Source: a virus. From it: a stretch of DNA of 35,835 nucleotides. The notes below the pieces were generated by a model. The model was given only the letters and a program-made list of their open reading frames with translations, was not told where the DNA came from and did no database searches. Positions within the stretch are counted from its first letter, which is position 1; the number at the start of each line of letters is the position of its first letter. Made by a program: the position numbers and the translations under genes. The stretch spans positions 1 to 35,835 of IMG/VR virus record IMGVR_UViG_3300048031_000094, one strand, 5' to 3'. Positions 1 through 35,835 of the stretch are shown piece after piece.

Positions 1-872
1 GGTCTGTATGTAATAACAACATGCAAATCTTTAGCATCGATACTGTCAGCTTCTGTTTTATAAACTTGCACAAGATTCTTAAGTAAACCTTTTACATCAG
101 AAGGATAAGTATCGATCACAACACAATCTTTGAATTTGCCATTATAGTATTTGGCTTTTTCATCTACAAATTGTTGTTGTAATTTTAGAAATTTATCCAT
201 GTCAGCTACATATTGTGCTTCACTAAATAGATCACCAGTGAACTCTATCTCCTTGAAATACTTATGTTTTTCTGGAATTATGACTTTGTTCCTGGGAAGT
301 TTTATGTTACCAACTTGCCATCTAATGTCATCAAAATCAAAGCGACCATTACAATTTGCATGTATTTTGTCTTGAGTTTGTTTGTCTACATTAGTAAATA
401 ACTGTGCAATGCCAAGATTGAAATCTCTGTTTCTGAAAGATTCTTTGACTATGTCAGATAATTCTGCAAGTGCTACACGTTGCATGACCCACTTACGAGT
501 CTGGCCCCAGTTAGCTGCAAGAGTATCATAGTCAGCTTCGCCATCAGTCATTACATTGTTGATAGCTTCTGCTTCATCAAGTGGATGCATGCCTTCACGT
601 AGCATGTTTGCCATAGCACCAACTTCTGTTGCATTGTCGTCAATAACTTTACATTCTATTTCAACATTAGATGATTTGCCATGTATAGCATACAAAGCTT
701 CTAAACGTCGGTTGCCGTCAATGACATTAAAGCCAGTGCCGTTTTTTTGCACAACAAGATTATGCAACAAATCTCTTGATTTGATTGAGGCGATAAGCTT
801 GTCTAAGTTGTCAGCTTTAACAACCCTGACATTGGTTGGATTATGTTTTAATTGATTTAGTTGTATTAACAA
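1..872 (-). CDS. ParB-like nuclease/partition-domain protein, N-terminal part (gene continues at 35835)
   Basis: The reading frame is open from a TTG start at 872, preceded by GGAGAG four bases upstream, down to position 1. It continues in the same frame at 35835 to a stop at 35316, giving 463 residues if the window is circular. The N-terminal domain has the ParB/Srx signature: an LLHNLVV stretch at residues 35-41 and GNRRLEAL at 53-60. A helix-turn-helix-like segment (DTLAANWGQTRKWVMQRVAL) lies near 115-135. ParB-family proteins bind DNA and many hydrolyse CTP; lone phage copies may act in replication, transcription or nicking. No ParA or clear parS was seen, so classical partition is unlikely. 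The start is chosen because no ATG lies upstream in frame and the Shine-Dalgarno fits TTG. Confidence 0.85.
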   Translation of the reverse strand, partial: MLIQLNQLKHNPTNVRVVKADNLDKLIASIKSRDLLHNLVVQKNGTGFNVIDGNRRLEALYAIHGKSSNVEIECKVIDDNATEVGAMANMLREGMHPLDEAEAINNVMTDGEADYDTLAANWGQTRKWVMQRVALAELSDIVKESFRNRDFNLGIAQLFTNVDKQTQDKIHANCNGRFDFDDIRWQVGNIKLPRNKVIIPEKHKYFKEIEFTGDLFSEAQYVADMDKFLKLQQQFVDEKAKYYNGKFKDCVVIDTYPSDVKGLLKNLVQVYKTEADSIDAKDLHVVITYR

Positions 873-895
873 TGTACTCTCCTATTGTTTTAGTT

Positions 896-933
896 AAAAT
901 GGAGAGGGAGTTAGTAATGTTCCACCCTCTCCA
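896..933 (-). terminator. Stem-loop between two leftward genes
   Basis: TGGAGAGGG (900-908) pairs perfectly with CCCTCTCCA (925-933) around a 16-base loop. On the minus strand the stem is followed by TTTTAACT. It lies between the stop of the 113-residue gene and the ParB-like gene, so it could terminate or attenuate transcription before ParB. The U-run is short, so termination may be partial. Confidence 0.5.
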
Positions 934-940
934 CCATTAG

Positions 941-1282
941 TTAAGCCTTTATTTTAGGCTTGGATAATTTAGTAATTAAATCCTGCAAACCTTTTTGAGC
1001 AGGAGTTATTTCATTTAAAGGATCATTAGACAAAGATATAGTTGCTTTTTCAGTTATTTCATAACTTTGAAAGTCATCTATTTTATTAGCTTCGCAATAA
1101 TCTTTAACTTGCTTTATATCTTTAGCATCCATATTTAATGCTATAGTATCTGATAAATAAATATTACGACTCACAACTTTATGAATCTTCATATCATTAT
1201 TAAGAATTACACTTGCAAACTCAATAAGTTTTTTATTATCACCAGTAATTATATAATTATCTGAACCAAATTTTATACGCAT
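941..1282 (-). CDS. Hypothetical protein, 113 aa
   Basis: I do not recognise this protein. It is a soluble, lysine-rich sequence of alternating short strands and helices, with no membrane segment or cysteine motif. Its start abuts the stop of the membrane protein at 1283-1501, so the two are probably translated together in one leftward early message. A hairpin follows its stop. The ATG has a GGAG Shine-Dalgarno just upstream, inside the end of the preceding gene. Confidence 0.75.
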   Translation of the reverse strand: MRIKFGSDNYIITGDNKKLIEFASVILNNDMKIHKVVSRNIYLSDTIALNMDAKDIKQVKDYCEANKIDDFQSYEITEKATISLSNDPLNEITPAQKGLQDLITKLSKPKIKA

Positions 1283-1501
1283 TTATTTCTCCATTATTTT
1301 ATCGGTTATGTATTTTGAAGTGAAAGCCACTGCAAGCCACAAAGGAGCTGCAACAACTGAGACAACTAGAGTTGGATTGATACCGACACCCATCAGCAAT
1401 ATTAGTACGATTGCTGATGATATTAAATGTACAGTAACAAACCAACCTAACCAGTTGGCTTTTTTTGTTAGAGGCTTGATTGTTTTGATTTTATCCCACA
1501 T
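1283..1501 (-). CDS. Small membrane protein, 72 aa
   Basis: This is a 72-residue protein with a basic N-terminus (residues 1-16) and two hydrophobic segments, roughly 18-39 and 43-62, ending in a charged tail (KYITDKIMEK). The topology suits an inner-membrane hairpin with both ends in the cytoplasm. It lies within the early leftward cluster rather than beside the lysozyme, so a host-takeover or superinfection role is as likely as a holin role. It starts at the stop of the DUF2958-type gene, which suggests coupled translation. No family is recognised. Confidence 0.75.
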   Translation of the reverse strand: MWDKIKTIKPLTKKANWLGWFVTVHLISSAIVLILLMGVGINPTLVVSVVAAPLWLAVAFTSKYITDKIMEK

Positions 1502-1839
1502 TATGCGATTATCCTATGTTGTTCTAATGATAAATTATAATACTCACCTATGGTCTTATCAGCTTTAAAATGCAGATCTCTTTCAACACCTAAATTAAAT
1601 GGTGGGAATTTTAGTGACTGCAGTTCTGATAAGCTTACATAACCTAGTTCTGGATAACCCATACCTAAGTCACACAAGCCATACATTGTGTCGTCATCGG
1701 CTGAATCCATCTCTGTGATAAGCCATGTGCAAGCACCACCACCAAAGAATTTAACTACTGGTTTGTGGTCATTGCCTCTGTTAGTAACATCTCCGTTACG
1801 TAATAGTTTTGCTTTTATCTCTTTAGTCATTAGTTGCAT
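1501..1839 (-). CDS. DUF2958-family protein
   Basis: The 112-residue sequence carries the hallmarks of the DUF2958 family: KPVVKFFGGGACTWLITEMD, then YGLCDLGMGYPELGYVSLSE, then VERDLHF near the C-terminus. Members occur on plasmids and phages, often near replication or conjugation genes, and have no established biochemical function. The ATG at 1839 is preferred over the one at 1830 because AAGGAGG sits six bases before it. The gene overlaps the end of the upstream gene by 17 bases. The family call is from remembered motif similarity and is fairly secure. Confidence 0.85.
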   Translation of the reverse strand: MQLMTKEIKAKLLRNGDVTNRGNDHKPVVKFFGGGACTWLITEMDSADDDTMYGLCDLGMGYPELGYVSLSELQSLKFPPFNLGVERDLHFKADKTIGEYYNLSLEQHRIIA

Positions 1840-2035
1840 TGTTTTCCTCCTTGTGGCGTTTTAATGCTTCTTCTTCGTGTAGATTGGCTATGCCATCTTC
1901 TAAGTCTTGCTTGGCTTTTGCCTCATGAGCTTTGACTACGGCAATCATTTCTTCTTCTGATATAATTCTCATTGTTGTACCTCTATCATTGAGTTTGGTT
2001 GCTTCTTCATATTTTTTAATAAGGTTCTTTTGCAT
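1823..2035 (-). CDS. Small charged helical protein, 70 aa
   Basis: This is a 70-residue, strongly charged sequence (Glu, Lys, Asp) that looks helical or coiled-coil from residue 25 onward, with a His/Glu/Lys-rich end. No family is recognised. It overlaps the DUF3310-type gene upstream by 20 bases and the DUF2958-type gene downstream by 17. This tight overlap supports it as a real member of the early leftward operon, though its role is unknown. Confidence 0.65.
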   Translation of the reverse strand: MQKNLIKKYEEATKLNDRGTTMRIISEEEMIAVVKAHEAKAKQDLEDGIANLHEEEALKRHKEENNATND

Positions 2036-2237
2036 TGGCTTTCTCCAAATATTTAATTAAAAAATCTATGTTTTGTTTGGCTTTTTGCAAGTCCTCTATA
2101 CCATTCTTGTCTTTGTAACGTAGTACATACTTAATTACATTACCCTGGGCAAAGTCCAGTTTATTAGCTTGTATAAAGTCTATGGGTTCTATTTTGTATT
2201 TTGAATAATGTTGAGGCGATATTTTGCTGTTTGTCAT
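2016..2237 (-). CDS. DUF3310-family protein (phage nucleotide-kinase-like)
   Basis: The 73-residue protein matches the short DUF3310 pattern. It has HYSKYKIEPIDFIQANKLDF, then GNVIKYVLRYKDKNG, then EDLQKAKQNIDFLIKYL. Such proteins are common in phages of many hosts and are often annotated as nucleotide kinase-like, but I know of no demonstrated activity for this stand-alone form. It is the first gene after the terminator that follows SSB. A TATAAT sequence and a weak AGG sit directly before the ATG. The family call is confident; the function is not. Confidence 0.85.
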   Translation of the reverse strand: MTNSKISPQHYSKYKIEPIDFIQANKLDFAQGNVIKYVLRYKDKNGIEDLQKAKQNIDFLIKYLEKANAKEPY

Positions 2238-2249
2238 ATTATACCTATA

Positions 2250-2293
2250 AAAAAGTGGGAGGGATTTCTAACGCAGATGGTGTCCTCCCTCCC
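2250..2293 (-). terminator. Intrinsic terminator downstream of ssb (leftward)
   Basis: GGGAGGGA (2257-2264) pairs with TCCCTCCC (2286-2293), an 8-bp GC-rich stem. On the minus strand it is followed by AC and six T residues. A second imperfect stem (GTAG/CTAC and TAAT/ATTA with one mismatch, 2306-2333) lies just upstream of it, right after the SSB stop. Together they should end or attenuate the ssb message. Confidence 0.7.
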
Positions 2294-2362
2294 TAGTTAA
2301 TGGAAGTAGATAATATACGCCGAGATTACCTACCTCCATATCCGTCTAGTAGCTGATCAGAC

Positions 2363-2785
2363 CTAGAACGGAATCTCATCGTCATCTTTGACATTTACTT
2401 TTGGAGATGCTTTTACATCGCCACCAGTCTCTGCCTTAGAGTTGAGAAGCCTGAATGTTGAAGAAACACCTGCAAGCTTGATCTTGAATGCAGACATTTT
2501 TACACCATCCTTTTCATACGTTTCATTAATAGGCATGCCCTGTACGAATACAGTTGTGCCTTGCTTTGCGTATGGCTCAATAACATTGGTAACTAAACCC
2601 TTGCCGTTTTTGCCATCCCAAGCTTCACATCTGTACCAGTGAGTTGTTTCTTTTTTCTCACCTGATTTAGTTGTGTAAGACTCGTTGACTGCAACGGAAA
2701 AGTTAGCAACTTTAGTGTCACCGACTGTCTTAATTTCAGGTTGTTGTCCTATGTTACCTGATACCATGATTTGTGCTAAGTTCAT
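2363..2785 (-). CDS. ssb: Single-stranded DNA-binding protein
   Basis: The 140-residue product is an OB-fold SSB. It begins MNLAQIMVSGNIGQQPEIK, has the core ANFSVAV and HWYRCEAWDG, and ends in the acidic tip DDDEIPF that recruits partner proteins in bacterial SSBs. The frame is open 20 codons further upstream, but the ATG at 2785 is chosen: GGAG lies six bases before it and the protein then starts as SSBs do. It protects single-stranded DNA during replication and recombination, and would work with the exonuclease and annealing protein at 32.4-33.9 kb. A promoter-like motif lies about 90-100 bases upstream and a terminator follows, so it may be its own transcription unit. Confidence 0.95.
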   Translation of the reverse strand: MNLAQIMVSGNIGQQPEIKTVGDTKVANFSVAVNESYTTKSGEKKETTHWYRCEAWDGKNGKGLVTNVIEPYAKQGTTVFVQGMPINETYEKDGVKMSAFKIKLAGVSSTFRLLNSKAETGGDVKASPKVNVKDDDEIPF

Positions 2786-3051
2786 CTGTTTCTCCTTTAC
2801 GTTATAGATGATTAATGAAATGGGATTTAGCTTTTCCCAACGCAAATAACCCTTGGCTTTTTTAAAACCAAAGGCTATTCACATTACTGAATCTGAGGCA
2901 TGGTCTACTGTATCTGACTTACATTCTTCGCAATGAGAAATGCTTAACTGAGATTACCACAGAATCAATTCTTATAAGTTTGAGAGGATTAGGGGCATCA
3001 CCTCTCTGTTGCACATACCATCTTGTCGACCAGATTGCACATCAATTAAGA
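2786..3051. other. Non-coding gap upstream of ssb
   Basis: No convincing gene is seen here on either strand. It holds the ssb Shine-Dalgarno, one TTGGCTTT octamer (2853-2860), the leftward promoter-like motif (2875-2887), and two weak stems: AGAGG/CCTCT near 2993-3015 and CCAGAT/ATCTGG near 3032-3060. The latter stem lies directly behind the stop of the membrane gene at 3052 and may be a weak transcription stop. Confidence 0.5.
2873..2889 (-). promoter_or_regulatory. Promoter-like motif, leftward copy upstream of ssb
   Basis: Read on the minus strand this is CAGTAATGTGAATAGCC. It matches the rightward copies, such as AATGTGAATAGACA at 5468 and GTAATGTGAATTAACAA at 12463. It lies about 90 bases before the ssb start, in a gene-free stretch, in the orientation needed to drive ssb. 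Confidence 0.5.
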
Positions 3052-3336
3052 TTATCTGGGTGGAACATTTACCCATCTAACCTTAAATCCTTCTCTCTTT
3101 GGCTTTTCGTAGCCTATTGTTTTCTTGAGAATAAATAATACTATGGAGATGATTGCACCACCTAGTATTGCAGCCATCATGCCAGCAAATGTACCAGCAA
3201 ACATAATGATTAGTGCGACTGAGGCACCAATATCTACAAGTATATCAAAGCATAAAACCTTTTTGATATTGAGTTTAGCTAACATAAATAAAATTGCTAT
3301 AGCTGATGCTATGCCAGCTATTAAATAAAAGAACAT
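3052..3336 (-). CDS. Membrane protein, 94 aa
   Basis: The 94-residue protein is nearly all hydrophobic, with about three membrane segments (roughly 2-20, 29-50 and 52-70) and a basic tail of about 24 residues. Glycine and alanine zippers (FAGTFAGMMAAILGG) suggest packed helices. No family is recognised; it could be an envelope-modifying early protein or a holin-like protein. AAGGAGG six bases before the ATG supports the start. The stop codon of the 43-residue basic protein sits one base upstream, so the pair is co-translated. Confidence 0.8.
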   Translation of the reverse strand: MFFYLIAGIASAIAILFMLAKLNIKKVLCFDILVDIGASVALIIMFAGTFAGMMAAILGGAIISIVLFILKKTIGYEKPKREGFKVRWVNVPPR

Positions 3337-3337
3337 T

Positions 3338-3469
3338 TTATCCTCCTTGTTTTCTAATTATCACTTTGGCTTTTTGACGAACCTTTGCCTTAGCCACTTT
3401 CTTTAGGGATTTTTCCCATCCCCTTGAGGCACTATGAATCTTGCCTCTACCTTTTATACCTTTTGACAT
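3338..3469 (-). CDS. Small basic protein, 43 aa
   Basis: A short frame starts at ATG 3469 and ends at TAA 3338, encoding 43 residues with about 16 Lys or Arg. It begins MSKGIKGRGKIHSASRGWEK and ends KVIIRKQGG. The composition suggests nucleic-acid binding. The stop falls one base before the ATG of the membrane protein, whose Shine-Dalgarno is inside this gene, so coupled translation is likely. AAAGG upstream is a modest ribosome site. No family is recognised. Confidence 0.6.
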   Translation of the reverse strand: MSKGIKGRGKIHSASRGWEKSLKKVAKAKVRQKAKVIIRKQGG

Positions 3470-3550
3470 GATTAAACCTTTCTGAGGCGTAATAAAGAGG
3501 TCTGGGGATAGGAATAAATGTCCCAGGATTAGAATAGATCTTTATATAGG

Positions 3551-3775
3551 TTATTGGGATTTCTTAAAGGGAACGTTTAAGAGGATTTGAGAGGGTCGAT
3601 CCCTCGTAAAATCCTTTTGCTGCCGTGAATATAGTTTGCGATATAGTGGAATAAGATCATATCTTATTATGTGCATTACACCACCAACACCTGACAATAG
3701 TGTTACAAACAATAGACCACAGAAGGCAAATGGAAAGAAAGCCAATATAAGTAAAGTATATAAAAAGTGTTTCAT
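3551..3775 (-). CDS. Small membrane-anchored protein, 74 aa
   Basis: The N-terminal 35 residues are a long hydrophobic stretch (about 4-36), which could be one long or two short membrane helices or an uncleaved signal anchor. The rest is basic (LYRKLYSRQQKDFTRDRPSQ) and probably cytoplasmic. The sequence is not recognised. It lies alone between stem-bearing gaps in the leftward arm. Confidence 0.7.
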   Translation of the reverse strand: MKHFLYTLLILAFFPFAFCGLLFVTLLSGVGGVMHIIRYDLIPLYRKLYSRQQKDFTRDRPSQILLNVPFKKSQ

Positions 3776-3795
3776 GTTATGTTCCTTATGAAAGT

Positions 3796-3840
3796 GATTG
3801 CAAGGGAGGTTTAACCAATTACGTTATTGACCTTGCAATC
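3796..3840 (-). terminator. Perfect 10-bp stem-loop between leftward genes
   Basis: GATTGCAAGG (3796-3805) and CCTTGCAATC (3831-3840) are perfect inverted repeats separated by 25 bases. The stem lies between the 260-residue gene and the small membrane protein. On the minus strand it is followed by ACTTTCAT, too weak for a classical U-run, so it may be a processing or stability element instead. Confidence 0.4.
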
Positions 3841-3850
3841 TGTTATGTTG

Positions 3851-4633
3851 TTATTCTAAATGCTCAGGCATTTCTATGATGCCGTCTTGGTTACTTATAT
3901 CAAGCATTAGGTCTTGTGTGTGAATATAACCACGTTTGATAGGCTTGCCAGTTTCAGGATCTGTCATCACATCATTGTAAGTTTCTCTACTGTTGATGAG
4001 TGTATCAAGGGTAGCTTTCTCATTACGTGTTTTCATACGTTTGACCTTTGCAAACTCTGATAACTTAGTGTATTTACCAAAGTCTATACCAGTCTGACCT
4101 TTGATCATTGGTCTGAAGTGAGTGAGTAAGCAATGAAAAGCATCATTGAGTGAAGCATATTGCTGACGCATCTGATCAATCTTCTTGTCATGATCTTCTA
4201 GCTTGTTGCCAGTAATCTCAATGCCAACGTCCTGACGTACAAGAACTTGTCTTTCACGAAGCATACGTTCTGCTTGATCCTGAACTGAATCACGCATTTT
4301 CTCAAACATTCTAGGTAACTGATCTTGAAGCTTGGCTTTGAGTATAACCTCATCTCCATCTTCAAACATCTCAGCAAATGCTAAGGCACGACGTGTAAAC
4401 TCTTGATGCCACTCCTCATTGTATTTAGACTTAGGTTTGAAAGCCTTTGCAATATTATCTAGTTGCTCTGTAGTCATAGCATCTAGCTCTTTCTTAGCCT
4501 TGTGCTGATCTGGTGTACGATTCTCATACTGCCATTCTGCAAGTGCAATGTTTGCTTGCGTAAGATGGGGCATATTTAACCTCTTACGCATTTGGTCAGA
4601 TTTATCTTTTGATATTGAAATATACTGTGTCAT
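3851..4633 (-). CDS. Hypothetical early protein, 260 aa
   Basis: This is a soluble, charged, largely helical 260-residue protein. A coiled-coil-like region (about residues 95-165) is rich in Gln, Arg, Asp and Met. The C-terminal part includes DPETGKPIKRGYIHTQDLMLDIS. I do not recognise a family, and no catalytic motif, Walker box or zinc motif is visible. It is the longest gene in the leftward early arm and sits second after the control region, so a role in host takeover or replication is plausible but unproven. GGAAC lies six bases before the ATG. Confidence 0.8.
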   Translation of the reverse strand: MTQYISISKDKSDQMRKRLNMPHLTQANIALAEWQYENRTPDQHKAKKELDAMTTEQLDNIAKAFKPKSKYNEEWHQEFTRRALAFAEMFEDGDEVILKAKLQDQLPRMFEKMRDSVQDQAERMLRERQVLVRQDVGIEITGNKLEDHDKKIDQMRQQYASLNDAFHCLLTHFRPMIKGQTGIDFGKYTKLSEFAKVKRMKTRNEKATLDTLINSRETYNDVMTDPETGKPIKRGYIHTQDLMLDISNQDGIIEMPEHLE

Positions 4634-4660
4634 GTTATGTTCCTTTCTATGACAGTTAGT

Positions 4661-4687
4661 ATGGGGATATATAAATTATACCCCCAT
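4661..4687 (-). other. Intercistronic stem-loop
   Basis: ATGGGG (4661-4666) pairs with CCCCAT (4682-4687). The stem extends inward through TATA/TATA after one A:C mismatch, leaving a 5-base loop. It separates the first two leftward genes and has no U-run, so a processing or stability hairpin is more likely than a terminator. Confidence 0.4.
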
Positions 4688-4701
4688 TGATTTGGCTTTA
4701 C

Positions 4702-4944
4702 TTAATTCATGTCACGTTTGATTGTGAGCAATTCTTGCACACGTTGTGTGTCACCAGCTTCATGTGCTTGCTGTATGTCCCAATCTATTTGTTTAGATGG
4801 TTGTGTATCTTCTCTGAATGGCATACGCATGTCACTAACTCCATGAGATGCTATGTCCTCGTAGTATTGTATAGATACCATATCCTCCAATATAGATAGA
4901 TCAGTTGGTTGGCTTTTCTTGAATAAGTCTAATTGTTTATACAT
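4702..4944 (-). CDS. Hypothetical protein, 80 aa (first leftward gene)
   Basis: This is an 80-residue acidic protein that begins MYKQLDLFKKSQPTDLSILE and ends with a helical repeat-like segment (QAHEAGDTQRVQELLTIKRD). Its YKQLDLF start loosely resembles clamp-binding (PIP-like) QxxLxLF motifs, which bind the bacterial sliding clamp. The match is suggestive only, but interesting because this phage must use the host replisome. It is promoter-proximal to the control region, with AAAGGAAC before the ATG. No family is recognised. Confidence 0.7.
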   Translation of the reverse strand: MYKQLDLFKKSQPTDLSILEDMVSIQYYEDIASHGVSDMRMPFREDTQPSKQIDWDIQQAHEAGDTQRVQELLTIKRDMN

Positions 4945-4991
4945 TGTAATGTTCCTTTCAGTATAAAAGTTAAATACTCCTACGAAATTGT

Positions 4992-5005
4992 AGAATACGT
5001 ATTCT
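4992..5005. promoter_or_regulatory. 14-base perfect palindrome, possible operator
   Basis: AGAATACGTATTCT is a perfect palindrome 48 bases upstream of the first leftward gene. Its position suits a repressor or activator dimer, for example the XRE protein encoded at 34504. No second copy was seen in the window. Confidence 0.4.
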
Positions 5006-5039
5006 TCGGCTTATCGGAAAGGTTTAGTCAATGCCCCGT

Positions 5040-5242
5040 AATGGAAAGAAAATCGTCTTTGTCGAACACTTGTGAGCTATTTTCTTGGAATGAAGACGTA
5101 GTACTCCAACTTGTTGGAGGGGGCTTTATTAGTCCTCGGGAGATAGGCCCAACTGGAGGTTATGATACAAATTCGTAGTAGTAGTTGTGCCGATAGGCAC
5201 TCCTTATGTTTGGGCTACCCTTTTATAAAGGGTTGATTTTTT
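5040..5242 (+). ncRNA. Candidate structured small RNA ending in an intrinsic terminator
   Basis: The + strand here carries several stems. AAGAAAAT (5046-5053) pairs with ATTTTCTT (5079-5086), and the adjacent CGTCTT (5054-5059) pairs with AAGACG (5093-5098); the order makes a pseudoknot or two exclusive folds. Then come CTCCAA/TTGGAG with a CTTG loop (5104-5119), GCCCAA (5147-5152) with TTGGGC (5210-5215), and inside that GTGCC/GGCAC with a GATA loop (5187-5200). A rightward terminator follows at once. All genes upstream point left, so nothing else explains a rightward terminator. The 5' end and promoter are not located. This is a prediction from pairing alone. Confidence 0.45.
5217..5242 (+). 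terminator. Rightward intrinsic terminator
   Basis: ACCCTTT (5217-5223) and AAAGGGT (5227-5233) form a 7-bp stem with a 3-base loop, followed after TGA by six T residues. The minus strand lacks a T-run on the other side, so it acts rightward. Confidence 0.65.
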
Positions 5243-5380
5243 GAAGCAACGGCTTTTGGAAATACGATCATATCCACAAGGCTATGACAAGAACAAGATG
5301 CAATGTAAGGAATCTTACGAAGTGAGATGAGTGGAATGTAATCTGGTTCTAAGTATTTACAAAAACGGACTGGAGTAAAA

Positions 5381-5409
5381 TTGATAACATAAGTTCTATT
5401 AGTTGTTAT
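5381..5409 (+). promoter_or_regulatory. Possible sigma70 promoter, rightward
   Basis: TTGATA (5381-5386; 5 of 6 match) is followed after 17 bases by TGTTAT (5404-5409; 4 of 6). The start would fall near 5416, within the interrupted inverted repeat, so the repeat could act as an operator. It would drive the terminase operon early with host RNA polymerase. Confidence 0.35.
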
Positions 5410-5410
5410 C

Positions 5411-5446
5411 ATGATTATGTATGGCTCGATGCCATCTCATAATCAT
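5411..5446. promoter_or_regulatory. Interrupted inverted repeat overlapping promoter start
   Basis: ATGATTATG (5411-5419) matches CATAATCAT (5438-5446), with ATGGC/GCCAT nested inside (5421-5435), giving 14 paired positions. It is either an operator at the rightward promoter or a stable 5' leader hairpin. It overlaps the start of a small leftward frame that I reject. Confidence 0.45.
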
Positions 5447-5467
5447 TAGTCATAACAAGGAGTTAGG

Positions 5468-5481
5468 AATGTGAATAGACA
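5468..5481 (+). promoter_or_regulatory. Promoter-like motif upstream of terS
   Basis: AATGTGAATAGACA lies 54 bases before the small-terminase start and is nearly identical to the copy at 6054 (AATGTGAAAAGACA). It is part of a genome-wide set described in the findings. Confidence 0.55.
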
Positions 5482-5534
5482 GCATAATAGCACCTATGGT
5501 TATCATCTCGTAGAGAAACAGTAAGAGACTTACA

Positions 5535-5966
5535 ATGAAAGCAAATACTACACAACAAGAAAGATATAAGGGTTCGATTGTTCCGATGAATGACATAGAA
5601 ACGAACAGTCAAACATTACTTCCAACACATAGTAAAGTAACAGAAGCACAAGCTGAGTTAGTACACGCAATGTTGCATGATGGTTGCAACCCCACAGAAG
5701 GGGCAAAGAGACTGGGTAGGAACAAGGCATGGGCATACATAACCCTTAACAAGCCTCATGTTGTAGAGTATAGACAACAATTAGCAATGAGTTGTTTAGG
5801 TTGGGACGCAACACAAGCACTAGCAACTATGAGAGATCTGTTAACTAGCAAGTCATCGCATGTTAGACTAGAAGCATCTAGAGATTTAATGGACAGAGCT
5901 GGACTCAGGGTTGATGCACCTAAGTCAGTGAACACTGCAGTAAACATTAACTTCAACGTTGATTGA
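5535..5966 (+). CDS. terS: Putative terminase small subunit
   Basis: The 143-residue product has an N-terminal helix-turn-helix region (about 36-75, with EGAKRLGRNKAWAYITL as the likely recognition part). Its C-terminal half is typical of phage small terminases (SHVRLEASRDLMDRAGLRVD, about 108-127). Such subunits bind the packaging start site and load the large terminase. It is first in the rightward late operon, with TerL two genes downstream, which fits. The Shine-Dalgarno is weak (AGAG); an internal ATG at 5586 has no better site. The packaging role is inference from domain style and position. Confidence 0.7.
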   Translation: MKANTTQQERYKGSIVPMNDIETNSQTLLPTHSKVTEAQAELVHAMLHDGCNPTEGAKRLGRNKAWAYITLNKPHVVEYRQQLAMSCLGWDATQALATMRDLLTSKSSHVRLEASRDLMDRAGLRVDAPKSVNTAVNINFNVD

Positions 5967-5974
5967 GGGGCCCC
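5967..5974. other. GGGGCCCC palindrome after terS
   Basis: An 8-base, all-GC perfect palindrome begins just after the terS stop, in an otherwise AT-rich gap between terS and the TerL block. Packaging sites often lie near terS, so it may be part of one, but there is no direct evidence. Confidence 0.25.
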
Positions 5975-6053
5975 ACACAGGTATGTGCCGTAGAGAAAGC
6001 CGTCCTAAAATATGAGAGCTGTTACTATAACGGGTAAAACACACACACGACAC

Positions 6054-6070
6054 AATGTGAAAAGACAAAA
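6054..6070 (+). promoter_or_regulatory. Promoter-like motif upstream of 6121 gene
   Basis: AATGTGAAAAGACAAAA lies 50 bases before the start of the gene preceding TerL. It matches the copy at 5468 in 13 of its first 14 bases. An AT-rich run including TATATAAAT follows. Confidence 0.5.
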
Positions 6071-6120
6071 CTTTAAAAAAAATTTTATATAAATAAAGCC
6101 AAAAACACAAGGAGTTAAAT

Positions 6121-6792
6121 ATGGGTAGCGAAGATTCAGGTCCATCGGATTCAGACTTTGGTAGAGTGAGTGGTGGTAGGTCAGTAAAAAGTTCTAGTTC
6201 TAATACTGGTAAAGATAGTAGAGATGCTAGAGCTAAAAGCAGAAAGACATCATTTCAAAATTATCAAAAGCAAAGAGATGCTGCTAAAAAAGGAATTGAT
6301 GTAGCTATAACTGCCAAAGAAGCAAATACTGTAAGAGACAATGCAAGTATTGCTATGGACTTTGACCAAAAAGCAAAAGATTCAAAAGTAAATATTCCTG
6401 GGACAACAGGTGTAGCATTAAGCACATTACAAAGTATTAATTATAGTAACATTGCTTCTGGACTCAGAGATGGTGGTTATGCCGTAACCAGTTCTAAAGA
6501 TGGAAGTGTCCAAGGTGTTGTTAATAATGGACGATATTCTGGTAATGTAGGATTTAGTCCTATAGGCAGAACAAGTGGTGCAGAATTTAATATGGGTACT
6601 AATCAATATTCAGTTGAACAAAGTCAAGACTCAAATGAAGGTAGTGAGAATAACAACATGACTCCTTCTAGAACTCAGACATCTGTTGTTAACACTACAA
6701 ATAGTACATCTGCACCAACATTAAGCACTGCATCTAGGCGTGCATTAATATCTGGAGCTGGTGGTGGAGCTGCAAGAAGAAATCTAATATGA
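6121..6792 (+). CDS. Low-complexity Ser/Asn/Gly-rich protein, 223 aa
   Basis: The 223-residue sequence is dominated by Ser, Asn, Gly and Thr, with a charged stretch at about 30-65 that is probably helical. The C-terminal 50 residues are Thr/Ser-rich and end in a Gly/Ala/Arg patch. No family is recognised. It sits between terS and terL and overlaps the terL start by four bases, so it is co-expressed with the packaging genes. A structural or packaging accessory role is possible. AAGGAG is well placed before the ATG, and the frame is long for this AT-rich region, so the gene is real. Confidence 0.75.
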   Translation: MGSEDSGPSDSDFGRVSGGRSVKSSSSNTGKDSRDARAKSRKTSFQNYQKQRDAAKKGIDVAITAKEANTVRDNASIAMDFDQKAKDSKVNIPGTTGVALSTLQSINYSNIASGLRDGGYAVTSSKDGSVQGVVNNGRYSGNVGFSPIGRTSGAEFNMGTNQYSVEQSQDSNEGSENNNMTPSRTQTSVVNTTNSTSAPTLSTASRRALISGAGGGAARRNLI

Positions 6793-8330
6793 AATTAGAT
6801 TATAAACCTCCTGGGAGTGTTGCCAAAGCTTTTATGAAAGATGGTTCTTTTGTTCGTGGTATCAGGGGTCCAGTTGGCAGTGGTAAATCCGTTACTTGTT
6901 GTATGGAGATTATGCGAAAGTCTGTTAATCAAAAGCCAAATCAACAAGGTATAAGAAAAAGCAGATGGGCAGTTATAAGAAATACCAATCCACAATTAAA
7001 AACAACTACGATTAAAACGTGGAGAGATTGGTTTGACGATGATCTAGGTCGGTTTGTCTGGTCGCCTCCATATACACATAATATATGTTTTGCACTTGGA
7101 GATAAAACAACAGTTGAACTAGAAGTTATCTTCTTGGCTTTAGATAAGACTGAAGATGTAAAAAAGTTATTATCTTTAGAGTTAAGTGGTGTTTGGATAA
7201 ATGAAGCAAGGGAAATAAATAAAAATATTGTTGATGCATGTACTATGCGTGTTGGTCGTTTTCCTTCAATGCGTGAAGGTGGTCCAACTTGGTATGGTGT
7301 TATTATGGATACAAATGCTCCAAGTGAAGATCACTGGTGGGGCATTGTAGCTGGGGAAGTTGCTATACCTGAGTATATGACTTCTGAAGAAAGGTTATTA
7401 ATGATCAAGCCTGATGATTGGAATTTCTTTTCTCAGCCTGGGGCGATGAAAGAAAAGAAAGATGATCATGGTAATCTTGCAGGCTACCAACCTAATATGA
7501 AATCAGAAAATAGAGAGAACTTGCAAGAATCTTATTATGATAAAATTATATTAGGTAAAGCACCATCTTGGGTTAAGGTATATGTGTTAAATGAATATCA
7601 AGCATTGATGGATGGTAAGCCAGTATATCCTACATTCAGAAGAGATACACATGTATCAAAAGATCCTTTATCACCTAATGATCAAAATGATGTAATTGTT
7701 GGCATTGACTTTGGTCGCTCCCCTTCGGCTGTCTTTTGTCAGCAATTACATACTGGTCGATGGATTGTTTTTCATGAAATAATTGGTAAAGACATGGGGG
7801 CTATCAGATTTGCTGAGATATTAAAAAGAGAAATATCAAAAAACCAATGGGATAAGTTAACATTTAAGTTTATTGGTGATCCAGCAGGAAACCAAATGGC
7901 ACAAGTTTCAGAGCATACTCCATTTATGATGTTAAGAGCTGCAGGAATATCTGCATATCCAGCACCAACAAATGATATATCCATAAGAGTAGAAGCAGTT
8001 GAGTCTGTTATTAACAGAATGTCAGATGGGCAACCATCTATTACCATTAGCCCTACATGTACTAGCTTAATTTCTGGATTTGAAGGTGGTTATCAGTATA
8101 AAAGAATGTATTATATGGGAAATGAAAGATATGAAGAGAAACCTGATAAAAATAGGTTCTCTCATTGTCATGATGCGTTGCAATATGCGTTTTTAGGTGG
8201 AGGAGAAGGCAGAAAAGTGATATTAGGTCCTAGAACACCTACTTCCCCCACTACTGTTGAGAGGGCAAGTAATCCATTTGCACGTTTGAAAAAAAGAAAT
8301 AGTCGTTTTGGGAGACAAAGAGCAATATGA
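6789..8330 (+). CDS. terL: Terminase large subunit
   Basis: The 513-residue protein has the ATPase and nuclease halves of a phage large terminase. Walker A is GPVGSGKS (27-34) and Walker B lies at VWINEA (about 135-140). The nuclease acids appear in VGIDFGRS (about 302), FIGDPAG (about 361) and HCHDALQYAFLGGG near the C-terminus. It uses ATP to pump DNA into proheads through the portal and cuts the concatemer. Its length is normal for the family. It overlaps the gene before it by four bases and the one after by four, in a compact operon. The start ATG has only a weak ribosome site, which fits translation coupled to the overlap. Confidence 0.95.
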   Translation: MKLDYKPPGSVAKAFMKDGSFVRGIRGPVGSGKSVTCCMEIMRKSVNQKPNQQGIRKSRWAVIRNTNPQLKTTTIKTWRDWFDDDLGRFVWSPPYTHNICFALGDKTTVELEVIFLALDKTEDVKKLLSLELSGVWINEAREINKNIVDACTMRVGRFPSMREGGPTWYGVIMDTNAPSEDHWWGIVAGEVAIPEYMTSEERLLMIKPDDWNFFSQPGAMKEKKDDHGNLAGYQPNMKSENRENLQESYYDKIILGKAPSWVKVYVLNEYQALMDGKPVYPTFRRDTHVSKDPLSPNDQNDVIVGIDFGRSPSAVFCQQLHTGRWIVFHEIIGKDMGAIRFAEILKREISKNQWDKLTFKFIGDPAGNQMAQVSEHTPFMMLRAAGISAYPAPTNDISIRVEAVESVINRMSDGQPSITISPTCTSLISGFEGGYQYKRMYYMGNERYEEKPDKNRFSHCHDALQYAFLGGGEGRKVILGPRTPTSPTTVERASNPFARLKKRNSRFGRQRAI

Positions 8331-8740
8331 GATGGATAATATGCTTTAGTGAAAGTAAAAATATAGGAATATGGAAGTATTTTACTAAACATAGATTTGG
8401 CTTTTCTCATGTTTATGCAGTTAGCTATGATTCTAAAATAGACATTTGGAAAAAACTTGAGTTTACAACACATGGATTTAATTTCGAAACACTTACAGGC
8501 GAAGATTCAACTAAGTTAGTTTTGGATATGCATATGTGCAATAAGTGTATAGAAATTGATATTGATAAAAATCCTATTTATATGCCAAGATTGTTTTATT
8601 GTGTAAGTTTTATAAAACATCTTTGCAATATTCGTAAATTTTGGATATTAACACCTTATCAGTTGTATTGTGAATTGCTTAAAAGAAATGGAAACGTCAT
8701 TTTTGAAGCAAAAGAATTATTGGAGACTCCTAATGGGTAG
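8327..8740 (+). CDS. Hypothetical protein, 137 aa
   Basis: This 137-residue protein is rich in aromatic residues and cysteine and begins MRWIICFSESKNIG. It has a short cysteine pair (MCNKC) near residue 70 and mixed strand/helix character. Position and size recall small uncharacterised proteins next to terL in other aquatic podoviruses. I see no known domain. It overlaps the terL stop by four bases and the next start by eight, so it belongs to the packaging-head operon. Confidence 0.7.
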   Translation: MRWIICFSESKNIGIWKYFTKHRFGFSHVYAVSYDSKIDIWKKLEFTTHGFNFETLTGEDSTKLVLDMHMCNKCIEIDIDKNPIYMPRLFYCVSFIKHLCNIRKFWILTPYQLYCELLKRNGNVIFEAKELLETPNG

Positions 8741-8987
8741 CATGTTTAAAACACCTAAAGTGCAAGAAGATCCTGAATTAAAGGCAAAAAAGATAGAGCA
8801 AGCTAAACTTAATAAGCAAGAAGAAGAAAGACAAGCATTAGAAGCTAGTGAAAAGAAAAGAAAAATTACTTCTAATCTAATAGGTGCCAGATCTCTTCAA
8901 AGTGCTGAGTTAGAAGATTTTAGTGGTTTTAGACGTAAAGATTTAAAAACCAAAGAGAATAAAACAATGGGGGGTTATAGTGCGTAG
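8733..8987 (+). CDS. Small charged protein before portal, 84 aa
   Basis: This is an 84-residue, lysine/glutamate-rich, mostly helical protein beginning MGSMFKTPKVQEDPELKAKK. The frame is open from 8670, but the start at 8733 is chosen because GGAG lies seven bases before it and the upstream part overlaps the previous gene heavily. Short Lys/Glu-rich proteins directly before the portal gene are common in podoviruses. Some are virion head proteins, but I cannot assign this one. Its stop overlaps the GTG start of the portal gene. Confidence 0.7.
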   Translation: MGSMFKTPKVQEDPELKAKKIEQAKLNKQEEERQALEASEKKRKITSNLIGARSLQSAELEDFSGFRRKDLKTKENKTMGGYSA

Positions 8988-10563
8988 TGATACTGGGGGA
9001 GACTCAAGCCCAACACCAGCTAATCAGACTGGAGATCAGGCTGAATATCAAAAGGTAATGAACAGATACAAGAAAGCCAAAGGTAAATGGCAGAATTGGT
9101 CTGACATATGGGAAGAAATTTATGATTATGTTTTACCTCACAGAGAAAGCTTCTTTGGAGAGTTTGCTGGGCAAAGACGTACAGAAAACATATATGACGA
9201 AACGGCAGTGACTGGTCTCCCTAGATTTGCTTCAAGACTTCAGCTTGGCTTTTTTCCTCCAAATGGTCGAGCATTCAAGCTTGCCCCTGGTCCAGAATAT
9301 CCATCTGATCAAATCTCCAATCAGTTGTTAAAAGAACTTGATGACATCACAGAGATGCTTCATGAAGGATTGCGTAATAGTAACTTCAATTCTGAATTTC
9401 ATGAAGGTCTTCAAGATCTTGGTATTGGTACTATGAACATGCTTGTTGAATCTGGTCGTTTTGTTGGCGATCTCCACTTCACTGCCGTACCACCTACTAA
9501 CGTTGCATTGTTATCGGGTGCAATGGATATGGTTACCGATTGGTTTAGATGGAATAACGAATGTGATATAACTGATATAAAACTAAGGTATCCGTATGCA
9601 GAGTATTCTGCTGAAATGTCTAATGCTCAAAAAAGAGATCCAAGACGTAAAACAAGAATTGTAGAAGCTACTATGTATGATAGTGACGATCAATTCAAAG
9701 ACGAGTTTACATATTACTTAATATCTGAAACAGACAAGCATATACTGTATAAAAAGAAACTAGTTGGCCGTGGTAGTTTGCCTTGGTTAACAACACGTTG
9801 GTCTAAATCAGGCATGGAAGTATGGGGCAGAGGTCCAATATTACAAGCAATGCCAGCTATTAAAACTTTGAATCTCACAGTACAGTTAATACTTGAAAAT
9901 GCTGAAATGGCTATAGGTGGTGCATATGTCTATGATGACGATGGTGTATTTAACCCTGATAATATTACTATACAGCCTGGAACTTTTATTCCTAGAAGTC
10001 CTGGGAGTTCTCTTGAGTCTTTACAGAGTCCTGCCAGATTTGATGTAGGGCAATTAATATTGGAGGATATGAGAAGAAATGTCAGGAAAGCTTTGTTTAT
10101 TGATGAACTCGATTCAAGACCAAATGCAAAAACACCATTGTCAGCAACAGAAGTTTCAGAAAGGCTTGCTGACGTGGCAAGAGATATGGGAGCAGTCGCA
10201 GGCAGAATGCAAAAAGAGTTCCTTCATCCATTGGTTGAAAGAGTCGTTGCAATCTATAGTGAACAAGGCCTTATTGATATACCGAAAGTAGATGGTAGAG
10301 AAATAAGAATTGTACCAGTTTCTCCTTTATTAAGGGCTCAAGATCAACAAGATGTTGCTGATTTTGTAAGATTTCAACAAACAGTTGCAGGAACTTTTGG
10401 TCCAGAAATAACACCAGCACTTTACAATCAAGAAAAAGTAATTAGATATTTAGCAGAGAAGTTTGGTGTTAAAGAAGAGTTGTTAGCTAATAAGCAAGAA
10501 GTTCAAGGTAACATTGATATGGCAATGCAATTAATGCAACAACAACAAGGGAATATGGGATAA
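8980..10563 (+). CDS. Portal (head-to-tail connector) protein
   Basis: The 527-residue protein is of the T7-type head-to-tail connector family: YKKAKGKWQNWSDIWEEIYD and YVLPHRESFF near the N-terminus, ATEVSERLADVARDMGAVAG in the helical crown region, and a Gln/Met-rich end. Twelve copies form the ring through which TerL pumps DNA and to which tail-tube protein A binds. The start is GTG with a G-rich ribosome site (GGGGGG) upstream. No in-frame ATG exists near the N-terminus before residue 28. It overlaps the previous gene by eight bases. Confidence 0.93.
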   Translation: MRSDTGGDSSPTPANQTGDQAEYQKVMNRYKKAKGKWQNWSDIWEEIYDYVLPHRESFFGEFAGQRRTENIYDETAVTGLPRFASRLQLGFFPPNGRAFKLAPGPEYPSDQISNQLLKELDDITEMLHEGLRNSNFNSEFHEGLQDLGIGTMNMLVESGRFVGDLHFTAVPPTNVALLSGAMDMVTDWFRWNNECDITDIKLRYPYAEYSAEMSNAQKRDPRRKTRIVEATMYDSDDQFKDEFTYYLISETDKHILYKKKLVGRGSLPWLTTRWSKSGMEVWGRGPILQAMPAIKTLNLTVQLILENAEMAIGGAYVYDDDGVFNPDNITIQPGTFIPRSPGSSLESLQSPARFDVGQLILEDMRRNVRKALFIDELDSRPNAKTPLSATEVSERLADVARDMGAVAGRMQKEFLHPLVERVVAIYSEQGLIDIPKVDGREIRIVPVSPLLRAQDQQDVADFVRFQQTVAGTFGPEITPALYNQEKVIRYLAEKFGVKEELLANKQEVQGNIDMAMQLMQQQQGNMG

Positions 10564-10829
10564 TGACAAAGGAGAAAATTAATGCGTCTATTGATGGGAG
10601 GTCATATACTGCAGAAGTTGAAACTGATCTTAATAGTAAAGCCTACGCTTTATTCGGTTCGGGTATTGGCAAATCTTTCCTTCAGTATTTGGAAAACCTT
10701 ACAACAAACAATGTTCATGGTGCAGGACTGGCAATCGAAAGTCTTGCTCACTTTGAAGGACAAAGATGGGTCGTAGCACTAATAAAACACAGAACTGAGA
10801 TGGGAAGAAAAAATGGCGACTCCAACTAA
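10563..10829 (+). CDS. Hypothetical protein, 88 aa
   Basis: This is an 88-residue soluble protein with a beta-like N-terminus (INASIDGRSYTAEVETD) followed by helices. It starts at the last base of the portal stop and overlaps the next small gene. The family is not recognised. It lies at the position where head-completion or assembly accessory genes are found in podoviruses, but no role can be given. Confidence 0.7.
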   Translation: MTKEKINASIDGRSYTAEVETDLNSKAYALFGSGIGKSFLQYLENLTTNNVHGAGLAIESLAHFEGQRWVVALIKHRTEMGRKNGDSN

Positions 10830-10965
10830 TCCAAAATTATATGCAAGAGCAAAAGCTATAGTTAAAAAAAGAGTAGGTAAATGGCCATCAGCATATGCAT
10901 CAGGGCAGTTAGTTATTCAATATAAAAAGATGGGTGGAGGTTACAAAGGTAGTAAATCAGCATGA
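10813..10965 (+). CDS. Small DUF5872-like protein, 50 aa
   Basis: A 50-residue frame from ATG 10813 to TGA 10965 reads MATPTNPKLYARAKAIVKKR, then VGKWPSAYASGQLVIQYKKM, ending in a Gly/Lys tail. The YARAK...KWPSAYASGQLVIQYKK pattern matches a short domain I recall as DUF5872, found in phages and large DNA viruses and of unknown function. It overlaps the gene before by 17 bases and the next by four (ATGA). The high pI and small size suggest binding to DNA or RNA. Confidence 0.7.
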   Translation: MATPTNPKLYARAKAIVKKRVGKWPSAYASGQLVIQYKKMGGGYKGSKSA

Positions 10966-11192
10966 GTCTTACTAAATGGTTTAATGAGAAGTGGGTTGAT
11001 ATATCAACTAAGAAAGATGGCAAGCATCCTAAATGTGGTAGAAACATGGGTGATGGAAGATCATATCCAAAATGCGTGCCTTCTGCCAAAGCAAAAAGAA
11101 TGAGTGTAAAAGATAAAAGATCAGCTACTGCAAGGAAAAGAAAGACAAATCCTAGTGGTGGTGGTAAAACTCCAACTTATGCAAGGACATAA
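10962..11192 (+). CDS. Small basic Cys-containing protein, 76 aa
   Basis: The 76-residue protein begins MSLTKWFNEKWVDIS and contains KHPKCGRNMGDGRSYPKCVP, with two cysteines about 16 residues apart, followed by a strongly basic tail. The pattern matches a small conserved protein of aquatic phages that I recall as DUF6321-like; the name is uncertain. Its function is unknown. It forms a run of three consecutive small basic proteins between portal and scaffold, joined by overlaps. Confidence 0.7.
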   Translation: MSLTKWFNEKWVDISTKKDGKHPKCGRNMGDGRSYPKCVPSAKAKRMSVKDKRSATARKRKTNPSGGGKTPTYART

Positions 11193-11195
11193 TAA

Positions 11196-11465
11196 ATGGC
11201 TAAAACTGCAGCATGGCAAAGAAAAGAAGGTCAAAGCTCAAGTGGAGGACTTAATGCTAAAGGAAGAGCAAGTTTACGTCGTCAAGGGAAGAATATCAAA
11301 CCTCCAGTTTCTGCTAAAGCTGCGAAAAAAAGCCCAAAGAAAGCAGCAAGAAGAAAGAGTTTTTGTAAAAGAATGATGGGTATGAAGAAGAAGCTAACTA
11401 GTAAGAAAACGGCTAATGACCCAAATAGCCGTATTAATAAAGCACTAAGAAAATGGGACTGTTAA
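11196..11465 (+). CDS. Small basic protein, 89 aa
   Basis: The 89-residue protein is extremely basic. It has AAWQRKEGQSSSGGLNAKGR near the N-terminus, KPPVSAK in the middle, and a C-terminal NSRINKALRKWDC. The WQRKEG...GGLNAKGRAS motif is shared with small conserved proteins in many aquatic phage genomes, where it often neighbours the previous protein type. The function is unknown; DNA condensation or head assembly are guesses. It is three bases from the gene before and 15 bases from the scaffold gene. Confidence 0.7.
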   Translation: MAKTAAWQRKEGQSSSGGLNAKGRASLRRQGKNIKPPVSAKAAKKSPKKAARRKSFCKRMMGMKKKLTSKKTANDPNSRINKALRKWDC

Positions 11466-11480
11466 CAAAAGGGAGATACT

Positions 11481-12272
11481 ATGTCTAATGAACAAACAGC
11501 TACAGAAAGCAATGAAAACTCAAATCAACAAGGAGAAGTTGAAAGTACGATTGCAAACGACACTGGAGAACAAAATCAAGTTGAGCAACAAGATCAAATC
11601 GAAAGACCTGAGTGGTTACCAGAAAAGTTTGAGACACCTGAGCAACTTAAAACATCTTATGAAAATTTGGAAAGAAGATTTCATGCAAGGCGTGATGAAA
11701 TTAAAGAAGAAGTTATCAATGAACTAAATGAAAATGCATCACAAGAAGTTCCTATTAGTCCTGCAGATTACAAAGTAGAGCTATCAGATGAAGATGGTAA
11801 TGCTTTAGAAGTTCCAGAAGATGATCAAATGTTATCTTGGTTTAGAGACAAAGCACACAATATGGCTTTATCAAATGAAGAGTTTAACGATTTTGTTTCT
11901 GAGTATATGTCAGTTAGTCAAACAAGTGGACCTGATTGGAACGAAGAAAGCCAAGAACTTGGAGAACATGCTGACAGAAGATTAGAAAGAATTGATGCTT
12001 GGGCTAATAGTGTTTTTGATGAAAACAACTATAATGTATTTGCAGGTATTCCTGCTTCTGCAAATATGGTTAAGTTCTTTGAAAATGTTATGGAGCTAAA
12101 TGGTCAGCCTAAATTTAATATGACATCCAATACTGAGTTTCAAGAATCTGTTACTAGAGAAGATTTAATGGCAGCTCAAAGAGATGAGAAATACTGGAAG
12201 AATGGCGGAGATCCTAATCATATTGCTAAAGTTAGAGCCATGGCAGATCAGTTATCTAGGAAACGTGCATGA
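11481..12272 (+). CDS. Putative scaffolding (capsid assembly) protein
   Basis: The 263-residue protein is acidic and Gln/Asn/Glu-rich at the N-terminus (residues 1-45). A conserved-looking segment RPEWLPEKFETPEQLKTSYE follows (about 42-61), then helices, and it ends in a basic tail (DQLSRKRA). Acidic, helical proteins of this length directly before the capsid gene are scaffolds in T7-like phages, and the WLPEKF...PEQLKTSYENLE motif is typical of them. It would template prohead formation and then leave. GGGAG sits well before the ATG. The call rests on position and composition, with the motif as support. Confidence 0.8.
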   Translation: MSNEQTATESNENSNQQGEVESTIANDTGEQNQVEQQDQIERPEWLPEKFETPEQLKTSYENLERRFHARRDEIKEEVINELNENASQEVPISPADYKVELSDEDGNALEVPEDDQMLSWFRDKAHNMALSNEEFNDFVSEYMSVSQTSGPDWNEESQELGEHADRRLERIDAWANSVFDENNYNVFAGIPASANMVKFFENVMELNGQPKFNMTSNTEFQESVTREDLMAAQRDEKYWKNGGDPNHIAKVRAMADQLSRKRA

Positions 12273-12463
12273 GAACAATAAAGAAACCTAAATCTATGGG
12301 AATTAAAAAAACTGCCTATACAGATAGTGGATTTAAAAAATATATGTTTGATGAAGGCATTCTTACACCAGATGAATTTGATAACTTCTTAAAAGACCCA
12401 AAAAGGAAACATGAAGTTATCGATAGTTATAAAAAATATTTAAATGATCTAATACCATTTTAG
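12269..12463 (+). CDS. Hypothetical protein, 64 aa
   Basis: This 64-residue protein begins MRTIKKPKSMGIKKTAYTD and contains EGILTPDEFDNFLKDPKRKH, a helical segment with alternating charge. It overlaps the scaffold stop by four bases. It has no recognised family, and its small size and location suggest a minor assembly factor. The promoter-like motif begins at its stop codon. Confidence 0.65.
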   Translation: MRTIKKPKSMGIKKTAYTDSGFKKYMFDEGILTPDEFDNFLKDPKRKHEVIDSYKKYLNDLIPF

Positions 12464-12479
12464 TAATGTGAATTAACAA
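12463..12479 (+). promoter_or_regulatory. Promoter-like motif upstream of the major capsid gene
   Basis: GTAATGTGAATTAACAA starts in the stop codon of the preceding gene and agrees at 16 of 17 bases with the copy at 23763. A TTTATATC follows about ten bases later. It leads into a 139-base untranslated stretch before the capsid gene. Confidence 0.6.
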
Positions 12480-12618
12480 AAGTCTTTATATCTGAAAGAT
12501 TGAAGTTACTTGAAGGCTCGTAGAGTTACTTATAGGCCCAGGAATGGAATAACCTTAGTGTAGTAGTGAAGCGAATAACCAGAATAGTATAAATATTAAC
12601 TTTAAATCGGAGGCTATA
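12480..12618 (+). other. Long 5' leader of the major capsid gene
   Basis: This is a gene-free leader between the promoter-like motif and the capsid ATG. It holds a direct repeat GTTACTT (about 12505 and 12525), a TATAAA-like sequence near 12589, and a strong GGAGG ribosome site. The length is unusual in this compact genome and may serve mRNA stability or high translation of capsid. Confidence 0.5.
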
Positions 12619-13458
12619 ATGGCACTTACAACCATAAGCACATCCTTTATTGAAGAGTTTGAATCAGGGGTACACGTTGCGTACCAGAGAATGGGTTCAA
12701 AACTTAGGAATACTGTTCGTACTAGAAATGGTGTGAAGAACAAGACTACATTCCAAAAAATCGGTAAAGGTTTTGCTACTACAAAAGCAAGGCATGGTAA
12801 CATTGCACCAATGAACCTTGCACATACAAACGTTAACGTCACAGTTGAGGATTATTTTGCTGGTGAATGGGTCGATGATCTAGACCAGTTAAGAATCAAC
12901 CATGATGAGATGCAAGTTGCACAACAGTCAGGTGCTTATGCATTAGGTAGAAAGACAGATGATTTAATCTTAGATCAGATGACTACAACTACTTCTGCAC
13001 ATGACGAAACAGCTAACGGAATAACTTTAGCATGGGCTTTAGAGCTTATGGAAAAGTTTGGAAACAATGAAGTCCCTGATGATGGTCAGAGATATGCATG
13101 TGTTGGTTGGGAGCAATGGTCTCAGTTAATGGCTATAGATCAATTCTCAAGAGCTGAGTACATTGGTCAAGATCAATTACCTTTCCCTACTGGTGTTACA
13201 GCCAAAAGATGGTTAGGTTTCATGTGGTTTGCACATGGTGGTCTAGCTGGACGTAATGGATCAGGAGCAGCAGGAACTACTCATAAAGAGTGTTTTGCTT
13301 ACCATAGAGATGCCGTTGCTCATGCAATCGGTACTGACATCACTTCAAATATGCAATATCACAACGATAAGGACAGTTACTTTGTATTAAACAAAATGCA
13401 ACAGAACGCAGTCTTAATCGATGCTGAGGGTGTATTTGAAATGGAACTTAAGAATTAG
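12619..13458 (+). CDS. Major capsid protein
   Basis: The 279-residue protein starts MALTTISTSFIEEFESGVHV. It has regions typical of podovirus capsid proteins: an N-arm rich in Arg and Thr, GKGFATTKARHGNIAPMNLA (about 52-71), then VTVEDYFAGEWVDDLDQLRI and a helix with YALGRKTDDLILDQM. The sequence ends in a strand-like DAEGVFEMELKN. This fits an HK97-fold capsid subunit; 400-odd copies would form the head. The own leader, strong GGAGG ribosome site and promoter-like motif fit high expression. Fold assignment is by recognition of sequence style and location. Confidence 0.88.
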   Translation: MALTTISTSFIEEFESGVHVAYQRMGSKLRNTVRTRNGVKNKTTFQKIGKGFATTKARHGNIAPMNLAHTNVNVTVEDYFAGEWVDDLDQLRINHDEMQVAQQSGAYALGRKTDDLILDQMTTTTSAHDETANGITLAWALELMEKFGNNEVPDDGQRYACVGWEQWSQLMAIDQFSRAEYIGQDQLPFPTGVTAKRWLGFMWFAHGGLAGRNGSGAAGTTHKECFAYHRDAVAHAIGTDITSNMQYHNDKDSYFVLNKMQQNAVLIDAEGVFEMELKN

Positions 13459-13467
13459 GAGGTAGAC

Positions 13468-13728
13468 ATGGCGTTAGTACAAGCAGACTTAAGTTTAGTT
13501 TCTTATTCAGGTAATGGTTTCCATATTTGGAACTATAAATCTACTGGTGATGCTCTTAACACAATAGATGCTGCAGGATATTTCAATGCACTAGTTGCTG
13601 AAATGAATGTAGGTGATGTAATATTCATCAACGCATCTAATGGTTTTGGTATTACGACTGTAGTATCTAATGATGGATCAGCAATCGATACTGCTGATAT
13701 TGTTAGCATGACAGCAGACAATAGATAA
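13468..13728 (+). CDS. Putative head decoration protein, 86 aa
   Basis: The 86-residue protein looks all-beta: MALVQADLSLVSYSGNGFHI followed by strand-turn repeats with Gly, Asn and Asp. It follows the capsid gene after nine bases, with GGAGG before its ATG, so it is expected to be abundant. Small beta proteins in this position are often decoration or cement proteins, but a fibre-like role is possible too. No named family is recognised. Confidence 0.6.
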   Translation: MALVQADLSLVSYSGNGFHIWNYKSTGDALNTIDAAGYFNALVAEMNVGDVIFINASNGFGITTVVSNDGSAIDTADIVSMTADNR

Positions 13729-13874
13729 TGGCTAAGAAACCAACAAAAACTAAGGAGGTGGCTGTAAAGGCCACTTCCTCTCATTCAGTAAAAACATCTA
13801 ATGGCGTTGTTTATACTGTTAAATTTGGATCAAAAGTAAAACTTGGGAGTAAAGTAGATGCCAAAAGCAAGTGA
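13728..13874 (+). CDS. Small basic protein, 48 aa
   Basis: A 48-residue frame runs from ATG 13728 (sharing a base with the previous stop) to TGA 13874. It begins MAKKPTKTKEVAVKATSSHS and ends in a basic beta-like segment. It overlaps the next gene by 17 bases. Its early codons form the strong hairpin at 13753-13779. The protein's role is unknown, and the frame may be conserved partly for the RNA structure. Confidence 0.55.
   Translation: MAKKPTKTKEVAVKATSSHSVKTSNGVVYTVKFGSKVKLGSKVDAKSK
13753..13779 (+). terminator. Strong hairpin after the capsid genes (attenuator or processing site)
   Basis: AGGAGGTGGC (13753-13762) pairs with GCCACTTCCT (13770-13779), ten pairs with one G-U, around a 7-base loop. 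There is no U-run, so it is not a classical terminator. It stands where T7 has its terminator after gene 10 and may lower tail-gene expression or protect capsid mRNA. Confidence 0.4.
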
Positions 13875-14046
13875 TGGTAAAATGTTTGCTTATACAGCAG
13901 AAGGTATGAAAGCTTTAAAAGAGTATGAAGCAAGGTTAAAAAGAAATAATAAAAATATGGGTAAAAAGAAAAAGGATGTTAATGACTCTGATAAAACAGA
14001 AAGTCCTTATAACAAGTTACGTTCTGATAACGCACCTAACACATAG
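13858..14046 (+). CDS. Hypothetical protein, 62 aa
   Basis: This is a 62-residue, Lys/Asp/Asn-rich, probably disordered protein beginning MPKASDGKMFAYTAEGMKAL. GGGAG sits upstream of its ATG. It is not recognised. It is one of four small genes between the capsid and tail-tube A genes. Confidence 0.6.
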   Translation: MPKASDGKMFAYTAEGMKALKEYEARLKRNNKNMGKKKKDVNDSDKTESPYNKLRSDNAPNT

Positions 14047-14054
14047 AGGCTGAT

Positions 14055-14489
14055 ATGAGTGGAAAAGGTTTATCAAATAATCCTAAAGGTAGAGTTAAAG
14101 TTGCTAATCGTATGGAAAGCCATAGAGCATATTTTGGTGCATTAGCTGAGAAAAAATCTCTTATTCCAGAAAGACCTTATTCATTTGAAGGTAACAAAAT
14201 TGATAAAGCTAAATATAATCAATTTGCAAAATCAGCAGGCACAGGAATACCTCAAGCAGATGACAAGTTAAATAAAAAATTTGCTAGGCATGGATCAAGA
14301 CATAATCGCTTATCAGGTGCGATAGAAAAAGATAAGATTAAAAAAGGCATTAAAACAGCAAAGACTATGGGCAGTATAGTTAAAGGTCTTAGAAACATTA
14401 CTGTCCCTGGGATTATCTCTACAATTATGAAACCTAAGAAAGTTGGCGATGCTACTTTAAACAAAGGTGAGTATAGGAAAGTTAAGTAA
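14055..14489 (+). CDS. Hypothetical basic protein, 144 aa
   Basis: This is a 144-residue basic protein with a Gly/Lys-rich start and HRAYFGALAEKKSLIPERPY near residue 23. A run of Lys-rich helices follows (EKDKIKKGIKTAKTMGSIVK). A short hydrophobic stretch (VPGIISTIMK) lies at about 119-128. It is not recognised. Placement after the head genes allows a minor virion role. GAGG precedes the ATG, and it overlaps the next gene by one base. Confidence 0.65.
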   Translation: MSGKGLSNNPKGRVKVANRMESHRAYFGALAEKKSLIPERPYSFEGNKIDKAKYNQFAKSAGTGIPQADDKLNKKFARHGSRHNRLSGAIEKDKIKKGIKTAKTMGSIVKGLRNITVPGIISTIMKPKKVGDATLNKGEYRKVK

Positions 14490-14674
14490 TGGCTGATTTT
14501 TCAAAATATACAACAGCACAACTTGAAGCTATGTTAGCTAAGATGAAAGCTGAAAAATCTAAAACAGGTTCTACGTTATCTATTGAGCAAATAAGAAATG
14601 CACAAAAAAGAATAAATAAACAAGAAACAAAAATTCCTTCAAATTTGTCTAGAACTATGGGGTCTATTAAGTAA
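14489..14674 (+). CDS. Hypothetical protein, 61 aa
   Basis: This is a 61-residue amphipathic, helical protein beginning MADFSKYTTAQLEAMLAKMK. It overlaps both neighbours by a single base (TAATG junctions), so it is co-translated with them. The family is not recognised. Short helical proteins before tail-tube A are seen in related podoviruses, but their function is not known to me. Confidence 0.65.
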   Translation: MADFSKYTTAQLEAMLAKMKAEKSKTGSTLSIEQIRNAQKRINKQETKIPSNLSRTMGSIK

Positions 14675-15297
14675 TGCCAAATACTGCCAAGACCGACATT
14701 GAAGTTGCACAAAGATCTATGGTTTTAGTAGGTATGGAGCCGTTATCTTCATTCACAGATTCAACAGACGAAGCATTGGTTATGAATACGACTTATGAAG
14801 ATGTTGTTGAGGACTGTCTTGCACAAAATAATTGGAACTTTGCTACTGGTCAGATTCAGTTATCAAGATTAGCTGATTCTCCAGTTGATAGATGGGATGC
14901 AGCTTATGCAATGCCTACAGATCCTGCAGTTATACAAGTGCAAACTATAACTATTGATGATGTTGTCCAGCAATATGATATATATGAAAAGTATATATAT
15001 ATAAATGCAGGTGAAAATGATAGAGTTGTTTTAAACTATATTTTTAGAGTGGATACACAGTATTGGCCACCAGCATTTGCATTATGGGTTATATATCGTT
15101 TAGCATCTATTTTGGCTTTGTCTGTTACAAGAAAGGCAGATATTGCAAGATCATACAGTCAACTGGCAGATGTGCAATTTAGAAGAGCCAAAGCCAGAGA
15201 TGCACAACAAGTGACAACACAACAAGTGGCACTTAGTAGATTTCATAGAATAAGATTAGGATCAGGAATCTTTGCGAAGATTGAAGGGGACACTTGA
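14674..15297 (+). CDS. Tail tubular protein A (gp11-like adaptor)
   Basis: The 207-residue protein begins TDIEVAQRSMVLVGMEPLSS and has the features of the T7 gp11 family: EDVVEDCLAQNNWNFATGQI, then the AYAMPTDPAVIQV strand block, and PPAFALWVIYRLASILALSV near residue 130. It forms a ring between the portal and the nozzle. It is followed at once by tail tube B, as in T7-like phages. The length is close to the family's usual 200 residues. Confidence 0.9.
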   Translation: MPNTAKTDIEVAQRSMVLVGMEPLSSFTDSTDEALVMNTTYEDVVEDCLAQNNWNFATGQIQLSRLADSPVDRWDAAYAMPTDPAVIQVQTITIDDVVQQYDIYEKYIYINAGENDRVVLNYIFRVDTQYWPPAFALWVIYRLASILALSVTRKADIARSYSQLADVQFRRAKARDAQQVTTQQVALSRFHRIRLGSGIFAKIEGDT

Positions 15298-15308
15298 AAG
15301 TTGAATGA

Positions 15309-17234
15309 ATGGCATTATTAAGAACATTTTTTACCAATTTTTCATCAGGGGAGTTATCCCCTCTTTTATCATCTAGGGTTGATGCTGAAGCATATAAAAA
15401 TGGTGCATACAGATTACGCAATGTAAGACTTAAGGCACAAGGTGGTTGTATAAGAAGACCAGGTCTAAAGTATTTACAAACACTTGCAAATGAATCTTAT
15501 CAAACAGAAGCTTATATATATGATGAAGATGAAGCTTACATTCTGTTATTTAGTGCGACTAAACTTAGAATAGTAGACATATCTGATCCTACAAATATAC
15601 TGCAAACTATTACTGGTTGTCCTTGGCAATCTTCACAAATAGGTTCTTTAGTGGTATCGCAAAGTGGTGATACTATGTTTATTACACATCCATCTATACC
15701 TATGCAAAAGCTAACAAGAACAAGTGCAAGTAACTTTAACAGAACAAACTATACATTTGATGTATCTTCTGGCTTAAGCTTCCAACCATATAATAGATTT
15801 GTTGCAGGAAGTATTACTATAACGCCTGCTCAAACACATGGAACAACAACTTTTACAACTAGTGCAGATTACTTTACAGCAGATTATGTTGGTTTGTATC
15901 TTAGATTAGTTGATTCTGCAGGATTAGTTAAGCATGCTTTAATTACAGCATATACAAATGCGACAACAGTAACGGCAACTTTGTCAGGAACATTATCGAA
16001 TACAAATGCTATTACTGATTGGCAAGAGCCAGTATTTAGTTCTGTCAGAGGATATGCTAGAACAGTTACTTTTCATGATCAAAGATTAATATTTGGTGGT
16101 AGTCGTGACTTACCTAATTTTTTATTTATGTCAAAGATAGGTGAGTTTACAAACTTTGATATTGGAATTGGAAATGATGATGAATCAATACAAATACAAA
16201 TCGCAGAAGCTCAAGTTTCAGAAATTAAAGCTATGCAGTCATTTCGATTTCTTACAATCTTTACATCTGAGCAAGAACTCTATGTGCCAACAAGTGAGAA
16301 CAAGCCTCTTACACCAGCAACAATTACAGTTAAGAAACAAACGAGTTATGGATCAGGAGCAGTGCAACCACAAGAATTTGATGGAGCAATAGTTTATCTT
16401 ACTAAATCAAAAGGTGCAGTACGTGAGTTTATATTTTCTGATATATCACAAGCCTACAATTCAGATTCAATAACATTACTATCAGAACATATAATAGGAA
16501 CTCCTATAGCTATTGAAGCACAAAGAGAATCTGCTGATCAAATGGAAGGTTATTTATACCTTCTAAATTCTGATGGATTTATGCCAGTATTTATGTCTAT
16601 TAGAAAAGAAAAAGTCCAGGGGTGGGTTAGATATGACACTGATGGATTATTTAAAAATATGTCAAACGTAAACAGACAAATATATACAGTTGTTCAACGT
16701 ACTATAAATAGTGCAACTGTCACATCTTTGGAGTTGTTTCAAAATGACCATTATTTAGATATGTCATCACAACAAACTGGAAGCTCAACGGCAACATGGA
16801 CTGTGTCACATTTGCCAAACACATCAGTCCAAGTTAGATCAGGTAATTATAGTTTAGGTACATTCACTACAAATGGCAGTGGTCAAATAACATTAGGTCA
16901 AGCTGTAACTTCAGTAGAAATTGGATTAGCTTATACTCCTGAGATTACAACCTTGCCTCCTGAGATGCAATTACCAGATGGTGTAAGCGTTGGTCAAAAA
17001 CGTAGAGTTGTTAGAGCTGTTTTAGATTTAGTTTCTACTTTGAATGTAAAAGCTGGTGGAACAAGAATATTGTTAAGATCAGTTACAGATGACTTTTCAC
17101 AAGAGCCAACTTCTCTTACACAAAGAAAAGAAGTGTATTTACTAGGATGGTCAAAAGAAGGTAGAGTAACAGTAACACAAGAAGAACCATTACCAATGAC
17201 GTTAAATGGTATATTATTAGAAGTGGAAGTATAA
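15309..17234 (+). CDS. Tail tubular protein B (gp12-like nozzle)
   Basis: The 641-residue protein begins RTFFTNFSSGELSPLLSSRV, the classical N-terminus of the T7 gp12-type nozzle family. It continues with a beta-rich body: LFSATKLRIVDI, GDTMFITHPSIPMQKL, RTVTFHDQRLIFGGSRDLPN and QPQEFDGAIVYLTKSKGAVR. It forms the tail tube tip through which DNA leaves. The length is slightly below T7 gp12 but normal for the aquatic relatives. The gene overlaps the next by one base. Confidence 0.93.
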   Translation: MALLRTFFTNFSSGELSPLLSSRVDAEAYKNGAYRLRNVRLKAQGGCIRRPGLKYLQTLANESYQTEAYIYDEDEAYILLFSATKLRIVDISDPTNILQTITGCPWQSSQIGSLVVSQSGDTMFITHPSIPMQKLTRTSASNFNRTNYTFDVSSGLSFQPYNRFVAGSITITPAQTHGTTTFTTSADYFTADYVGLYLRLVDSAGLVKHALITAYTNATTVTATLSGTLSNTNAITDWQEPVFSSVRGYARTVTFHDQRLIFGGSRDLPNFLFMSKIGEFTNFDIGIGNDDESIQIQIAEAQVSEIKAMQSFRFLTIFTSEQELYVPTSENKPLTPATITVKKQTSYGSGAVQPQEFDGAIVYLTKSKGAVREFIFSDISQAYNSDSITLLSEHIIGTPIAIEAQRESADQMEGYLYLLNSDGFMPVFMSIRKEKVQGWVRYDTDGLFKNMSNVNRQIYTVVQRTINSATVTSLELFQNDHYLDMSSQQTGSSTATWTVSHLPNTSVQVRSGNYSLGTFTTNGSGQITLGQAVTSVEIGLAYTPEITTLPPEMQLPDGVSVGQKRRVVRAVLDLVSTLNVKAGGTRILLRSVTDDFSQEPTSLTQRKEVYLLGWSKEGRVTVTQEEPLPMTLNGILLEVEV

Positions 17235-17650
17235 TGGGTGCTGCAGGTTATGGATTAGCTGCTGTAATGTCACTAGCTGCTGCAAAGCAAGCAAAAGCTG
17301 GTTATCAAATGGAAGCACAGTCAAATAGAGAACAAGCTGAATTAGCACAAATAAATGCTGATCAAGAAGCTATTAATAGAACTGCTCAACTTAATGCACA
17401 ACTAGCATCTATATCAGCTACAGCTGGTAGTGGTGGTATTAATATTGGTAGTACTAGTATTGCTAATATAAAGAGAAGAGAAACTCAACTTGCTCAAGCA
17501 GATGTATCTGCAACAAAGTTATTAGGTGCATCAAATAGACGTAAATATCAGATAGGTGCTAAGACTGCTGAAACTAAAGGCAAAGCTGCAGTTCTTACAG
17601 GTATTAGTAATGCAGCAGGTCAAGCTACAAAAGCATATTATTCGGAGTAA
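17234..17650 (+). CDS. Internal virion protein (gp14-like)
   Basis: The 138-residue protein has an alanine-rich hydrophobic N-terminus (GYGLAAVMSLAAAKQAK). A long helical Gln/Ala-rich region follows, then a Gly/Ser block (GSGGINIGSTSIANIKRRET). This pattern is typical of the small internal core protein ejected first into the outer membrane in T7-like phages (gp14). It lies between tail tube B and two large core proteins, the same order as in T7-like genomes. Confidence 0.75.
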   Translation: MGAAGYGLAAVMSLAAAKQAKAGYQMEAQSNREQAELAQINADQEAINRTAQLNAQLASISATAGSGGINIGSTSIANIKRRETQLAQADVSATKLLGASNRRKYQIGAKTAETKGKAAVLTGISNAAGQATKAYYSE

Positions 17651-17656
17651 GTAAGC

Positions 17657-20600
17657 ATGGCTATTAAAAGAACTATACAAAGACAAATTTTAGTAAAGCC
17701 AACTGGTGTAAATGATGCAGGAGCAGGGGCTAAGGCTATGGCACAAGCAGGCCAAAACATAGCCAATACTATTTCTAATGTAACTAGCTTTATAGATGAT
17801 AAGCAACTTGAAGATGCTGTGTTAGATGCTGAAATCAAAGGTAAGCAGATTGGCACACAGACTGTTAAAGATAAAGATGGTAATTTAGTTCCCAAACCAT
17901 TGGATTTAATGACACTAAATTCATTCACATCAGATATATATAACAAAAGAAACTTAAGAAAAGCTCAACAATATTTTAAAAATCAAGCAATCAACAGTTA
18001 TGGATTGTCTTTACAAAATCATGCAGTTGATACAGCTAACAATTTCTTGGCAATGAATGAAGGTAAGGTTGATGAAAAAGGCAATCTTATGGTTAGAAAT
18101 GCTGGAGATAGTTATATAGATGGTATTAAGAAGCAAGTTGCTCCAGAAGTATTTGCTGCAATTAGTCCTACACTAAGTAACATATGGGGTAAGGCGACAA
18201 GAAAAGCTTCTGCAATACAAATCAAAAATGTAAAAGAAACTAATATTTTTAACGCAACTAAAGGTTTGCAAAATATATTACAAATGGAAATTAATTCTAT
18301 TTCCAATGGTGGTAATGATGAAGATGCATATATTATAGAAACAACTAAGCCAAAAATGTTTGATATAATTGATCAAAATGTTAGTAGCAAAATACAAGGA
18401 GAAAAAATAAAGTTAGAATATAATCAATCATTACAGACTGGTGTTGCTGTAAATGCTGTTGATTTAGCATATGAAGCTGGGGTCTCTATTCCAGAACTTC
18501 TTAACATGTCCATATCAACAGGTAAAAATTTTGCTAATAACGTAGATATAGATGGTGATAAAATTGCAACAGCTATGAGAGCTAAAATTGCTATTTACGA
18601 ACAAATGGAAAAAGATCTTTTACAAAAACGAACATATGATTCTAGAGTTTTAGTTTCTAATCTAGAGTTAAATGTACAAAATGGGATAGTAGTTAAAGAA
18701 TCTGATGTAGCTAAACTTACTGATATGGATCAAAATAGATTTAGTAAGTTTAAAAATGCATACAATAAGACTAGTGATAATAATGCTTCTAAAATATTTA
18801 ATCTACAAATTGAAAATAAAATCGACAGAATAAAAGCAGATATTATTAAACCAGCAAAACCTGATTTAGTAAATGAATTATCTGGAGAAACACAGCCTAT
18901 ACTTAAAAACAGAGCAAAAGTATCTTTGATAAATGAATTGGTTGAAAAAGTTGGCCATAAAGATATGAGCAACACTAATAGGAGAAAAATACTTAATCTT
19001 GTTAATGATGTTGCAAAACAAACATTGAAACTAGACAACGATACATTTAAAGCAAATATAGAACGTATGTTTAATGGCAGTGTATCTACTATTATGATAC
19101 CTCCAGAAACTTTATTAACACCACAATATATAGACTCATTAAAAGCTAGAAACGTTATAGGTATTACACCTGAGAATGCTTATACTGAAGAGTCATGGAT
19201 AAAAAGAGTTAATACATACGCAAAAGATTATAGAATTAAACAAAATGAAATTTATCAAGCTAGCCAGTTAGGTTATAATTTAGAAAACAATATAGGATAC
19301 ACAAACCCACAAAAGACTTATATGGACAATAAGTTAATGCCTAAAACATTTGTTATGAATGGTAATACTGTAGATATAGATATTCTAAATTCAAACGAAG
19401 ATATTAGAAACGAAAGTCTTAAGATAGTAACAAGTCATGTAACTTCATTGGGATATATACCTAAGAACATTTCACAAATATTTAATAGTTCAAAAACACT
19501 AAATGATGAGAATTTTGCTTATGCTAAATCTGCTTATTTAACTATTAAGAATGCTATAATTAAAAAATATCAAAATGGAGAATCTATGTTTGAGCTTATT
19601 GTAGGTGATAAGTTTAGTTCAGTTGATTCTAATTTGATGGAATCAGCTATGATGTATGACAATGCATCAGAATTTAGACAAGTTCATAGCACAACTTCTG
19701 TTAATAGAAATTTATCACAACATATAGGATCAGATCAAAATGAAACAATTACTTTTGATGAATCATTTAATAGAGTTAAAAATTATTTAGATGCAAATTT
19801 TATTGAAAGCTTTTGGGTAGATAAGGTTGGTGGTGCTGATTATGAAGACAGAGCATTAAAAGCTTGGGTTGAACAAAGTGGTGCTTCTAATTTTGATGAA
19901 GCTGTGTTCAAAGATCCTTTTATAAAAAACGAAATCATAAAAAATGTTAAAAGCCAAATAGCATCTGGTAGTGTGGCCCCAGGGCAAGTAGGGTTAGATG
20001 TTGCAGTTAAAAAAGCATTGTATAAGTTTGCAGGTAATTTAAGTGTACATCAAGATCAATTTGGAGATACTCATTTAATAAGAGGAGTGAGTATTGTAAA
20101 AGCAGCACAATCTACAGTTCCTAGTGGTGGCCCTATAGTCACTAAAGAAATAATTAAAAAAGATATGTTACGTAGATATGGAGAAACTTTTAGTGCAGGC
20201 ACAGACAGTGAAATAAATGATGCTATTGATAATGGTAATATAATGTTTGTAAAATCAAATGATGTTGTTGGAGAACCTACATATAAAGCAATAGCTATTA
20301 CTAATGATGGTAGGTATGAAACTATTGCTGATAATTATTCATGGAATTATAATGGATCACAATTACAAAGTGATTATAATGAAGCTTTACAAAAAATATC
20401 AGATGGTGGTGTTAGAAAATTATTAGGTAGTTTAGATTTTATGTCTAGAAATAACTTAGAAGCTGTAATGTCATCTATAGAAAGTAATAGAGACTATACT
20501 GAATCTTTAAAATATTTAGTTAATAGTTATAACTCTATAGCACAATCTATAAATTCTGCACCAGTGGTTTACAGTCAAATATTGCCTTACTTAAATCAAG

Positions 20601-20668
20601 GTAGGTCGGACAAAGAGCTAAGAACATTTTTTGATAACTTTAGATTGCTTAGGTTAGATATTAGATGA
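17657..20668 (+). CDS. Internal virion protein, 1003 aa (gp15-like)
   Basis: The 1003-residue, Asn/Lys/Asp-rich, mostly helical protein has no membrane segment and no visible enzyme motif. It follows the gp14-like gene and precedes another giant gene, matching the core proteins that make the ejection channel. An early segment includes AMAQAGQNIANTISNVTSFI, a common start for this type. GGAG sits well before the ATG. Assignment rests on position, size and composition. Confidence 0.75.
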   Translation: MAIKRTIQRQILVKPTGVNDAGAGAKAMAQAGQNIANTISNVTSFIDDKQLEDAVLDAEIKGKQIGTQTVKDKDGNLVPKPLDLMTLNSFTSDIYNKRNLRKAQQYFKNQAINSYGLSLQNHAVDTANNFLAMNEGKVDEKGNLMVRNAGDSYIDGIKKQVAPEVFAAISPTLSNIWGKATRKASAIQIKNVKETNIFNATKGLQNILQMEINSISNGGNDEDAYIIETTKPKMFDIIDQNVSSKIQGEKIKLEYNQSLQTGVAVNAVDLAYEAGVSIPELLNMSISTGKNFANNVDIDGDKIATAMRAKIAIYEQMEKDLLQKRTYDSRVLVSNLELNVQNGIVVKESDVAKLTDMDQNRFSKFKNAYNKTSDNNASKIFNLQIENKIDRIKADIIKPAKPDLVNELSGETQPILKNRAKVSLINELVEKVGHKDMSNTNRRKILNLVNDVAKQTLKLDNDTFKANIERMFNGSVSTIMIPPETLLTPQYIDSLKARNVIGITPENAYTEESWIKRVNTYAKDYRIKQNEIYQASQLGYNLENNIGYTNPQKTYMDNKLMPKTFVMNGNTVDIDILNSNEDIRNESLKIVTSHVTSLGYIPKNISQIFNSSKTLNDENFAYAKSAYLTIKNAIIKKYQNGESMFELIVGDKFSSVDSNLMESAMMYDNASEFRQVHSTTSVNRNLSQHIGSDQNETITFDESFNRVKNYLDANFIESFWVDKVGGADYEDRALKAWVEQSGASNFDEAVFKDPFIKNEIIKNVKSQIASGSVAPGQVGLDVAVKKALYKFAGNLSVHQDQFGDTHLIRGVSIVKAAQSTVPSGGPIVTKEIIKKDMLRRYGETFSAGTDSEINDAIDNGNIMFVKSNDVVGEPTYKAIAITNDGRYETIADNYSWNYNGSQLQSDYNEALQKISDGGVRKLLGSLDFMSRNNLEAVMSSIESNRDYTESLKYLVNSYNSIAQSINSAPVVYSQILPYLNQGRSDKELRTFFDNFRLLRLDIR

Positions 20669-23600
20669 TTGAGCCACATTTAAAACCAATTCAACAAAAA
20701 ATATTAGGTAGCTTAGATGATACATCAGATATAGAAATTGCTTCTTACAATGATGTATATAAGAGCCCACTAGTTGCTCCAGAAGAATATAGTTTTAAAG
20801 AATCTTATATGGCTGGTTACAGGCAATTAAGTGGTGGTCCATCTTTAATGCGTATGATTGATAATACTAGTTTTACAGACGATCCAGAATATGATCCACT
20901 TGCAGATAAACAAATTCCCGAAGGGTATGAGTGGAGATTTTTAAATAGTTCTAGTGTTGAAGAAACATCCGTAAGGCTTGAAAGGCTTGAGCAAGATCTT
21001 TTAGATATGGATATAATTCAAAATGGTAACTTATTAGGGGTAGGTTTAGGTGGATTAACTTCTCCATTAACTTTTGCTCCTTTAGGTACATTTAAAATTT
21101 TAAGTCAAACTAGTTTCCTAAAAAGATTTGTTGGTAGTGCAGCATTTACAACTGCTATATATGCTCCAGAAGAATTTTTAATTGCTTCACAATCTGAAGG
21201 AAGGAGTGAGCTTGCTCATACTTTAATTCCATTATTAGGAGCTGGATTAATAGGTGGAACAGTAGGTGGTCTTTTTGGAAGAAGAATAAGTAAAAGCAAT
21301 AATTTTGCAGAAGAATTTGCACAAAATGGAGAAGAAGGAATCTTCAGAAGTGCTGGTGCAATGGTTAATCCAAATAGCCCTGCTGTTTTAAGGCAAACTT
21401 TAAATGGAGAAGCATTAGCAGAAACTGGAATTAAACTAGAAAAGTTAAAATGGAATCCAGTTACTAGATTAAGCTTAAGTGCAAATATAACTGCCAGGAA
21501 GTTATCAGCAGGACTTGTTGATATGGGTGGCATGATTCAGAAAAAAGTAAGAGGTGGTGATATACTAGGTGAATCTATGGATCAATCTGTAGAAACTTCT
21601 TTTAGAACTACTTATCTTAGTTCTTTATTAGATGGTATAAGAGCAACTGATACAGCTTATCTTGCTTTTAGAGGTGTTGTTGCAAAGTCTGGAGATATTG
21701 GCAGATCAATGCAAATGCTCAGTCAAAAAGGTAAAGACATTATACAACGTAATAACACATTATCTGAATTTGGCTTTCGTGAAAGAGTTGCTAAGGCAAT
21801 GAGAAATGGTGATATTGATGAAGTTGTTGATACTGCAACACCTTATGTTAACCAAGCTGCATCAGGATATAGAAAACACTTTGATAAAATAAAACAAAAT
21901 GCAGAAGACGTTAAGTTGTTTGAGATAGAATTAGGCAAGAAAATCAAAGGGTTAGAGATAGCTGTCCAAGAAGGACGTGCTACTGCTGATCAGTTAGCAA
22001 AAGCCAAAGCAAGATTAGTGCAGTTAAGACAACAAGGCGTGCTTCTTAATACAGCAACTGGTTATGTACCAAGAGTACCTAGAATTGACAAGATAGAGAA
22101 AAATGCAGAACAATTTAAAACAATAGTTAGTAACTGGGCTATGGGTCATTTTCAATACTCAAGAAGAGAAGCTGATGAATATGCTGATGAGATTATACTT
22201 AACTATACAAATAGCAAACCATTTTATAATTTGGATGAAAGTGCTGATTCTATAGACTGGATTACAAATGCAAGTGGTGTTAAGTCAAGATCGTTTGAAA
22301 TTCCAGATAAGTTAATAGAAGATTTTTTAGAAAATGATATAGAGGTGTTAGCAAGACACCATACTAAAACTATGGGAGTTGACATTGAACTCACAAGAAA
22401 ATATGGCGATGTGTCTATGTCAAAAATCATTGAACAGATTACACAAGAATATGATGCCTTAATAAGACAAGCCCCCACTATTGCTGAGAAGCAAAAACTT
22501 AAACAAGGTTTAGCAGATGATCTTAGAGATGTAAGGGGTTTAAGGGATAGATTAAGAGGCACATTTGGTGCATCAAAAGATCCACATAATATGACTAGTC
22601 GATTTGTAAGACAGATGAAATCATTTAATGTTTTAGTCGGTATGGGTGGTGCAGCTATATCATCTATTCCTGATGTTGCTAGACCTATTATGACGGAAGG
22701 TTTTAAAAATGTTTATGAGCATGGCTTTAGACATATGTTTAAAAGTAATAGATCTATTGTAAAGCAAATGACACAGAAAGAAGCAAGGCAAGCTGGCATA
22801 GCAGTAGATGCAGCTTTAGGATTACGTGCAAACTCATTCTCAGATATAGGTGATTTGTTTGGTAGTCGTTATGCTATGGAAAGAGCATTAAATCAATCTA
22901 CTGGTATATTCTTTATGATGAATGGTTTAAATTATTGGAATCAGGCTATAAAGGAATTTACTAGTAATATTATTAGTTTACGTATGACAAGTGCTATTAT
23001 GTCTAACTGGTCTACTCTTAGTAAAACTGACAGACGTAAGTTACTAGCCAATGGTATTGATGAAGCTGATCACCAAAAAATGAAGAATCTTATTAGGGAC
23101 AAAGGCCAGAAAGTTGATGGAGAATGGTTGCCTAATACATCTTTATGGGGCGATAAAGATATGGTTTTGAAGTTTAGAAACGCATTAAATCAATCAGTTG
23201 ACAGAACTATTATTACCCCAGGAGCTGGTGACAGAGCTTTATGGACTTCAACAGAAATGGGTTCTTTAATCACGCAGTTTAAAGGTTATGGTCAAGGTTC
23301 TACTGTAAGACTTTTAACATCAGGTCTACAAGAAAAAGACAGTTCTTTTTGGCAAGGAGCATTTGTTCTTGTAAGTATGGCTTCATTAGTTAATGAATTT
23401 AAAAAGAAACAATATGGTATTGATAAAGAACAAACATATTCAGAGTTAATGACTGATGCTATTGATCGCAGTGGAATACTTGGTTGGTTTACAGACGTTA
23501 ATAACTCAGTAGAAAAGCTTTCTGATTATAGATTAGGCCTAAGACCTATTATGGGTAAAAGCCAAGGTTATTTACCATTTGGTGCAAAAGCAGGTGCTTT

Positions 23601-23766
23601 ATTTGGTCCTGCAGCAAGTAATATAACAACTGCAGCAAGTGTTGCTACAGACATAGCTACTGGTGAAGCTGATGATAAAACGTTAAGAAGTGCAAGATTT
23701 ATAACTCCAACTGGTAATTTGCCATACCTAGATCCTATATGGGATGAAATAATGGCTGCAAAGTGA
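20665..23766 (+). CDS. Internal virion protein, 1033 aa (gp16-like)
   Basis: The 1033-residue protein overlaps the previous gene by four bases. It has hydrophobic glycine-rich segments at about 120-150 and 190-213 (NLLGVGLGGLTSPLTFAPLG and LIPLLGAGLIGGTVGGLFG). A long helical middle follows (about 380-470), and there are further short apolar stretches near the C-terminus. These features suit a membrane-crossing ejection protein. I could not find the lytic transglycosylase motif that T7 gp16 carries, so cell-wall opening must come from elsewhere. The role is inferred from position, size and composition. Confidence 0.75.
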   Translation: MIEPHLKPIQQKILGSLDDTSDIEIASYNDVYKSPLVAPEEYSFKESYMAGYRQLSGGPSLMRMIDNTSFTDDPEYDPLADKQIPEGYEWRFLNSSSVEETSVRLERLEQDLLDMDIIQNGNLLGVGLGGLTSPLTFAPLGTFKILSQTSFLKRFVGSAAFTTAIYAPEEFLIASQSEGRSELAHTLIPLLGAGLIGGTVGGLFGRRISKSNNFAEEFAQNGEEGIFRSAGAMVNPNSPAVLRQTLNGEALAETGIKLEKLKWNPVTRLSLSANITARKLSAGLVDMGGMIQKKVRGGDILGESMDQSVETSFRTTYLSSLLDGIRATDTAYLAFRGVVAKSGDIGRSMQMLSQKGKDIIQRNNTLSEFGFRERVAKAMRNGDIDEVVDTATPYVNQAASGYRKHFDKIKQNAEDVKLFEIELGKKIKGLEIAVQEGRATADQLAKAKARLVQLRQQGVLLNTATGYVPRVPRIDKIEKNAEQFKTIVSNWAMGHFQYSRREADEYADEIILNYTNSKPFYNLDESADSIDWITNASGVKSRSFEIPDKLIEDFLENDIEVLARHHTKTMGVDIELTRKYGDVSMSKIIEQITQEYDALIRQAPTIAEKQKLKQGLADDLRDVRGLRDRLRGTFGASKDPHNMTSRFVRQMKSFNVLVGMGGAAISSIPDVARPIMTEGFKNVYEHGFRHMFKSNRSIVKQMTQKEARQAGIAVDAALGLRANSFSDIGDLFGSRYAMERALNQSTGIFFMMNGLNYWNQAIKEFTSNIISLRMTSAIMSNWSTLSKTDRRKLLANGIDEADHQKMKNLIRDKGQKVDGEWLPNTSLWGDKDMVLKFRNALNQSVDRTIITPGAGDRALWTSTEMGSLITQFKGYGQGSTVRLLTSGLQEKDSSFWQGAFVLVSMASLVNEFKKKQYGIDKEQTYSELMTDAIDRSGILGWFTDVNNSVEKLSDYRLGLRPIMGKSQGYLPFGAKAGALFGPAASNITTAASVATDIATGEADDKTLRSARFITPTGNLPYLDPIWDEIMAAK

Positions 23767-23779
23767 TGTGAATTAACAA
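23763..23779 (+). promoter_or_regulatory. Promoter-like motif upstream of the tail fibre gene
   Basis: GTGATGTGAATTAACAA overlaps the stop of the preceding gene and lies about 30 bases before the fibre ATG. It agrees with the capsid copy at 16 of 17 bases; TATAAG follows about 11 bases later. Confidence 0.6.
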
Positions 23780-23809
23780 GATGGTGCAATATAAGTAAAG
23801 GTATATATT

Positions 23810-25093
23810 ATGGCTACTATTTCGATTAATGATAATGATGCAAGAATACAACACAATATAGGCTCTAGTGGTAATACTGCTGGGGTTACACCATTTCCTA
23901 TTGATTTTCCATTTTTTAATTTAGACGATATTGATGTTACTATTACAAATAGTTCAGGTGTAGATACGGCTATATCTAGGGGTACTGGTGCTAATACTTT
24001 TTCTGTATCAGGTACTGCAGTTGACGATGGTTTTTCAAGTGGCAATATAATATTAAACACTCAATATACTAGTTCTACAGTTACTATAACAAGAGACATT
24101 CCTATAGAAAGAATTAGTGACTTTGCTACATCGGGACCTTTTAATATATCCAGTCTTAATACTGACTTAGATAAAATCTATGCAGTTATGCAGCAACTCG
24201 AAACTAATAATGCTAGAGCATTAAGTTTGCCAACAACAGATACTTTAACCTCAATAACACTACCAACCAATACATCTCGTAGGGGTAAGTATTTGGCTTT
24301 TAATGCATCAACTGGTGATGCTGAAATTGGAGGCAGTGTAGCTGATACAGGTACTGTTGCTACAATATCAGCTAACATTACTACAGTAGCAAGTATACAA
24401 GCTGACGTTACAACAGTTGCACATTTACAAGATGGTACAACGGCAACAAATGCAATAAGCACAGTAGCCACTAAAGCATCTGATATTACTACAGTAGCTG
24501 GTCAAGTTACTAACATGACTAACGTAACTAACAATTTATCAGCCATACAAAATGCTAGTGCCAATGCTACACTTGCAGAGAACTATGCAGTAAAGGTTGA
24601 TGGTGCAGTTGAATCTTCAAAGTATTCATCTAAAGCATGGGCGATTGGTGGAACTGGTGTAACAGATACTGCTGGATCAGGAAGTGCTAAGTCCTGGGCA
24701 GTCGAAGCTGATGCAGTAGATGGCACAGAGTTTTCAGCAAAAGTATATGCAGGCTCAGGCTCTACATTAAATGTAGGCTCTGCTAAAAACTGGGCGTTAG
24801 GTGGTGGAGATAGTTTTTCTACATCAACAACAATAGGAAATACTGGATTATATTCTGCTAAGTATTGGGCAGAACAATCAGCTTTATCTAAAACAGAATT
24901 TTCTAATATTTATCAAGGCACACATTCTTCTGATCCTAGTGGTGGTTCTGTTAGTGCTGGAGATTTGTATTTTAATAGCAGTTCTAATGTACTTAAATTT
25001 TATACTGGTAGTGCATGGTTAACAGTAGAAGCAACAGACACATCAAATTTAGCAAGTAATGGTTTTGCAGTAGCAATGGCTATAGCTTTATAG
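23810..25093 (+). CDS. Tail fibre protein with T7-type N-terminal anchor
   Basis: The 427-residue protein has the T7 gp17-like N-terminal domain at about 1-150: FPIDFPFFNLDDIDVTI, SSTVTITRDIPIERISDFAT and the helix LDKIYAVMQQLE. A middle region of Thr/Val repeats follows (TTVASIQADVTTVAHLQDGT), then repeated Ala/Trp modules (SSKAWAIGG, SAKSWAVEA, SAKNWALGG, SAKYWAEQS). The end (SSDPSGGSVSAGDLYFN) resembles short fibre tips. The N-terminal part binds the tail tube; the other parts would reach the receptor or carry additional fibre proteins. It has its own promoter-like motif and is shorter than T7 gp17. Confidence 0.88.
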   Translation: MATISINDNDARIQHNIGSSGNTAGVTPFPIDFPFFNLDDIDVTITNSSGVDTAISRGTGANTFSVSGTAVDDGFSSGNIILNTQYTSSTVTITRDIPIERISDFATSGPFNISSLNTDLDKIYAVMQQLETNNARALSLPTTDTLTSITLPTNTSRRGKYLAFNASTGDAEIGGSVADTGTVATISANITTVASIQADVTTVAHLQDGTTATNAISTVATKASDITTVAGQVTNMTNVTNNLSAIQNASANATLAENYAVKVDGAVESSKYSSKAWAIGGTGVTDTAGSGSAKSWAVEADAVDGTEFSAKVYAGSGSTLNVGSAKNWALGGGDSFSTSTTIGNTGLYSAKYWAEQSALSKTEFSNIYQGTHSSDPSGGSVSAGDLYFNSSSNVLKFYTGSAWLTVEATDTSNLASNGFAVAMAIAL

Positions 25094-25102
25094 GAGTAGA
25101 AT

Positions 25103-25432
25103 ATGGCACAAAATTTTAAACAAATAAAAATGAGGAATATAGGTACTAGTGCCACAGACATTCCTGACAATGCAAACTTTCCTAGTGGCTTTCATACTCT
25201 GATTGGATTGAACATGGCTAACACGACAACTAATGCCATAACAATATCAGTATATATACAAGCAAGTTCAGTAGATTATTATGTAATTAAAAACATGACA
25301 ATTCCAAGTGGATCAGCTTTTACACATGATTCAAAGATTGTTTTGTTAAGTGGCGATAGGTTGTTCTTTATAAGTGATACAGCAACATCATTAGACGTTA
25401 TCGCAAGTTATGTAGAAAACATTAGTACATAG
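25103..25432 (+). CDS. Small beta-rich tail protein, 109 aa
   Basis: The 109-residue protein is beta-rich: a strand block near 25-75 (HTLIGLNMANTTTNAITISV) and an end VIASYVENIS. The pattern of single-layer beta repeats with an N-terminal KQIKMRN resembles small virion proteins found beside fibres in aquatic phages. A role in the tail or fibre is inferred from position; no family is named. GGAG precedes the ATG. Confidence 0.65.
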   Translation: MAQNFKQIKMRNIGTSATDIPDNANFPSGFHTLIGLNMANTTTNAITISVYIQASSVDYYVIKNMTIPSGSAFTHDSKIVLLSGDRLFFISDTATSLDVIASYVENIST

Positions 25433-25440
25433 GATTTGAT

Positions 25441-26307
25441 ATGCCTTTTATTGGAAACACACCTGACGTAAACTTCACAAGCTTTGCCAAGCAAGATTTA
25501 ACTGGTGTTACTGGCAGTCCTGCTAAAAGAGGATATACCCTAACTCATGCAGTAGCCAATGCAAATGAGATTGAAGTCTTTGTTAACAACGTAAGACAAG
25601 AGCCAACAGATGCTTATACAGTAAATGGTACTGGTTTAACTATGACTGGTGATGTTGAAACTACAGATGATTTTTACATCATCTATTTAGGCAAAGCCAT
25701 TCAAACAACTGTTCCACCTGATGGTTCTGTAAGCACAGCAAAGATAGCTAATAGTGCAGTAGACCTTACATCAAAGGTTACTGGTGTATTGCCAGTGGCG
25801 AATGGTGGTACTGGGTCAAGTAGTGCATCAGAAATTAATAGTGTAATAGAAACATTTTATTATGGAACTGGCGATCATGCAGAAAATAACAATCATAATT
25901 TAGATATATCATGGACTAGAAAAACAACCAATAGTACTGCAAATAAAAATGGTGGAATGTTATATGTTGGTCCAAATGGAGAATGGAAATTTCCATCTAC
26001 TGGTATATGGAATGTAACATTAACCTTTTGTTTTTATGATACTCAAGCTGCTAATAGTTCAGGTGTGTTAATAATGCACTCAAGTGATGGTGGTAGTACT
26101 TTGGTTGCAGTTCATGGTGGGTATCAAAATAGTAGGGCTGGTAATGCTCATTCTACTATTACTTTACCCTATACTTTTAATATAACAGATGTAGCTAATG
26201 AAAGAATAGTCTTTCGTATCAGTAGTGGTGGTAATTTAAATGTAAGAGGTGGCTCAAGTTGGAACACCACAAAAGCACAATTCATTAAACTTTGTCCGTC
26301 AGTATAG
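25441..26307 (+). CDS. Fibre-like protein with C1q-like end, 288 aa
   Basis: The first 105 residues form a virion-anchoring module that begins MPFIGNTPD and includes EVFVNNVRQEPTDAYTVNGT and VPPDGSVSTAKIANSAVDL. The same module occurs in the 154-residue gene at 27186. The C-terminal part (about 140-288) looks like a compact beta sandwich (C1q/TNF-like), with WKFPSTGIWNVTLTFCFYD and AQFIKLCPS. It is likely a receptor-binding or tail-adhesion protein. The fold call is inference from pattern. Confidence 0.7.
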   Translation: MPFIGNTPDVNFTSFAKQDLTGVTGSPAKRGYTLTHAVANANEIEVFVNNVRQEPTDAYTVNGTGLTMTGDVETTDDFYIIYLGKAIQTTVPPDGSVSTAKIANSAVDLTSKVTGVLPVANGGTGSSSASEINSVIETFYYGTGDHAENNNHNLDISWTRKTTNSTANKNGGMLYVGPNGEWKFPSTGIWNVTLTFCFYDTQAANSSGVLIMHSSDGGSTLVAVHGGYQNSRAGNAHSTITLPYTFNITDVANERIVFRISSGGNLNVRGGSSWNTTKAQFIKLCPSV

Positions 26308-26316
26308 GAGCATAGA

Positions 26317-26865
26317 ATGGCATTAAGCAAAATACAAGCTGAGTCAATGAACCTAGCAGACACTTATGCATTTAGTGGAACTGTAAGTGGTGTTGGTGGT
26401 ATTACTCATGTTGACCAATGGAGATTAACACAAACATTTACTGGTGGAGCAGTACCACTTGGTTCTAATTTAGAAAGAGTTGATGCAGGAGGACAAACAA
26501 CAATAGGTTCAGCAATGACTTTTAATGCTGGGATATTCTCTTTCCCAGTTACAGGAAAATGGTTAGTGAGAGCATTTTGGAAACATTTTATAGATGGTAG
26601 TTCAAGGTATCAAACTCATTACATAATGGTAACACAAGATAATTCTAATTATCATCTTCTTGCTAATATGACCACGGGTATTGCTCATGCTGAAAGTAGC
26701 AATACTTATGATACGGGAACACAAGAAACTACTGTTGACGTAACAGATACATCACTCGTAAAAATTAAATTTGAAACTTATGTTTCTAATACTAGTGTAT
26801 CAACAATCGGTCACTCAGACTACAACAATACTCATTTTACATTTATAAGATTGGGAGATACATGA
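26317..26865 (+). CDS. Fibre-like beta protein, 182 aa
   Basis: The 182-residue protein begins MALSKIQAESMNLADTYAFS, a common leader in marine phage fibre genes. Its C-terminal part is a C1q-like beta sandwich with AGIFSFPVTGKWLVRAFWKH and THFTFIRLGDT. It is one of a row of small fibre-like genes, each with its own GGAG ribosome site. It probably contributes to receptor binding. Confidence 0.7.
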   Translation: MALSKIQAESMNLADTYAFSGTVSGVGGITHVDQWRLTQTFTGGAVPLGSNLERVDAGGQTTIGSAMTFNAGIFSFPVTGKWLVRAFWKHFIDGSSRYQTHYIMVTQDNSNYHLLANMTTGIAHAESSNTYDTGTQETTVDVTDTSLVKIKFETYVSNTSVSTIGHSDYNNTHFTFIRLGDT

Positions 26866-27182
26866 TGAATAGACCCACACATATAGAAAATTATCTTATA
26901 ACAGTAAGAACTGGTCAATGGTTTGGTTGGTCTGATTCTAAAAATAAAGTTTATGCTAATTTAATTGTGCATGATGGTGGTGCAAAGCCAAGTGAAGCTG
27001 ATTGCACTAAAGGATTAAAGGCTTTGCAAGATGCTTGGGATTTAGAAAATGATTCATACAAATCTAAAAGACAAGAAGAATACCCAACAATAGCAAATCA
27101 ATTAGATGACTTGTATCACAATGGCATAGATGGTTGGAAGAAAACTATCAAAGCTATTAAAGACAAGCACCCAAAGGAGTAA
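26862..27182 (+). CDS. Tail assembly chaperone-like protein, 106 aa
   Basis: The 106-residue protein ends with EEYPTIANQLDDLYHNGIDG and WKKTIKAIKDKHPK. This matches the short conserved end (YP...DQLD.LYHNG..GW...I..IK..HPK) seen in tail assembly chaperone-like and fibre-associated proteins of many phages. It overlaps the previous gene by four bases. Two adjacent ATGs exist; the first is used, with GGGAG before it. It likely helps fold or attach the neighbouring fibres. Confidence 0.75.
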   Translation: MMNRPTHIENYLITVRTGQWFGWSDSKNKVYANLIVHDGGAKPSEADCTKGLKALQDAWDLENDSYKSKRQEEYPTIANQLDDLYHNGIDGWKKTIKAIKDKHPKE

Positions 27183-27185
27183 GCC

Positions 27186-27650
27186 ATGCCCTACATAGGA
27201 ACACAGCCTTTAACTGGGCAATTCACTAAGCTAACTGCAATAACAGCCTCAGCTACAGACACATATGCCTTAACTAAAGGTTCAGCAGCTTTCTTCCCTG
27301 CTACGGCAGAGCAACTAATAGTCTCTGTCAATGGTGTTACTCAAGCACCCAATGATGCCTATAGTGTATCAGGTTCAAACATTATCTTTACAGAAACATT
27401 AAGTTCTTCAGACACGATTGATTACATCTTGGCTTTAGGCGAGGTAGGCAATTCAGTAGTACCCACAGATGGTTCAGTAACTGGAGATAAGTTTAGTTCT
27501 ACTGTTTATAGAGATGGCATTAGGATTAATGGTAGTTCAGCTACTGACAATGTAACGATTGCTAGTGGAGAAAGAGCCATGGTTGCAGGGGATTACACAA
27601 TTCCCACAAACAAAACACTAACTGTAAATGGAGTATTAACCATTGTCTAA
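27186..27650 (+). CDS. Fibre-adaptor protein, 154 aa
   Basis: The 154-residue protein consists of the anchor module also found in the 25441 gene (MPYIGTQPLTGQFTKLTAIT, then VSVNGVTQAPNDAYSVSGS, then VVPTDGSVTGDKF). It ends in a short beta repeat (TIPTNKTLTVNGVLTIV). It lacks the C-terminal beta sandwich, which may instead be supplied by the overlapping next gene. The stop overlaps the TTG start of the next gene by eight bases. A fibre-base role is inferred. Confidence 0.7.
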   Translation: MPYIGTQPLTGQFTKLTAITASATDTYALTKGSAAFFPATAEQLIVSVNGVTQAPNDAYSVSGSNIIFTETLSSSDTIDYILALGEVGNSVVPTDGSVTGDKFSSTVYRDGIRINGSSATDNVTIASGERAMVAGDYTIPTNKTLTVNGVLTIV

Positions 27651-28152
27651 ATTATTCGTTGACGAGATTCAACCTAAAACTACTGGTAACACTTCAATAA
27701 CTGGTGTAACTAATGCACCTGCCTTTGAAGCAATCTTAACTGATAACTCTCAAACTATTGCAGATAACACAGTAGTCAAAGTAGCATTTTCTAATAAACT
27801 TTTAGATACTAATGATTGTTATGATACTACAAATTATAGATTCACACCTACAGTAGCAGGTACATATTTTGTATATGCAAGAGTTGCTGTAAATTCTAAT
27901 GCTAGTGCTAATCTTCAAAATTGTTATGCTTTTATTCGTAAAAATGGCACATCAGTTCATAACACACATTTTAATCATGAAGGTAATAATCAAAGATTTA
28001 CTACTGCTAATGTAAATGGATTTGTAACTTTAAATGGAAGTAGTGATTATGTAGAAATATTTACACAAATGGCTGATTCTAGTGGTAGTGCTGATGTATA
28101 TGGTGATGGTAGATATAGTGCATTTGGTGCATACAAGTTGATAGGAGTTTAA
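27643..28152 (+). CDS. Fibre-like beta protein with TTG start, 169 aa
   Basis: The 169-residue protein starts at TTG 27643, eight bases before the stop of the preceding gene, with GGAG about nine bases upstream. No ATG is available near. It begins SKLFVDEIQPKTTGNTSI, a leader repeated in form in the next genes, followed by a C1q-like beta sandwich with NYRFTPTVAGTYFVYARVAV and YSAFGAYKLIGV. It probably binds the host surface. The TTG start could keep its dose low relative to its partner. Confidence 0.7.
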   Translation: MSKLFVDEIQPKTTGNTSITGVTNAPAFEAILTDNSQTIADNTVVKVAFSNKLLDTNDCYDTTNYRFTPTVAGTYFVYARVAVNSNASANLQNCYAFIRKNGTSVHNTHFNHEGNNQRFTTANVNGFVTLNGSSDYVEIFTQMADSSGSADVYGDGRYSAFGAYKLIGV

Positions 28153-28153
28153 C

Positions 28154-28672
28154 ATGAGTAGTAAACTAGGTGTGCAAAACATAGCACACACCAACGGAAC
28201 AAATGCTATGACTGTCAGTAGTGGTGGTGTTGTTACATTTAATAATTCTCCTGTGAATGCAGGTGGTGGTAAAATATTGCAAGTACAATATGTTAATTAC
28301 ACAACTAGTGCTAACTATACTACTACTTATGTAGATATAATGACAAAAAACATAACTCCATCTGCTACAAATAGTGTAATACTTATTCAAGCTACTGTTG
28401 CGACTCTTCATACAACAGTAGGTCAACACGCTGCTAAATTAGTAAAAGATGGTTCTGCATTAAATTATGAAGTTGGTGACTTTTATCACCCTAGTGGAAA
28501 TGGAGTAGCTGGTAATATTAATATTCAATATGTTGATTCTCCAAATACTACAAATGCAGTAACTTATAAAATACAAGTAAAAGCAGAAGCTGGAAGTGGG
28601 TCAACTAATAAAGATTTTAATGGAACTAATAATGGTGTTTCATCTTTAGTATTAATGGAAATAGGAGCGTAG
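28154..28672 (+). CDS. Fibre-like protein, 172 aa
   Basis: The 172-residue protein begins MSSKLGVQNIAHTNGTNAMT, followed by ILQVQYVNYTTSANYTTTYV. It ends in VSSLVLMEIG. The second half is paralogous to the product of 28674 (ILQVQY / VLQVQYTQYT, then ITPSATNSVI / ITPKSTSSII, then VDSPNTTNAVTYKI / FDSPSTTSQITYKV). Tandem duplication and divergence of receptor-binding genes is the likely origin. Confidence 0.7.
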   Translation: MSSKLGVQNIAHTNGTNAMTVSSGGVVTFNNSPVNAGGGKILQVQYVNYTTSANYTTTYVDIMTKNITPSATNSVILIQATVATLHTTVGQHAAKLVKDGSALNYEVGDFYHPSGNGVAGNINIQYVDSPNTTNAVTYKIQVKAEAGSGSTNKDFNGTNNGVSSLVLMEIGA

Positions 28673-28673
28673 C

Positions 28674-29225
28674 ATGACAAGTATACTTAAAGTAGACACC
28701 CTCCAAGATGCTAGTGGTACTGGCACTCCTTATATTAAAGGTGCTGTGTTACAAGTTCAATATACACAATACACAAGCAGAACTTCTGTAAATTTGAGTG
28801 CAAACACAAGCACTCCTTTGAGTATTTTAACAGTTGATATTACACCTAAAAGCACATCATCTATTATAAAATTAGATACTCATATATTTCATGAATGGGG
28901 TGGTAGCAATGATGTTCAAGATACTGTGTGGTTTTTCTACAGAGATACTACTAAGTTAGCTTTTGCTCAAGATGGAAATAGAAACTGTGGTATTTCTACT
29001 TCAAGAATTAACTATGGAGGTGCTATAGATGCAGATAGTACACCAGAAGTAGCTTATTATAGTTATTTTGATTCCCCATCAACGACAAGTCAAATTACTT
29101 ATAAAGTTGGAGTGCTTAATAATAGTACCTCAACTGTATATATTAATCAAACTGTTAGTAATACAGACACAAATGAATATGAAAGAGGTCTTAGCTTTAT
29201 ATCAGCCACAGAGATAGGAGGATAA
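28674..29225 (+). CDS. Fibre-like protein, 183 aa, paralogue of 28154 gene
   Basis: The 183-residue protein begins MTSILKVDTLQDASGTGTPY and shares the VLQVQYTQYT and ITPKSTSSIIKLD motifs with its left neighbour, and the FDSPSTTSQITYKV segment near the end. It ends FISATEIGG. It starts two bases after the previous stop. It is probably a receptor-binding or virion-surface protein; the exact role is unknown. Confidence 0.7.
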   Translation: MTSILKVDTLQDASGTGTPYIKGAVLQVQYTQYTSRTSVNLSANTSTPLSILTVDITPKSTSSIIKLDTHIFHEWGGSNDVQDTVWFFYRDTTKLAFAQDGNRNCGISTSRINYGGAIDADSTPEVAYYSYFDSPSTTSQITYKVGVLNNSTSTVYINQTVSNTDTNEYERGLSFISATEIGG

Positions 29226-29226
29226 T

Positions 29227-29790
29227 ATGCCATTAACAAAACTAAATTCAGCAAGTGTTATTGAACGTCTTCCAGTTGGGAGTGTAATTAAAGTTCAAAC
29301 GAACTCAATTACTGCGTTTGGAAAAACAGATTTAACTACATCTTTTGCTGACATAGCTGGTACTGAACATTCGTTTACAAGAACATTAAACAACAGTAAA
29401 ATTCTTGTTACCTTTAATTTAAAATTGACTTCATTTCAAGCTTTTACTCTTAGATTAAATAGAAAAATAGGAAGTGGTAGTTATGCTGTAGTTGGTAATG
29501 GAGCAAGTGGTACAGATGGTGGTAGAACGTCAGTACTAAGTGTTCTTGGTTGTTATTACAACTCTACAACAGTTAATGCTATGGGGTATGGTATTCATAG
29601 TGATATGTACAATTTTTTAGATGAGAGTGGAAAAGGGTTAACTAATACAACTGATGCAATAACTTATAAAATAACTTGTAAAGGTAATACTAGTAATTCT
29701 GATCTATTTCTTAATATTACTGGACAAGATGATACTGATGGTAATTTTACAACAGAATCTAGTGTGACTTTTACGGAGATCAAAGGCTAA
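29227..29790 (+). CDS. Fibre-like protein, 187 aa
   Basis: The 187-residue protein begins MPLTKLNSASVIERLPVGSV, then IKVQTNSITAFGKTDLTTSF, and ends VTFTEIKG. The layout (leader, IKVQ strand, TDAITYKI segment, EIKG end) makes it a third, more distant paralogue of the two genes before it. It closes the fibre array; the lysis cassette follows, with its first start overlapping the stop by one base. Confidence 0.7.
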   Translation: MPLTKLNSASVIERLPVGSVIKVQTNSITAFGKTDLTTSFADIAGTEHSFTRTLNNSKILVTFNLKLTSFQAFTLRLNRKIGSGSYAVVGNGASGTDGGRTSVLSVLGCYYNSTTVNAMGYGIHSDMYNFLDESGKGLTNTTDAITYKITCKGNTSNSDLFLNITGQDDTDGNFTTESSVTFTEIKG

Positions 29791-29951
29791 TGGTCAAAGC
29801 ATCTGAAGTAAAAGCACAGATTGATACACATGAGGCAGTATGTGCTGAGAGGTGGAAAGAGACTATACTTCGCATTAAGAGAATAGAAACTATTATGATT
29901 GGTACAGCAGGCACAATGATACTAATGATGGCAGGCTTACTACTGAGGTGA
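29790..29951 (+). CDS. Small membrane-anchored helical protein, 53 aa
   Basis: A 53-residue frame runs from ATG 29790 (overlapping the previous stop by one base) to TGA 29951. It has a charged amphipathic helix (VKASEVKAQIDTHEAVCAER) and then one membrane segment (IMIGTAGTMILMMAGLLL). The shape recalls XhlA-type lysis helpers of other phages. Its place at the head of the lysis cassette supports such a role, without proof. Confidence 0.65.
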   Translation: MVKASEVKAQIDTHEAVCAERWKETILRIKRIETIMIGTAGTMILMMAGLLLR

Positions 29952-29955
29952 CACT

Positions 29956-30426
29956 ATGCTTGAAATGCTAATGGTTGCGAATAGTGCCTTTGCTGTCATC
30001 AAACAAACAATAGAAAATGGTCGTGATATAAGTTCAGCAGGTGCTGCAATCGGCAAATTTGTAGGTGCAGAAGATCAACTCCAACAAGATTTAAACAAGA
30101 GAAAGAATAGCATATGGACTAACTTCTTAGGCAAAACAGACAATGACCTGGAAGAATTTATGGCATTGGAGCAGATTAGAGTTAAGAAAGATCAAATTCG
30201 TGAGTTCATGCAATTATATGGCAGAGCTAATTTATACACAGATTATATTCAGTACTGTGCAGATGCTAGAAAAGCTAGGAAAGAAGCTAGAATAAAAGCA
30301 GCTAAACGTAAACAAAAGATACAAGATACAATATTGAAAGTTGTATTAGCTATATTAATTACTGCCGTCTTATCAGGAGCAGTAGCAGTCTTATTTATCA
30401 TAGCCAAGAAGAAAGGTATAATTTAA
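29956..30426 (+). CDS. C-terminally membrane-anchored protein, 156 aa
   Basis: The 156-residue protein has a long helical, charged body (ISSAGAAIGKFVGAEDQLQQ, then DARKARKEARIKAAKRKQK) and one C-terminal membrane segment (about 126-150, VVLAILITAVLSGAVAVLFI). It is similar in design to proteins in marine podoviruses located next to lysis genes. It could be a spanin-like or holin-regulating protein. No signal peptide or lipobox is seen. GAGG precedes the ATG. Confidence 0.7.
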   Translation: MLEMLMVANSAFAVIKQTIENGRDISSAGAAIGKFVGAEDQLQQDLNKRKNSIWTNFLGKTDNDLEEFMALEQIRVKKDQIREFMQLYGRANLYTDYIQYCADARKARKEARIKAAKRKQKIQDTILKVVLAILITAVLSGAVAVLFIIAKKKGII

Positions 30427-30551
30427 TGGATAGTACAATCTTAGATGCATGGAATGAACTGAGCTATATTGAAGGGATATTGTTTACATTATGGTTATTT
30501 ATTCTTTATTATGGTAAATGTTGGATAGATTCTAAATTTAGAAAGGATTGA
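30426..30551 (+). CDS. Small single-span membrane protein, 41 aa
   Basis: A 41-residue frame runs from ATG 30426, in a TAATG overlap with the previous stop, to TGA 30551. It has one hydrophobic span (about 17-31, LFTLWLFILYYG) and a basic end (DSKFRKD). It fits between the anchored protein and the holin-like gene in a tightly packed lysis cassette. The function is unknown; a pinholin or antiholin is possible. Confidence 0.6.
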   Translation: MDSTILDAWNELSYIEGILFTLWLFILYYGKCWIDSKFRKD

Positions 30552-30552
30552 T

Positions 30553-30918
30553 ATGATACAGTTATTGGGGCCAATAGCAAATATAGCTTCTACTTGGCTT
30601 GAGGGTCGACAAGAAAAAGCCAAAGCTAAACAACAGTTAGAAGTAGCTAAAGTACAAGCACAGGTTAAACGTGTAGAACAAGATGGTTCATGGGAAGAAA
30701 AAGCTATGGATGCATCAGATAGTAGTTGGAAAGACGAAGCATGGACTATATGTTTTATATCATTAATTTTTGCTTGTTTTATACCAGCACTTCAGCCATA
30801 TATATCTGAGGGATTTAAGTTTCTTAGAGAAGATTGCCCTGAGTGGTTAAGTTATGGAATCTTAGCATCAATAGCTGCAAGTTTTGGATTAAAGTCTATA
30901 GCAAAGTTAAAAAAATGA
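30553..30918 (+). CDS. Holin-like protein, 121 aa
   Basis: The 121-residue protein has a hydrophobic start (IQLLGPIANIASTWLEG), a charged helical linker with many Lys, Gln and Ala, the sequence ASDSSWKDEAW, and then two apolar stretches (TICFISLIFACFIPALQPYI and LSYGILASIAASFGLKSIA). It resembles the three-segment holins found with GTA and marine phages, by layout and by the SWKDE motif. It would open the inner membrane to let the lysozyme out. The lysozyme gene lies 81 bases downstream. Confidence 0.75.
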   Translation: MIQLLGPIANIASTWLEGRQEKAKAKQQLEVAKVQAQVKRVEQDGSWEEKAMDASDSSWKDEAWTICFISLIFACFIPALQPYISEGFKFLREDCPEWLSYGILASIAASFGLKSIAKLKK

Positions 30919-31010
30919 TAAAACTATATTTTCAATTATTTAAATTTTTTAATAAAATATCTAATTACTTTTACAGAAAACATATTAGTGGAGTTAAACG
31001 TGGAAGGTAA
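30915..31010 (+). CDS. Possible tiny basic aromatic peptide, 31 aa
   Basis: A 31-residue frame starts in an ATGA overlap with the holin-like stop and ends inside the lysozyme 5' end. It is rich in Phe, Tyr, Lys and Arg (KLYFQLFKFFNKISNYFYRK). It could aid lysis or just couple translation into the lysozyme. Chance is possible; confidence is low. Confidence 0.3.
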   Translation: MIKLYFQLFKFFNKISNYFYRKHISGVKRGR

Positions 31011-31518
31011 CTTTGATAAATGTTTAGAGCTAGTTTTAAAGCATGAAGGTGGATATGTAGATCACCCTAAAGATCCTGGGGGAGCTACTAACTATGGTGT
31101 AACTAAAAAGGTATATGAATCTTATCTTGGCAGAGAATGTACTAAACAAGAAGTTAAGGACATGCCACTTGAGGCAGTATCTGAAATATATAAAAGAAAG
31201 TATTGGGATAAAGTAAGAGGCGATGATTTACCAAGTGGTCTTGACTGGTGTATATTTGACTTTGCAGTCAATGCAGGTGTATCAAGAGCTTCTAAATTAT
31301 TACAAGGATTTCTTAAAACATCTGTAGATGGCATTATAGGATCAGGTACATTGTCAGCTATTGAGGCATACCCAACTACTATAAAAGGTGTCATAGAAAC
31401 TTATACTGCTCAAAGATCAAGTTTTTACAGAACACTAAGTACCTATGATACGTTTGGTAAAGGTTGGGATAAACGTTGTTATGAAACACGTGTAACTGCA
31501 ATAGAAATGTTAACCTAG
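31000..31518 (+). CDS. Endolysin, glycoside hydrolase family 108-type
   Basis: The 172-residue protein carries the GH108 signature LKHEGGYVDHPKDPGGATN (residues 13-31, catalytic Glu16) followed by YGVT. A C-terminal peptidoglycan-binding region follows (SKLLQGFLKTSVDGIIGSGT, about 106-125). It cuts the glycan chain of the cell wall at lysis. The frame is open to a GTG at 30988. The GTG at 31000 is preferred because GGAG lies six bases before it, and the 30988 codon has no ribosome site. No signal peptide is seen, so it needs a holin. Its end overlaps a convergent gene by nine bases. Confidence 0.92.
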   Translation: MEGNFDKCLELVLKHEGGYVDHPKDPGGATNYGVTKKVYESYLGRECTKQEVKDMPLEAVSEIYKRKYWDKVRGDDLPSGLDWCIFDFAVNAGVSRASKLLQGFLKTSVDGIIGSGTLSAIEAYPTTIKGVIETYTAQRSSFYRTLSTYDTFGKGWDKRCYETRVTAIEMLT

Positions 31519-31767
31519 GCTACTTCTTACACCAATGGCAGTGCTTGGTTTTGACTTATGCATTACACCAGATTCCTCATCATATTCTACATCTTCAAAT
31601 ACTGCATCTTCTTCTTGTGAGTTAGCTGCACATTCTAAATGTATTTTGTGTAACTGATAATTTCTAGATGTAATTTTACAATCAACACAAGCTATTGGCT
31701 TTAATCTTGGGTTTTTAGTTGGCGATAATTCTCTTTTACAAACTTTACATACTTCAAAATTATCCAT
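31510..31767 (-). CDS. Small zinc-ribbon protein, 85 aa
   Basis: The 85-residue protein has CKVCKRE (about 7-13) and CVDC (about 27-30), a classical CxxC...CxxC zinc ribbon, plus one more Cys further on. The rest is acidic and ends in a basic tail. Such proteins often bind DNA, RNA or RNA polymerase. It converges with and overlaps the lysozyme gene by nine bases. GGAG precedes the ATG. A leftward copy of the promoter-like motif lies about 90 bases upstream (31855-31867). No family is named. Confidence 0.75.
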   Translation of the reverse strand: MDNFEVCKVCKRELSPTKNPRLKPIACVDCKITSRNYQLHKIHLECAANSQEEDAVFEDVEYDEESGVMHKSKPSTAIGVRSSLG

Positions 31768-31815
31768 GTGAATATCTCCTGTTTATATAATTTAGTATTG
31801 TTTAAATGCACCTTT

Positions 31816-31856
31816 AAAGGGATAGATTTATATTAGATCTGTCCCTTTACTTTTCT
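31816..31856 (+). terminator. Terminator of the late rightward operon
   Basis: AAAGGGATAGAT (31816-31827) pairs with ATCTGTCCCTTT (31837-31848), 12 pairs with one G-U, and is followed by ACTTTTCT. It stands 298 bases after the lysozyme stop and before the next promoter-like motif, so it likely ends the late message. Confidence 0.6.
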
Positions 31857-31867
31857 ATTCACACAGT
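31855..31867 (-). promoter_or_regulatory. Promoter-like motif, leftward copy
   Basis: On the minus strand this reads ACTGTGTGAATAG. Together with the rightward copy at 31866 it makes an inverted repeat ATTCACA(N6)TGTGAAT (31857-31876). It could drive the zinc-ribbon gene. Confidence 0.45.
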
Positions 31868-31880
31868 AATGTGAATTGAG
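31866..31880 (+). promoter_or_regulatory. Promoter-like motif, rightward copy
   Basis: GTAATGTGAATTGAG matches the capsid and fibre copies at its first 12 bases. No rightward gene follows before the terminator at 31947, so it may drive the candidate small RNA. Confidence 0.5.
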
Positions 31881-31988
31881 GGTTAACATATAAATATGAT
31901 TATGTAATTACATATTGCTCAACTCGGCAGTAGTGGGAAAAAACAAGGCTGTGAGTGTTAGATCGCCTAACATTACAGTCTTTTTTTT
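31880..31988 (+). ncRNA. Candidate small RNA with own promoter-like motif and terminator
   Basis: About 110 bases lie between a promoter-like motif (31866-31880) and a strong intrinsic terminator (31947-31988), with no rightward reading frame of note. The segment contains the 14-base palindrome TATGTAATTACATA (31901-31914). An upstream terminator (31816-31856) isolates it from the late operon. Independent transcription is the simplest reading. It could instead be only a terminator and operator region. Confidence 0.45.
31947..31988. terminator. Strong bidirectional intrinsic terminator
   Basis: GGCTGTGAGTGTTAG (31947-31961) pairs with CTAACATTACAGTC (31967-31980), 14 pairs with one bulged G and two G-U pairs. 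Eight T residues follow on the + strand. On the minus strand TTG and six T residues follow. The leftward stop codon of the 52-residue gene lies inside the stem. Confidence 0.8.
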
Positions 31989-32131
31989 ATATTACATTTA
32001 GTATCCATTTCTTCTTCTGTAGGCAAACCTAATAATTTAGATATTTTATCTAATGTTTCCTTACCAGATGAAGACATTCTATCGTACTCCCAATACAAAT
32101 CTCCAATTAGTTGTTTAAGTCTGAATTGCAT
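31973..32131 (-). CDS. Small helical protein, 52 aa
   Basis: A 52-residue frame starts at ATG 32131, in a TAATG overlap with the previous stop, and ends at TAA 31973 within the terminator stem. It begins MQFRLKQLIGDLYWEYDRMS and ends GLPTEEEMDTKCNIKKRL, and is probably helical. AGAGGAAAG gives a good ribosome site. It is the last gene of the recombination operon. The function is unknown. Confidence 0.65.
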   Translation of the reverse strand: MQFRLKQLIGDLYWEYDRMSSSGKETLDKISKLLGLPTEEEMDTKCNIKKRL

Positions 32132-32385
32132 TATTTCTTTCCTCTCCCACTACTGTTGAGTGAGTTTTTATTAAATGGTATTACGTTATTATAAGTATGT
32201 TGATCTAATTCAATTAAAAAAGGATTACTACATTCCAAAGATACAGTTACATATGTCGGTACACCCGATACTTCAATTAAGAAATCATACTCATGTTTAG
32301 GAAAATCTATAGATTGTTTAGATTGTATTGAGGTAATTAATCTCAGCACCTCCATCGCAATAGTCTGTGGAGTGTCAGCTTCCAT
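32131..32385 (-). CDS. Hypothetical protein, 84 aa
   Basis: The 84-residue protein has an N-terminal helix (TPQTIAMEVLRLITSIQSKQ) followed by beta strands (EYDFLIEVSGVPTYVTVSLE) and a basic Ser/Gly/Lys end. It is not recognised. It lies directly after the annealing protein gene, with GAGG before its ATG, and probably belongs to the recombination operon. Confidence 0.7.
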   Translation of the reverse strand: MEADTPQTIAMEVLRLITSIQSKQSIDFPKHEYDFLIEVSGVPTYVTVSLECSNPFLIELDQHTYNNVIPFNKNSLNSSGRGKK

Positions 32386-32402
32386 TAATTACCTCAGATG
32401 TC

Positions 32403-33038
32403 TTAGGCCACGTTTGCCTTAATCTTGTTAAGATAACTTTTGTAATGTTCCTGTAACTTACTGACAGTCTTGTTATCCATTTTAGATATAGTAGGAGACT
32501 CTGATTTCCAAGCAGATATAAGCTCTTCCTTGTCTCTACAGTCAGCAAGAACAGAATCAATACGTTGATAATGCTTATGATCTTGCTCTTGCTTGTTAGC
32601 CTTTTTGACTTCATAGTTCTCATCCATAACTGGTAGGTCTTCACCAGCATATATATTAGTACCGAAACCAAAGTAAGCAAGACATTTTACAAGACATCTT
32701 TGATGTGCTGTGTTGACCTGGAAAGATGTGGCAGCTTTTAGTGGCTCATTCCTGTTACCAAGAACTGGAAATATCTCTGACTGCTCAATGCCGTCTATGT
32801 TGATAGAACATGATACATATGTATATGTAAGTGAATCACGCATAAATGGCAATACATTGCTTTGATTGTCAATAAATGTAAGCTTCTTAAATGTAGCTAA
32901 TGGATATTTTTGTTTTACCAAAGCCCATGCCCATGCCCATGATACATATGAGAACTTACCTTTTTGTTCTAGGTGGGCAGACACGTCTATTTCTGACAAT
33001 GTTTCCCAAACCGATTTAGCTGAGTTTTTTGTAGTCAT
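32403..33038 (-). CDS. DUF1071-type single-strand annealing protein (Sak-like)
   Basis: The 211-residue protein has the DUF1071 hallmark KFSYVSWAWAWALVKQKYPL (about 28-47) and later VNTAHQRCLVKCLAYFGFGT, with a Lys/Glu/Gln-rich C-terminal third. DUF1071 proteins are grouped with Rad52-like phage annealing proteins. They coat single strands made by a partner exonuclease and pair them. The partner here is the YqaJ-type exonuclease whose stop overlaps this start. SSB at 2363 is the likely third partner. The family call is by motif; activity is inferred. Confidence 0.88.
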   Translation of the reverse strand: MTTKNSAKSVWETLSEIDVSAHLEQKGKFSYVSWAWAWALVKQKYPLATFKKLTFIDNQSNVLPFMRDSLTYTYVSCSINIDGIEQSEIFPVLGNRNEPLKAATSFQVNTAHQRCLVKCLAYFGFGTNIYAGEDLPVMDENYEVKKANKQEQDHKHYQRIDSVLADCRDKEELISAWKSESPTISKMDNKTVSKLQEHYKSYLNKIKANVA

Positions 33039-33898
33039 TATTTTACTTCCTTCTTAGGTTGATGTTTAAGTGTAATAGTATTGGTCTTGCTACGAGATAC
33101 GATTATCTTGTCGCCTTGTAGATTACCTGACAAATCCAAGACCATCTTGCGACAATTTGCAGGTAAATAGTGTTTAATCTCAGTCTTTGCGACATCAGCA
33201 ATCTTATTGGCTTTTGAAGACTCTATAATGTCTTGAGCATTGAGATTCATTTCTGATTGCATTTTGCTATCCCAACATTCTAGATCAGACATGTTGATCG
33301 TAACTTGATCTGTCCAGTCAACTGGTGGAAGCATCTCAAATCCATCAGGCATAATATCTTTTGTATACCAATGCCAAAATTGTTTACATTGGTCTAAATA
33401 CATTTTAAGCCAAGACTCATCTCTTTGCAGTTTTCTGTATTCCATACGGCAATGAACGCCAAAGAAAACAACAATATAACAATAGTCTTTAGCTGACGTA
33501 TGCATATGATGTTGAGTTTGTGGTCCGTACAGTTCACATATTTCATCCATAGATAAAAAGCCGTAGTGTGTCTTAGCTTCTATAGGATTGCCATCTGAAG
33601 CAATGGCATCATAAGTAGAGTGTATTGGTGTACCATTGTAGTCTACAGTACGACCTGTGCCTCTGTTTTTAGCTTTTAGATCAGTAATTTTCTCAAACTG
33701 ATCAAGCACATACGGCTCCATATAATTACCAGTGTCAAATAGAAACTGTAGTTGTTTAGTAACAAGACGTTCTTGCTCACCTTTCTTTTCTGATATAAGT
33801 TTAGCCCAGTCAGAAAATGAGCCGTCTGCTATTATTTTAGCTTCTGATGAACCAATAAAGTTTTTACGTTCACTAAGCTGTTTTTTTGATAATGACAT
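33038..33898 (-). CDS. YqaJ-type exonuclease
   Basis: The 286-residue protein has the lambda-exo/YqaJ nuclease motifs: FIGSSEA (14-20), the helix with GNYMEPYVL (Glu61), STYDAI (Asp97), PIEAKTH (Glu107, Lys109) and GPQTQHHMH (about 125-132). It would degrade one strand of linear DNA 5' to 3' to give single strands for the annealing protein. The C-terminal 110 residues are extra helical and basic. GGAGGG precedes the ATG. It overlaps the upstream gene by 26 bases and the annealing gene by one, so they form one operon. Confidence 0.9.
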   Translation of the reverse strand: MSLSKKQLSERKNFIGSSEAKIIADGSFSDWAKLISEKKGEQERLVTKQLQFLFDTGNYMEPYVLDQFEKITDLKAKNRGTGRTVDYNGTPIHSTYDAIASDGNPIEAKTHYGFLSMDEICELYGPQTQHHMHTSAKDYCYIVVFFGVHCRMEYRKLQRDESWLKMYLDQCKQFWHWYTKDIMPDGFEMLPPVDWTDQVTINMSDLECWDSKMQSEMNLNAQDIIESSKANKIADVAKTEIKHYLPANCRKMVLDLSGNLQGDKIIVSRSKTNTITLKHQPKKEVK

Positions 33899-34133
33899 GA
33901 TTTTTACCCTCCTGATATTGTCTGTCTAGGTCATTTGCTAACCAATCTTCTTGTGCGTAAGGACTATTACGTCCTTCCCAAGATAGTTTAGATACCTCCA
34001 AGAATTTGTGCATATCAAACCTACTGTTTCTAGATTTGGCTTTTACTGCATCTGCAAATTCTTGCATGTCTGTTTGGTGTATTAATGGAGCAATAACTTC
34101 TGCTAACCATTTTAGATCTTTTCTTTGTAACAT
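33873..34133 (-). CDS. Hypothetical protein, 86 aa
   Basis: The 86-residue, helical and charged protein begins MLQRKDLKWLAEVIAPLIHQ and has a C-terminal DWLANDLDRQYQEGKNHVII. Similar short proteins lie before recombination genes in other phages, but no function is known to me. The start at 34133 is chosen over the ATG at 34145: GAGG lies six bases before it, and the same GAGGTGCAAA context precedes the next gene upstream. It overlaps the exonuclease gene. Confidence 0.7.
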   Translation of the reverse strand: MLQRKDLKWLAEVIAPLIHQTDMQEFADAVKAKSRNSRFDMHKFLEVSKLSWEGRNSPYAQEDWLANDLDRQYQEGKNHVIIKKTA

Positions 34134-34146
34134 TTTGCACCTCATG

Positions 34147-34401
34147 TTAGTTATTGTGGATTACAACTCCTATTATATCTACTAATCCAACATCAATAAC
34201 TGATTGGCTTTTATCTGTAGATCTTGGTAATAAATATGGAGTGTTATATTCCATTAAATGTATTTTACTTTTATGATTAATTAAAACGCAATCCCCATCT
34301 AATGGTTTTATGGTAGGATTAATGGTAATTTTTTTACCTATATAATATCCAGCAAGATCCATAGTTCTGCATTGTACTGGTATTGTATAGAAATTATTCA
34401 T
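34147..34401 (-). CDS. Stand-alone S24/LexA C-domain-like fragment, 84 aa
   Basis: The 84-residue protein contains INPTIKPLDGDCVLINHKS and ends in VIDVGLVDIIGVVIHNN. This spacing resembles the C-terminal domain of LexA/CI-type repressors (P.i..GD.v.i, then iiGvvv). The catalytic serine (normally before the P.i..GD strand) and lysine are not evident, so cleavage activity is unlikely. No DNA-binding half is attached, but an XRE helix-turn-helix gene is divergent just upstream. The start at 34401 follows GAGGTGCAA; a GTG at 34407 is in frame but poorer. The similarity is modest. Confidence 0.55.
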   Translation of the reverse strand: MNNFYTIPVQCRTMDLAGYYIGKKITINPTIKPLDGDCVLINHKSKIHLMEYNTPYLLPRSTDKSQSVIDVGLVDIIGVVIHNN

Positions 34402-34410
34402 TTGCACCTC

Positions 34411-34423
34411 TGTGAATTAATAA
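34411..34423 (+). promoter_or_regulatory. Promoter-like motif upstream of the XRE gene
   Basis: TGTGAATTAATAA resembles the TGTGAATTAACAA of the capsid and fibre copies (12 of 13), rightward, about 80 bases before the XRE start. It lies in the 34402-34503 gap between divergent genes. On the minus strand the same gap has TTGACT and TATTCT with 16 bases between them, a possible sigma70 promoter. Confidence 0.4.
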
Positions 34424-34503
34424 GAATAAATGCCTAACCATATAAGTCAAGTAGTATTGCTTTATTATTTGTTCTGAAGTACAGTCTTTTTAAGAGGTGT
34501 ATT

Positions 34504-34737
34504 ATGAATAAAGAACAGCAATGGATTGATGATCTTATATCACAATTTACAACAAGACGTTATGAGTTAAACATATCGCAGAATGAATTAGACCATATTA
34601 TCGGTTGTGCTACTGGACTAGTTGCTAAGTGGGAAACTGGGAACAGAAAGCCAACTGCATTTAATTTGTATTGTTGGGCAGAAGCCCTCAAATGTAAAAT
34701 AAATGTGGAGGCGATAAATGATAATATGTGGCATTGA
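34504..34737 (+). CDS. XRE-family helix-turn-helix regulator, 77 aa
   Basis: The 77-residue protein is almost only an XRE domain: FTTRRYELNISQNELDHIIG (about 15-34), then ATGLVAKWETGNRKPTAFNL (about 36-55), including the classical KWETGNRKP turn. Such proteins bind operators as dimers; here it may switch early and late phases. No oligomerisation domain is fused, which makes the divergent S24-like protein a possible partner. AAGAGG precedes the ATG. It overlaps the resolvase gene by 20 bases. Confidence 0.88.
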   Translation: MNKEQQWIDDLISQFTTRRYELNISQNELDHIIGCATGLVAKWETGNRKPTAFNLYCWAEALKCKINVEAINDNMWH

Positions 34738-35191
34738 CCCTGGTCTAAGTGGTGGATTAGCTTTCTTTGACAATGAAAATCAGTCAATACATGCTGAGAA
34801 AGCTCCTATTTTTACACTAAAAACAAAGACCAAAACTAAAAGATTCTTAGATATGTGGACTCTGATGGCTTTATTAGAAGACCATGATCCAGACCATGTC
34901 TTTATAGAAAAACAACAACCAATGCCAAGACAAGGACTAGTAAGTACATTTGCTACTGGTATGGGGTATGGTGTTTATCTAGGACTTTTAGTGTCTGGTG
35001 GATTTAAATATACAGAAGTACAACCAAGGATCTGGAAGAAAGATTTAGGTTGTACTGCTGATAAAGACCAGTCAAGAATGAGAGCTTCTGAACTTATGCC
35101 CAATGCAAGCCATCTGTGGCGACAGAAAAACCAAGACGGAATTGCTGAAGCCAGTTTGATAGCTTACTGGGGAATTTACAAGTCTACCTAA
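34718..35191 (+). CDS. RuvC-like Holliday junction resolvase
   Basis: The 157-residue protein has the RNase H-fold acids of the RuvC family: CGIDPGLSGG (Asp7), VFIEKQQ (Glu64) and QDGIAEASLIAYWG (Asp140, Glu144). It also has YTEVQPRIWKKDLG, with the lysine typical for phage members. It cuts branched DNA made by recombination or replication before packaging. GGAGG lies before the ATG, inside the XRE gene. The length is normal for the family. Confidence 0.92.
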   Translation: MIICGIDPGLSGGLAFFDNENQSIHAEKAPIFTLKTKTKTKRFLDMWTLMALLEDHDPDHVFIEKQQPMPRQGLVSTFATGMGYGVYLGLLVSGGFKYTEVQPRIWKKDLGCTADKDQSRMRASELMPNASHLWRQKNQDGIAEASLIAYWGIYKST

Positions 35192-35210
35192 AAGTATAGA
35201 GTAACTTGAT

Positions 35211-35313
35211 GTGAGGGCATAGCAACCTATCTGTCATCACAAGTGAACTTAATGTCAACTTACAGGATAGACTATAGGCCATTTAATGCTTGTTACCTTT
35301 CGGCTGCCCTCAC
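35211..35313 (-). other. Long-range stem-loop in the gap behind ParB
   Basis: GTGAGGGCA (35211-35219) and TGCCCTCAC (35305-35313) are perfect inverted repeats 85 bases apart. Inside, on the minus strand, are a small GCC-GAAA-GGT hairpin and a CTATC(C)TGT / ACA-GATAG stem. No U-run follows. It begins two bases past the ParB stop and lies in a convergent gap without a gene. It may be a 3' end, a processed RNA, or a DNA site. Confidence 0.4.
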
Positions 35314-35315
35314 AA

Positions 35316-35835
35316 TTACTTTACAGTATCAAGAAACTTAATAGGATCAAAGACAGCACCATCTTTAAAGGCTCTTACAAGCTTGTCTATGACTAGTTTC
35401 TTGTTGTCAGTAGGTAAAAGCTCACACTTTACTTTACTAGCTAGTAAACGAAGTTGAGTTATTTTATATTTATTGAGCCATTCTTCCGATGGTTTAAACC
35501 AGTCTTTGGCAATAGATATATTGTAGAGGTCTTTGTGCGACATGAAGGTCTCACTCTGATCCATCGAAGCCACAACCCCTTTATAAAGTAAAGAGTAGAG
35601 ACGATCTGTTGTTTGACGTAAGAAAAATCGTAAAGAATTGCACTTATTAGCTTTACAATACTTAGACATTTCTTCAAAAAGATCATTATAGTAACCATTA
35701 TCTTCTCCTTGTATAGTAAAACTAATGCTGGTGTAATGTTCTATTGGTAATGTGTGTGTGCAAGAGTATCTAGGTACAAATTGATTGCACAACATAGCTA
35801 ATGTAAAATGTTGCTGAGATGATTCTAATTTATCT
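35316..35835 (-). CDS. ParB-like protein, C-terminal part (continues from position 1)
   Basis: This is the second half of the gene starting at 872. The junction codon is made of bases 2, 1 and 35835, and the frame is uninterrupted across it. The C-terminal region is unlike usual ParB proteins. It ends in a SAP-like stretch (about 411-447, EEWLNKYKITQLRLLASKVK and then a KKLVIDKLVRAF tail), a short helix-extended-helix DNA-binding fold. An internal ATG at 35795 would make a 159-residue protein only if the window were linear. Joining makes 463 residues. Confidence 0.8.
   Translation of the reverse strand, partial: DKLESSQQHFTLAMLCNQFVPRYSCTHTLPIEHYTSISFTIQGEDNGYYNDLFEEMSKYCKANKCNSLRFFLRQTTDRLYSLLYKGVVASMDQSETFMSHKDLYNISIAKDWFKPSEEWLNKYKITQLRLLASKVKCELLPTDNKKLVIDKLVRAFKDGAVFDPIKFLDTVK

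Follow-up and report, generated by a model that had tools for sequence, protein, structure and literature searches.

The window analysed here is the whole 35,835-nucleotide stretch of virus record IMGVR_UViG_3300048031_000094, a pelagiphage-like phage of 35.8 kb with a podovirus-like gene order, whose closest annotated relative by TerL is Pelagibacter phage EXVC031P Hodr (55% identity). Small leftward genes end at 4944, and terS, terL and the genes for the head-tail adaptor, head and tail are all oriented rightward. Between the two blocks lies a gap of 590 bases (4945-5534), where the RNA described below is found (Table 1). No tRNA or tmRNA was found within the window. Two proteins have no PHROG match, one of 1003 amino acids in the structural block (17657-20668) and a leftward one of 260 amino acids (3851-4633). 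An earlier note had proposed a rightward structured RNA at 5040-5242, and all the complementary segments that it quoted are present in the sequence at their places. Folded alone, this stretch gives a modest z score of -1.88 (9 of 200 shuffles are as good), and a single sequence would therefore not prove the structure. Comparison with relatives indicates that the gap does encode a real rightward, multi-domain, structured non-coding RNA sequence, always located just upstream of terS. Its size is at least about 380-450 bases, with at least two domains and probably a third. The limits first proposed cut through this object, since the long-range closing helix P1 starts upstream of 5040, at about 4980, and conserved helices continue to about 5358 and probably 5446; the RNA is thus more than twice as long as the 180 bases or so initially suggested.

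Table 1. Positions of the RNA elements and of the neighbouring genes in the window.
Feature	Position	Strand	Remarks
Domain 1	4977-5185	+	Closed by P1; contains P2-P6; ends in the (GTA)n junction, 5175-5185
P1, long-range closing helix	4980-4992 / 5166-5178	+	
P2	5009-5015 / 5142-5148	+	
P3	5025-5028 / 5128-5131	+	
P4	5030-5037 / 5120-5127	+	
P5 core hairpin	5046-5086	+	Stem AAGAAAAT (5046-5053) / ATTTTCTT (5079-5086); internal loop AAAATCGTCTYTGT(C/A)GA ... GAGCTATTTT nearly invariant
P6 hairpin, CTCCAAC/GTTGGAG	5104-5110 / 5113-5119	+	Pairing kept, sequence wholly changed
Domain 2	~5187-5375	+	
P7 hairpin GTGCCGATAGGCAC, GTGCC/GGCAC	5187-5200	+	Compensated in relatives (GTCCCATTAGGAC, CGCCGATTAGGCG, GTCGACGATTAGTCGAC); read directly
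TTATGTTTG element and P8	5205-5233	+	P8 is ACCCTTT (5217-5223) / AAAGGGT (5227-5233), the terminator of the earlier note
Pa, AAATAC/GTATTT	5260-5265 / 5353-5358	+	By inspection
Pb	5291-5297 / 5343-5349	+	Covariation in alignment A3
Two 3x3 GNA/GNA loops	5300-5302 / 5338-5340 and 5305-5307 / 5333-5335	+	
Pd	5312-5318 / 5322-5328	+	
Conserved GGACTGGA	5367-5374	+	3' side of domain 2
Domain 3, probable	5383-5446 (to ~5447)	+	Two hairpins with visible compensation, read directly
Domain 3 hairpin 1, GATAAC/GTTATC	5383-5388 / 5405-5410	+	GGCAAC/GTTGCC in L079
Domain 3 hairpin 2, ATGATTATG/CATAATCAT	5411-5419 / 5438-5446	+	
Promoter-like site for terS	5476-5504	+	TAGACA-17-GTTATC; read directly, weak in the window, under the scan threshold
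terS, small terminase subunit	5535-5966	+	phrog_2538, E 3.7e-7; synteny; fixed downstream neighbour
terL	6789-8330	+	

We took 80 TerL relatives from IMG/VR, among which a group of distinct ones retains the gap at about 73-90% identity. The relatives that carry the RNA are all uncultivated contigs, and distinct sequences are few (13-21 per alignment). Alignments A1, A2 and A3 were plain MAFFT alignments. From A1 (13 sequences), RNAalifold recovered P1, P2, P3, P4, P5 and P8, with double changes at 13 of the 52 predicted pairs. The double-change cells numbered 27, against a mean of 8.1 in shuffled alignments (none of 500 was as high) and a maximum of 5 when partners were slid. We also aligned domain 1 from 15 sequences, the distant L048 among them, by hand, segment by segment and guided by the structure, and the covariation result therefore leans towards that structure: double changes were present at 25 of 47 pairs, 92% of the cells were canonical, and the 73 double-change cells compare with a maximum of 28 in 500 phylogeny-aware simulations. 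This null retains the phylogeny and each branch's substitutions, and redistributes the latter over the columns. We relied on this aggregate test because single-pair tests have little power at 15 sequences. Indeed, one pair of domain 1 reached E <0.05; five of the eight pairs with E <1 belong to the structure, and 5107/5116 had the lowest E of all column pairs. Rewriting of a helix is seen in P6, which reads CTCCAAC, CCCATGC, CTTCGT, CTCAAAT or CCCCAAC according to the relative. Covariation in related genomes, which the earlier note had set as its own test, is thus found.

The rightward orientation is borne out by the G-U pairs, since all domain 1 helices together contain 45 G-U cells against 6 A-C cells when read on the plus strand. 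Folding energy does not settle the strand, because the z score of the window gap is lower on the minus strand (-3.8) than on the plus strand (-2.3). That of the L048 gap is also moderate (-3.1), the homologous gaps of L131, L107, L098, L013 and L061 fold far better than their shuffles (z -5 to -10), and two coding controls were not better than shuffles. No conserved protein frame crosses the stretch, as every frame of the region contains stops in all 15 sequences compared. Moreover, the lengths of domain 1 differ among relatives by numbers that are not divisible by three. The repeat in the 3' strand of P1 (5175-5185 and homologues) varies by lineage, being mostly (GTA)n, (GAT)n in L048, and (GT)n facing (CA)n in L131, and the pairing of P1 could slip in steps of the repeat unit.

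The most constrained part of the RNA is P5, with the consensus AAAAUCGUCUYUGU(C/A)GA-[variable hairpin]-GAGCUAUUUU, which is nearly invariant across lineages whose TerS proteins are 36% identical. A scan of viral contigs with this pattern returned 42 contigs, and a pattern with shorter flanks gave no further ones. In all 39 contigs that are long enough, terS lies on the same strand, 375-723 bases downstream of the core; the other three end too soon. Some of the carriers have TerS and TerL only 36% and 54% identical to those of the window, and their gap is otherwise without DNA similarity beyond short pieces. The outer stem of P5 covaries across lineages. In L048, the pairs AAAAT/ATTTT, which are invariant elsewhere, have become ACTGA/TCAGT, so that all but the outermost A-T are replaced and the pairing is kept. 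For the core hairpin alone, the simulations reached the observed count of paired cells in 0 of 500 runs and that of double-change cells in 3 of 500, both positive results of the aggregate test, whereas the count of doubly changed pairs was reached in 183 of 500 and was not significant. With a covariance model, a diverged version was detected in L060, at E 6e-4 when 22 sources were scanned and 1.7e-3 with 82; there, the loop has C-G where a G-C pair may otherwise form. The model also gave a marginal match in the corresponding position of L056 (E 1.9). Among 84,980 bacterial and archaeal species genomes, the pattern matched five times, each time without the stem, as expected by chance, and we found no bacterial copy; BLASTN of the core against annotated phages likewise gave chance matches only and no copy of the core. 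A kink-turn was considered for the loop and rejected on direct reading: it needs a 3-base bulge followed directly by tandem sheared G-A, and here a C-G pair separates the possible tandem GA from a bulge of about 7 bases.

Relatives also allowed us to sort the pairings proposed from the single sequence. P5, P6, P7 and P8 are kept, whereas CGTCTT/AAGACG and GCCCAA/TTGGGC are not. The former was the basis of a suggested pseudoknot; in A1, 73% of its cells are paired with a single double-change cell, and it is not supported because CGTCTT is invariant while its partner drifts without compensation. The helix GCCCAA/TTGGGC was discarded, as on inspection it fails in L079, L023 and L069 and it competes with the conserved P2. 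Regarding the rightward terminator, the window does contain the shape, a 7-pair P8 hairpin followed by TGATTTTTTG, and a scan found two such sites where 0.3 were expected. The element TTATGTTTG-hairpin-TGAAGC is conserved and occurs in other lineages too. Relatives keep the hairpin and carry TTTTGTG, TATAATG, GAGAGAGG and other sequences in place of the T-run. An intrinsic terminator at 5217-5242 is therefore rejected as a conserved feature, since the hairpin is kept, the T-run is not, and conserved structure continues downstream. As for the 3' end placed at 5242, the T-run is confined to this phage and near-identical relatives and a covarying domain 2 lies further on, so that these alignments make a main 3' end at 5242 unlikely.

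Downstream of P8, domain 2 includes Pb, two AU steps, two successive GNA/GNA loops and Pd, an arrangement that can be followed from the window as far as L131 and, in less complete form, in L048. In A3, its stem shows double changes at 15 of 22 pairs, and the 37 double-change cells were equalled in none of 500 shuffles and none of 500 simulations (simulation maximum 19). The corresponding model, R2, finds L048, which was outside the training set, with an E of 8e-7, and all its strong matches fall in this gap. In place of the probable domain 3, other relatives have an unrelated branched element. The 5' part of the RNA is also exchangeable. At the same place, L061 (5893-6618), L013, L063, L029, L039, L026 and L050 have a second type of 5' domain, with the same (GTA)n junction, without the P5 core, and with very strong folding (z -10.5 in L061 and -8.2 in L013). 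Moreover, the gaps of L068 (1016-1936), L041 (18-938) and L078 (5842-6763) are chimeric, in that a type 1 domain 1 extends as far as the GTAGTAGTAGT junction and is followed by the 3' part that otherwise accompanies the type 2 domain. These combinations indicate that the RNA is modular, and recombination seems to take place at the GTAGTAGTAGT repeat.

How might such an RNA work? We lean, by a little, towards a large phage RNA that acts in trans and resembles GOLLD and ROOL in its working while being a member of neither. The RNA would be made as its own rightward transcript, accumulate during infection and work as a stable folded molecule. A bulge of some 7 bases, a C-G pair and tandem G-A make up the loop of P5, which would serve to dock a partner that is constant from one phage lineage to the next. 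Indeed, the loop stays near letter-for-letter the same despite the divergence of TerS and of the remaining RNA; this constancy suggests that the partner is probably little changed from phage to phage. A tertiary contact within the RNA, or a host component such as the ribosome, RNA polymerase or some other RNA-binding factor, would be more likely in this role than a phage protein, because TerS itself is only 36% identical between the lineages. We also speculate, more tentatively, that this is a new modular class of large RNAs beside marine phage terminase genes, whose loop binds a conserved host machine such as the ribosome or RNA polymerase and aids host takeover, and whose 5' and 3' domains are swapped like protein domains. 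The roles offered in the earlier note, namely regulation of early genes, priming of replication and disarming of a host system, may also apply.

The main rival reading places the RNA in the leader of the late terS operon, from where it would act in cis on terS or the late genes, for instance by antitermination through contact with RNA polymerase as in HK022 put. The fixed same-strand place upstream of terS in all 39 contigs fits such a leader, and an invariant loop would suit the host polymerase or a Nus factor. The put RNA of HK022 acts in antitermination; it has a length of about 65 bases, and the promoter that it serves is located upstream of it. The comparison is functional only: both have hairpins of phage origin whose conserved loops may make contact with a host enzyme. 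In contrast, the present RNA has a promoter-like site downstream of it, read directly and weak in the window, and such sites also stand between the RNA and terS in other lineages on direct reading (TTGACA-17-CATAAA in L131 and TTGACA-18-CATAAA in L098), so that terS need not carry the RNA; this favours a separate transcript over a simple leader. A promoter scan of the window showed no clear promoter 5' of P1. Moreover, 375-723 bases would be long for a leader, and we consider this explanation doubtful.

The constant proximity to terS would also agree with an RNA that acts with the terminase in packaging, as the pRNA of phi29 does, and that phage RNA is similar in order of size to one domain of ours. 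This reading appears unlikely, as there is no sequence or Rfam match, the core is invariant despite the divergence of TerS, and the phi29 packaging system differs; the comparison is functional only, between structured RNAs of different phage types, the possible tie to packaging here being the place beside terS. The same place raises the question of a DNA-level element, a pac or cos site or a replication origin whose palindromes resemble RNA hairpins, since packaging sites often adjoin terS. The strand-asymmetric G-U count, the successive non-canonical GNA/GNA loops and the long-range P1 are features of RNA, which makes a DNA element very unlikely. Least probable of all is the small RNA of the earlier note, some 180-200 bases long and ended by the terminator at 5242. 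Some transcripts may stop at the hairpin and T-run in this phage, but the T-run is absent in most relatives that keep the hairpin, domain 2 covaries downstream, and the pseudoknot partner is not conserved.

Regarding known families, the earlier note had recognised none, and Rfam agrees: at gathering and permissive thresholds it gave weak matches only, far below gathering scores, and no family. The GOLLD and ROOL models had no match at the gathering score, nor any up to an E of 0.5 in six relatives. A weak match to group II intron domain 5 in L098 (3334-3388; E 0.025) scores 27.8 bits, where the gathering score is 61, and is probably due to chance. A literature search found no description of this RNA, and a pelagiphage transcriptome study (PMC12753301) makes no mention of non-coding RNA. 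GOLLD and ROOL, both large and ornate, occur in phages and prophages; they form cages, and their function is unknown (PMC12286853). GOLLD self-assembles into a 14-mer cage, and its binding to ribosomes has been reported in pull-downs (PMC12286853). Our RNA is like GOLLD in being large, ornate, phage-encoded and non-coding, in having a 5' part that varies and parts that can be exchanged, and in coming from marine samples (PMC12286853). However, GOLLD is often longer than 800 bases and has tRNA genes nearby, whereas the present RNA precedes terS and possesses a conserved core of its own. Similarly, it shares with ROOL the character of a large ornate phage or prophage RNA (PMC12286853), but ROOL often lies near tRNA islands and the present RNA, without a match to the Rfam model, lies beside terS. 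In phage ICP1 the most abundant transcript is an RNA of about 800 bases that lacks an ORF (PMC7567579). Compared by description, both are large non-coding RNAs of lytic phages in an ORF-less gap at a gene-cluster boundary; the ICP1 RNA belongs to another phage and is placed at the start of the lysis cluster. By its size, ornateness and phage origin, the RNA is best called a new family within the known kind of large ornate phage RNAs.

Hodr, which was isolated on Pelagibacter HTCC1062, has no match to R1 or R2, the two modelled motifs. Its control region (OQ414635, 12037-12373, minus strand; L082) contains a very long imperfect hairpin, GCCAATGTAATAACTAG ... CTAGTTATATTGGC, with a z score of -4.7, which may be an analogue in a cultured phage. 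SAR11 cells infected by pelagiphages have been reported to lose detectable ribosomes (PMC11066056). A link between this loss, or the ribosome binding of GOLLD, and RNAs like the present one is a guess. Only a few large structured RNAs are known from phages, and what they do is an open question. The present RNA would add a family to them, in marine viruses related to those that infect the ocean's commonest bacteria. This family would combine a near-invariant loop, suggestive of a specific partner, with a constant location by the packaging genes and an exchange of RNA domains between phages.
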